A DNA stretch of 30,534 nt from a virus, in IMG/VR virus record IMGVR_UViG_3300005529_000242, positions 1 through 30,534 of that record. One strand, given 5' to 3'. The position numbers and the translations under genes were made by a program. Below are positions 1-30,534 of the stretch, piece after piece. Under the pieces are notes generated by a model. That model was not told the DNA's origin and made no database searches. It saw only the letters and a list, made by a program, of their open reading frames with translations. Position 1 is the stretch's first letter, and each line of letters opens with the position of its first letter.

Positions 1-186
1 CACCAAGCCAAGGGCGTGCCGGACATCCAAGCTGCCGCGCTGGACGCCATCACCCATGTCTGCCGCGCCCGAGCTGATGTCTTTAAAGGCACTCCGGGCA
101 GAGCGGGCCGCCTCAGCCATTCCGGTCTGAAATGTGGCCGTCTTAGTTTGTAGGTCTACAGAAAGTACCCAAACCGGTTGCGCCAT
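1..186 (-). CDS. Tail tape measure protein, N-terminal fragment
   Basis: Only the first 62 residues lie in the window; the gene runs off the left edge. Its ATG follows the stop of the gp10-like gene by one base. The visible part begins MAQPVWVLSVDLQTKTATFQ and continues with an Ala/Ser-rich stretch (GMAEAARSARSAFKDI), which is typical of the N-terminus of phage tape measure proteins, where a short beta strand is followed by long helices. In the known siphovirus order the tape measure gene follows the tail assembly chaperones, as it does here after one or two small genes. In the virion it would fill the tail tube, set tail length and pass into the cell on DNA ejection. The assignment rests on position and this short N-terminus. 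Confidence 0.6.
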   Translation of the reverse strand, partial: MAQPVWVLSVDLQTKTATFQTGMAEAARSARSAFKDISSGAADMGDGVQRGSLDVRHALGLV

Positions 187-187
187 A

Positions 188-592
188 TTACCCTTTCATG
201 TCCTCTAAGCCTTCGGAGAGGCCCTCATAGTGTTTCTGTAGGACTTCATCCTGCACGGACTTAGCACCTTCCTCCGCCCAATGCAGAGCGGGGACGTTCG
301 CTTCCGGTGCGCCAAACTCTTGGAACAGCCCCCAATACGCCTCACGTGATGGACCTACGCGGGTAAGCACCCCATCGGTGTTAGTGGTTGTGTTCTTGTG
401 TATGTCTTCGGACAAAGTACCTTCCTCATAGGGAGCATTCTCCGAGAGAGCAGTTACAAGAATTTGGGCCGCGTCATTGTGGACCTTGCGGAGGAACTTC
501 TTAACGGTGTGTTGACTCCCGTTAGTGAAGGCTTCCTCTAGCTCATCCAGCCCTTCAATGTTGGTGACGGTTTGTATTTCAACGTCCGCCAT
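188..592 (-). CDS. HK97 gp10-like phage morphogenesis protein
   Basis: This 134-residue protein matches the HK97 gp10-like family in length and pattern. It has an N-terminal 'IEGLDELEEAF' helix, a lysine-rich middle (TVKKFLRKVHNDAAQIL), a 'NAPYEEGTLSEDI' segment corresponding to the family's P-x-(D/E)-T-G-x-L-x-x-S/D-I motif, and an 'AYWGLFQEFGAP' segment corresponding to the family's Y-x-x-x-x-E-F-G-(T/A). The ATG overlaps the previous stop as TAATG, so translation is probably coupled. In most HK97-type phages this gene sits between the head-closure and tail-terminator genes. Here it lies after the tail chaperones, directly before the tape measure. Its role in head-tail joining or tail assembly is inferred from the family. 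Confidence 0.7.
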   Translation of the reverse strand: MADVEIQTVTNIEGLDELEEAFTNGSQHTVKKFLRKVHNDAAQILVTALSENAPYEEGTLSEDIHKNTTTNTDGVLTRVGPSREAYWGLFQEFGAPEANVPALHWAEEGAKSVQDEVLQKHYEGLSEGLEDMKG

Positions 593-861
593 TAGTCCTC
601 GTCCTCGTTCGCTTTCCTGGGCGGGACATACGGAACCGAATGCAACAACCCTTCTATCGGCCTTTCCTCGAACTGGCGCACGGGCAACACCTCCGCTGTA
701 AGGGTGCCTGCGAAGACTTGATGCTTCTGCCCGGGGTATTCTTTACCGCGCTTCTCCATGAGGTCTAGCGCGTTGCCAATCGCGATTTCGCGCACGGGTG
801 AGACAAACGCGGATGCGTATCTCTCTTTGTTGTTGGGGTTGAAGACTACCGCGATGTACAT
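592..861 (-). CDS. Small tail-module protein, unknown
   Basis: An 89-residue protein starting MYIAVVFNPNNKERYASAFV. A strong ribosome site GGAGG lies 4 bases before the ATG, and the start overlaps the end of the chaperone GT frame by 16 bases. The N-terminal half (AVVFNP..KERYASAFVSPVREIAIGNALDLMEKRG) looks like a small alpha/beta domain, and the C-terminus is acidic (KANEDED). I do not recognise the family. Its place between the tail assembly chaperones and the gp10-like/tape measure genes suggests a structural or assembly role in the tail. It is coupled to both neighbours, by a 16-base overlap upstream and TAATG downstream. Confidence 0.6.
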   Translation of the reverse strand: MYIAVVFNPNNKERYASAFVSPVREIAIGNALDLMEKRGKEYPGQKHQVFAGTLTAEVLPVRQFEERPIEGLLHSVPYVPPRKANEDED

Positions 862-1726
862 TGTTCCTCCAATGGCTCTTTGATGATTTGCTCAAACGCG
901 GACGAAACTAGTTCTTCCGCGCCTTCCGTCCCGTTGTCCTTCAGCCGTTGGACCATTCCCAACGCAACGGCCCGTATCTCCGCAATCGTGCTGCCCTTCA
1001 TGCTGGAGAGGGCAACCAAAATACCGTGCTTAGTTGAGGCCCGGAGTTTGTCCGCTTCTTTCTCTTCCGCGTCACGCTGCATCCCGGGTATGAAGTCCCA
1101 CACCTCTACCGGGTCCGAGTCCTCCCCGCGCTTGGCGTTGTAGTACAAGGACGCAAGCAGAGCAATGTTAAAGCGGGCGTAGCGAACATCAACCATCCGC
1201 CGCTCTTCTAACGCTTCTAGCTGCGGCATCGTTAGCCCTTCAAATTCGCGCCAAGTAAGCCCGTGGTGATGGCGGCATATAGCCCACACTTCCGTCCAAG
1301 TGCGCGGAGCGTCCTCTAACGGGCGTCCACGCTCTGCGCGTTTGGGAGGGCCAGCCCTTTCTTGACTCGCTCTTGAAGCTTCTTTATCTCCGCGTGCATC
1401 CGCTCCATAGCTCGCGGGCAGGCGACACAGCACAGAAGGTCCATAACAGATTCCAGCTCTTCCGGGTCTAGGTTGGTGCATACTAGCCGGGAGACTTCCG
1501 CCGCTTCCTCCGGGTGATAGTGCTTCAACGCGGCGGCCAAAACTGTTTCAACTTCCTTGGTCTGCATGGCAAGCCAATTCTGTGGGGCCTTCATGCTCCG
1601 GCCTAGCTTCTCTTCTAGCTCTGCCACGATAACGACCGGGAAGGACAAAGAGTAATCGCTGTCATCCACGCGAAGAATCTGTCTCGACTTAACCGTTGTC
1701 TCAAACTTAACCTTTATCTCAAACAT
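846..1726 (-). CDS. Tail assembly chaperone GT (product of -1 frameshift)
   Basis: Predicted fusion made by -1 frameshifting at CCCAAAC (1340-1346): residues 1-129 come from the upstream G frame and 164 further residues from the -1 frame, about 293 in total. The -1 frame is open from the slippery site to 846. It includes the recognisable segment WAICRHHHGLTWREFEGLTM, a pattern seen in the T half of siphovirus chaperones. No good independent start and ribosome site for the -1 frame are visible; its first Met lies inside G and out of context. Known biology: G and GT proteins coat the tape measure and recruit major tail protein during assembly, then leave. The order major tail protein, G/GT, tape measure fits. 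Confidence 0.75.
1302..1346 (-). promoter_or_regulatory. -1 ribosomal frameshift signal in tail chaperone gene
   Basis: On the minus strand the zero-frame codons ctC CCA AAC form the heptamer CCCAAAC (1346-1340), which fits the X_XXY_YYZ rule. Directly downstream, GAGCGT (1334-1329) pairs with ACGCTC (1312-1307). This stem is extended at its base by GCGC/GCGC across one mismatch. The spacer is 5 bases if only the inner stem is counted. The zero-frame stop is in the loop. Confidence 0.75.
1316..1726 (-). CDS. Tail assembly chaperone G (zero-frame product)
   Basis: A 136-residue product when translation does not shift frame. The ATG at 1726 is chosen because GGAG lies 6 bases upstream; the more upstream TTG overlaps that ribosome site. 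The N-terminus (MFEIKVKFE...SRQILRVDDSDYSLSFPVVIVAELEEKLGR) is a compact domain, followed by helices ending KKLQERVKKGLALPN. The stop TAG lies only 21 bases past the slippery site, inside the loop of the downstream hairpin. It sits immediately after the major tail protein gene, from which it is separated by a perfect 11-bp hairpin. G would be the abundant form and GT the minor one, as in lambda-like phages. Confidence 0.75.
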   Translation of the reverse strand: MFEIKVKFETTVKSRQILRVDDSDYSLSFPVVIVAELEEKLGRSMKAPQNWLAMQTKEVETVLAAALKHYHPEEAAEVSRLVCTNLDPEELESVMDLLCCVACPRAMERMHAEIKKLQERVKKGLALPNAQSVDAR

Positions 1727-1750
1727 TGTGGTCTCCAAAAACCAAAGTTA

Positions 1751-1777
1751 TGCGGGTGAGATTTGGTCTCACCCGCA
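1751..1777 (-). other. Perfect hairpin between major tail protein and chaperone genes
   Basis: TGCGGGTGAGA (1751-1761) and its exact complement (1767-1777) make an 11-bp stem with a 5-base loop in the 58-base gap after the major tail protein stop. There is no uridine tract directly after it on the minus strand; the nearest is a T5 about 12 bases on. It is therefore more likely a leaky attenuator or a 3' mRNA stabiliser than a full terminator. Confidence 0.7.
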
Positions 1778-1784
1778 GCTTTAA

Positions 1785-2474
1785 CTACGATGGTGTTACG
1801 GAGTTTGAGGCCGCCGATGCTACCGAGCTGCCCTGTGCATTCTGCGCAGTCACCGTGAAGGTGTACGGCGTCCCGGTCGTCAACCCGCTCACGGTGATGG
1901 GCGAGCTAGCTCCCGTACCCGTGATGCTGCCCGGGCTGGACGTTACCGTGTACCCCGTGATGGCAGCACCGCCGTTGTTAATGGGGGGTGTGAACTGCAC
2001 GGAGGCTGCTTGATGCGCTGGAGTGGCCGTCCCGATTGTGGGAGCATTAGGCACCGTGGGAACAGTTGCACTCCGCACAACCGGGCCGCTGATTTGAATC
2101 TTGGCCGTCCCGGTTATCAGTTTGTCATCGGGAAATTCTTCGTCATCGCCCTGGACAATTCCCTCAAACGAGAGAAACCAGATAGACCCGGGCCAAACGA
2201 TTTGGAAGTTATAGAGCAGCCCCTTAGCCGCGATAAGCGCCGCTTGTGCAGCATCCAAGGGGTTGCTGTTGAACTTTGCGGTGACATCTCCGGGGGCCTC
2301 CATCGCGCCCTGGTACGTCTTGACGTTGCCCGCTGTCAACATAGACGTGTTTTCCGGTGTGTCGATTTTGTTGGAACCGCGCGAAATGCTTGTGCAGTCC
2401 AAGTTAAGGTTGACGTTTGATCCACCTACCGGCCCCACAATCACGAGTTTGGAGCCGTGTCCGATTGTTGCCAT
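1785..2474 (-). CDS. Major tail tube protein with C-terminal Ig/FN3-like domain
   Basis: 229 residues; the ATG follows AGGAG by 5 bases. Residues 1-135 look like a tail tube subunit (GSKLVIVGPVGGS..., LITGTAKIQISGPVV), with lengths and position that suit the gene between tail terminator and tail chaperones. After a VPTVPNAPTIGTA linker, residues about 145-229 have the hallmarks of a fibronectin type III repeat: an early Pro-rich start, AITGYTVTSSPG, LTTGTPYTFTVTAQNAQGSS and SNSVTPS. Surface Ig-like or FN3 domains on tail tube or capsid proteins are common in phages. They decorate the virion and may give weak binding to carbohydrates. The gene is bordered by hairpins on both sides, as expected for a product needed in many copies. 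Confidence 0.8.
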   Translation of the reverse strand: MATIGHGSKLVIVGPVGGSNVNLNLDCTSISRGSNKIDTPENTSMLTAGNVKTYQGAMEAPGDVTAKFNSNPLDAAQAALIAAKGLLYNFQIVWPGSIWFLSFEGIVQGDDEEFPDDKLITGTAKIQISGPVVRSATVPTVPNAPTIGTATPAHQAASVQFTPPINNGGAAITGYTVTSSPGSITGTGASSPITVSGLTTGTPYTFTVTAQNAQGSSVASAASNSVTPS

Positions 2475-2489
2475 GTGTACTCCTATTCA

Positions 2490-2508
2490 CACGGATTGCA
2501 GCTCCGTG
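2490..2508 (-). other. Hairpin in leader of major tail protein gene
   Basis: CACGGA (2490-2495) pairs with TCCGTG (2503-2508) across a 7-base loop, in the 55-base gap between the tail terminator stop and the major tail protein start. It ends just before the AGGAG ribosome site. It could protect the 5' end of a processed transcript; no poly-U tract follows. Confidence 0.45.
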
Positions 2509-2529
2509 CAGCGTGTTTTTGTTACACCT

Positions 2530-2964
2530 TTACACCTTGGTGACGAACCTAAGCCCGAGCAAAGAGCGATAAGCTAGACTCTTTGCGTCCGCATTGGGCA
2601 GGTACGGCATGTCCCGATCTTGCTCTAGGTAAGTGCCCATAACGACCGTTTCATCCGGCAGCGTCCCCGCGTATCCCACGAGTAAATCCCGGGTCACGTC
2701 AAGCACAGCGTCTCTGTCTGCGGGCGTATCTCCGTAGACATCGATTTGGAAGTTGTCCTCACGGGCGTTTACAGGCCCGGCGAATGTCTGCTCACGGACC
2801 CCTGTATAGCGATGCACCACGATGGCGGGCATCTGAAAGCCGCGCGGCAGGACATCTTGATACACCGCTGGCGGTTTCGGGTCCGGTACATTAGTTGCCT
2901 GTGCGAGCAAGGCAATTAGGGTCTCGTTAGCTTGGAGCAGCTCTACTAATGCGGCGGCCTTCAT
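2530..2964 (-). CDS. Tail terminator / tail completion protein (DUF3168-like)
   Basis: A 144-residue protein beginning MKAAALVELLQANETLIALL. The pattern resembles the DUF3168/gpU-like tail terminator family: an N-terminal helix (ALVELLQANETLIALL), then 'VYQDVLPRGFQMPAIVVHRYTG', a central 'DNFQIDVYGDTPADRDAVLDVTRDLL' segment (beta strand then helix) and a C-terminal strand 'YRSLLGLRFVT'. The ATG overlaps the stop of the head-closure gene as ATGA, so it is probably translationally coupled. The protein would cap the finished tail tube and join it to the head. The order connector, head closure, tail terminator, tail tube is the usual HK97-type order, except that the gp10-like gene is missing from this position. 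Confidence 0.7.
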   Translation of the reverse strand: MKAAALVELLQANETLIALLAQATNVPDPKPPAVYQDVLPRGFQMPAIVVHRYTGVREQTFAGPVNAREDNFQIDVYGDTPADRDAVLDVTRDLLVGYAGTLPDETVVMGTYLEQDRDMPYLPNADAKSLAYRSLLGLRFVTKV

Positions 2965-3293
2965 GCAATCCTCACAACATGGCAGTAGACTTCAACCCAC
3001 ACGCGGGGCCGGGGTATGCGCGGGTCTTTCGCATAGTCAACGCAATAGAGCGTGATTGTGCCGCTACCCGGGTCCGTTACCTGGAGATAGCCTTGTTTCG
3101 GCAAATTAACGGCGTCTGCATACCGCAGGACAATCATGTGCGTGGTCTCTGCGGCCTCTAACTGCGCTTGCTCCAAACGGCGGCCCGATAAGTCCTCGAT
3201 TGCCACACCCGCGCTAGGCGTAAGGACGGTTATCGCGTCCGTATCAAGGACATCCGCTGTATACCGCATCTCTTTTGCCGCGTGCTGTTTCAT
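2961..3293 (-). CDS. Head closure / head-tail adaptor protein
   Basis: 110 residues. Its length and beta-rich pattern (MRYTADVLDTDAITVLTPSAG, THMIVLRYADAVNLPKQGYLQV, RVWVEVYCHVV) resemble the SPP1 gp16/HK97-type head-tail joining family, which forms a ring under the connector and closes the channel after DNA packaging. The gene starts 8 bases after the stop of the gp6-like connector and overlaps the tail terminator by 4 bases. Sequence similarity within this family is low, so the call depends strongly on gene order. Confidence 0.6.
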   Translation of the reverse strand: MKQHAAKEMRYTADVLDTDAITVLTPSAGVAIEDLSGRRLEQAQLEAAETTHMIVLRYADAVNLPKQGYLQVTDPGSGTITLYCVDYAKDPRIPRPRVWVEVYCHVVRIA

Positions 3294-3300
3294 CGAAGCC

Positions 3301-3873
3301 TCAGAAGTAATGAATCTTAGGAATGGTGACTAACTCGGGGGGCACCCTTACTCCAACGTTTTCATACTGGAATGTAACGATGTCCGCTAAGTTCTCTTGC
3401 CAGCTCTGCGGCAGCGGTTCGGGAGTAAGCACCGAGTTAACTACCGTTGCGTGTCCAGCCGTGAAGGTGATGCGGACACAACCTGCTATTCGTTCGAGCG
3501 TGGTGGGATAAGTGAATCCCCGCCGGGGTTGGAGGATAGCCGGTTGGTTGTAAAGAGCAACCCAATACTGCGAGCTGTCCCACGGCGTCCACGTGACATA
3601 ATCGTCCTCTAGGACTTCCACTAGGTCCAAAGAGACGAGCGGCGGCAGCGGTATTAGCAACTCGCGTCCGGGGTAGGGAAGGCCGTCCCGATAGTCAATG
3701 AGTTGGCGCGGGGCGAGACACCGGTTAGTGATTCGCTCCGCGAACTCACGAGCGGCAGTGATGAGGCCGGTTAAACGCCCGTCATCAGCCGTAGCCGTCA
3801 GATTGATCCGCTTTTTGACGAAGTCCAACGTTATCGGCTCAGTAATGGTCTGTCCTGGAACTGTCTGCCACAT
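3301..3873 (-). CDS. Head-tail connector (HK97 gp6-like)
   Basis: 190 residues. The start 'ITLDFVKKRINLTATADDGRLTGLITAAREFAERITNRCLAP' is the typical gp6-like opening: a helix ending in residues that contact the portal (L-D-x-V-K-x-x-L/I), then D-x-x-L-x-x-L-I-x-A-A-R-x-x-x-E. A mid-protein PLPPLVSLDLVEVLEDD segment and a C-terminal 'LPQSWQENLADIVTFQYENVG' helix also match long members of the family. It forms the first adaptor ring on the portal vertex. A gap of 92 bases with a hairpin separates it from the capsid gene upstream. Confidence 0.8.
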   Translation of the reverse strand: MWQTVPGQTITEPITLDFVKKRINLTATADDGRLTGLITAAREFAERITNRCLAPRQLIDYRDGLPYPGRELLIPLPPLVSLDLVEVLEDDYVTWTPWDSSQYWVALYNQPAILQPRRGFTYPTTLERIAGCVRITFTAGHATVVNSVLTPEPLPQSWQENLADIVTFQYENVGVRVPPELVTIPKIHYF

Positions 3874-3902
3874 AAAAATCCTTTTCGGTCTCGGGTCAAA
3901 GA

Positions 3903-3932
3903 GGGCGCAACGCAGGGAGTGACGAAGCGCCC
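3903..3932 (-). other. Hairpin downstream of capsid gene
   Basis: GGGCGC (3903-3908) pairs with GCGCCC (3927-3932) across an 18-base loop in the 92-base gap after the capsid stop codon. No uridine run follows on the minus strand. It may reduce read-through to the connector gene or protect the 3' end of capsid mRNA. Confidence 0.4.
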
Positions 3933-3965
3933 CCGTTTGTCTAGTCAGTCGAGGTAAAAGGCTAA

Positions 3966-5246
3966 CTAGAAGTTGGATGACGCGAGCGCCAACGATTGAA
4001 TTGCTTCCGAGCGGCGGACGCGACCGTCAACACGCTGGTAGCCCAGAATGGTAAGCAAGCCCTCAAGTGCCTTGGGTTGGTCAAGGAACTTGATGTTGAT
4101 GCCCGCTCCACCACGGATGCCAATCTGATACCCGGCTTTGAAGTCCCCGAAGTACAGCGGCGTAGCGGATGCTCCAATCTCGTCCACGTTTGAGTCATAC
4201 GTGATTGGGAAGCCGTACAGGCGGTCCTGCATGTCCGGGCCAGTGATAAAGGCCGGGTTAAACAGGTTCGCCTGTAACTGTGCGGCCCGCAGCTCGATTC
4301 CGGTAGCAACCGTCATAAGGAAACGAGCATTCGGGCGGTACACCGGATTAAGCTTGCCGGTAAGGGTGAGGGCGGCAGTCAACGGAAGAGTGTTGCCGTT
4401 TGAATCCGCCGTTACACCGGTCAGCCCGGCGGCAACGTTCCCCTTTAGTCCTTGCGGCTGACTGCTACCACTGCCGGTCATAAAGAGAGCATCTTTCTTC
4501 ACGGCGATGGACTGAAGGAGGTCATCTTGGAGGAAGGACATGAACGCGGGAACGTCCTGCGTCAACTCCCAAGAAATATCTTCCGGGTGTCCAACCATGA
4601 AGGCAGACAGCGTGTATTGATCGATTGTTGGGCTGGTGCCGGTAAAGAGATTGGAACCGCTGCCCGTACCTTCCGCCTTGAGGGCCGCCGTGCCGTGCGC
4701 GGTCTTCCGGGGAAATTTAAGGTCCGTTGTGGTGGGAATCACAGAGGCGATGCTCTCAATTCCGATCACGGGCGGAGCCAACGGAACAATCTGCTGTTCA
4801 ATCACCACGGGAACGATTGGTACGCCAGATGTAGAGCCGCCCTCATAGCTGGCCGCGCTCAATCCGGGCACCTTGTAACCACCCAACTCATCCGCGCCCA
4901 AGTGAAGGTCAGCACCCGATGCGCCCTTGCCCGCGCCCATAATGTATGCGGCAAAGTCGGAAAGATATGCTTCTGTCCTCCACGGTGCCACCCGGCGAAA
5001 GGCAGCAACGCGGTTGCGCGGTTGCTCCACGATGGGCTGACCGTTCGGGAACACGGACATAATGGTGTTCTGCTCTTCCCGTGCGCGAACCGTGGTGGTC
5101 AATGACCGATACCGGGCCATCGCCGTGTTGTAGTTTTCGGATTCGGCGTCTGTCATGCCGCGTCCGGCGGTTTCAGCGGCCCTTACTTGTGCTTCCGCAC
5201 TCTCAAGGGCCTCTTTCTGTGCCAGCTTCATTTCTTGCAACGTCAT
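3966..5246 (-). CDS. Major capsid protein, HK97 fold
   Basis: 426 residues, the usual length for an HK97-type capsid with an attached delta domain. Residues 1-60 are a charged coiled coil (MTLQEMKLAQKEALESAEAQ... AESENYNTAMARYRSL), which in HK97 is the scaffolding delta domain removed by the head protease. The body has the expected signatures: VPIVPVVIEQQIVPLAPPVIG, a strand 'TDLKFPRKT', 'LQDDLLQSIAVKKDALFMTGSGSSQPQGL' (the spine helix followed by the conserved F-x-x-G-x-G-x-x-x-P-x-G-L) and 'LYGFPITYDSNV' near the C-terminus. GAGG lies 5 bases before the ATG. The S49 protease gene next to it is the probable processing enzyme. Hairpins lie on either side of this gene. Confidence 0.92.
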   Translation of the reverse strand: MTLQEMKLAQKEALESAEAQVRAAETAGRGMTDAESENYNTAMARYRSLTTTVRAREEQNTIMSVFPNGQPIVEQPRNRVAAFRRVAPWRTEAYLSDFAAYIMGAGKGASGADLHLGADELGGYKVPGLSAASYEGGSTSGVPIVPVVIEQQIVPLAPPVIGIESIASVIPTTTDLKFPRKTAHGTAALKAEGTGSGSNLFTGTSPTIDQYTLSAFMVGHPEDISWELTQDVPAFMSFLQDDLLQSIAVKKDALFMTGSGSSQPQGLKGNVAAGLTGVTADSNGNTLPLTAALTLTGKLNPVYRPNARFLMTVATGIELRAAQLQANLFNPAFITGPDMQDRLYGFPITYDSNVDEIGASATPLYFGDFKAGYQIGIRGGAGINIKFLDQPKALEGLLTILGYQRVDGRVRRSEAIQSLALASSNF

Positions 5247-5365
5247 ATTGTCCTCGTGCGCTTTTTGGCGCGGGTTGTCCCTATACCGCTTTGCGGGTTG
5301 GGTGTTAGCGTCGTTTTCAGCGATACGCGCCTAACGTCCGGGTACTCCGGCAGCCTTCGCGCATG

Positions 5366-5387
5366 GCCCGGGTCTTTTTACCCGGGC
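5366..5387 (-). other. Hairpin in 169-base leader of the capsid gene
   Basis: GCCCGGGT (5366-5373) pairs perfectly with ACCCGGGC (5380-5387) with a 6-base loop. It is in the untranslated gap between the protease stop (5416) and the capsid start (5246), the longest gap in the structural block. No uridine tract follows, so it is more likely an RNA-processing or stability element than a terminator. The remaining leader holds no ORF I would call. Confidence 0.5.
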
Positions 5388-5415
5388 GGCACTTAACTTA
5401 TTCAGCCCTGCCCGG

Positions 5416-6309
5416 TCAGCCCTCCGCTTTCGCCCGCTCTATCTCATGCCGGGAGTGAAGCGGGAATGCTGCGGATACGGCTTCCTGTGGTGGTAACAAA
5501 GCCCTGAAGAAATCGCGGGACGATTGCAGCTTGTCAACCATGCCGTGCAATAGCGCGTCACTGGATGAGAACATGCGACCTTCCCCGATGCGCTTTTCTC
5601 TCATGTATTGCGAGAGACGAGGGCCGCGCCCGGCTTGCACCGCGTTAACAAACCCCGCATGAACCTCTTGGAGCCGGGGTAACATTGCTTCTTTCGCGTC
5701 TGCTGATAGTGGCTTGTACGGTGACCATTCCGTCTTGAAGTCCCCGGAGTACAGCTCCGTAACCTTGACGCCCCAATCGTCCATCATATTTGAGACATCC
5801 AAATGCATCATGCGAACACCCACGGAGCCAACTTCACCACTTGGCGTGAGCGCGATGTCCCGGGCTTGGCTGGTGAGGTAATAAGCTGCGGAAGCGGACT
5901 GTCCCTCCACGATTGCAGACACCGGCTTGATTTTGGCTGCCGCCGCGATGAGTGCCGCAGTCTCGGGAACACCGGTTACCTCTCCGCCGGGCGAGTCAAC
6001 GGCCAATACGATGTGCTTAACTTCGGGATTGCCCGCTGCGGCCTCAACAGACTCACCGATGGTGTTGTAGTTGCTGCCGTACCACGAGGGGCCATCCATA
6101 GTTAGAACGCCCTGGATGGGGACAACCGCAACTTTCCCGGCTCCGGTTCCCATGGTGCGCGGCTTGGCCGCCTCCCACACACCGAGTCCATTGTGTAGTC
6201 CTGCATTTAGGTGCATGGCGCGTTGTAATCCGAGCAGCGCCGGGACGGCTGCGTCTTCCTTGATTGCCCAAATGGGCACGCGCGAAAGCAGATCGATTAG
6301 GAATTTCAT
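5416..6309 (-). CDS. S49/SppA-like head maturation protease
   Basis: 297 residues with clear S49 signal peptide peptidase features. There is a VAVVPIQGVL strand (about 60-69), 'IVLAVDSPGGEVTG' (100-113), the nucleophile segment 'GQSASAAYYL' with probable catalytic Ser140, and 'SGDFKTEWSPYKPLS' with probable catalytic Lys192. These make the Ser-Lys dyad of the family. There is no signal peptide or membrane span, which fits an internal prohead protease rather than a cellular SppA. The ATG overlaps the portal stop as ATGA. In the known portal-protease-capsid cassette it would cut the delta domain from capsid subunits and perhaps other head proteins. Confidence 0.88.
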   Translation of the reverse strand: MKFLIDLLSRVPIWAIKEDAAVPALLGLQRAMHLNAGLHNGLGVWEAAKPRTMGTGAGKVAVVPIQGVLTMDGPSWYGSNYNTIGESVEAAAGNPEVKHIVLAVDSPGGEVTGVPETAALIAAAAKIKPVSAIVEGQSASAAYYLTSQARDIALTPSGEVGSVGVRMMHLDVSNMMDDWGVKVTELYSGDFKTEWSPYKPLSADAKEAMLPRLQEVHAGFVNAVQAGRGPRLSQYMREKRIGEGRMFSSSDALLHGMVDKLQSSRDFFRALLPPQEAVSAAFPLHSRHEIERAKAEG

Positions 6310-7886
6310 TGGTTTTGGTTATCCTTTGCAAGTGAAGTCAAGAACGTGACAGCGGAGACAACGGCCTCCGGGCTAAATCTGTCTCCCACTACCGTGTTGC
6401 GGCGGCCCTCAAGATAACTACGAATCCGCAAGCCGTCCGCCCCTGTTAGGCTTTCTATGTAGCCGCCGAAGTTGGTATAGAACGCATCCGCATCTTGCTT
6501 GTTAGCCACGAGCGCTTTCTCTTCGCGGTTGAATAAGTGAAGGGCGACCCGCCGGGCCAATGCGGATTGATCCGTGGGGGTTTTGTCCGGCTGTCCATCT
6601 GCCACGCCCGTGGAGCCCGCCGGTTTGCTGAAGTATTCAAGGCCCGGTTTGTAAGACATGCCCTCTGCGTAGCGTGCCTCCGCCGGTTGCGCCCATCCGC
6701 CCATAATCTTGGCGTTCCAATTCGCTATGCGTGCTGTCTCATTGGCGCGTAGCAATGAGCTGAAGTCATGCCGGAGATAGTATTTAGACTTCTCTTTCGT
6801 TGTGAGAAGATCACGATTGCCGCACTGTTCTTTGCGCGTGGTCCACGGCTTTAGCGTGTGCTTGGTGTAAGAGTCGAAGAACTGCTCCGCGCTCGCATAC
6901 GTGGACGTTTTGCTGCCCTTCCCGGCGGTCCCGAGTAACACTTCCGGATATCGGAAAGCCCGGGCTATCTCGGCAACCTGGAATCCGCGTGCCTCTAAGT
7001 ATTGGGACTCTTGCGCGGTTAGACCCAACTTCTTAGCAACCATGCCGCCCGAGAGAATCATCGGCTTCCAAGAATTGCGGTAGCCGCCGTGTCTGCGCAT
7101 CAACGCATCGCGTATGTCTTTTCTCTCGGTTTCGCTTGGTTCTTCATTGGGTGTTTCAAGAACAAAATCCGTCTGTATGCCTTGGCTAAAGAGCCGTGCG
7201 CCTTGCTCTTCTGCGGCGAGTAGCAAGCCTATGGCCTCCCGGCAGAGTAGCGTTATGGCTGTACCGTCAATTCCGTTTCCGGAAAGAATGGTCCCGCGCC
7301 AAACTGTATCCGGGGTGAACTCGCCGCTAATACCCGTAGTGGGGTCCGTGAATGTCCATAGCATCTGCCGCCAACGGCGAACCACATACGCGGCTTGGAG
7401 CGGCCAAACGCTATCTATCTCACCCGTGGAATATGCCGTACTTCCCGTGTAGTTAATTAGGTTGTAGAAGTTGCCCCAAGTCATTAGGTCAAACATCATG
7501 TGGCCGCGTACCTCCATCGGCGTCATGATGGCGTTAGGGGCCACATTGACAATACGGTCAACCGGGTGGTCAACTGCGCGGACATCCTCTTTCTCACCGC
7601 GCTTCATCAGGGGGCAGTCAAGCGAGCTGACATCTTCCTCAAGGCCGCGCATAATTGCGAGCACGGTAGCGCAACGTTTCGCCCGCTCCGGTGTAACCGT
7701 GATGCCGGTCTCCGTCTTCAGGCCGATGAGAATGTCTTCCCACGCTTCTACATCGGACATGGGCGGCAACCCGGTTGGGGAGCTGGACTCATACCCGTCC
7801 GCTCGCGCTCCAGCGGCGTCTACCACGTCTGCCATGCTGCCCCGTATCAGTTCCGGGTTGTTGCCGAAGATGGTCAAAATACTCAT
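6306..7886 (-). CDS. Portal protein, HK97 family
   Basis: 526 residues. Typical portal segments are seen: 'PVDRIVNVAPNAIMTPMEVRGHMMFDLMTWGNFYNLI' (about 108-145), the 'VWPLQAAYVV' strand, 'DGTAITLLCREAIGLLLAAEEQGARLFSQG' (the clip/wing helix region), 'WKPMILSGGMVAKKLGLTAQESQYLEARGFQVAEIARAFRYPEVLLG' (the stem region common to HK97-type portals) and 'YLRHDFSSLLRAN'. It forms the dodecameric ring for DNA entry and exit. It overlaps the terminase stop by 4 bases (ATGA) and the protease start by 4 bases, so these three genes are probably translated as a coupled unit. The C-terminal 100 residues are less typical and may be a phage-specific extension. Confidence 0.9.
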   Translation of the reverse strand: MSILTIFGNNPELIRGSMADVVDAAGARADGYESSSPTGLPPMSDVEAWEDILIGLKTETGITVTPERAKRCATVLAIMRGLEEDVSSLDCPLMKRGEKEDVRAVDHPVDRIVNVAPNAIMTPMEVRGHMMFDLMTWGNFYNLINYTGSTAYSTGEIDSVWPLQAAYVVRRWRQMLWTFTDPTTGISGEFTPDTVWRGTILSGNGIDGTAITLLCREAIGLLLAAEEQGARLFSQGIQTDFVLETPNEEPSETERKDIRDALMRRHGGYRNSWKPMILSGGMVAKKLGLTAQESQYLEARGFQVAEIARAFRYPEVLLGTAGKGSKTSTYASAEQFFDSYTKHTLKPWTTRKEQCGNRDLLTTKEKSKYYLRHDFSSLLRANETARIANWNAKIMGGWAQPAEARYAEGMSYKPGLEYFSKPAGSTGVADGQPDKTPTDQSALARRVALHLFNREEKALVANKQDADAFYTNFGGYIESLTGADGLRIRSYLEGRRNTVVGDRFSPEAVVSAVTFLTSLAKDNQNQ

Positions 7887-9763
7887 AGTGTTGTCACCTT
7901 GGGTTTGGCCTTTAACAGCTTGGCGTTGTCTGGATGCGTGGCCCGGCCATAGCTCATAATCGCGGCGGCCATGCCGTCAATTTTCTCGGGGCTCTTCAAT
8001 TTGTCCGGCATTTTCAGGCCGGTGTGATTCGTAATCCACCGAAGGTTATTTGCCTGCCAGCCCAACACCGGGTCGCCTAAGTGGACAATCTCCCGGCGGC
8101 CAAGTCCTAGGACGAAATCATTACAAGGCGATGCATAGTTCATTTGGGTCTGCGCGAACTTAATGACCTTCTCTTCCTTCAATCCCGGACGGGTTAGCTT
8201 ATCGCCCTTAAGTGTCCATCCCTCCGGTATAGATTCGCCCTGGAGCACCGGGCGGGATTGTCCGGCCAACACCCGATTGATAAGCCCGCTCGCCAACGCG
8301 GGATCATAGGCCAGCTCACGAAGATCGAAGAGCCGGTTAATGTTGAGAATCTCCCCAACTATGAAGTCATAATCCGTGACGTGCCCGGGCGTGGTAATGA
8401 TGAAGCCTTGGTCCCGCCAAATGTCATAGGGGACTTGATGCTGGATAACGCGCTGCTCTATGTTGTCTCCCGGAATCCAGAAATAGGAGAGCAGCTCCCA
8501 ACGTTCGCCGTCCGCTAGCGGCGGAAAAGTTAAGACGAGTGCGTTGGTATCATCAGTGGACGCGAGGTCCAAGCCAGCAAAGCAAATGCGACCACGGAGC
8601 CGGTTAAAGGATTCCGCTCGCAACTCCACGGCGTTACCGGGGCGAGCGCAGGCACGCCAATCTTCCGGCTGTATTGCTTTGTCGAGCGAACCAACGCGGA
8701 TGTTGAGCGAGTACCGCATGAAATCGTTCTTTGCAAGGGCACTGTTTTTAGCCTCCAAGCACTCTTGGCGCATGTCCTCCAACTTGACGGTAATGCCAAG
8801 ATTGGGACATGCTTTCTTCCATTTCGTTTCATCGTCCCAACGGTCTGCCTCTTGAATAACGTTGCCGTTGGCATCCTTAATCTCTCCGTCGATCTCAAGA
8901 ATCCAAGCGAAAAATTGTTCGTCCGGGACCACCCCGACTAGGACACTTTCCGCGTAGTTGTCCAGCTCATTGCAAATGCTGGTGGTGTCGTCTGAGGACG
9001 GGGCCGTAGTAATCAACTGGCCTAACGGCTGAATCCTGGACCGCATTCCATACCGGAGGACACCGTAGGGGCCGCGCCCGGGCCAAACGTGGACCTCATC
9101 ACCAACCCAAAAGCTGATGTTGAGGCCCTCCATGCTCTCTTTGTCCCGCGAGAGCGGGCGGGCAACCGCGTTTAAGTCCGCTACGCGAAGCGCCCGGCAT
9201 GGGGTGTCACCAATCTTCTGGATAACCGCACGCAATCCCGGTGTTCCATCGCGCATGGCAACCGCTTCGTCAAAAACGCGGCGGGCCTGTGCTTCCACGA
9301 GGGCCACGCTGTACACTTCAGCGCCCCGCTCACGGTCGTACTTGGTGTGGTAGTTCACCTGGACGGACGCCCGGGCGGATTTTCCCGTCTTGCGCGGCCA
9401 TCGGTCGTACGCTATCTTGAACCGCCGGGGCTTAAGCTTGAATGGCTTTTTCTCCGGCAGGCTAATAGTTACGGTTTCGTTCTTTCTCCAGCCGTACAAG
9501 ATGACATCGTGCGCGACTAGCCACGGAGCCATAACCATGGGCGCGGGCCACTTGCTTGGCTGCACTGTCTCAAACAACCGGCAGAATCTAATGGCATCCT
9601 GCGAAGGGTCAAAGACGTATGGGAAAGTAACGATGTCCCGCTTTGACCGCACTAGGTCTTTGACGTGCCGCTCTACCGCGAGACGATTGAGGCGACACAC
9701 CAGCTCATTGCCGGACATGACGCGCTCAATATACTCGCCTGCGATTTGGACGTAATCTCTCAA
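7883..9763 (-). CDS. Terminase large subunit (ATPase-nuclease)
   Basis: 626 residues. The N-terminal ATPase has 'WPRKTGKSA' (residues 122-130), a variant Walker A of the R-K-x-G-K-S kind usual in HK97-type terminases, and 'ISFWVGDEVHVW' with the Walker B and catalytic Glu (GDE 221-223). The C-terminal RNase H-like nuclease begins at 'FAGLDLASTDDTNALV' (Asp399 as first metal ligand), with further acidic residues at 'LAYDP' and 'KIDGMAAAIMSYGRA' near the end. The protein packages DNA and cuts it, using the small subunit for recognition. Unusually, the small subunit gene is not upstream: the P27-type small subunit is at 18420 on the other strand. Confidence 0.92.
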   Translation of the reverse strand: MRDYVQIAGEYIERVMSGNELVCRLNRLAVERHVKDLVRSKRDIVTFPYVFDPSQDAIRFCRLFETVQPSKWPAPMVMAPWLVAHDVILYGWRKNETVTISLPEKKPFKLKPRRFKIAYDRWPRKTGKSARASVQVNYHTKYDRERGAEVYSVALVEAQARRVFDEAVAMRDGTPGLRAVIQKIGDTPCRALRVADLNAVARPLSRDKESMEGLNISFWVGDEVHVWPGRGPYGVLRYGMRSRIQPLGQLITTAPSSDDTTSICNELDNYAESVLVGVVPDEQFFAWILEIDGEIKDANGNVIQEADRWDDETKWKKACPNLGITVKLEDMRQECLEAKNSALAKNDFMRYSLNIRVGSLDKAIQPEDWRACARPGNAVELRAESFNRLRGRICFAGLDLASTDDTNALVLTFPPLADGERWELLSYFWIPGDNIEQRVIQHQVPYDIWRDQGFIITTPGHVTDYDFIVGEILNINRLFDLRELAYDPALASGLINRVLAGQSRPVLQGESIPEGWTLKGDKLTRPGLKEEKVIKFAQTQMNYASPCNDFVLGLGRREIVHLGDPVLGWQANNLRWITNHTGLKMPDKLKSPEKIDGMAAAIMSYGRATHPDNAKLLKAKPKVTTL

Positions 9764-10104
9764 CGCGCCATCACCACGTCAAACCACGCAATGAGACTTA
9801 TCGTGATAATCACGCAAGCAAGAAAGGCAATAAGACTGTCAATCACCGTGTGAACCTTCTTGCGCGGCGTATAGCCTCCGCGTGCAATGACACCGGCTCC
9901 ACGCTTGGCAAGCCAAACAGACAAAGCTATCAAGCGCTTTCCCGTCCACATGTGAGCGGCCCGAATCCTTACGCGCGGGGCGGGCGGCCCGGGAATCGGA
10001 TCAGGAGACTCCGGGCCGTGTGAGGTAGGCACTGCACGTGCGGGCGGCGCGTCCACGGAGTGCGGACGCGGCGAGAAAGGCGCATGTAACCGGAGGTTGC
10101 TCAT
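9760..10104 (-). CDS. Small protein with one C-terminal membrane span, unknown
   Basis: 114 residues. Residues 1-50 are rich in Pro and Ala (HAPFSPRPHSVDAPPARAVP, PIPGPPAPRVRIR), followed by a basic region (WLAKRGAGVIARGGYTPRKK). A hydrophobic segment follows, 'SLIAFLACVIITISLIAWFDVV' in sense, long enough for one membrane span and lying close to the C-terminus. I do not recognise a family. The gene overlaps the terminase start (ATGA) and the upstream gene by 4 bases, so it is in the packaging operon. A tail-anchored membrane protein there could act in lysis or superinfection control, but nothing in the sequence decides this. Confidence 0.55.
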   Translation of the reverse strand: MSNLRLHAPFSPRPHSVDAPPARAVPTSHGPESPDPIPGPPAPRVRIRAAHMWTGKRLIALSVWLAKRGAGVIARGGYTPRKKVHTVIDSLIAFLACVIITISLIAWFDVVMAR

Positions 10105-10493
10105 ACACGCACCACGATGAGCTGACGAGAGGTCACGTCCATGGCAACAACGGCTTCCGCGAGTGCCCGCCGGGGAAGCGATGCTGTTACGCGGCTGACA
10201 CAGTCTGTGAGCCCGGGGCGGTATCGTTTGGTGCGGTCATATCGGCCAATGAGCGGCTTAGAGTCTGCGTCAACTTCCGCCATTATTGAATCCAGATGGG
10301 CGCGGCAGACGCCTTTACCGTTCCACTTGTGCGTAGCGGGTGCCCCGCACGGGCATTTCTCGGGGTCGTCTCCCCACCAATTTTCATCGTGCAGAATGTA
10401 AGACCAATCCCGCTCCGTCACGTTGAGACTGCGTAGCCCGCTATGACTTCTGACCATCGAATGAAATTCTCTTTGCCGCTCGTTTGGTTTCAT
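10101..10493 (-). CDS. Small Zn-finger-like protein at the head of the packaging operon
   Basis: 130 residues from the ATG at 10493. A purine-rich GGGGAG lies just upstream; the longer TTG-started version would put that ribosome site inside the gene. Residues about 45-67 contain CPCGAPATHKWNGKGVCRAHL, a C-x-C-x13-C-x2-H arrangement that could hold zinc. The rest (VTERDWSYILHDENWWGDD, RYDRTKRYRPGLTDCVSRVTASLPRRALAEAVVAM) is charged and soluble. I do not recognise the family. It is the first gene of the leftward structural block and overlaps the next by ATGA. The position is where a small terminase subunit would normally be, but it has no P27 or HTH features and that role is filled by another gene. 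Confidence 0.6.
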   Translation of the reverse strand: MKPNERQREFHSMVRSHSGLRSLNVTERDWSYILHDENWWGDDPEKCPCGAPATHKWNGKGVCRAHLDSIMAEVDADSKPLIGRYDRTKRYRPGLTDCVSRVTASLPRRALAEAVVAMDVTSRQLIVVRV

Positions 10494-10709
10494 CTTCTCC
10501 CCTTGCAATTCCAAGCCTTACCGCCGTAAAAATCCCGCGTCAAGTCCCGTAGCGCATCCCGCAGGAGACGCCACGGAAAAATTATTTTGTCAACGGCTTT
10601 GTTAGAGCCATAGTACAACGAACGGGACATTGTGCGGGATTTATTTTGGGATTTTTATTGCATATAGGAAACGGGAATGGTAAGGCTTGGAACTGTAAAG
10701 GGGAATTTC
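10494..10709. promoter_or_regulatory. Divergent control region between leftward structural and rightward genes
   Basis: This is the only place where the leftward structural block and the long rightward block diverge. It contains ATCCCGC at 10532-10538, ATCCCGCA at 10556-10563 and the inverted copy TGCGGGAT at 10633-10640, which are candidate binding sites for a regulator. A TTGTCA (10587-10592) is a possible rightward -35 box, but the candidate -10 (around 10611) is poor. TTGACA is present on the minus strand at 10593-10588 without a clear -10. Promoters must lie here by gene layout, but their exact positions are not determined. Confidence 0.4.
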
Positions 10710-10868
10710 ATGCTTGATATGCTTCTCCGATTCATCTGTAAGCATCCGCCGCAACAAAGCATCCGCCGCGTAATCAATGGGCGGCTTTGCGTGGAGTGCC
10801 TCAAATGCGGAGCCATTTCACACGGCATCGCTGCTGACCAATCTACTAACCCGTACCGAGTGAGGTAG
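10710..10868 (+). CDS. Zinc-ribbon microprotein, unknown
   Basis: 52 residues from ATG 10710, selected because AAAGGGG lies 6 bases upstream; an earlier in-frame ATG (10677) lacks such a site. The protein begins MLDMLLRFICKHPPQQSIRR and has cysteines as C-K-H ... C-V-E-C-L-K-C-G, a layout suited to a small zinc ribbon. This is a pattern seen in many short phage proteins of unknown role. It is the first gene of the rightward block and ends 2 bases before the start of the fibre-like gene. Confidence 0.5.
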   Translation: MLDMLLRFICKHPPQQSIRRVINGRLCVECLKCGAISHGIAADQSTNPYRVR

Positions 10869-10870
10869 AT

Positions 10871-13321
10871 ATGTTTGGGACTTTACGAAGGTTGGCAGCC
10901 GCAGCAATTCAACTTGTGCGGCTCCCGAAGACAACGGCAGCCCCGCAATCGCAGAGCGTATCTGTATCACGGATTCCTCTGATTCGTAGCCGCGCGATTG
11001 GCTGCTATCACATCCCGATGAAAGCAAACGGCGGAGACGGCAGGCGCACCAAGGGCAAACGGGACCGCTCATTAAAGATGCGCTCTAACCGGCGGAAGGC
11101 TGCGAGAGCCGCTGTCTTGCTGGCTTTGGCCTATGGCGTTGGCCACGCACAAACGGTGACCATCACCGGCACCAACCTTCCGGCTGCAACAATCACTTGG
11201 CAAGTCCCAACCGGCGGAGCCTTGGGCAACAATGCCGGGCAGATAAGCACGGCTCCCACAACGGCGAACATTACCGGCGGCAGCTTCACCCTCACCGGTG
11301 TGCCCGATACCAGTATCAGCAACCCGCAGAACGTCTGCGTTTCTATCACCGCACACAACTCCGGCGGTTCTCAGATTTTGGGCAGCGGGTACGGCTGCCT
11401 TCAGCCCGCGTACAACAACTATTGGTGTACCAACGGCGTCTGCAACTTCAATCTCTTTCAGCCCTCCGCAAAAACGCTGCCGGTTGCTGTATATGTTGCC
11501 AGCATTAACAATGTTGGCGGCCCCTGGACGTTCGGCAGCGGATCAAGCTGCAACTCCGTAACTCACACGTGCGTCTTCCCGGGGACAGGACAAGGGGGAG
11601 GGGCATGGGCTTGGCAGGGAGCGTGGAGCAATTCAACGGATTACACAGCCGGGGATGCTGTCTCCTATCAGGGCTCTAGCTATTTGTCCCTTGCGGACAA
11701 TACCGGGGTGACTCCGGGAACGAACGGGGCTAATTGGGCTCTAATCGCGCAAGTTGGAGCTACCGGCCCGCAGGGGCCAACAGGAGCCACGGGCGCACAA
11801 GGTCCACAAGGCGCGACGGGACCAACGGGTGCGACCGGCCCTACCGGCCCGCAAGGTGCTACCGGAGCCACGGGAGCCACGGGCGCACAAGGACCGGCGG
11901 GCAATACTCTATGGAACGGGACAAGCGCCCCGGGCGCGGGTACGGGCGTCAATGGGGACTTTTATCTCAACACCACTTCGTCTTGCTTATATGGTCCGAA
12001 GACGGCGGGCGCATGGGGGAGTTGTACTTCGCTCATCGGTGCAACCGGCCCAACGGGACCACAGGGCAACACCGGAGCCACGGGAGCAACAGGAGCAGCG
12101 GGAACGAACGGCAACACCGTTCTTAATGGCACCACAGCCCCATCCAGCGGGACCGGTAACAACGGGGACTTTTATCTCAACACCACGACTAGCTGCCTCT
12201 ATGGTCCTAAGACTTCGGGTGCGTGGTCCGGGTGTACTTCGCTCATCGGCCCGCAAGGCCCGAGCGGGACGGCCTCCGCTGGTGGCTCTCCCTATTCCAT
12301 CCAATACGCCAATGCGAGCAACGCCCTTGCGGGTGCGTCTATTGATGGCCCCGTATGTGGTAAGACTACTGCGGCGGCAGCTCCGGCTAAGTGCGCGTCT
12401 GCGGATATAACCGGGGTCATCGGCGGGGGCGTCTATGACGCAAGCGGAGCGGCAGCGGCGGCACAGGCCGCGAGTGATCCAGCCGGAAGCGCTGCGGCAA
12501 TTACGCTTGCCGGGCTTGGGGGCGTTCCTACCACGCGCGCGGTTAACGGGCACGCTCTTAGCGCCAACGTCACAGTTACGGCGTCTGATGTTGGATTAGG
12601 CAGCGTGACTAACGACGCCCAGACAAAAGCCGCCATCGTTCCTAACACCGCTCCGGCGGCTGGACAAATGCTAGTGGGCAACCCGGGCGGAACGGCATAT
12701 GCTCTTGTATCGATTACTGGTGATTGCGGAGTCACGAGCGCGGGCGCGTGGACATGCACAAAGACCAACGGCAACGCATTTACCGGATTGGCTACATTAG
12801 TTGGGGTGACTGCCGGGGATGTTGCATATTACAACGGTTCGATTTGGACAGTGCTATCAGGTAACGCCGGTGCTGATGCTTGTTTTCATGAGGCGAGCGG
12901 CATCCCCTCGTGGAGCACATGCGGGGGCGGAGGCGGAACGAGCTGGACGACATGGGCGTCTAGCGCAACTAATGCGGCCATCTCAGCCACGAACATTATT
13001 GCTAGTGCAGCTACAACCAATAACGGATACCTCATGCGGTTATCCGCTCGTGTAACTACTGTTGGAAGCGGCTGCACCGGGACGACCGTGTTAACTGTTA
13101 ATCTCATCTACACAGACCCCGCTAACAGCTCTGCTACGACCGTACCGATTGGCACGTTCAACCTTGCGACAAATGGCAACGGTGCGTTGGGGGTAGTGGC
13201 TACGTTCGTGGAGAATGTCTACGCCAAGTCTGCGACGGCAGTACAGTACAGTACCTCGATTGTCACGGACGCGAGCTGCACAACAAAACCGTCATACACA
13301 TTGACAGGGGCGTACCTATGA
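10871..13321 (+). CDS. Collagen-repeat fibre-like protein with internal signal peptide
   Basis: 816 residues from ATG 10871 (GAGGT 4 bases before). Residues 70-94 (MRSNRRKAARAAVLLALAYG then VGHAQ) look exactly like a signal peptide with cleavage at AHA-like 'GHA/Q', so the functional start may be the ATG at 11078, although no good ribosome site precedes it. Next come a beta-rich domain (95-240) with paired cysteines and a chitin/carbohydrate-binding-like W-x-Y-x-x-GD-x-V-x-Y-x-G pattern (about 245-292). Collagen G-x-y repeats follow (296-344 and 391-413), with two copies of a 47-residue module (344-390, 414-460). A tail-fibre-type segment 'VNGHALSANVTVTASDVGLG' sits near 558, and a C-terminal beta domain closes the protein. 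It combines tail-fibre features with a secretion signal. It could be an exported adhesin made by the lysogen, or a fibre with a misread N-terminus. It is coupled by ATGA to the next gene. Confidence 0.8.
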   Translation: MFGTLRRLAAAAIQLVRLPKTTAAPQSQSVSVSRIPLIRSRAIGCYHIPMKANGGDGRRTKGKRDRSLKMRSNRRKAARAAVLLALAYGVGHAQTVTITGTNLPAATITWQVPTGGALGNNAGQISTAPTTANITGGSFTLTGVPDTSISNPQNVCVSITAHNSGGSQILGSGYGCLQPAYNNYWCTNGVCNFNLFQPSAKTLPVAVYVASINNVGGPWTFGSGSSCNSVTHTCVFPGTGQGGGAWAWQGAWSNSTDYTAGDAVSYQGSSYLSLADNTGVTPGTNGANWALIAQVGATGPQGPTGATGAQGPQGATGPTGATGPTGPQGATGATGATGAQGPAGNTLWNGTSAPGAGTGVNGDFYLNTTSSCLYGPKTAGAWGSCTSLIGATGPTGPQGNTGATGATGAAGTNGNTVLNGTTAPSSGTGNNGDFYLNTTTSCLYGPKTSGAWSGCTSLIGPQGPSGTASAGGSPYSIQYANASNALAGASIDGPVCGKTTAAAAPAKCASADITGVIGGGVYDASGAAAAAQAASDPAGSAAAITLAGLGGVPTTRAVNGHALSANVTVTASDVGLGSVTNDAQTKAAIVPNTAPAAGQMLVGNPGGTAYALVSITGDCGVTSAGAWTCTKTNGNAFTGLATLVGVTAGDVAYYNGSIWTVLSGNAGADACFHEASGIPSWSTCGGGGGTSWTTWASSATNAAISATNIIASAATTNNGYLMRLSARVTTVGSGCTGTTVLTVNLIYTDPANSSATTVPIGTFNLATNGNGALGVVATFVENVYAKSATAVQYSTSIVTDASCTTKPSYTLTGAYL
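11759..12115 (+). repeat. Collagen-like G-x-y coding repeats
   Basis: Two runs of 9-base units encoding Gly-x-y triplets (GATGPQGPTGATGAQGPQG and similar) at about 11756-11899 and 12041-12109. They are split by the first 47-residue module. They account for the high local GC, the repetitive DNA and the long antisense open frames in this stretch. Confidence 0.85.
11900..12250 (+). repeat. Tandem 47-residue module within the fibre-like protein
   Basis: Bases 11900-12040 and 12110-12250 encode two closely similar modules: G-N-T-x-x-N-G-T-x-A-P, then NGDFYLNTT, SCLYGPKT, GAW and CTSLIG. Each follows collagen repeats. The two cysteines in each module are conserved and may bridge. The copies differ at many third positions, so the duplication is not recent. 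Confidence 0.8.
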
Positions 13322-14712
13322 AATTCTTCTTAGTCTTCCTCTGCTCTGTTATGGCGTTCGGCCAACAGAGCAACGGGCGGAACTATACGTTGCGGACGCA
13401 GCAATTAGGCGAGACCGCGCAAACTTCTAATGACTCTGGCGTTAACCCGCTAGAGTTAGGGTCGCAGTTTGCAATCGGGAACATCGCGCCCGCCGCGTTC
13501 TTGAGCTGTAGTTACTTCGTAATCAGTCCAGATACAACGAAGCAACACGGGTGCGCTATCCGGAACAACAACGCGGGCGTTCCGGGGACACTTATCTGCG
13601 GGGCGATGTCATCGAACGCTAACCCTACGGTTCCAGCTCCGGTATCCGGATGGAATACTAGAACGCTTTCGGGGTGTGCGGCTCCTACAGCGAGCAGTAC
13701 ACCGTGGGTAACTTCGTTCACCGCGTCCGGATCACAAGAACCGGGAGCGGCCCAACCGTTTAGCGCAACAACGCCATGCCCCGGAAGCGCGTTAGGTAGC
13801 GACTACTCAAACAGCCTAACGGGTCCGCCGTATTCATTTGGAACCTATAAGGGTCAGCAAGGTACACAACCGTGGTGCTACTCCGCGTATGTCACGGTGT
13901 CCTACAACCAAGGGTCCAACGGACTCAACTTTAACACGCCGTACGGCATCCCCACCGGGCCGTGGGGAATCAACGGTAAGTGGTACGGGGGGACTAATTC
14001 CGCTGTGTCCTTTGTGGACTTCTCCGGGTTATCAAACGGGGTGGCCCCAACAACCACAGCACTTAACAATTCAACGCACGGGTCCGCAATCACCTGGACG
14101 ACCGCAACAGGAAACATAACCGGGGACAACACTACATCACTCGGACTAACGCTGTCCCCGGCTGTTATAAGTGGTACGGCCTATGCGGGTAACAGTACGT
14201 GGGCACTGAAGTACACGACTAGCACAAGCAGTCCCGGGGGATACATAATCGCTACGTTAGGGTCGTCATATTCGATCCTAAATAGTTGCTATACGTGGGA
14301 AACATCCGTCCCCACTAGCGATTCGGGCCAATACGATGGGTTGAAAATAGTTTCCGCAGACGGAAATGACGGCTTCTTAGTTGCCCTGTTAACGTCCGGT
14401 AACTCAGAATGGATGGTTGGGGAAGAGACTGAAGGCGCGTCCACGTTCTCATCTACAAGTATTGTTCCTATCTCGCCTAATAAGCTATATCGGATTTGTC
14501 AGTTTAAGAACACCAACGGGGCTAACAATATCGCCAGTGTCTACGACAACACCGGGACTCTGATAGGAACAATTACGTTAGCGTCCGCAAGTGGATCACA
14601 CCCGGCTAACACTCTGTTGATTGGTGCCACTGGCAACGAAGGCGAGGGAAACGGCTTTGGTATCTGGTGGAGTAACTTAGCCATCTGCGGCGGTAATACC
14701 TGCGTTCCATAG
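13318..14712 (+). CDS. Secreted lectin-like protein
   Basis: 464 residues; the ATG overlaps the previous stop as ATGA. It starts MKFFLVFLCSVMAFGQQSNG, a clear signal peptide with probable cleavage before QQ. The N-terminal half (about 20-235) is rich in Ser, Thr, Gly and Asn with several cysteines. The C-terminal half (about 240-455) has the pattern of a concanavalin/LamG-type jelly roll: 'TWALKYTTSTSSPGGYIIATLG', 'CYTWETSVPTSDSGQYDGLKIV', 'NKLYRICQFKNTNGANNIAS', 'NTLLIGATGNEGEGNGFGIWW'. I do not recognise a named family. Two secreted, translationally coupled surface-type proteins between the structural and replication blocks suggest lysogenic conversion or a cell-surface role; this is inference. 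Confidence 0.75.
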   Translation: MKFFLVFLCSVMAFGQQSNGRNYTLRTQQLGETAQTSNDSGVNPLELGSQFAIGNIAPAAFLSCSYFVISPDTTKQHGCAIRNNNAGVPGTLICGAMSSNANPTVPAPVSGWNTRTLSGCAAPTASSTPWVTSFTASGSQEPGAAQPFSATTPCPGSALGSDYSNSLTGPPYSFGTYKGQQGTQPWCYSAYVTVSYNQGSNGLNFNTPYGIPTGPWGINGKWYGGTNSAVSFVDFSGLSNGVAPTTTALNNSTHGSAITWTTATGNITGDNTTSLGLTLSPAVISGTAYAGNSTWALKYTTSTSSPGGYIIATLGSSYSILNSCYTWETSVPTSDSGQYDGLKIVSADGNDGFLVALLTSGNSEWMVGEETEGASTFSSTSIVPISPNKLYRICQFKNTNGANNIASVYDNTGTLIGTITLASASGSHPANTLLIGATGNEGEGNGFGIWWSNLAICGGNTCVP

Positions 14713-14720
14713 GAGCTGAC

Positions 14721-14822
14721 ATGTTTGCTTTAAAGATCATTACTTTGGCGAGTGTAGTTGCCATCAACGCATTCACTTTTTGCATGTGCTGGACAGCGAA
14801 GAAACAGGAGCCCCTACCTTGA
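14721..14822 (+). CDS. 33-residue single-span membrane microprotein
   Basis: The reading frame ATG 14721 to TGA 14822 encodes MFALKIITLASVVAINAFTF followed by CMCWTAKKQEPLP. GGAG lies 6 bases upstream of the ATG. The first 24 residues are hydrophobic, enough for one membrane span, followed by a short basic/polar tail. The stop overlaps the probable TTG start of the PrimPol gene. I do not know the family. It could be a small holin or toxin-like peptide, or a coupling leader for the primase gene. Confidence 0.5.
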   Translation: MFALKIITLASVVAINAFTFCMCWTAKKQEPLP

Positions 14823-16549
14823 CAATGCTCGATCTTGCCATCTCTTACGCCAAACGCGCGTGGTACGTCTTCCCGTGCTGGCCGAAGTCAAAGAAACCCA
14901 TGACCGCGCACGGCTGGAAAGATGCCACTACCGCGTTGGATCAAATACGCGAGTGGTGGACGCACATCCCCGATGCAAACATTGCAATTGCCACGGGGCT
15001 GAGCAAACTACTTGTGGTTGACTTTGACCATGGCCTGCGCGATAGTCAGCATCTCTTTCAGTTTTTTCGTGAGCGCGGATATGAATGTACATATGCTGTC
15101 CATACCGGGCGGCGGCCCGAGTTTGGCGTACAAGTCTACTTTCAGGATGACGGCACCAGCCGAAGTATAGGCGGTTGGGAGCTAAATGGCTGCTCCGGGG
15201 ACGTTCGGGCGCAAGGTGGGTACGTCATGGCCGCCGGAAGCATTCACCCGAGCGGCGAACCTTACGCGGTCTTGTGGGACGCGCCCGTTGTACCCGCACC
15301 CGATTGGGTTAAGCAGCTCAAACCTGTTAGGGACAACCGGGTCAATCAACCTGGACAAAAAGTGCGTGAGGGCGAAGGAAGACACGATGCCCTTATCTCT
15401 GTGGCTGGTGGTCTCCGCAATCGCGGGCTAGATCGTGATGCCCTTTACGCGGCGTTGATTCCCATCAATGAAAACATGTGCGAACCGCCGGTTTCGGACT
15501 CCGATCTTCAGCACATTGCCGAAAGCGCGGCGAAGTACGAAGTGTCCGGCCCGGGGCCGTCCGTCAAGATTGGGAAGGCGAAGGAAAAAATCGTTGCGCC
15601 TGAAGATTGGCGCACGAGATGGCACAGCTTAGAAGAAATGAGGGATGCCCCTCCGGTCACATTCGTGATTAAAGACTTCCTCGAACAACAGGGAGTCACG
15701 GCGTTGGCCGCGCCCGCTGGACAGAGGAAAAGTTTGATTGCACTTAATGTTGCACATGCGTGCTGCACGGGGGAGCCGCTATTTGATTACTTCGAAGTCA
15801 CCAATCGGCCCAAGCACGTTTTGTACTTATGTCCCGAGATGGGGATTAGCTCGTTTAGTGCGCGGCTCAAACGTGTAGGGCTATTGGACCACGTAGGTAA
15901 AACGCTCTTCTGCCGGACCATGAACAGCGAGGGCTTCCTCGCGCTGCCAGATTTGACGGATGAGGAACTAGACAACGCCGTAATCATCGTAGACACATTA
16001 GTCCGGTTCTTGGAAGGCAACGAAAATGAATCGGCGGACATGCGGGTGTTCGCGGCCAAGGCAATGTCTCTCGTCACGCGGGGAGCAGCCGCCGTACTTT
16101 TGCTGCACCACTCGGGTAAGGGCACGAAGGAAAGCCCCGAATTGACACTTGAGAATGTAATGCGGGGCAGCTCTGAGTTGGGTGCCTTTGTCTGCTGCTG
16201 TTGGGGAACAAGGTTGCAAGACCCAACGGAGCCGTACAAGTCGAATAGCTTTCTCGCCAACGTCAAGCCGAGAGACTTTGAGAGTGTCCCGTTTGAGGTG
16301 TCGAGCGGGGAGGACTGCCGACTACACATTGTTGGGACGCCCGGGAATGTAGTCCTGAAGTCAAAGTTCACGGCGGACAGAGACGGCCAACAGGCGGAGG
16401 CGGACAAACTCATTTTGGCGCATCCGGACTTGACGGTGGATGAAACTGTGGAACTGATAGCGGCGCATGGCATCAACCGCAAGCGGACCTGGGTATATAA
16501 AAGGAAGGCGAAACTGTTGTCAAAAGGCGCAACATTCACCTCTGAATAG
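14819..16549 (+). CDS. PrimPol-helicase fusion (bifunctional primase/polymerase with RepA-like ATPase)
   Basis: 576 residues from TTG 14819, selected because AGGAG lies 8 bases upstream and the start overlaps the previous stop; ATG 14825 is an alternative. N-terminal PrimPol domain: 'AWYVFPCWPKSKKP' (14-27), catalytic DFD (68-70) and 'GGYVMAAGSIHPSG' (133-146) with the conserved Ser-x-His. A linking helical region (190-240) resembles the primase C-terminal domain. The C-terminal RecA/RepA-type ATPase has Walker A-like 'APAGQRKS' (298-305), Walker B 'VIIVDT' (388-393) and 'LLLHHSGKG' (427-435). The Walker A lacks the usual Gly before Lys, as in several phage RepA-like helicases. It would prime and unwind DNA at phage replication forks. 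Confidence 0.88.
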   Translation: MTMLDLAISYAKRAWYVFPCWPKSKKPMTAHGWKDATTALDQIREWWTHIPDANIAIATGLSKLLVVDFDHGLRDSQHLFQFFRERGYECTYAVHTGRRPEFGVQVYFQDDGTSRSIGGWELNGCSGDVRAQGGYVMAAGSIHPSGEPYAVLWDAPVVPAPDWVKQLKPVRDNRVNQPGQKVREGEGRHDALISVAGGLRNRGLDRDALYAALIPINENMCEPPVSDSDLQHIAESAAKYEVSGPGPSVKIGKAKEKIVAPEDWRTRWHSLEEMRDAPPVTFVIKDFLEQQGVTALAAPAGQRKSLIALNVAHACCTGEPLFDYFEVTNRPKHVLYLCPEMGISSFSARLKRVGLLDHVGKTLFCRTMNSEGFLALPDLTDEELDNAVIIVDTLVRFLEGNENESADMRVFAAKAMSLVTRGAAAVLLLHHSGKGTKESPELTLENVMRGSSELGAFVCCCWGTRLQDPTEPYKSNSFLANVKPRDFESVPFEVSSGEDCRLHIVGTPGNVVLKSKFTADRDGQQAEADKLILAHPDLTVDETVELIAAHGINRKRTWVYKRKAKLLSKGATFTSE

Positions 16550-16642
16550 TTACCCAATAGTACACAGCTAAGTCCATATACTCGTTCGTTCGTACCTATA
16601 AGAAATATAGAGAGAATGAATGACCCAATTCATCACCACAAA

Positions 16643-16660
16643 AACCCTTGAGGGTTGTTT
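16643..16660 (+). terminator. Possible terminator after the primase gene
   Basis: AACCC-TTGA-GGGTT (16643-16656) is a short hairpin flanked by an A-run on the left and TTGTTTGTGTG on the right. The extended stem has one bulge. It lies 94 bases after the primase stop. Moderate strength at best. Confidence 0.45.
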
Positions 16661-16703
16661 GTGTGAGTGAGATTGAGTTTTGGCCCGCAGAGGACAAACG
16701 AGT

Positions 16704-16841
16704 ATGGCCGAGTTGCCGAAAATCCCGCTCCGCATAAAATCTGGTGCTATTCCGACCGTCACCACTGTGTCCTATAAGCTGCCCGGAGTCGTCCGAGTGC
16801 TGCTTGTTATGTTCGCCACACCCGTAAAACAAGCAGATTGA
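16704..16841 (+). CDS. Small protein, 45 residues, unknown
   Basis: The frame ATG 16704 to TGA 16841 encodes MAELPKIPLRIKSGAIPTVT followed by TVSYKLPGVVRVLLVMFATP and KQAD. AGAGGA lies about 10 bases upstream. It fills the otherwise empty 300-base gap after the primase and ends 10 bases before the next start. There is a hydrophobic stretch near the C-terminus, too short for a clear membrane span. I do not recognise it. The rest of the gap (16550-16700) holds only the hairpin noted. Confidence 0.35.
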   Translation: MAELPKIPLRIKSGAIPTVTTVSYKLPGVVRVLLVMFATPVKQAD

Positions 16842-16851
16842 GCTAAACCCA

Positions 16852-17118
16852 ATGCCGTCAAAGACATCAGCCCTAAAACCGCATAAGTGTAAGAGAAAAA
16901 CGGGCAATCAACACAATAAACGGCAGACGCCTGAGTATTGGGAAGCCAAATTGAAACGAATGGGCCTCAGTATGAACCGTGGCCGCAGCATTGGCGTTGA
17001 AGACCTAACGTATGGACATTTGATTGAACACTTCGGAGCCTTTGAGGGCTCTATTGTGTTTGATCCGCCAACCGGGGAGAGACTGGACAATGACGAGTGG
17101 CCCATCAGTTTGTGTTAG
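16852..17118 (+). CDS. Small basic protein, unknown
   Basis: 88 residues, with a very basic N-terminus (MPSKTSALKPHKCKRKTGNQ) followed by 'TPEYWEAKLKRMGLSMNRGR' and a C-terminal acidic part with 'FDPPTGERLDNDEW'. The 'YW-x-x-x-L-x-x-x-GLSMNRGR' block looks like a conserved element of small phage proteins, but I cannot name a function. No strong ribosome site precedes the ATG. The following gene overlaps its end. DNA binding is possible given the charge. Confidence 0.55.
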   Translation: MPSKTSALKPHKCKRKTGNQHNKRQTPEYWEAKLKRMGLSMNRGRSIGVEDLTYGHLIEHFGAFEGSIVFDPPTGERLDNDEWPISLC

Positions 17119-17357
17119 GGCGTTTCGATGAAGGACAAACAAGGAAGTTTGGACATCCGCACTGCCCCGAATGTGGGGCGTGCTTAACAGCCGGGCTAAC
17201 AAGATCGAATCATAACTGTCCGGTCCCTGTAAGACGTGACATCCTCCGGGTAATGGTTGAGGACATGCAAGGGACGGACGAACAGACGCGGCATAAGCTA
17301 GCAACACAATACCGGCGGGAGTTGCGCGACCGATACGGTTTTGATTTGGAGGTGTAA
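17097..17357 (+). CDS. Small Cys-rich protein, unknown
   Basis: 86 residues if started at GTG 17097; a second in-frame GTG at 17112 overlaps the previous stop and is equally possible, and neither has a strong ribosome site. It contains 'HPHCPECGACLTAGLTRSNH' plus 'NCPVPVRRD', a C-x2-C-x2-C ... C set that may bind zinc, then a helical C-terminus (DEQTRHKLATQYRRELRDRYGFDLEV). Its stop codon is part of the ribosome site of the next gene. Function unknown. Confidence 0.55.
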   Translation: MAHQFVLGRFDEGQTRKFGHPHCPECGACLTAGLTRSNHNCPVPVRRDILRVMVEDMQGTDEQTRHKLATQYRRELRDRYGFDLEV

Positions 17358-17361
17358 CACG
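17348..17361 (+). promoter_or_regulatory. Strong ribosome site leading to an ACG codon
   Basis: GGAGGTGTAAC lies in front of ACG (17359-17361), with 6 bases between GGAGG and ACG. No ATG, GTG or TTG lies in frame at a useful distance. The same 17-base leader (one difference) precedes ACG at 20867. Confidence 0.55.
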
Positions 17362-17559
17362 GGCACGTTTGAAAAGATCATTGCCGCACTTGGGCAAGTG
17401 GCAGATAACGTATGGGCTGCGTTGCTCTTTCTGCTCGCTGGTGTTTTGGCGTTCTTTGCGCATCTGACCGGCGATGAAAAGTTGTTTCAATTTGCGGGCA
17501 GCGTCACTATGACTGCCGCCGCTTTATTTCACGCGAATAAAGGACCAAAGGAAAGCTAA
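17359..17559 (+). CDS. Holin-like small membrane protein (apparent ACG start)
   Basis: 66 residues if translation starts at ACG 17359. A TTG at 17341 is in frame but lies upstream of the ribosome site. The sequence (M)GTFEKIIAALGQVADNVWAA then LLFLLAGVLAFFAHLTGD has one clear membrane span, with a second weaker hydrophobic segment (FQFAGSVTMTAAALFHA) and a charged tail KGPKES. Size and topology fit a small holin. It is directly followed (TAATG) by another small membrane protein, and the two may be a holin pair. No canonical endolysin lies beside them; the lysin candidate is at 19213. Confidence 0.5.
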   Translation, partial: TGTFEKIIAALGQVADNVWAALLFLLAGVLAFFAHLTGDEKLFQFAGSVTMTAAALFHANKGPKES

Positions 17560-17783
17560 TGCACTCCGCATCTCCGCTTGGATGGTTTCAACTGTGGGCC
17601 ATCAACATGGGCTGGCCGGTCGTTACGCTTGCTGCTTTTTGGCTTGGCCGATACGTGCAAAAGCTGGAGATGCGGGTCGCAAAGGCCGAGAGCCGCATAG
17701 AGCTGCTAGTCGATCGATTGATGCCCGCAGTATTCAAAGCACTAGCCGAGATACGCGGGTTGCTGCTTGGCAGACAACGGTGA
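17559..17783 (+). CDS. Small membrane protein with coiled coil, holin-like
   Basis: 74 residues; the ATG overlaps the previous stop (TAATG) and AAGGAAA lies just upstream. Residues about 8-29 (GWFQLWAINMGWPVVTLAAF) form a membrane span. A charged helix (KLEMRVAKAESRIELLVDRL) follows, and the protein ends LLLGRQR. This N-terminal anchor with a cytoplasmic or periplasmic helix is seen in some phage lysis proteins (holin or small spanin-like), but no family can be assigned from the sequence. Confidence 0.5.
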   Translation: MHSASPLGWFQLWAINMGWPVVTLAAFWLGRYVQKLEMRVAKAESRIELLVDRLMPAVFKALAEIRGLLLGRQR

Positions 17784-17786
17784 TTC

Positions 17787-18233
17787 ATGCGTTTGTGTAG
17801 TGGTGCTGGATGTGGACGCGCTGTCCCTGATGACGTTCGCTATTGTGCTGCATGTAAGCCCATTATTGTCCAGTCAGACATACGCGAGCATACAGGCGGA
17901 TATGATGCCATTCTTGATGCATTGCGGAAGTCAACACGATGGCAGCGTCTTCGTGACCGTGTTGTCCGGGCACAACCAATGTGCAAATGCTGTCACCGCA
18001 GGCGCACTGAGATTGTGGATCACATTGTCCCGGCACAGATAGCCGTCATGCAAGCGCAGCTATCCGGTAAGTACCTGGACAAATGGGCGGGATACTTCCT
18101 CCGCTCTAACCTGCAAGGTCTGTGCCGACTGTGCCACTACAGGAAGACATTAGAGGATAAGACGCACGCGGGTGATTGGCCTGATGTGGTAGCCAAAGAG
18201 CAAGCCCAATCACATCAAGCAGTTAGCTTCTAA
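17787..18233 (+). CDS. HNH endonuclease, packaging-associated
   Basis: 148 residues. Four paired cysteines form two likely zinc sites: 'CSGAGC...YCAAC' at the N-terminus and 'PMCKCC...LCRLC' around the core. The HNH core reads 'TEIVDHIVPAQ' (the His of the beta hairpin), 'NLQGLCRLCHYRKT' (Asn and final His). HNH proteins of this size next to a terminase are known to help the terminase cut at cos in HK97-type phages. Here the gene is next to the P27-type small terminase, with a 186-base non-coding gap between them, which fits that role although the large terminase gene lies elsewhere. Confidence 0.8.
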   Translation: MRLCSGAGCGRAVPDDVRYCAACKPIIVQSDIREHTGGYDAILDALRKSTRWQRLRDRVVRAQPMCKCCHRRRTEIVDHIVPAQIAVMQAQLSGKYLDKWAGYFLRSNLQGLCRLCHYRKTLEDKTHAGDWPDVVAKEQAQSHQAVSF

Positions 18234-18411
18234 CGCAGGGGACACTAGGCAGTGTGCTACATAGGGGGTGGGGTAAAATCTTGAAAGCAATGCCTTTATA
18301 GCCCTCCGCCGCTCTCAAATTTACATAAACAAATAATTTACAAAAAATGGAATATTTATACGGTTTTTCATAGATTCAGAGCATTTTTCCAATTTTAAAT
18401 CTAGGAGAATC
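18234..18411 (+). other. Non-coding gap upstream of small terminase, candidate cos/packaging site
   Basis: The 186-base gap between the HNH and small terminase genes has an unusual G-run (TAGGGGGTGGGGTAAAA near 18262-18278) followed by an AT-rich stretch (about 18310-18400) unlike the rest of the window. In HK97-type phages cos lies between the HNH gene and the terminase genes. I see no clear cohesive-end palindrome, so this is a positional candidate. The AT-rich part may also hold a promoter. Confidence 0.35.
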
Positions 18412-18447
18412 ATGCAGTTATGGCCCGTTTGCCGAACCAAAATATGA
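18412..18447 (+). CDS. Possible 11-codon leader peptide
   Basis: AGGAG lies 4 bases before ATG 18412, which opens MQLWPVCRTKI and stops at TGA 18447. That stop overlaps an internal in-frame ATG (18444) of the small terminase as ATGA. The annotated terminase ATG (18420) is 12 bases from the AGGAG, rather far. The leader could therefore couple translation to a shorter terminase start. Confidence 0.25.
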   Translation: MQLWPVCRTKI

Positions 18448-18806
18448 GACCGGGCCGCCCGGCGAAGCCTCCCGGCCTTACCAAGCGGGCCGGGCAAGAG
18501 TGGGACCGGCTGGTGTCGGATTTGGAGGAGAGCGGTATTCAGGTAGCTAAGGTCCATGGCCGCTTGATTGAGCTGGCCTCCAAGATATTCGATGCTATGG
18601 CAGATGCGCAAGAGACCATAGACACCGAAGGGCCGTACTACGAAAACCCCAAAACCGGCGCTATGCAGCTTCATCCGGCCACGCGGCGATTAGACAGCCT
18701 TGGACGTGACTATGTCAAGGTGCTGTCCATACTCGGCCTGCGATCAGTTGCGGCCACTCCTATTACAGGAGAGTCACTAGAGGACATCCTAGACGGAGAG
18801 GAATAG
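18420..18806 (+). CDS. Terminase small subunit, P27 family
   Basis: 128 residues with the P27-type pattern: 'GRPAKPPGLTKRAGQEWDRL' (the conserved G-x-P-x-K-P ... L-x-x-x-A-x-x-x-W-D/x-x-L), central helices 'AKVHGRLIELASKIFDAMADAQETI', then 'DTEGPYYENPKTGAMQLHPA' and 'VKVLSILGLRSVAATPI', matching the family's H-P-A and L-G-L-x-P-x-x-R/x block. It would bind phage DNA at the packaging site and recruit the large subunit. It is 8.6 kb from the large subunit gene and on the opposite strand, whereas the two are normally adjacent. It overlaps or closely abuts the GNAT gene. Confidence 0.85.
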   Translation: MARLPNQNMRPGRPAKPPGLTKRAGQEWDRLVSDLEESGIQVAKVHGRLIELASKIFDAMADAQETIDTEGPYYENPKTGAMQLHPATRRLDSLGRDYVKVLSILGLRSVAATPITGESLEDILDGEE

Positions 18807-18808
18807 TG

Positions 18809-19213
18809 ATGCAGATTAAGTACGTGAACGAAATTGAGGGTTCCCCGGTTGTCCAATTCGTTGCCCGTGCGTGGTGCGCCTTGATGAAGGCCGGGCAATG
18901 GGACAGCAACTCCGTCCTTGTCTCACCGGAGCTGCAATGCGTCTACGCGACGGAGGCACGCCGTATCATCGGGTGTCTCACCTTCCACGTTGATGAATCT
19001 GAGGCCGTGGTCAACATCGCGTATGTGACGCCGGACAGCCGGGGCCGTGGGGCCTACCGGGCCATGCATGACCGCTTCCTCCTGGAAGCAAAGAAGCAAG
19101 GTGCAACAGAGGCCCTCAACATCTGCTACCCGAGTAACACCGGTATACAGAAGACGTGCGAGAAGCTTGGATACAGGCCGTACGTCATCCATCTGAAACG
19201 GGAGATTAAATAA
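18809..19213 (+). CDS. GNAT-family acetyltransferase
   Basis: 134 residues from ATG 18809 (AGAGGA 6 bases upstream); a GTG directly before it is less well spaced. GNAT features: a central strand 'RRIIGCLTFHVDESEAVVNI', the acetyl-CoA loop 'YVTPDSRGRGAYRAMHDRFL' (the R/Q-x-x-G-x-G/A motif: R-G-R-G-A) and a final 'NTGIQKTCEKLGYRPYVI' segment that matches the usual N-x-x-x-x-x-x-x-E-K-L-G-F/Y end. The substrate cannot be told. It lies between small terminase and lysin candidate genes, TAATG-coupled to the latter. Phage GNATs can modify host or phage proteins or small molecules. Confidence 0.75.
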   Translation: MQIKYVNEIEGSPVVQFVARAWCALMKAGQWDSNSVLVSPELQCVYATEARRIIGCLTFHVDESEAVVNIAYVTPDSRGRGAYRAMHDRFLLEAKKQGATEALNICYPSNTGIQKTCEKLGYRPYVIHLKREIK

Positions 19214-19584
19214 TGTGGACATTTGAGCGGAAGCTTGGGGAGCTGATAGCCCCGGACGGCGAAGTCAAGAGCACAGCCGTCTATAGTGGTCAACCCGGAG
19301 AGTATAAGAACAACCCGGCATTTGAGCAAGTACACGACTCCGGGACTATACCCGCCGGTGATTGGACAATCACATCCTTAATCGAGGAAGAAACACCACA
19401 CGGGCCTTATGTGCTCTTTTTAGCTCCGCAAGCGGGCACGAAGACGTACGGTCGTTCCGGCTTCCTCTGCCATGGGGACAGCGTTAAAGCCCCGGGTACG
19501 GCGTCCAAGGGTTGCATCATTGCCCCGCGCTGGCTACGTGAGCTGATTTGGGAAAGCGGAGACAGAACTATCCGCGTAATCTAA
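19213..19584 (+). CDS. L,D-transpeptidase-like (DUF2778/YkuD-fold) protein, lysin candidate
   Basis: 123 residues; the ATG overlaps the GNAT stop as TAATG. The pattern 'VYSGQPGEYKNNPAFEQVHD' then 'SGTIPAGDWTI' and 'YGRSGFLCHGDSVKAPGTAS' then 'KGCII' matches DUF2778-like proteins, related to YkuD L,D-transpeptidases and the Tlde1 toxin. Probable catalytic residues are His87 in CHGDS and Cys101 in SKGC. There is no signal peptide. Known members act on peptidoglycan peptide stems. No other cell-wall hydrolase is visible in the window, so this may be the endolysin or an accessory lysis enzyme. A good terminator follows. Confidence 0.75.
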   Translation: MWTFERKLGELIAPDGEVKSTAVYSGQPGEYKNNPAFEQVHDSGTIPAGDWTITSLIEEETPHGPYVLFLAPQAGTKTYGRSGFLCHGDSVKAPGTASKGCIIAPRWLRELIWESGDRTIRVI

Positions 19585-19607
19585 CCATTCGTTTAACTGA
19601 ATAGAGA

Positions 19608-19630
19608 GGCCGCCTTCGGGCGGTCTTTTT
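19608..19630 (+). terminator. Rho-independent terminator after the lysin candidate
   Basis: GGCCGCC-TTCG-GGCGGTC (19608-19625) is a 7-bp stem, with one G-U pair and a TTCG tetraloop, followed at once by TTTTT. It closes the small terminase-GNAT-lysin unit and lies 30 bases before the SSB start. Confidence 0.85.
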
Positions 19631-19659
19631 ATTTGCATTGAAAAACAGGAGAGAACAAA

Positions 19660-20139
19660 GTGGGTCTTTTGGTAAAGGTAGACGGCAGCAACAAAGAGTT
19701 TGAACTCGTGGAGGATTTGCTCCAGCCGGGCGTGCTTGCGGACGTTGTGGACAAAGGCGAAGTGGAGAACACATTCAAGCCGGGCACAAAGGTTCACAAG
19801 GCGTATTTTGTCTGGATTGTGGTGGAGGAAGACAGCGACGGCAATAACAAGCGTGTATTCCAGTCTTTCACGGTGAGCATGAATCCGAAGGCGACACTGC
19901 GCAAGTTGTACAAGTCCCTTACCGGGAAAACGGACGAAGAGATTGATGCCATGGACAATGTAGACCTTGAGGCACTCATCGGCACCAAGCGTATGCTCGT
20001 GATGTCCAAGGAAGACGGCGACAACGGCAAGCCTTATGTGAAGATCACGGCTACCATGCCGCTGAAGAGAGGGCAGACCGCTCCCGACATCCCGGCGGAC
20101 TTCGTGCGCAAGCAGGACAAGGACGGGTCAAAAAACTAA
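19660..20139 (+). CDS. Single-stranded DNA-binding protein, short (zero-frame) form
   Basis: 159 residues from GTG 19660 (AGGAG 8 bases upstream). The body resembles a family of phage ssDNA-binding proteins rather than bacterial Ssb: an early 'GVLADVVDKGEVENTFKPGT' strand region, 'KAYFVWIVVEEDSDG', 'FQSFTVSMNPKATLRKLYKS', 'VDLEALIGTKRMLVMSKEDG' and 'KPYVKITATMPLKRGQ'. In this frame the protein ends DGSKN directly at TAA and lacks the acidic C-terminal tip normal for an SSB. The slippery heptamer A_AAA_AAC covers its last two codons, so a longer form is likely (next entry). Confidence 0.75.
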   Translation: MGLLVKVDGSNKEFELVEDLLQPGVLADVVDKGEVENTFKPGTKVHKAYFVWIVVEEDSDGNNKRVFQSFTVSMNPKATLRKLYKSLTGKTDEEIDAMDNVDLEALIGTKRMLVMSKEDGDNGKPYVKITATMPLKRGQTAPDIPADFVRKQDKDGSKN

Positions 20140-20228
20140 CACGGCCACAGCCCGCGAAAGCGCAGACGCCCGAGCGGGATGTGTGGCCGTACACGGATGC
20201 TCCCCTGGAAGATGACATCCCGTTTTGA
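19660..20228 (+). CDS. Single-stranded DNA-binding protein, long form by -1 frameshift
   Basis: If ribosomes slip back one base at AAAAAAC (20130-20136), translation passes the TAA and adds 30 residues: a Pro/Gln-rich linker (LTRPQPAKAQTPERDVWPYT) and DAPLEDDIPF, then TGA at 20226-20228. EDDIPF is almost the classical SSB C-terminal tip (DDDIPF in E. coli), which recruits polymerase, primase and repair proteins. The new stop overlaps the TTG start of the next gene (TTTTGACC), further evidence that this frame is used. Total 189 residues. A one-base homopolymer sequencing error or mutation would give the same picture and must be excluded. Confidence 0.65.
20130..20190 (+). promoter_or_regulatory. 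-1 frameshift signal in the SSB gene
   Basis: Zero-frame codons tcA AAA AAC taa form the canonical slippery heptamer AAAAAAC (20130-20136). Four bases on, ACGGCCACA (20141-20149) pairs perfectly with TGTGGCCGT (20182-20190). Nested inside, CCCGC (20151-20155) pairs with GCGGG (20174-20178). Slippery site, short spacer and a strong two-part stem-loop are the three classic parts of a -1 frameshift element. Confidence 0.7.
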
Positions 20229-20590
20229 CCGCTAGGCAGCGGGACTTGTGGCTTAAATATAGGCTGACTGAGGAAGAGTACGAATCCATCCTTAAACATC
20301 AAGGCGGAGTCTGTGCGGGGTGCGGGGAGCCCCCGCGCAAGACTCGGCTAGCCGTCGATCATGACCACAAGACAGGACGCATTAGAGGGTTGCTGTGTTG
20401 GCTTTGCAATAGAGCTATCGGCATTTTGCTGGACCGTTCCGCTACAGCCACCCGATTGGGCGCGTATCTCGCCGCACCTACCGCGCCCGCAGCACTCGGT
20501 AAAGAGACGTACGGCCTCATCGGAAAGGCCAAGCGCAAAAAGAATATGGTCTATGGTCCGCCAATCGCAACCATTGGCCGGAAAGGGTAA
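20225..20590 (+). CDS. Endonuclease VII-like HNH nuclease
   Basis: 121 residues from TTG 20225, which overlaps the TGA of the long SSB form. A stop codon in this frame lies only 12 bases before, and no ATG is available. The motif set is that of recombination endonuclease VII-like proteins: 'CAGCGEPPRKTRLAVDHDHK' then 'TGRIRGLLCWLCNRAIGILL'. The cysteines C-x2-C ... C-x2-C bind structural zinc and the V-D-H-D-H ... N core forms the HNH active site. Family members cut branched DNA before packaging or act in repair. Coupling to the SSB, and the replication genes that follow, fit a role in processing replicated DNA. Confidence 0.85.
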   Translation: MTARQRDLWLKYRLTEEEYESILKHQGGVCAGCGEPPRKTRLAVDHDHKTGRIRGLLCWLCNRAIGILLDRSATATRLGAYLAAPTAPAALGKETYGLIGKAKRKKNMVYGPPIATIGRKG

Positions 20591-20806
20591 ATGATGGCTC
20601 ACGTTTATGTAACAGCCGGGCTCATCGTGCTGTCCTTCACCGTTGGGCAACGCTATGGTGCCCGCGTGGAAGAGGAAGCTGTAGAGGCCGCCGTTGCTGT
20701 TCTAAATCGGGCGTATCGCGCGTTCAAGGCTGCGGCTGCGAAAGCGTTGGTGGACGTGCAAGCGAAAGAAGCGCGGATCAAAGCCCGCGTTGAGAAATTC
20801 CTGTAG
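20591..20806 (+). CDS. Small membrane-anchored helical protein, unknown
   Basis: 71 residues; TAA then ATG are directly adjacent. Residues 3-20 (AHVYVTAGLIVLSFTVGQRY) could be a signal anchor. The rest is an Ala/Lys/Glu-rich helix (EEAVEAAVAVLNRAYRAFKA, KALVDVQAKEARIKARVEKF) likely to form a coiled coil. No family recognised. It ends 20 bases before a terminator, so it closes the SSB transcription unit. Confidence 0.5.
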   Translation: MMAHVYVTAGLIVLSFTVGQRYGARVEEEAVEAAVAVLNRAYRAFKAAAAKALVDVQAKEARIKARVEKFL

Positions 20807-20825
20807 CAATTGGCAGTTTTGGCTT

Positions 20826-20855
20826 GGCCGCTCTAACGGGCGGCCTTTTCTTTTT
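20826..20855 (+). terminator. Rho-independent terminator
   Basis: GGCCGC (20826-20831) pairs with GCGGCC (20840-20845) around an 8-base loop and is followed by TTTTCTTTTT. The GGAGG of the next gene starts at the base after the T-tract, so terminator and ribosome site are packed together. Confidence 0.8.
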
Positions 20856-20869
20856 GGAGGTGTAATACG
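20856..20869 (+). promoter_or_regulatory. Strong ribosome site leading to an ACG codon (second copy)
   Basis: GGAGGTGTAAT precedes ACG (20867-20869) with 6 bases between. ACG takes the place of the initiator Met expected from the protein family (M-K-V-L-I-A-C-E). It is nearly identical to the leader at 17345-17361. Confidence 0.55.
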
Positions 20870-21312
20870 AAAGTCCTCATTGCCTGTGAATATTCGGGCA
20901 CGGTGAGGGAGGCATTCCGAAAACGCGGACACGACGCGCATAGCTGCGACCTATTGGACACCGAAATTCCCGGTCCACACTACATCGGAGACGCCTTGGA
21001 GAATCCTATCGGCTGCATATCAACAGCCATCCGGCCCTACGACCAAGTAATTCAGCCTTACCAATTCGGCGCGGACGCGAGCAAGAAGACGTGTCTGTGG
21101 TTGAAGAATTTGCCGCTGCTTAAACCGGTTATGCGTGTCCCGGGTAGACGAGTGATGCACAACGGTAAATGGGTTGAGCGTTGGGCCAACCAAACAGATA
21201 GCGGACAGAAAACAGGCTAGGGCCTTCGGAAAGGCGCGGGCTTGAACGGAGCCGCACATATCAGGGCGTGGCTGATGCGATGGCCGCGCAATGGGGGAGC
21301 ATTGCGAATTAG
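20867..21312 (+). pseudogene. Decayed methyltransferase-like gene (internal deletion plus frameshift)
   Basis: The frame from ACG 20867 reads (M)KVLIACEYSGTVREAFRKRG then HDAHSCDLLDTEIPG. This is the conserved opening of a phage/bacterial family often annotated as DNA (cytosine) methyltransferase-like. The sequence then jumps from 'HYIGDALE' straight to 'NPIGCISTAIRPYDQVIQPY', 'QFG' and 'TCLWLKNLPLLKPV', which in the family lie roughly 90 residues later. The segment with the HPPC-type motif is absent. At 'NQTDSGQ' (near 21210) the zero frame runs to a stop at 21220. The family's C-terminus, 'NRLGPSERRGLERSRTYQGV' and 'ADAMAAQWG', is present in the -1 frame to TAG 21312. With the centre missing and the end out of frame, the enzyme is most likely dead. 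Confidence 0.75.
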
Positions 21313-22108
21313 TTACAGTCGTTTTAGCGCGTTCGTCCGCAATATGGAGCGTTACCGGCTCTTCTATGAGTTGGGATTGACCCCTGAAGGTGATGCAACG
21401 CCAACCATGTGGAACTTTGGCCGCAGACGTGGCCGTTGCTTCCACGCATTGATTGAGGGGAAAGACCGCGCGGAGCTGGTGAAAGAGTATGGCGCGGAGC
21501 TGGTGAAGCGTTGCGAGGACATGCGGGAGGCGCTACCGGCGGACTTAAAAGCGGCGGGTACATTCGATTGGGTTGAACGCTCTTTCGACATTCCAATTGG
21601 AGACGGAAAACACTCCATCATTGGCCGCATTGATCACCGCTTTGATGACCAAGGCATCAGGCACCCGGGCGACTTTAAGACAACGAAGGGCACCCGCACC
21701 AAGAAAGAAGTATCTGAGTACCTCACGGACCTGGAGAACTCAACGCAACACCACTTCTATCTGCGTGCGGAGCGCGAGTTTGACGCACCAACCGGGTTGT
21801 TTACATATCACGTGATCTTTGACCGGAAGGACAAAGAGCACAAGCCCACTTATTTGCCGCTGCACTTGCCGTACATCGGCCCGGCAGAAGTGGACCGCAC
21901 GATGAGCGGAGTTTATACCGCGTGCGAATTGATCCTTGCGTTGCGCGAGTACGGCATTGAAAAGCCGTGGCCCGATTCGCGCAAGTGGATGTTTGGAGAT
22001 GAAGCCTACAGGGAAGTAGCAGGCAGGCTGTTGCCTAAAGGATGTGTCCCGGATGGCCTTACGTCCAGATGGAAAGAACAAATACAAGCGGAGGCGACAG
22101 CCGAATGA
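21302..22108 (+). CDS. RecB/Cas4-like PD-(D/E)XK nuclease
   Basis: 268 residues from TTG 21302 (GGGGG 4 bases upstream), chosen because the family normally starts M-x-I-S-x-S-x-F and the sequence here is (M)RISYSRFSAFVRNMERYRLF. The nuclease motif is 'GRIDHRF' followed by 'GIRHPGDFKTTKGTRTKKEV', giving the D ... D-x-K pattern. 'QHHFYLRAEREF' matches the conserved Q-x-x-x-Y of motif IV. It is probably the phage recombination exonuclease or an accessory nuclease; no annealing protein partner is seen in the window. It overlaps the tail of the decayed methyltransferase and the start of the phosphoesterase (ATGA). Confidence 0.78.
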   Translation: MRISYSRFSAFVRNMERYRLFYELGLTPEGDATPTMWNFGRRRGRCFHALIEGKDRAELVKEYGAELVKRCEDMREALPADLKAAGTFDWVERSFDIPIGDGKHSIIGRIDHRFDDQGIRHPGDFKTTKGTRTKKEVSEYLTDLENSTQHHFYLRAEREFDAPTGLFTYHVIFDRKDKEHKPTYLPLHLPYIGPAEVDRTMSGVYTACELILALREYGIEKPWPDSRKWMFGDEAYREVAGRLLPKGCVPDGLTSRWKEQIQAEATAE

Positions 22109-22866
22109 CCCCAATAAAAAGAGCGCTTAGTCTCTTTGATATTCATTGGCCCTTGGCGGACAGACCCACGTTGAATGCAGCGTTCGATTTTATGAAGCGG
22201 GAACGTGTGGACATCGGCATCCTGGGCGGAGACAACCTGGACTGTGGCCCCATCAGCCGCCATACCAAGAGCAAGCCGCTGTTTCGTCCGCGCGGCCAAA
22301 TGAAAAAGGACTTAGACACCTTCGATTCTAAGGTGTTGACGCCGTTTGAAAAGCTGCTCCCGAAGGACGCTATCAAGGTGTGGCTTACCGGCAACCACGA
22401 AGATTGGGCAACACAGCTCATCGAAGAGCAGCCGGAGCTAGACGGGCTGTTGGACTTCCCTGTGTATCTGCGCTTGAAAGAGCGCGGCTGGAAAGTCTTC
22501 CCGCAAGGCGGAATGTACACGTTCGGCCATTTGGATTACCTCCACGGCGATGTCCTCCCGGGCACGGGCGCACGTGCTTGTCAAAAGGCATTGGACATTT
22601 ACGTCTCGAACATGGTGTTCGGCCACGGGCACACGGCGGCATCCGCAACAAAGACGCTGCCTCACGGTACAAAGTGGCGCTATCAGGCGTACAGCATGGG
22701 CTGTGTTGGCCGCTTGGATCACCACTACCTAAAGAAGGCCCCAACGGGGTGGGTGAATCAGATTGGCATCACCGAGTTTTACGGGCGCGGGTATTTCACG
22801 CATTACCCGGTGACGGTCATCAATGGCCGCTTTGCGTACGGCGGTAAGCAATTCGGGAGGCCATAA
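22105..22866 (+). CDS. Calcineurin-like metallophosphoesterase
   Basis: 253 residues from ATG 22105, overlapping the previous stop as ATGA. Metal-binding motifs occur in the family's order: 'LFDIHWP' (D12, H14), 'ILGGDNLD' (D43), 'WLTGNHEDW' (GNHE 96-99), 'YLHGDVLPG' and 'VFGHGHTAA'. This is the dimetal phosphoesterase core of phage proteins related to SbcD/Mre11-type nucleases and generic phosphatases. Being between a RecB-like nuclease and a nucleotide kinase, it may be a DNA phosphoesterase, but substrate cannot be inferred from the core motifs. It is followed by GGGAGG and the GTG of the kinase gene. Confidence 0.85.
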   Translation: MTPIKRALSLFDIHWPLADRPTLNAAFDFMKRERVDIGILGGDNLDCGPISRHTKSKPLFRPRGQMKKDLDTFDSKVLTPFEKLLPKDAIKVWLTGNHEDWATQLIEEQPELDGLLDFPVYLRLKERGWKVFPQGGMYTFGHLDYLHGDVLPGTGARACQKALDIYVSNMVFGHGHTAASATKTLPHGTKWRYQAYSMGCVGRLDHHYLKKAPTGWVNQIGITEFYGRGYFTHYPVTVINGRFAYGGKQFGRP

Positions 22867-23457
22867 GTGCTAATCATCGGATTCGGACACAGAGCGCGGC
22901 AGGGGAAGAATACTGCCGCGCAAGCTGTTTTGGAGGCGTGCCCGCTTGACACCGATGTACACATCTACGCCTTTGCGGATGCATTGAAGCACGAAGTCCG
23001 TGTCCTCTGCGCTAAGTATGGAAGCCAATTTGAACTCATTCGGGCGTGGAAGGCTGAACGCTTCATGCCTGAATGGGTGCAGTGTGAAGAGCCAAAACCC
23101 CGCTCGCTCTTGCAGTGGTGGGGGACGGACTTTAGACGGGCAAAAGACCCGGATTATTGGGTAAAGCGTCTCCGCAAAACGCTGGAGGCGCACAACCCCG
23201 AATTGGCACTCATCACAGATGTCCGCTTTCCCAACGAAACGGACTTTATCCACCAGTTGGGTGGGGTTGTAGTCAAAGTTACCCGCATTGGCAATCCTGA
23301 TGTCAACGTCCATGAGCACCCGAGCGAAGCTGAGTTAGATAGCTATACGGGTTGGGACTACCACATCAAAGCCGCAACGGTAGACGACTGTAAAGCGCAG
23401 GCAATTCAGCTTTACGGGAGGCTCCGTGCTTTACGCGGACTTGGAAACATTCAGTGA
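22867..23457 (+). CDS. Deoxynucleoside monophosphate kinase-like protein
   Basis: 196 residues from GTG 22867, with GGGAGG 6 bases upstream. The P-loop 'GFGHRARQGKNTAA' is at residues 5-18. 'AFADALKHEVRVLC', 'PRSLLQWWGTDFRRAKDPDY', 'WVKRL' and 'ALITDVRFPNE' are hallmarks of phage dNMP kinases (T4 gp1-like): the family has F-A-x-x-L-K, the L-Q-x-x-G-T-D/E-x-x-R motif and the D-V-R-F-x-N-E motif. It would raise dNTP precursor supply for phage replication. Its last 32 bases overlap the start of the DNA polymerase exonuclease gene. Confidence 0.85.
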   Translation: MLIIGFGHRARQGKNTAAQAVLEACPLDTDVHIYAFADALKHEVRVLCAKYGSQFELIRAWKAERFMPEWVQCEEPKPRSLLQWWGTDFRRAKDPDYWVKRLRKTLEAHNPELALITDVRFPNETDFIHQLGGVVVKVTRIGNPDVNVHEHPSEAELDSYTGWDYHIKAATVDDCKAQAIQLYGRLRALRGLGNIQ

Positions 23458-24238
23458 ATTAGACATCAAGGCCACGTCCTTAGATCAATACGCCAACCAT
23501 CCGAGCACGCGGATTTTGATGTGTGCGTACGCGGGTGAAACCGGGCCGGTTGAGCTGTGGGAAGAGTCAGACGGCAAAGGCCCGCTCGTCCAGCTCATTG
23601 CGCGGATGCGTAAAGAAACGTGCGTTGCGTGGAATGTGGGCTTTGAAAACAATCTCACGCGGGCCGTGTGGCACGTCCGCTTTAAGTGGATAGACGCAAT
23701 GGTCTATTCGCTGTACGCGGGGCTGCCTGCGGGGTTGAAGAGCGCAGTTAAGACGCCGTTCTTCGCAGACGCAGAGGAAGCCACGAGCAAAGAAACGGTG
23801 CTCATCAACAAATTCTGCAAGCCGAGCAAAAGCGGAGAACCGCACAACAGAGACACAGACCCCGAAGATTGGGCCGCCTTCTGTGATTACTGCAAACGGG
23901 ACGTTTACTCCACCCGCGCAATCCTTCAATGGATCATGGCGCGGTATGACTTCCCTCCCCGCGAGCTGCGGGCTTGGCAGATAGACCAACGCATTAACGA
24001 ACGCGGGATGCCTATGGACCGCAAGACCACAGAGCGGGCATGGGCGGAGGCGCAGCGGTTGCAAGTCCGCGAGTACGAACGGCTGAAAGAGCTAACCGGG
24101 CTGGACAATCCCAACTCACCGGCTCAATTGCTTGCGTGGCTGAAAGAACGCGACTATCCATACGGCGGACTCAGCAAAGAGTTGGTATTGAAGGCCCTCA
24201 AAGAAGAGCCGGACGGCGAGACAGACGAAGATGAATAA
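23426..24238 (+). CDS. Family A DNA polymerase, 3'-5' exonuclease chain
   Basis: 270 residues from GTG 23426 (GGGAGG 4 bases upstream). Exonuclease motifs are intact: Exo I 'YADLETF' (D5, E7), Exo II 'VAWNVGFENNL', Exo III 'FCDYCKRDVYSTRAI' (Y and D). The C-terminal part (RELRAWQIDQRINERGMPMD, NSPAQLLAWLKERDYPYGGL) is the region leading into the polymerase thumb in one-chain phage polymerases. The frame stops at GAA TAA within the start region of the next gene (ATGAATAA). The two chains together have the length of one T7-like or phage family A polymerase. This chain would give proofreading. Confidence 0.85.
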   Translation: MLYADLETFSELDIKATSLDQYANHPSTRILMCAYAGETGPVELWEESDGKGPLVQLIARMRKETCVAWNVGFENNLTRAVWHVRFKWIDAMVYSLYAGLPAGLKSAVKTPFFADAEEATSKETVLINKFCKPSKSGEPHNRDTDPEDWAAFCDYCKRDVYSTRAILQWIMARYDFPPRELRAWQIDQRINERGMPMDRKTTERAWAEAQRLQVREYERLKELTGLDNPNSPAQLLAWLKERDYPYGGLSKELVLKALKEEPDGETDEDE

Positions 24239-25496
24239 CGAAGCACGCCAAGCATTGCGGCTTAGGCTGGCCGGGGCCAAGTCATCCATCAAAAAGCTGC
24301 CTAAGATTCTTGAGCTGCTTTCCCCCGATGACCGGCTCCGGTTTCAATACTCGTTTTACAAGGCGCACACCGGCAGATGGGCGGGACGCGGAGCGCAGCT
24401 TCAAAACCTGAAGGCGGCCCGCACCAAAGAAGAGAAAGCGATGGTTGCCGCTGTCCTCAAAATGCTAGAGGAAGGCCGCGCTGTCCTCGATCTTGACGCG
24501 CTCTCACTGGCGTTGCGTCCGCTGCTAATGGCTCCCGAAGGAAAGAAAATTGTTCTTGCGGATTTTAAGAGCGTAGAGAATCGGGTGTTGGCTTGGGCAT
24601 CCGGCTGCGAAGCCATGATGCAGGTTTACAGAGAGGGCAGAGACCCTTACATAGACTTCGCCTCACGCATGGAGGGCTGTGACTACTCGGACGTTACAGT
24701 CGAGATGCGGCAGCAAGCCAAACCGGCCACGCTAGGCGCGGGCTTTGGGCTTGGAGGCGGTCAGCTCATCCGCAAGTGCAAATGCGCGTGCAAGTACGTT
24801 TGGAACGTCAAGCCAGAAGTCACGGAAACGGTGTGTCCATGTTGCGGTAAAGATGTCCTGCCCGGTATGCCGCAAAAGACGGGGCTGTGGCGCTACGCGG
24901 AAATGATGGGCATAGACCTTTCGCAAGAACGGGCGCAAGCCCAAGTGGATGCGTTCCGCGAAACGTTTATGGAGGTAGCGCAGTGGTGGTACTACCTTGA
25001 GGAAGCATATGCGGGCGCGTGTCTTAAGAGACGGAATCAGTACATTGAATCGTCTCTTGGCTGCAAGCTTGTGGTTCGTTGGCAAGACCCCGCACTGCGT
25101 ATTGTCCTCCCGAGCGGGCGAGAGTTGGTATACCCCAACGCATACGCACGCACCGAGAGGACACCGCGCGGCGGAAAGAAGCTGATTCTAGGGTATGAAA
25201 CCGAGCGCGGCAATTGGGGCGTAGTCCACACGTACGGCGGGCGCATTTGCGAAAACATCGTACAGGCGATTGCCCGGGACTGTCTTGTGGACGCCATGAT
25301 TGCGGTTGAGGACGAAGAGCCAAAGGACGGCATGGTCACAATTGGGCACACGCATGACGAGCTGCTCAATGAAGCCAATGAGTCCGATGTAACCGCGCTG
25401 GATAGGCTAATCGGCTACATGAGCCGGACGCCCGTGTGGGCACCCGGTCTTATTTTGGCAGCGGACGGCCACGAAGGTAAGAGGTATGAAAAATGA
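24231..25496 (+). CDS. Family A DNA polymerase, polymerase chain with Cys-rich insert
   Basis: 421 residues from ATG 24231, overlapping the exonuclease stop by 8 bases. It starts at the thumb ('RQALRLRLAGAKSSIKKLPK'), then has 'YKAHTGRWAGRGAQLQNL' (35-60), motif A 'LADFKSVENRVLAW' (109-122), motif B 'RQQAKPATLGAGFGLGGG' (160-177) and motif C 'HTHDELLNE' (373-381). Right after motif B is an insertion with six cysteines, 'CKCACKYVW' (183-191) and 'VCPCCGKD' (201-208), which looks like a zinc ribbon in the fingers. The polymerase needs the thumb and exonuclease chain for full function, so the two proteins probably form a complex. ATGA overlap links it to the following gene. Confidence 0.9.
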   Translation: MNNEARQALRLRLAGAKSSIKKLPKILELLSPDDRLRFQYSFYKAHTGRWAGRGAQLQNLKAARTKEEKAMVAAVLKMLEEGRAVLDLDALSLALRPLLMAPEGKKIVLADFKSVENRVLAWASGCEAMMQVYREGRDPYIDFASRMEGCDYSDVTVEMRQQAKPATLGAGFGLGGGQLIRKCKCACKYVWNVKPEVTETVCPCCGKDVLPGMPQKTGLWRYAEMMGIDLSQERAQAQVDAFRETFMEVAQWWYYLEEAYAGACLKRRNQYIESSLGCKLVVRWQDPALRIVLPSGRELVYPNAYARTERTPRGGKKLILGYETERGNWGVVHTYGGRICENIVQAIARDCLVDAMIAVEDEEPKDGMVTIGHTHDELLNEANESDVTALDRLIGYMSRTPVWAPGLILAADGHEGKRYEK

Positions 25497-26110
25497 TTGA
25501 GTGGTTGAAAGCGAACGCAGGTAAGCACGTTGAGGCCCTGGTAATTGCCGTGGCCTTAGTTTTTGGAGGCCGTCTGTATCTCCAAGAGCACGATGCCCGG
25601 ATGCAAGCAGACGCGCAGGTAAAGGCCGCCCAGACAGCCATTGACAGCTTGCAGAAGCAACAGACAGCCGTACAAACCCAAGCAGCCAAAGAAGTGGTTG
25701 TCCTCCAAGAGCGGGCCGCCTCAGTGCAAACAGCGCCGCAAGCAGTACAAGCGCTGCAATCGGACCCGCAGGTGAAAGCGGTCTTGCCGGACTTAGCAGC
25801 TCTGCCGGACTCGCCTAACGTCTCGGTAAATTCGTTGGATTTGTTTAAAGGGGCTAATCAGTGCGAGCAGTGCGCCGTGAACCTCGCAGCCGAGCAAAAG
25901 CAGCTTGACTTGCAAAAGCAGATTGACGTGCAGAAGGACACCGAGATAGCCGCCTTGAGAAAGAAGCCCTCGTTTCTGCATCGCTTCCTAGGCGCGGCAA
26001 AGGTGGTGGGCTGCTCCGCCGCTGGTGGTGCCTTGGGCGGCCTTACTAAATCGGCGGAAGGCGCGGCGGTTGGAGCGGCTACAGGAGCGGCAGTATGTCA
26101 AATGTTTTAG
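25493..26110 (+). CDS. Membrane-anchored coiled-coil protein with glycine-zipper end
   Basis: 205 residues; ATGA overlap with the polymerase gene and AGAGGT 7 bases upstream. Residues 13-30 are a membrane span (HVEALVIAVALVFGGRLYLQ). Residues 35-80 are a Gln/Ala-rich coiled coil (DAQVKAAQTAIDSLQKQQTA), followed by a variable middle with C-x2-C (NQCEQC) and a second helix (LAAEQKQLDLQKQIDVQKDT). The C-terminus (GCSAAGGALGGLTKSAEGAA then VGAATGAAVC) is a glycine-zipper-like membrane segment. This architecture could be a spanin (Rz-like) or a pore/holin-type protein, but no specific family is recognised. Its place among replication genes is odd for lysis. Confidence 0.55.
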   Translation: MIEWLKANAGKHVEALVIAVALVFGGRLYLQEHDARMQADAQVKAAQTAIDSLQKQQTAVQTQAAKEVVVLQERAASVQTAPQAVQALQSDPQVKAVLPDLAALPDSPNVSVNSLDLFKGANQCEQCAVNLAAEQKQLDLQKQIDVQKDTEIAALRKKPSFLHRFLGAAKVVGCSAAGGALGGLTKSAEGAAVGAATGAAVCQMF

Positions 26111-26307
26111 AGAAGCCCGCGCTATCCGTGGATGACGTAACGGCGTTGACCGGCTTTTCCCGGCGGACAATCATCCGGCTGTTTGAGAACGAGCGCGGGG
26201 TCATTGTGTTAGGCCGCCCCGAAGCGATGCACAAGCGGAGATACCGCTCTATCAGGATTCCACGCGCGGTTTATGAGCGCGTAATTGCGAGGTTGTCTGT
26301 CCGATGA
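26095..26307 (+). CDS. Small HTH DNA-binding protein, excisionase/MerR-like
   Basis: 70 residues; starts inside the end of the previous gene (16-base overlap), with GGAG 7 bases upstream. 'LSVDDVTALTGFSRRTIIRL' is a winged helix-turn-helix of the excisionase/MerR N-terminal kind. It is followed by 'ENERGVIVLGRPEAMHKRRY' and 'RSIRIPRAVYERVIARL', where R-I-P is the usual wing ending in small excisionase-like proteins. It could be the recombination directionality factor for the integrase at 29118 or a transcription regulator. The next gene overlaps by ATGA. Confidence 0.7.
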   Translation: MSNVLEKPALSVDDVTALTGFSRRTIIRLFENERGVIVLGRPEAMHKRRYRSIRIPRAVYERVIARLSVR

Positions 26308-26912
26308 ATTTTGAACGCTTGACGCCAGATGAAATAACCCGGAGCCTCCAACATGTCCCCAAAGTGGTCCTAGACCAAGTAGCCCGGGAAGACGTTGTAA
26401 TAGCGGGCGGCATCATTAGGGACACCGTTGCCGGTGTGCCCGTGAAGGATGTTGACATTTTCTGCCACAGTGCCGAGCAAGCGGAGCGCCTGTCACGTGA
26501 GTTTGCCGGACCATTCCTCCACGTGCCTAAGACTCTCTTTGCCTACACCGTCCAGACGCTAGGGCTGCCCGTCCAGTATGTCTACTACAAAGAGTATGCA
26601 GACGCGCAAGCCCTCATCAGTCAGTTTGATTTTAGAGCGTGTTGCGCCGGTATCTGGTGGGGCGGTCTCGGCTGTTGGCTTGGTTGGGCTGTTGAGGGCT
26701 TCCGGGGAGACTGCTTAAGCAAAACACTCCGGTTTATGTCCCAAGAGAAAGATGCGGGAAAGCTAACTGCATTGGGACGTGCGCTGCATCTTGCTAAACG
26801 CGGTTGGGAGTTAAGCACGGAGGAAGCCTCCGCAATTATTTCCCACTGGCAACCGCTCGCGGACCCGGCAGAAGTCCGCCGGAGTTTTCGCCCGCACTAC
26901 GGAAGGGTCTAA
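26304..26912 (+). CDS. Nucleotidyltransferase (poly(A) polymerase head-like)
   Basis: 202 residues with the nucleotidyltransferase core 'VVIAGGIIRDTVAGVPVKDV' then 'DIFCHS' (about 31-56). This is the G-G-x-x-R-D ... D-x-D motif of class II tRNA nucleotidyltransferase/poly(A) polymerase head domains. It is followed by 'VQYVYYKEYADAQALISQFD' and 'FRACC', and a helical C-terminus. The tRNA-binding tail of true CCA enzymes is missing, since the protein is only about half their size. Similar short proteins occur in phages with unknown substrate. It is coupled to both neighbours (ATGA and TAATG). Confidence 0.72.
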   Translation: MNFERLTPDEITRSLQHVPKVVLDQVAREDVVIAGGIIRDTVAGVPVKDVDIFCHSAEQAERLSREFAGPFLHVPKTLFAYTVQTLGLPVQYVYYKEYADAQALISQFDFRACCAGIWWGGLGCWLGWAVEGFRGDCLSKTLRFMSQEKDAGKLTALGRALHLAKRGWELSTEEASAIISHWQPLADPAEVRRSFRPHYGRV

Positions 26913-27850
26913 TGAACCACAAACCAATGCTAGCCGTTGATTGCGGCGGCCTTAACAAGCTGCACTTCCCGTGTGTCATCTCGCCCAAGCTGGACGGCGT
27001 GCGTGCCATCAAGTCTGATGAGTGCGTCCTCGCCCGCTCCCTCAAGCCCATCCCCAATGTCCGTGTGCAAGAGCTGTTGGCAGACTTGCCCACGGGCATT
27101 GACGGTGAGCTGTTGGCCGGTGACCCATGCGCCAAGGATGTGTACAGAAAGACCGTCAGCATGGTGATGTCTGATGACAAGCCAATTGACGGTCTTGTCC
27201 TCCACATCTTTGACATACAGGAAGACCGGCCATGGGAAGAGCGGCACGCTCACCTGGAGCTGCTCTTTGGAGACTGGACACCTTGGCGTGCGGGCGTGGC
27301 TCTTGTCCCGCAAGTCACCGTGTACAGCCTTGAAGAGCTGCTTGCGTATGAGGCCAAGTGGGTGGGCATGGGATATGAGGGCGTGATTGCCCGCAAGCCC
27401 GGCAGCCCATACAAGCACGCGCGGAGCACGGCCCGCGAAGGGTACTTACTCAAGATCAAGCGTTTCGTTGACGGTGAAGCGGAAGTAATCGGAATCACCG
27501 AGCAGATGCACAACAGCAATGAGGCCAAGACGAACGAACTAGGGCGGACGGCCCGGAGTCACAAGAAAGCCGGGCTTGTGGGTGCCGGTGTGATGGGCAC
27601 GTTAGTTGTCCGGGACTGTAAGACAGGGGTGGAATTTGAAATCGGTACGGGCTTCACGGCAGAGGAAAGATTCCAATACTTCCCGGGCCAAAACACGCAG
27701 CTCCAAAGACCAAGGCCACTTGGCGGAAGGTGGGTCTATAAGACGGCCCTTGAAGGCCGCTTTGCGAAATACAAGCATTTCCCCTCCGGTGCGAAAGACA
27801 AGCCACGGCACCCGGTCTTTCTCGGGTGGAGAGACAGACGGGACACCTAG
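26912..27850 (+). CDS. ATP-dependent DNA ligase, phage type
   Basis: 312 residues; the ATG at 26912 overlaps the previous stop (TAATG). Motif I 'ISPKLDGVRAI' has the adenylated Lys26. Motif III-like 'GIDGELLAG' (62-70), 'HIFDIQED', motif IV 'GYEGVIARKPGSPYK' and motif V 'GYLLKIKRF' follow in order. A C-terminal OB-fold part has 'GLVGAGVMGTLVVRD', 'FEIGTGFTAEERFQYF' and 'KPRHPVFLGWRD'. Size and motif spacing suit T7-like ligases. It would seal nicks after the phage polymerase. A longer in-frame open stretch upstream belongs to the nucleotidyltransferase gene in another frame and is not used. Confidence 0.9.
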   Translation: MNHKPMLAVDCGGLNKLHFPCVISPKLDGVRAIKSDECVLARSLKPIPNVRVQELLADLPTGIDGELLAGDPCAKDVYRKTVSMVMSDDKPIDGLVLHIFDIQEDRPWEERHAHLELLFGDWTPWRAGVALVPQVTVYSLEELLAYEAKWVGMGYEGVIARKPGSPYKHARSTAREGYLLKIKRFVDGEAEVIGITEQMHNSNEAKTNELGRTARSHKKAGLVGAGVMGTLVVRDCKTGVEFEIGTGFTAEERFQYFPGQNTQLQRPRPLGGRWVYKTALEGRFAKYKHFPSGAKDKPRHPVFLGWRDRRDT

Positions 27851-27875
27851 CCAAAAGGCACCGCGCCGGGCTTCT

Positions 27876-28250
27876 GTGGCACCTCCAAGGCGTCCGTGGG
27901 CCAAAGAGGTGGGACAGGCTACCACTTTTTACCTAGAGGGCGGCCACGGTGAACGCTATTGGTCCGGCGGATGGCATTACGGCATCATACGGGCGCTGCC
28001 CATCAAGGGGAGTAAAAAGGGATGGGCACAGATTGAGATTCCGGTCCCTAGATGGGCTTGGGATAACACCAAGCGGAAGTACGTCCCGAAGGCGTTAGAA
28101 CGGGCTTGGGTGTCCGCTTGGAATGTCAATGAGCCGGGAGACTTCAGCTACCACGGCCCGAAGCTTAAGGATGAGGTACGGGGGAGGGCTGAAGATAAGG
28201 CCGAGCAGCAAGCCAAAGCGGATAAGAAAATCAGGCGAGTCAAGGTTTAA
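27876..28250 (+). CDS. Hypothetical phage protein, SH3-like, start uncertain
   Basis: About 124 residues if started at GTG 27876; GTG 27909 is an alternative, and the long open frame that reaches into the ligase gene is a shadow. The recognisable part is 'TTFYLEGGHGERYWSGGWHY' then 'GIIRALPIKGSKKGWAQIEI' and 'PVPRWAWDNTKRKYVPKALE', a beta-rich stretch, followed by a highly charged end (AEDKAEQQAKADKKIRRVKV). No known family is assigned. It is the last rightward gene and overlaps the convergent lipoprotein gene by 11 bases. Confidence 0.5.
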   Translation: MAPPRRPWAKEVGQATTFYLEGGHGERYWSGGWHYGIIRALPIKGSKKGWAQIEIPVPRWAWDNTKRKYVPKALERAWVSAWNVNEPGDFSYHGPKLKDEVRGRAEDKAEQQAKADKKIRRVKV

Positions 28251-28476
28251 CTTTGCACGTACCAAACTGCCACACATACCCGGCAGATATACAGCGCTTA
28301 CGGCTCCGGTATGCCCGGGACACTAATATGCGGTCGTCCAGATTGTTTTGCTGCTTGCGGAGCGTCGTGTGGAAAGCCGTCTCAGCCGCCGCTAGTTTGT
28401 CTTTATCAGCCCGAGACTCGCAACCGGCTAAGCACAACACAGAGAGCAAAGTGCAAACAGTAACGATGCGTGTCAT
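28240..28476 (-). CDS. Small lipoprotein
   Basis: 78 residues with a classic lipoprotein signal: MTRIVTVCTLLSVLCLAGC, where LAGC is the lipobox and the Cys would be lipidated at residue 19. The rest is a charged helix (ADKDKLAAAETAFHTTLRKQ) and a short Cys-containing C-terminus (RCISAGYVWQFGTCKVKP). It could be an o-spanin-like lysis lipoprotein or a lysogen surface protein made in the prophage state. It lies with two small genes and the integrase on the minus strand and overlaps the converging rightward block. Confidence 0.6.
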   Translation of the reverse strand: MTRIVTVCTLLSVLCLAGCESRADKDKLAAAETAFHTTLRKQQNNLDDRILVSRAYRSRKRCISAGYVWQFGTCKVKP

Positions 28477-28694
28477 TTGGTCCCTTTCTTGGCAGCGGCT
28501 TCCCGCTGTTTGCGTTTTTGCTCAGCCCACCTCTTCCGTTGCGCGATACTCCGCGCATTGGAATTGGTGGGCTGTTTTGCTTTTGGCGCGGCACCCGGCC
28601 CGGCAAGAGCCCGGAGCGTGTCACGGGCGGAGGTCAACCGCTGAATCTCCGCATTGAGCGCGTCAATGCTTGGCTGAATCTTCTTGAGGTCCAT
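28473..28694 (-). CDS. Small coiled-coil protein with basic tail, probable nucleic-acid binder
   Basis: 73 residues from ATG 28694. The longer frame has two more Met codons upstream but no better ribosome site. The N-terminal helix is 'DLKKIQPSIDALNAEIQRLT' then 'SARDTLRAL', a short coiled coil. After a Gly/Ala/Pro linker, the basic tail 'SIAQRKRWAEQKRKQREAAA' then 'KKGTK' follows. Proteins with this helix plus R/K-x-R-W-A tail are common in some phages and bacterial genomes and are thought to bind DNA, though the function is not established. It overlaps the lipoprotein start by 4 bases. Confidence 0.55.
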   Translation of the reverse strand: MDLKKIQPSIDALNAEIQRLTSARDTLRALAGPGAAPKAKQPTNSNARSIAQRKRWAEQKRKQREAAAKKGTK

Positions 28695-28702
28695 GCCCGG
28701 CA

Positions 28703-28936
28703 TTATACAACGGGTGGTGAAAGCGGCACAGGCCAAAACTCCCCTTCAATGCACTCATAATCCCCGCATGCCCAATCCATGTCCTCTGTCCCCATGTACA
28801 GGACAATTGGTCTGTCCCCGGCCCGTATCTCAACAATCTCCGGATCGTTAAATCCGCCTCCGTTAGCCGTGCCCTTGATTCCACGAAACCAATAAAAGCC
28901 CGGTGCTGTTGGGTAGGTAGTTGTCCACCTAGTCAT
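28703..28936 (-). CDS. Small acidic protein, unknown
   Basis: 77 residues from ATG 28936, chosen because GGAGG lies 4 bases before. A longer in-frame start at 29092 would add 52 residues and is possible. It contains 'TYPTAPGFYWFRGIKGTANG', 'DPEIVEIRAGDRPIVLYMGT' and 'CIEGEFWPVPLSP', the pattern of small phage proteins in which P-x-x-P-G-x-Y-W-F and the G-x-F-W-x-P-x end are conserved. No function is known to me. The upstream 180 bases (28937-29117) otherwise hold only this possible extension. Confidence 0.5.
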   Translation of the reverse strand: MTRWTTTYPTAPGFYWFRGIKGTANGGGFNDPEIVEIRAGDRPIVLYMGTEDMDWACGDYECIEGEFWPVPLSPPVV

Positions 28937-29117
28937 GTGTCCTCCGTAGTAATGCGCGATACTTCCGTGGTTTGAGACTCCGGCTCTTCCACAGGGGCCC
29001 GTCCGGCTGTAGCTATGTGAGATGTTGAGGACGGCGGCCATGTGCTTAGTTGCCTCATTGTATCGGCTGTAAAACTTGCGTGTCAGCTTCATTGTCTTTC
29101 CTTTCTATGTGCCGCTG

Positions 29118-30257
29118 CTATGCGGCCCATGTTTGCATGACAAGCGTGTCAAGCCGGTCTTGACGGCCTTTGACCCACTTGGCATAGTGCTTTTCAGTAG
29201 TGCGGATGGATTCGTGCCCCAACAGCTTAGAGACTTCCTCCATTGGGACACCCTTCTCCAAAAGGTCTACGGCGAAGGTATCCCGGAGCCGGTGCGACTT
29301 CATGTTACCCAAAGAGACGATTCCGGCAGCCTTAAACGCCTTGGTGACGTACCGCTCATAGAACCGGTTGGCGAAGCGGGCACCGTCTGAGCCGTCCCAA
29401 AACACGTACCGGGCATTCAATGTTTTCTGCGGGGTAGCGAGAATCTCTTCCGCTATGGCCGGGTGCAAAGGGACGGAAACGTGCGTCCCGGTCTTCTGCC
29501 GCTCCGTCACCACGCGGTAAATTCCTTTGGCTTCGTCCTTGTGGAACTCGGCCCGCTCGATTGTTAAGGCGTCCCGGATGGCTAAACCGGTCCAACGCAT
29601 CAGAAGGAATAACGACCGTAGCCGCTTGCGGTCCACTTCATCATCAAGGACGTTGACGCCCGCGAGCAGCCGGTCAAACTCATCCGGGGTGAGTGGCATT
29701 GTGGGTGGTTCGTCAATGGTCATCTGAGGTAGTGGCAGCTTCCGCCGCATCCATTCCGAGTCATAACAGAACTTGATGAAGCCCTGGAGCCGCTCACGGA
29801 CGCGGAAGCGTGTATAGCTGCTCTTGTAAAAGTCCGGCCACGTCGCACAGAAGGATGTCAGCAGCTCCCGGGTTATGCTCTGGCAGTGATAAACACCGGC
29901 AGCGTTGCAGAAGCTTTGCAACCGGGCCAGCTCCAGCGCGTATGTCTGCTGTACGGTCTTGGATATGTTTCGTACTCGTTTCTCTTCTAGGAATGAGGCA
30001 ACCGCCTCCGCGATGGGCTTAGGTTCGTTGGCCGGTTCAACACATTCGCCCGCGAGTTGGTCCTCAAGCTTGCGTTTGAGCTGCTCTGCCTCTGCCCAAG
30101 AGCGAGTGCCCGCAGCCTGCCGGAACTGTTTGAGCTGCGCTCCCTGCCCGGTAGACCAACGGAAGTGTTTCCGGCATGTGCAGCGCTTGTACTGCTCATC
30201 TGTCTGCTTGCAGGTAGCGGAGTGGCGAACAAAGATCGTGACAACCGGGCGGTCCAT
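29118..30257 (-). CDS. Tyrosine-family site-specific integrase
   Basis: 379 residues; AGAGGA lies 4 bases before the ATG. The N-terminus has 'CKQTDEQYKRCTCRKHFRW' (16-34), a possible zinc-binding arm-type domain. A core-binding SAM-like domain spans about 80-175. Catalytic residues are in place: Arg228 (TGLAIRDAL), Lys255 (RQKTGTH), His322 and Arg325 (SHRLRDTFA), His348 (LLGHES) and Tyr358 (TEKHYAKW). It would integrate and excise the phage. Its position at the right edge, with the host-like fragment beyond, supports attR lying between about 30260 and 30480. The HTH protein at 26095 may be its excisionase. Confidence 0.93.
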   Translation of the reverse strand: MDRPVVTIFVRHSATCKQTDEQYKRCTCRKHFRWSTGQGAQLKQFRQAAGTRSWAEAEQLKRKLEDQLAGECVEPANEPKPIAEAVASFLEEKRVRNISKTVQQTYALELARLQSFCNAAGVYHCQSITRELLTSFCATWPDFYKSSYTRFRVRERLQGFIKFCYDSEWMRRKLPLPQMTIDEPPTMPLTPDEFDRLLAGVNVLDDEVDRKRLRSLFLLMRWTGLAIRDALTIERAEFHKDEAKGIYRVVTERQKTGTHVSVPLHPAIAEEILATPQKTLNARYVFWDGSDGARFANRFYERYVTKAFKAAGIVSLGNMKSHRLRDTFAVDLLEKGVPMEEVSKLLGHESIRTTEKHYAKWVKGRQDRLDTLVMQTWAA

Positions 30258-30328
30258 CGTGTCCTCTTTTCGTGTCCCTTTCTAATATCCCGTTTCAGGT
30301 ACACGTTAAAAGTACCGTTGTCGTGTCC
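30257..30328. repeat. Three TCGTGTCC direct repeats upstream of integrase
   Basis: The 8-mer TCGTGTCC occurs at 30257-30264, 30270-30277 and 30321-30328. The first covers the integrase ribosome site. They may be integrase arm-type sites or operators for a repressor of int. Confidence 0.4.
30282..30310 (-). promoter_or_regulatory. Candidate integrase promoter
   Basis: On the minus strand TTTAAC (30310-30305) and TATTAG (30287-30282) are 17 bases apart, resembling -35 and -10 boxes of a sigma70-type promoter. They lie 25 bases before the integrase start and between the TCGTGTCC copies. Confidence 0.4.
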
Positions 30329-30362
30329 CGGTGTCAAGCACAAAAGTAGCACAAAATAAAAC

Positions 30363-30380
30363 GGCCCTTTTGCAAGGGCC
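30363..30380 (-). terminator. Terminator hairpin near the phage-host junction
   Basis: GGCCCTT (30363-30369) pairs perfectly with AAGGGCC (30374-30380) with a TTGC loop. On the minus strand it is followed by GTTTTATTTTG, so it would stop transcription coming from the right, i.e. from the host-like gene ending at 30489. If this is the host gene's own terminator, attR lies left of it. Confidence 0.65.
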
Positions 30381-30415
30381 TTAGAAATTAGCTATTTACT
30401 GGATATTATCGGTAT

Positions 30416-30458
30416 GGGGCACCCACGTTCGTGCTGAGCTGGGGCACGCAGGTTCGTG
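30416..30458. repeat. Two 18-base GGGGCAC-type direct repeats
   Basis: GGGGCACCCACGTTCGTG (30416-30433) and GGGGCACGCAGGTTCGTG (30441-30458) differ at two positions and start 25 bases apart. They lie between the terminator and the host-like coding end. GGGGCACCC-rich elements are common in Acidobacteriota intergenic DNA as far as I recall. Confidence 0.5.
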
Positions 30459-30488
30459 TCTGATTGAGTGTGCGGGGCCGATTGCGGA

Positions 30489-30534
30489 TCAGGCGACGGC
30501 GTCTGCGGAAGCGGCCTGTTCCTCGGCTTCGAGT
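30489..30534 (-). CDS. C-terminal end of a probable host gene
   Basis: On the minus strand the last codons LEAEEQAASADAVA then TGA (30491-30489) run off the right edge. The composition (Ala/Glu-rich) is like the C-terminal tails of many bacterial proteins, including ribosomal and chaperone proteins, but 14 residues cannot identify it. A terminator lies downstream at 30363-30380. Confidence 0.35.
   Translation of the reverse strand, partial: LEAEEQAASADAVA

Follow-up and report, generated by a model that had tools for sequence, protein, structure and literature searches.

A putative programmed -1 frameshift may add an EDDIPF docking tip to a share of a phage SSB

Two putative forms of one SSB

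An ssDNA-binding protein (SSB) gene of a temperate tailed phage probably gives rise to both a tail-less and a tailed protein through programmed -1 ribosomal frameshifting. Under this mechanism, the majority of ribosomes would terminate at the TAA at 20137 and release a 159-aa SSB without a tail, like the proteins of its nearest relatives. A hairpin 4-5 nt past the slippery heptamer A_AAA_AAC would stall ribosomes on the heptamer, and a fraction of them would re-pair one base back to produce a longer SSB of 189 aa, whose 30 additional residues end in EDDIPF, the standard docking tip in bacteria. This form may dock host or phage replication and repair proteins, and the short and tailed forms may mix on DNA. 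Ribosomes ending at the TGA at 20226 would also be positioned to initiate the endonuclease VII gene at an overlapping TTG. We infer the slip and its rate, the mixing on DNA, the binding of partners and the coupling to endonuclease VII; the function suggested for the two forms is drawn by analogy from the HK620 and Enc34 SSBs. We also lean slightly towards a broader proposition, namely that the phage sets the fraction of tip-bearing SSB by frameshifting, may tie its endonuclease VII output to it, and evolved this arrangement within a tip-less lineage. The degrees of belief worded here for this reading and its alternatives are judgements, not computed values.

Genomic context and sequence features

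The window, that is the whole stretch of DNA analysed, is a virus record of 30,534 bases. It belongs to a temperate tailed phage and contains an integrase, a terminase, a head protease and a replication block. The SSB ORF is located inside the replication gene cluster, and the features of the site are as follows.

19660-20139, + strand: SSB core ORF of 159 aa with a GTG start, giving the zero-frame product without tail (PHROG 862; predicted beta-barrel)
20113-20123, + strand: weak purine-rich (Shine-Dalgarno-like) stretch upstream of the heptamer, recognised from sequence only
20130-20136, + strand: slippery heptamer A_AAA_AAC in the zero-frame phase, from sequence
20137-20139, + strand: zero-frame stop TAA directly after the heptamer, placed by alignment a few residues from the ends of tail-less relatives
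20136-20228, + strand: -1 frame extension of 30 codons plus TGA, LTRPQPAKAQTPERDVWPYTDAPLEDDIPF, from translation and codon usage
20141-20190, + strand: stem-loop, a candidate frameshift stimulator, from folding energy and z-score
20208-20225, + strand: EDDIPF, an SSB-type acidic docking tip, from sequence and zero-frame counterparts in relatives
20225-20590, + strand: endonuclease VII gene with a TTG start (Pfam Endonuclease_7, 1.1e-20)

The role of the purine-rich stretch is uncertain because the same bases encode conserved residues.

Several other regions of the window deserve description. A long ORF at 10871-13321 contains collagen-like GPTGATG repeats and probably encodes a fibre or host-range protein. 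The Family A DNA polymerase is represented by an exonuclease ORF (23426-24238) and a polymerase ORF (24231-25496) that overlap by a few bases. This split is common to the window and the records L002 and L005; the polymerase is continuous in L003 and apparently also in L007, L014 and L015. Finally, 0.7 kb downstream of the SSB site, positions 20870-21294 hold a remnant of a phage DNA methyltransferase gene (PHROG 757). Compared with the intact gene in L007 (about 9857-10432), it has lost an internal segment and changes frame, indicating that genes of this contig can decay.

Identification of the core protein

The initial annotation had taken the core protein for an SSB, and this identity was borne out by family match, predicted fold and gene context. 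The window protein matched the PHROG 862 profile with an E-value of 1.3e-4. The same profile matched relatives 61-65% identical to it at 4e-4 and 2e-3 and relatives 38-40% identical at 1e-9 to 7e-11, with relatives overall reaching 1e-11 or better. The match of the window protein was not reported in a stricter whole-record profile search. PHROG 862 is a function-unknown family in that library; its members here adjoin DNA polymerase and exonuclease genes, and one of them is annotated as a putative ssDNA-binding protein. An AlphaFold2 model built from an 18-row alignment showed a five-strand barrel (pLDDT 79.5), of which the best PDB match (E-value of 1.5e-4) was PrgE, an OB-fold ssDNA-binding protein (PMC11137577). 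The TM-scores to PrgE were moderate (0.43-0.49 of the query), so that the OB-fold assignment is good, not certain. The viral structures matched by the model were mostly uncharacterised phage proteins, with DUF669 and SSB entries among them, and the HK620 SSB is a proven SSB within the phage DUF669 proteins (PMC5928155). Sequence profile and model together support the product of the ORF at 19660-20139 being a phage OB-fold SSB, and the modelled fold suggests that it binds ssDNA.

Slippery heptamer and downstream hairpin

The SSB gene starts with GTG at 19660 and its 3' end reads GAC GGG TCA AAA AAC TAA, which confirms the gene end described in the initial annotation. The A-run consists of six A (20130-20135) and is followed by C at 20136 and TAA at 20137-20139; the heptamer in the SSB reading phase is therefore A_AAA_AAC, and the zero frame ends directly behind it, as in programmed -1 frameshifting. 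We counted in-phase heptamers of the form X_XXY_YYZ (three identical bases, three identical bases, any base) in 28 genes of the window, a list that leaves aside the tail-chaperone gene. Among the 22 found, the one in the SSB gene was the only all-A heptamer and the only one abutting a stop, and its A6 run is one of three on the + strand. In E. coli, A_AAA_AAC is far less shift-prone than A_AAA_AAG, which counts against frameshifting at this site; a virus of halophilic archaea uses A_AAA_AAC for its tail-chaperone shift (PMC5009743).

The window contains an apparent second -1 site. A tail-protein pair on the - strand (846-1738) has C_CCA_AAC in phase at 1346-1340. The zero-frame stop follows 21 nt later, the -1 extension spans 164 codons and a structure of -21.3 lies behind the heptamer, so that the pair looks like a classical phage tail-chaperone frameshift. 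This heptamer, too, puts AAC in the A site, and sites of this type may therefore be functional in the host.

The nested stem-loop at 20141-20190 was likewise confirmed. It consists of a 9-bp outer stem and nested stems, and begins 4 nt past the heptamer, with 5 nt to the first C-G pair. It folded at -30.7 kcal/mol, whereas shuffled sequences averaged -17.4 (z = -4.7; 0 of 200 shuffles as good), corresponding to 0.60 kcal/mol per nt against a local average of 0.24. No other of the 22 counted heptamers had a structure as strong behind it (about -30.6 kcal/mol for SSB, -21.3 for the next), and only a few 53-base segments of the window form structures of comparable strength. Published criteria for bacterial frameshift sites place the hairpin 4-10 nt after the motif, and IS3 sites average 0.45 kcal/mol per nt (PMC4066793). 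The SSB hairpin, at 4-5 nt and 0.60 per nt, agrees with this description of a stimulator. No Rfam family was found at the site, and a terminator was rejected since the hairpin has no T-run.

Hairpins also occur soon after the SSB stop in several tail-less relatives, those of L002 and L018 being terminator-like, which makes the window hairpin less special than its z-score alone suggests. In comparison with them, the window hairpin is stronger, has no T-run and lies within coding sequence. The post-SSB hairpins of L005 (6468-6500) and L006 (6565-6600) have a common loop, CACCCGGACTCCGGCCTT, on different stems, each of which pairs, and are possibly a conserved regulatory or terminator element. 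Within the endonuclease VII gene of the window, a very strong RNA structure (-36 kcal/mol in 53 nt) is present on the + strand at 20296-20360.

The -1 frame extension and the endonuclease VII start

Translation of the -1 frame from 20136 confirmed 30 open codons ending in EDDIPF before the TGA at 20226-20228. The -1 frame is open from 19971, and upstream of the tail it contains no ATG, GTG or TTG; the only GTG, at 20181, lies inside the tail. Therefore, the full tail can be made only by reading on from SSB, and its independent initiation was rejected. The codon-usage score of the tail was +5.7 in the -1 frame and -10.5 and -10.6 in the other two, in comparison with an average of +6.3 for true-frame stretches; only 0.3% of wrong-frame stretches reach the value of the tail. 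The -1 frame thus resembles coding sequence and has a sensible protein end in EDDIPF. In random sequence with matching dinucleotide composition, [DE][DE][ILVM]PF directly before a stop occurs at 8e-6 of stops. It was found 20 times in about 90,000 real stop-to-stop frames gathered for the analysis, almost all of these being the ends of ordinary long open frames and several having been chosen by a pattern containing the motif. A search for the tail peptide in phages gave no real match, and its pattern had no match in IMG/VR.

The TGA of the tail overlaps the TTG (20225-20227) at which endonuclease VII starts, in agreement with the initial annotation. This start aligns with those of homologous genes, and the L018 homologue also uses TTG. 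The L018 gene has GGAGG close by; the window gene has no good ribosome-binding site at a normal distance, GGAAG ending 13 nt upstream. Translation of endonuclease VII may therefore depend on ribosomes finishing the tail, and its start is probably coupled to them.

Comparison with family members

Direct single-sequence searches with the SSB found no match in viral contigs, genome contigs or phage records. Relatives were reached through the neighbouring DNA polymerase and then by profiles, which gave another 35 distinct members of the family whose C-terminus could be read. An ordinary-frame extension follows the core in 27 of them, and in 23 it is acidic and closes with F, Y or W (e.g. IEDEDIPF, TIDDSDVPF, DLDDDIPF and GEEF), indicating that such a tip is a normal feature of the family. 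Tips of the (D/E)DDIPF type form the SSB C-terminal hub that binds polymerase, primase and repair enzymes, and the importance given to them in the initial annotation is supported for this family.

The eight nearest relatives (L002, L005, L006, L007, L009, L014, L015 and L018; 38-65% identical) terminate immediately behind the core motif (DFVRKQD or similar), and a tip is absent from every frame. The tip pattern was found nowhere in their records, so that the tip is not carried on another protein there. The zero-frame product of the window ends in DGSKN and has no acidic aromatic-ended tip in its ordinary frame; since the eight close relatives are also without it, such a tip is not required for membership of the family. 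The zero-frame stop of the window aligns within a few residues of the ends of these relatives, indicating that the short form is a normal product of the family. In the tree, the window falls inside the tail-less group with support of 100/99 for six rows and 99/97 for seven, and it alone in its clade has a tip, through the -1 frame only. In L009, the nearest relative, the SSB and endonuclease VII genes overlap at ATGA, and the window has about 85 extra bases at this point, which are exactly the tail. Either the lineage of the window regained the tip, or the lineages around it lost theirs on several occasions.

A shifted-frame tip was found in none of the other 35 family members. A scan of IMG/VR for an A6 run, a stop and DIPF gave 19 stretches, of which seven were in phase, with no second cassette among them; these seven are continuous frames rather than shifts, and several resemble plain SSBs. 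Conservation of the heptamer and stem in homologues, proposed earlier as a check, was not found. The eight nearest relatives are tail-less in all frames, so they neither share the cassette nor speak against it. The frameshift reading is supported in part, in that its parts are real, cassette-like and far beyond chance; it did not gain a homologue with the same arrangement.

Alternative explanations

The strongest competitor, which we nevertheless consider unlikely, is that the gene encodes an ordinary single-frame tailed SSB whose A-run has changed in length, by an assembly error or by a frameshift mutation in a decaying prophage or minority variant. The heptamer would then be a mere homopolymer and the hairpin incidental. 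Zero-frame tails are the norm of the family, the same arrangement is seen in no homologue, and few A-runs in the window are as long as the one that holds the junction, such runs being the likeliest place for indels; hairpins in other regions downstream of SSB and the truncated, frame-changed methyltransferase gene nearby also fit this explanation. It does not account for a zero-frame stop that is the very next codon and falls where tail-less relatives end, or for the strongest heptamer-linked structure of those counted standing at canonical spacing. No other replication gene compared has a frame break except the split DNA polymerase, which is also found in L002 and L005. Short-read assemblies seldom contain indel errors in six-base runs, the platform of this record not being stated. 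Our confidence in programmed frameshifting is held down because an indel in the A-run would join the two frames, because the methyltransferase gene has decayed and because relatives have hairpins after SSB. It is also held down because no tailed close relative was found, which leaves the cassette without comparative conservation.

Transcriptional slippage on the A-run, putting the tail in frame in part of the mRNAs, would yield the same two proteins. A-runs can slip in transcription and the Thermus dnaX gene works in this way, but known bacterial cases use about nine A or T (PMC5009743). With six A here, and with a hairpin at ribosomal spacing left unexplained, we regard slippage as very improbable. 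The least credible alternative is that the tail is never made and that a tail-less SSB is followed by an 85 bp spacer with a regulatory hairpin before endonuclease VII, as might be suggested by the eight tip-less relatives, which are tail-less in all frames and several of which have hairpins at the corresponding gap; against it stand the placement of EDDIPF right before a stop in an SSB gene (a chance near 1e-5), gene-like codon usage in exactly the -1 frame and a hairpin without a T-run.

Comparison with known systems

Frameshift-added functional C-termini and SSB docking tips are each known, and their combination is new as far as we found. The initial annotation knew of no described SSB of this kind, and our literature search, which included a review and surveys and covered few subscription papers, likewise gave no case of an SSB with programmed frameshifting. 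SSB tails recruit many genome-maintenance proteins, and the number of tails on coated DNA is thought to matter. To our knowledge, known SSBs have one tip per chain or none. If programmed frameshifting is confirmed, the window would hold a natural gene making both forms at a ratio set by translation, so that tip density itself is regulated, and would offer a ready-made system for studying it. It would also represent a route by which a lost docking tip can be regained without every molecule carrying it.

The site resembles those of IS3-family transposases in having an A-rich heptamer followed 4-10 nt on by a strong hairpin. In those elements, however, the shift fuses two parts of a transposase, an unrelated protein. 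Phage tail chaperones (gpG/gpGT) provide another likeness, as phage genes whose minor product carries a C-terminal extension from the -1 frame; they serve tail assembly and their extension is long, whereas the SSB extension would be a 30-aa docking-tip tail on a DNA-binding protein.

As a protein, the window SSB is closest to the PHROG 862/DUF669-like and T7 gp2.5-like SSBs, such as those of HK620 and Enc34, which are OB-fold SSBs of replication or recombination modules. In these, an acidic and often aromatic-ended C-terminus is encoded in the ordinary frame and carried by every molecule, whereas the window SSB has a core that stops early and a tip encoded in another frame. When the HK620 SSB loses its NDYPPF end, it no longer stimulates its partner Sak4 and Sak4 no longer binds it (PMC5928155), and removal of the tail of the Enc34 SSB permits dsDNA binding (PMC5686142).

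The likeness to dnaX (gamma/tau) lies in one replication gene giving two forms that differ by a C-terminal part contacting partners. The E. coli dnaX gene differs in its A_AAA_AAG heptamer, in its upstream Shine-Dalgarno stimulator and in yielding the shorter protein by frameshifting. For a few bacteria, tau is believed to be the frameshift product, and there the gamma stop immediately follows the shift site (PMC5009743), which is the same layout as that of the window SSB. The dnaX product is a clamp-loader subunit and not an SSB. If the frameshift is real, a DNA-coating protein would join dnaX among the few replication proteins for which frameshifting yields two forms.
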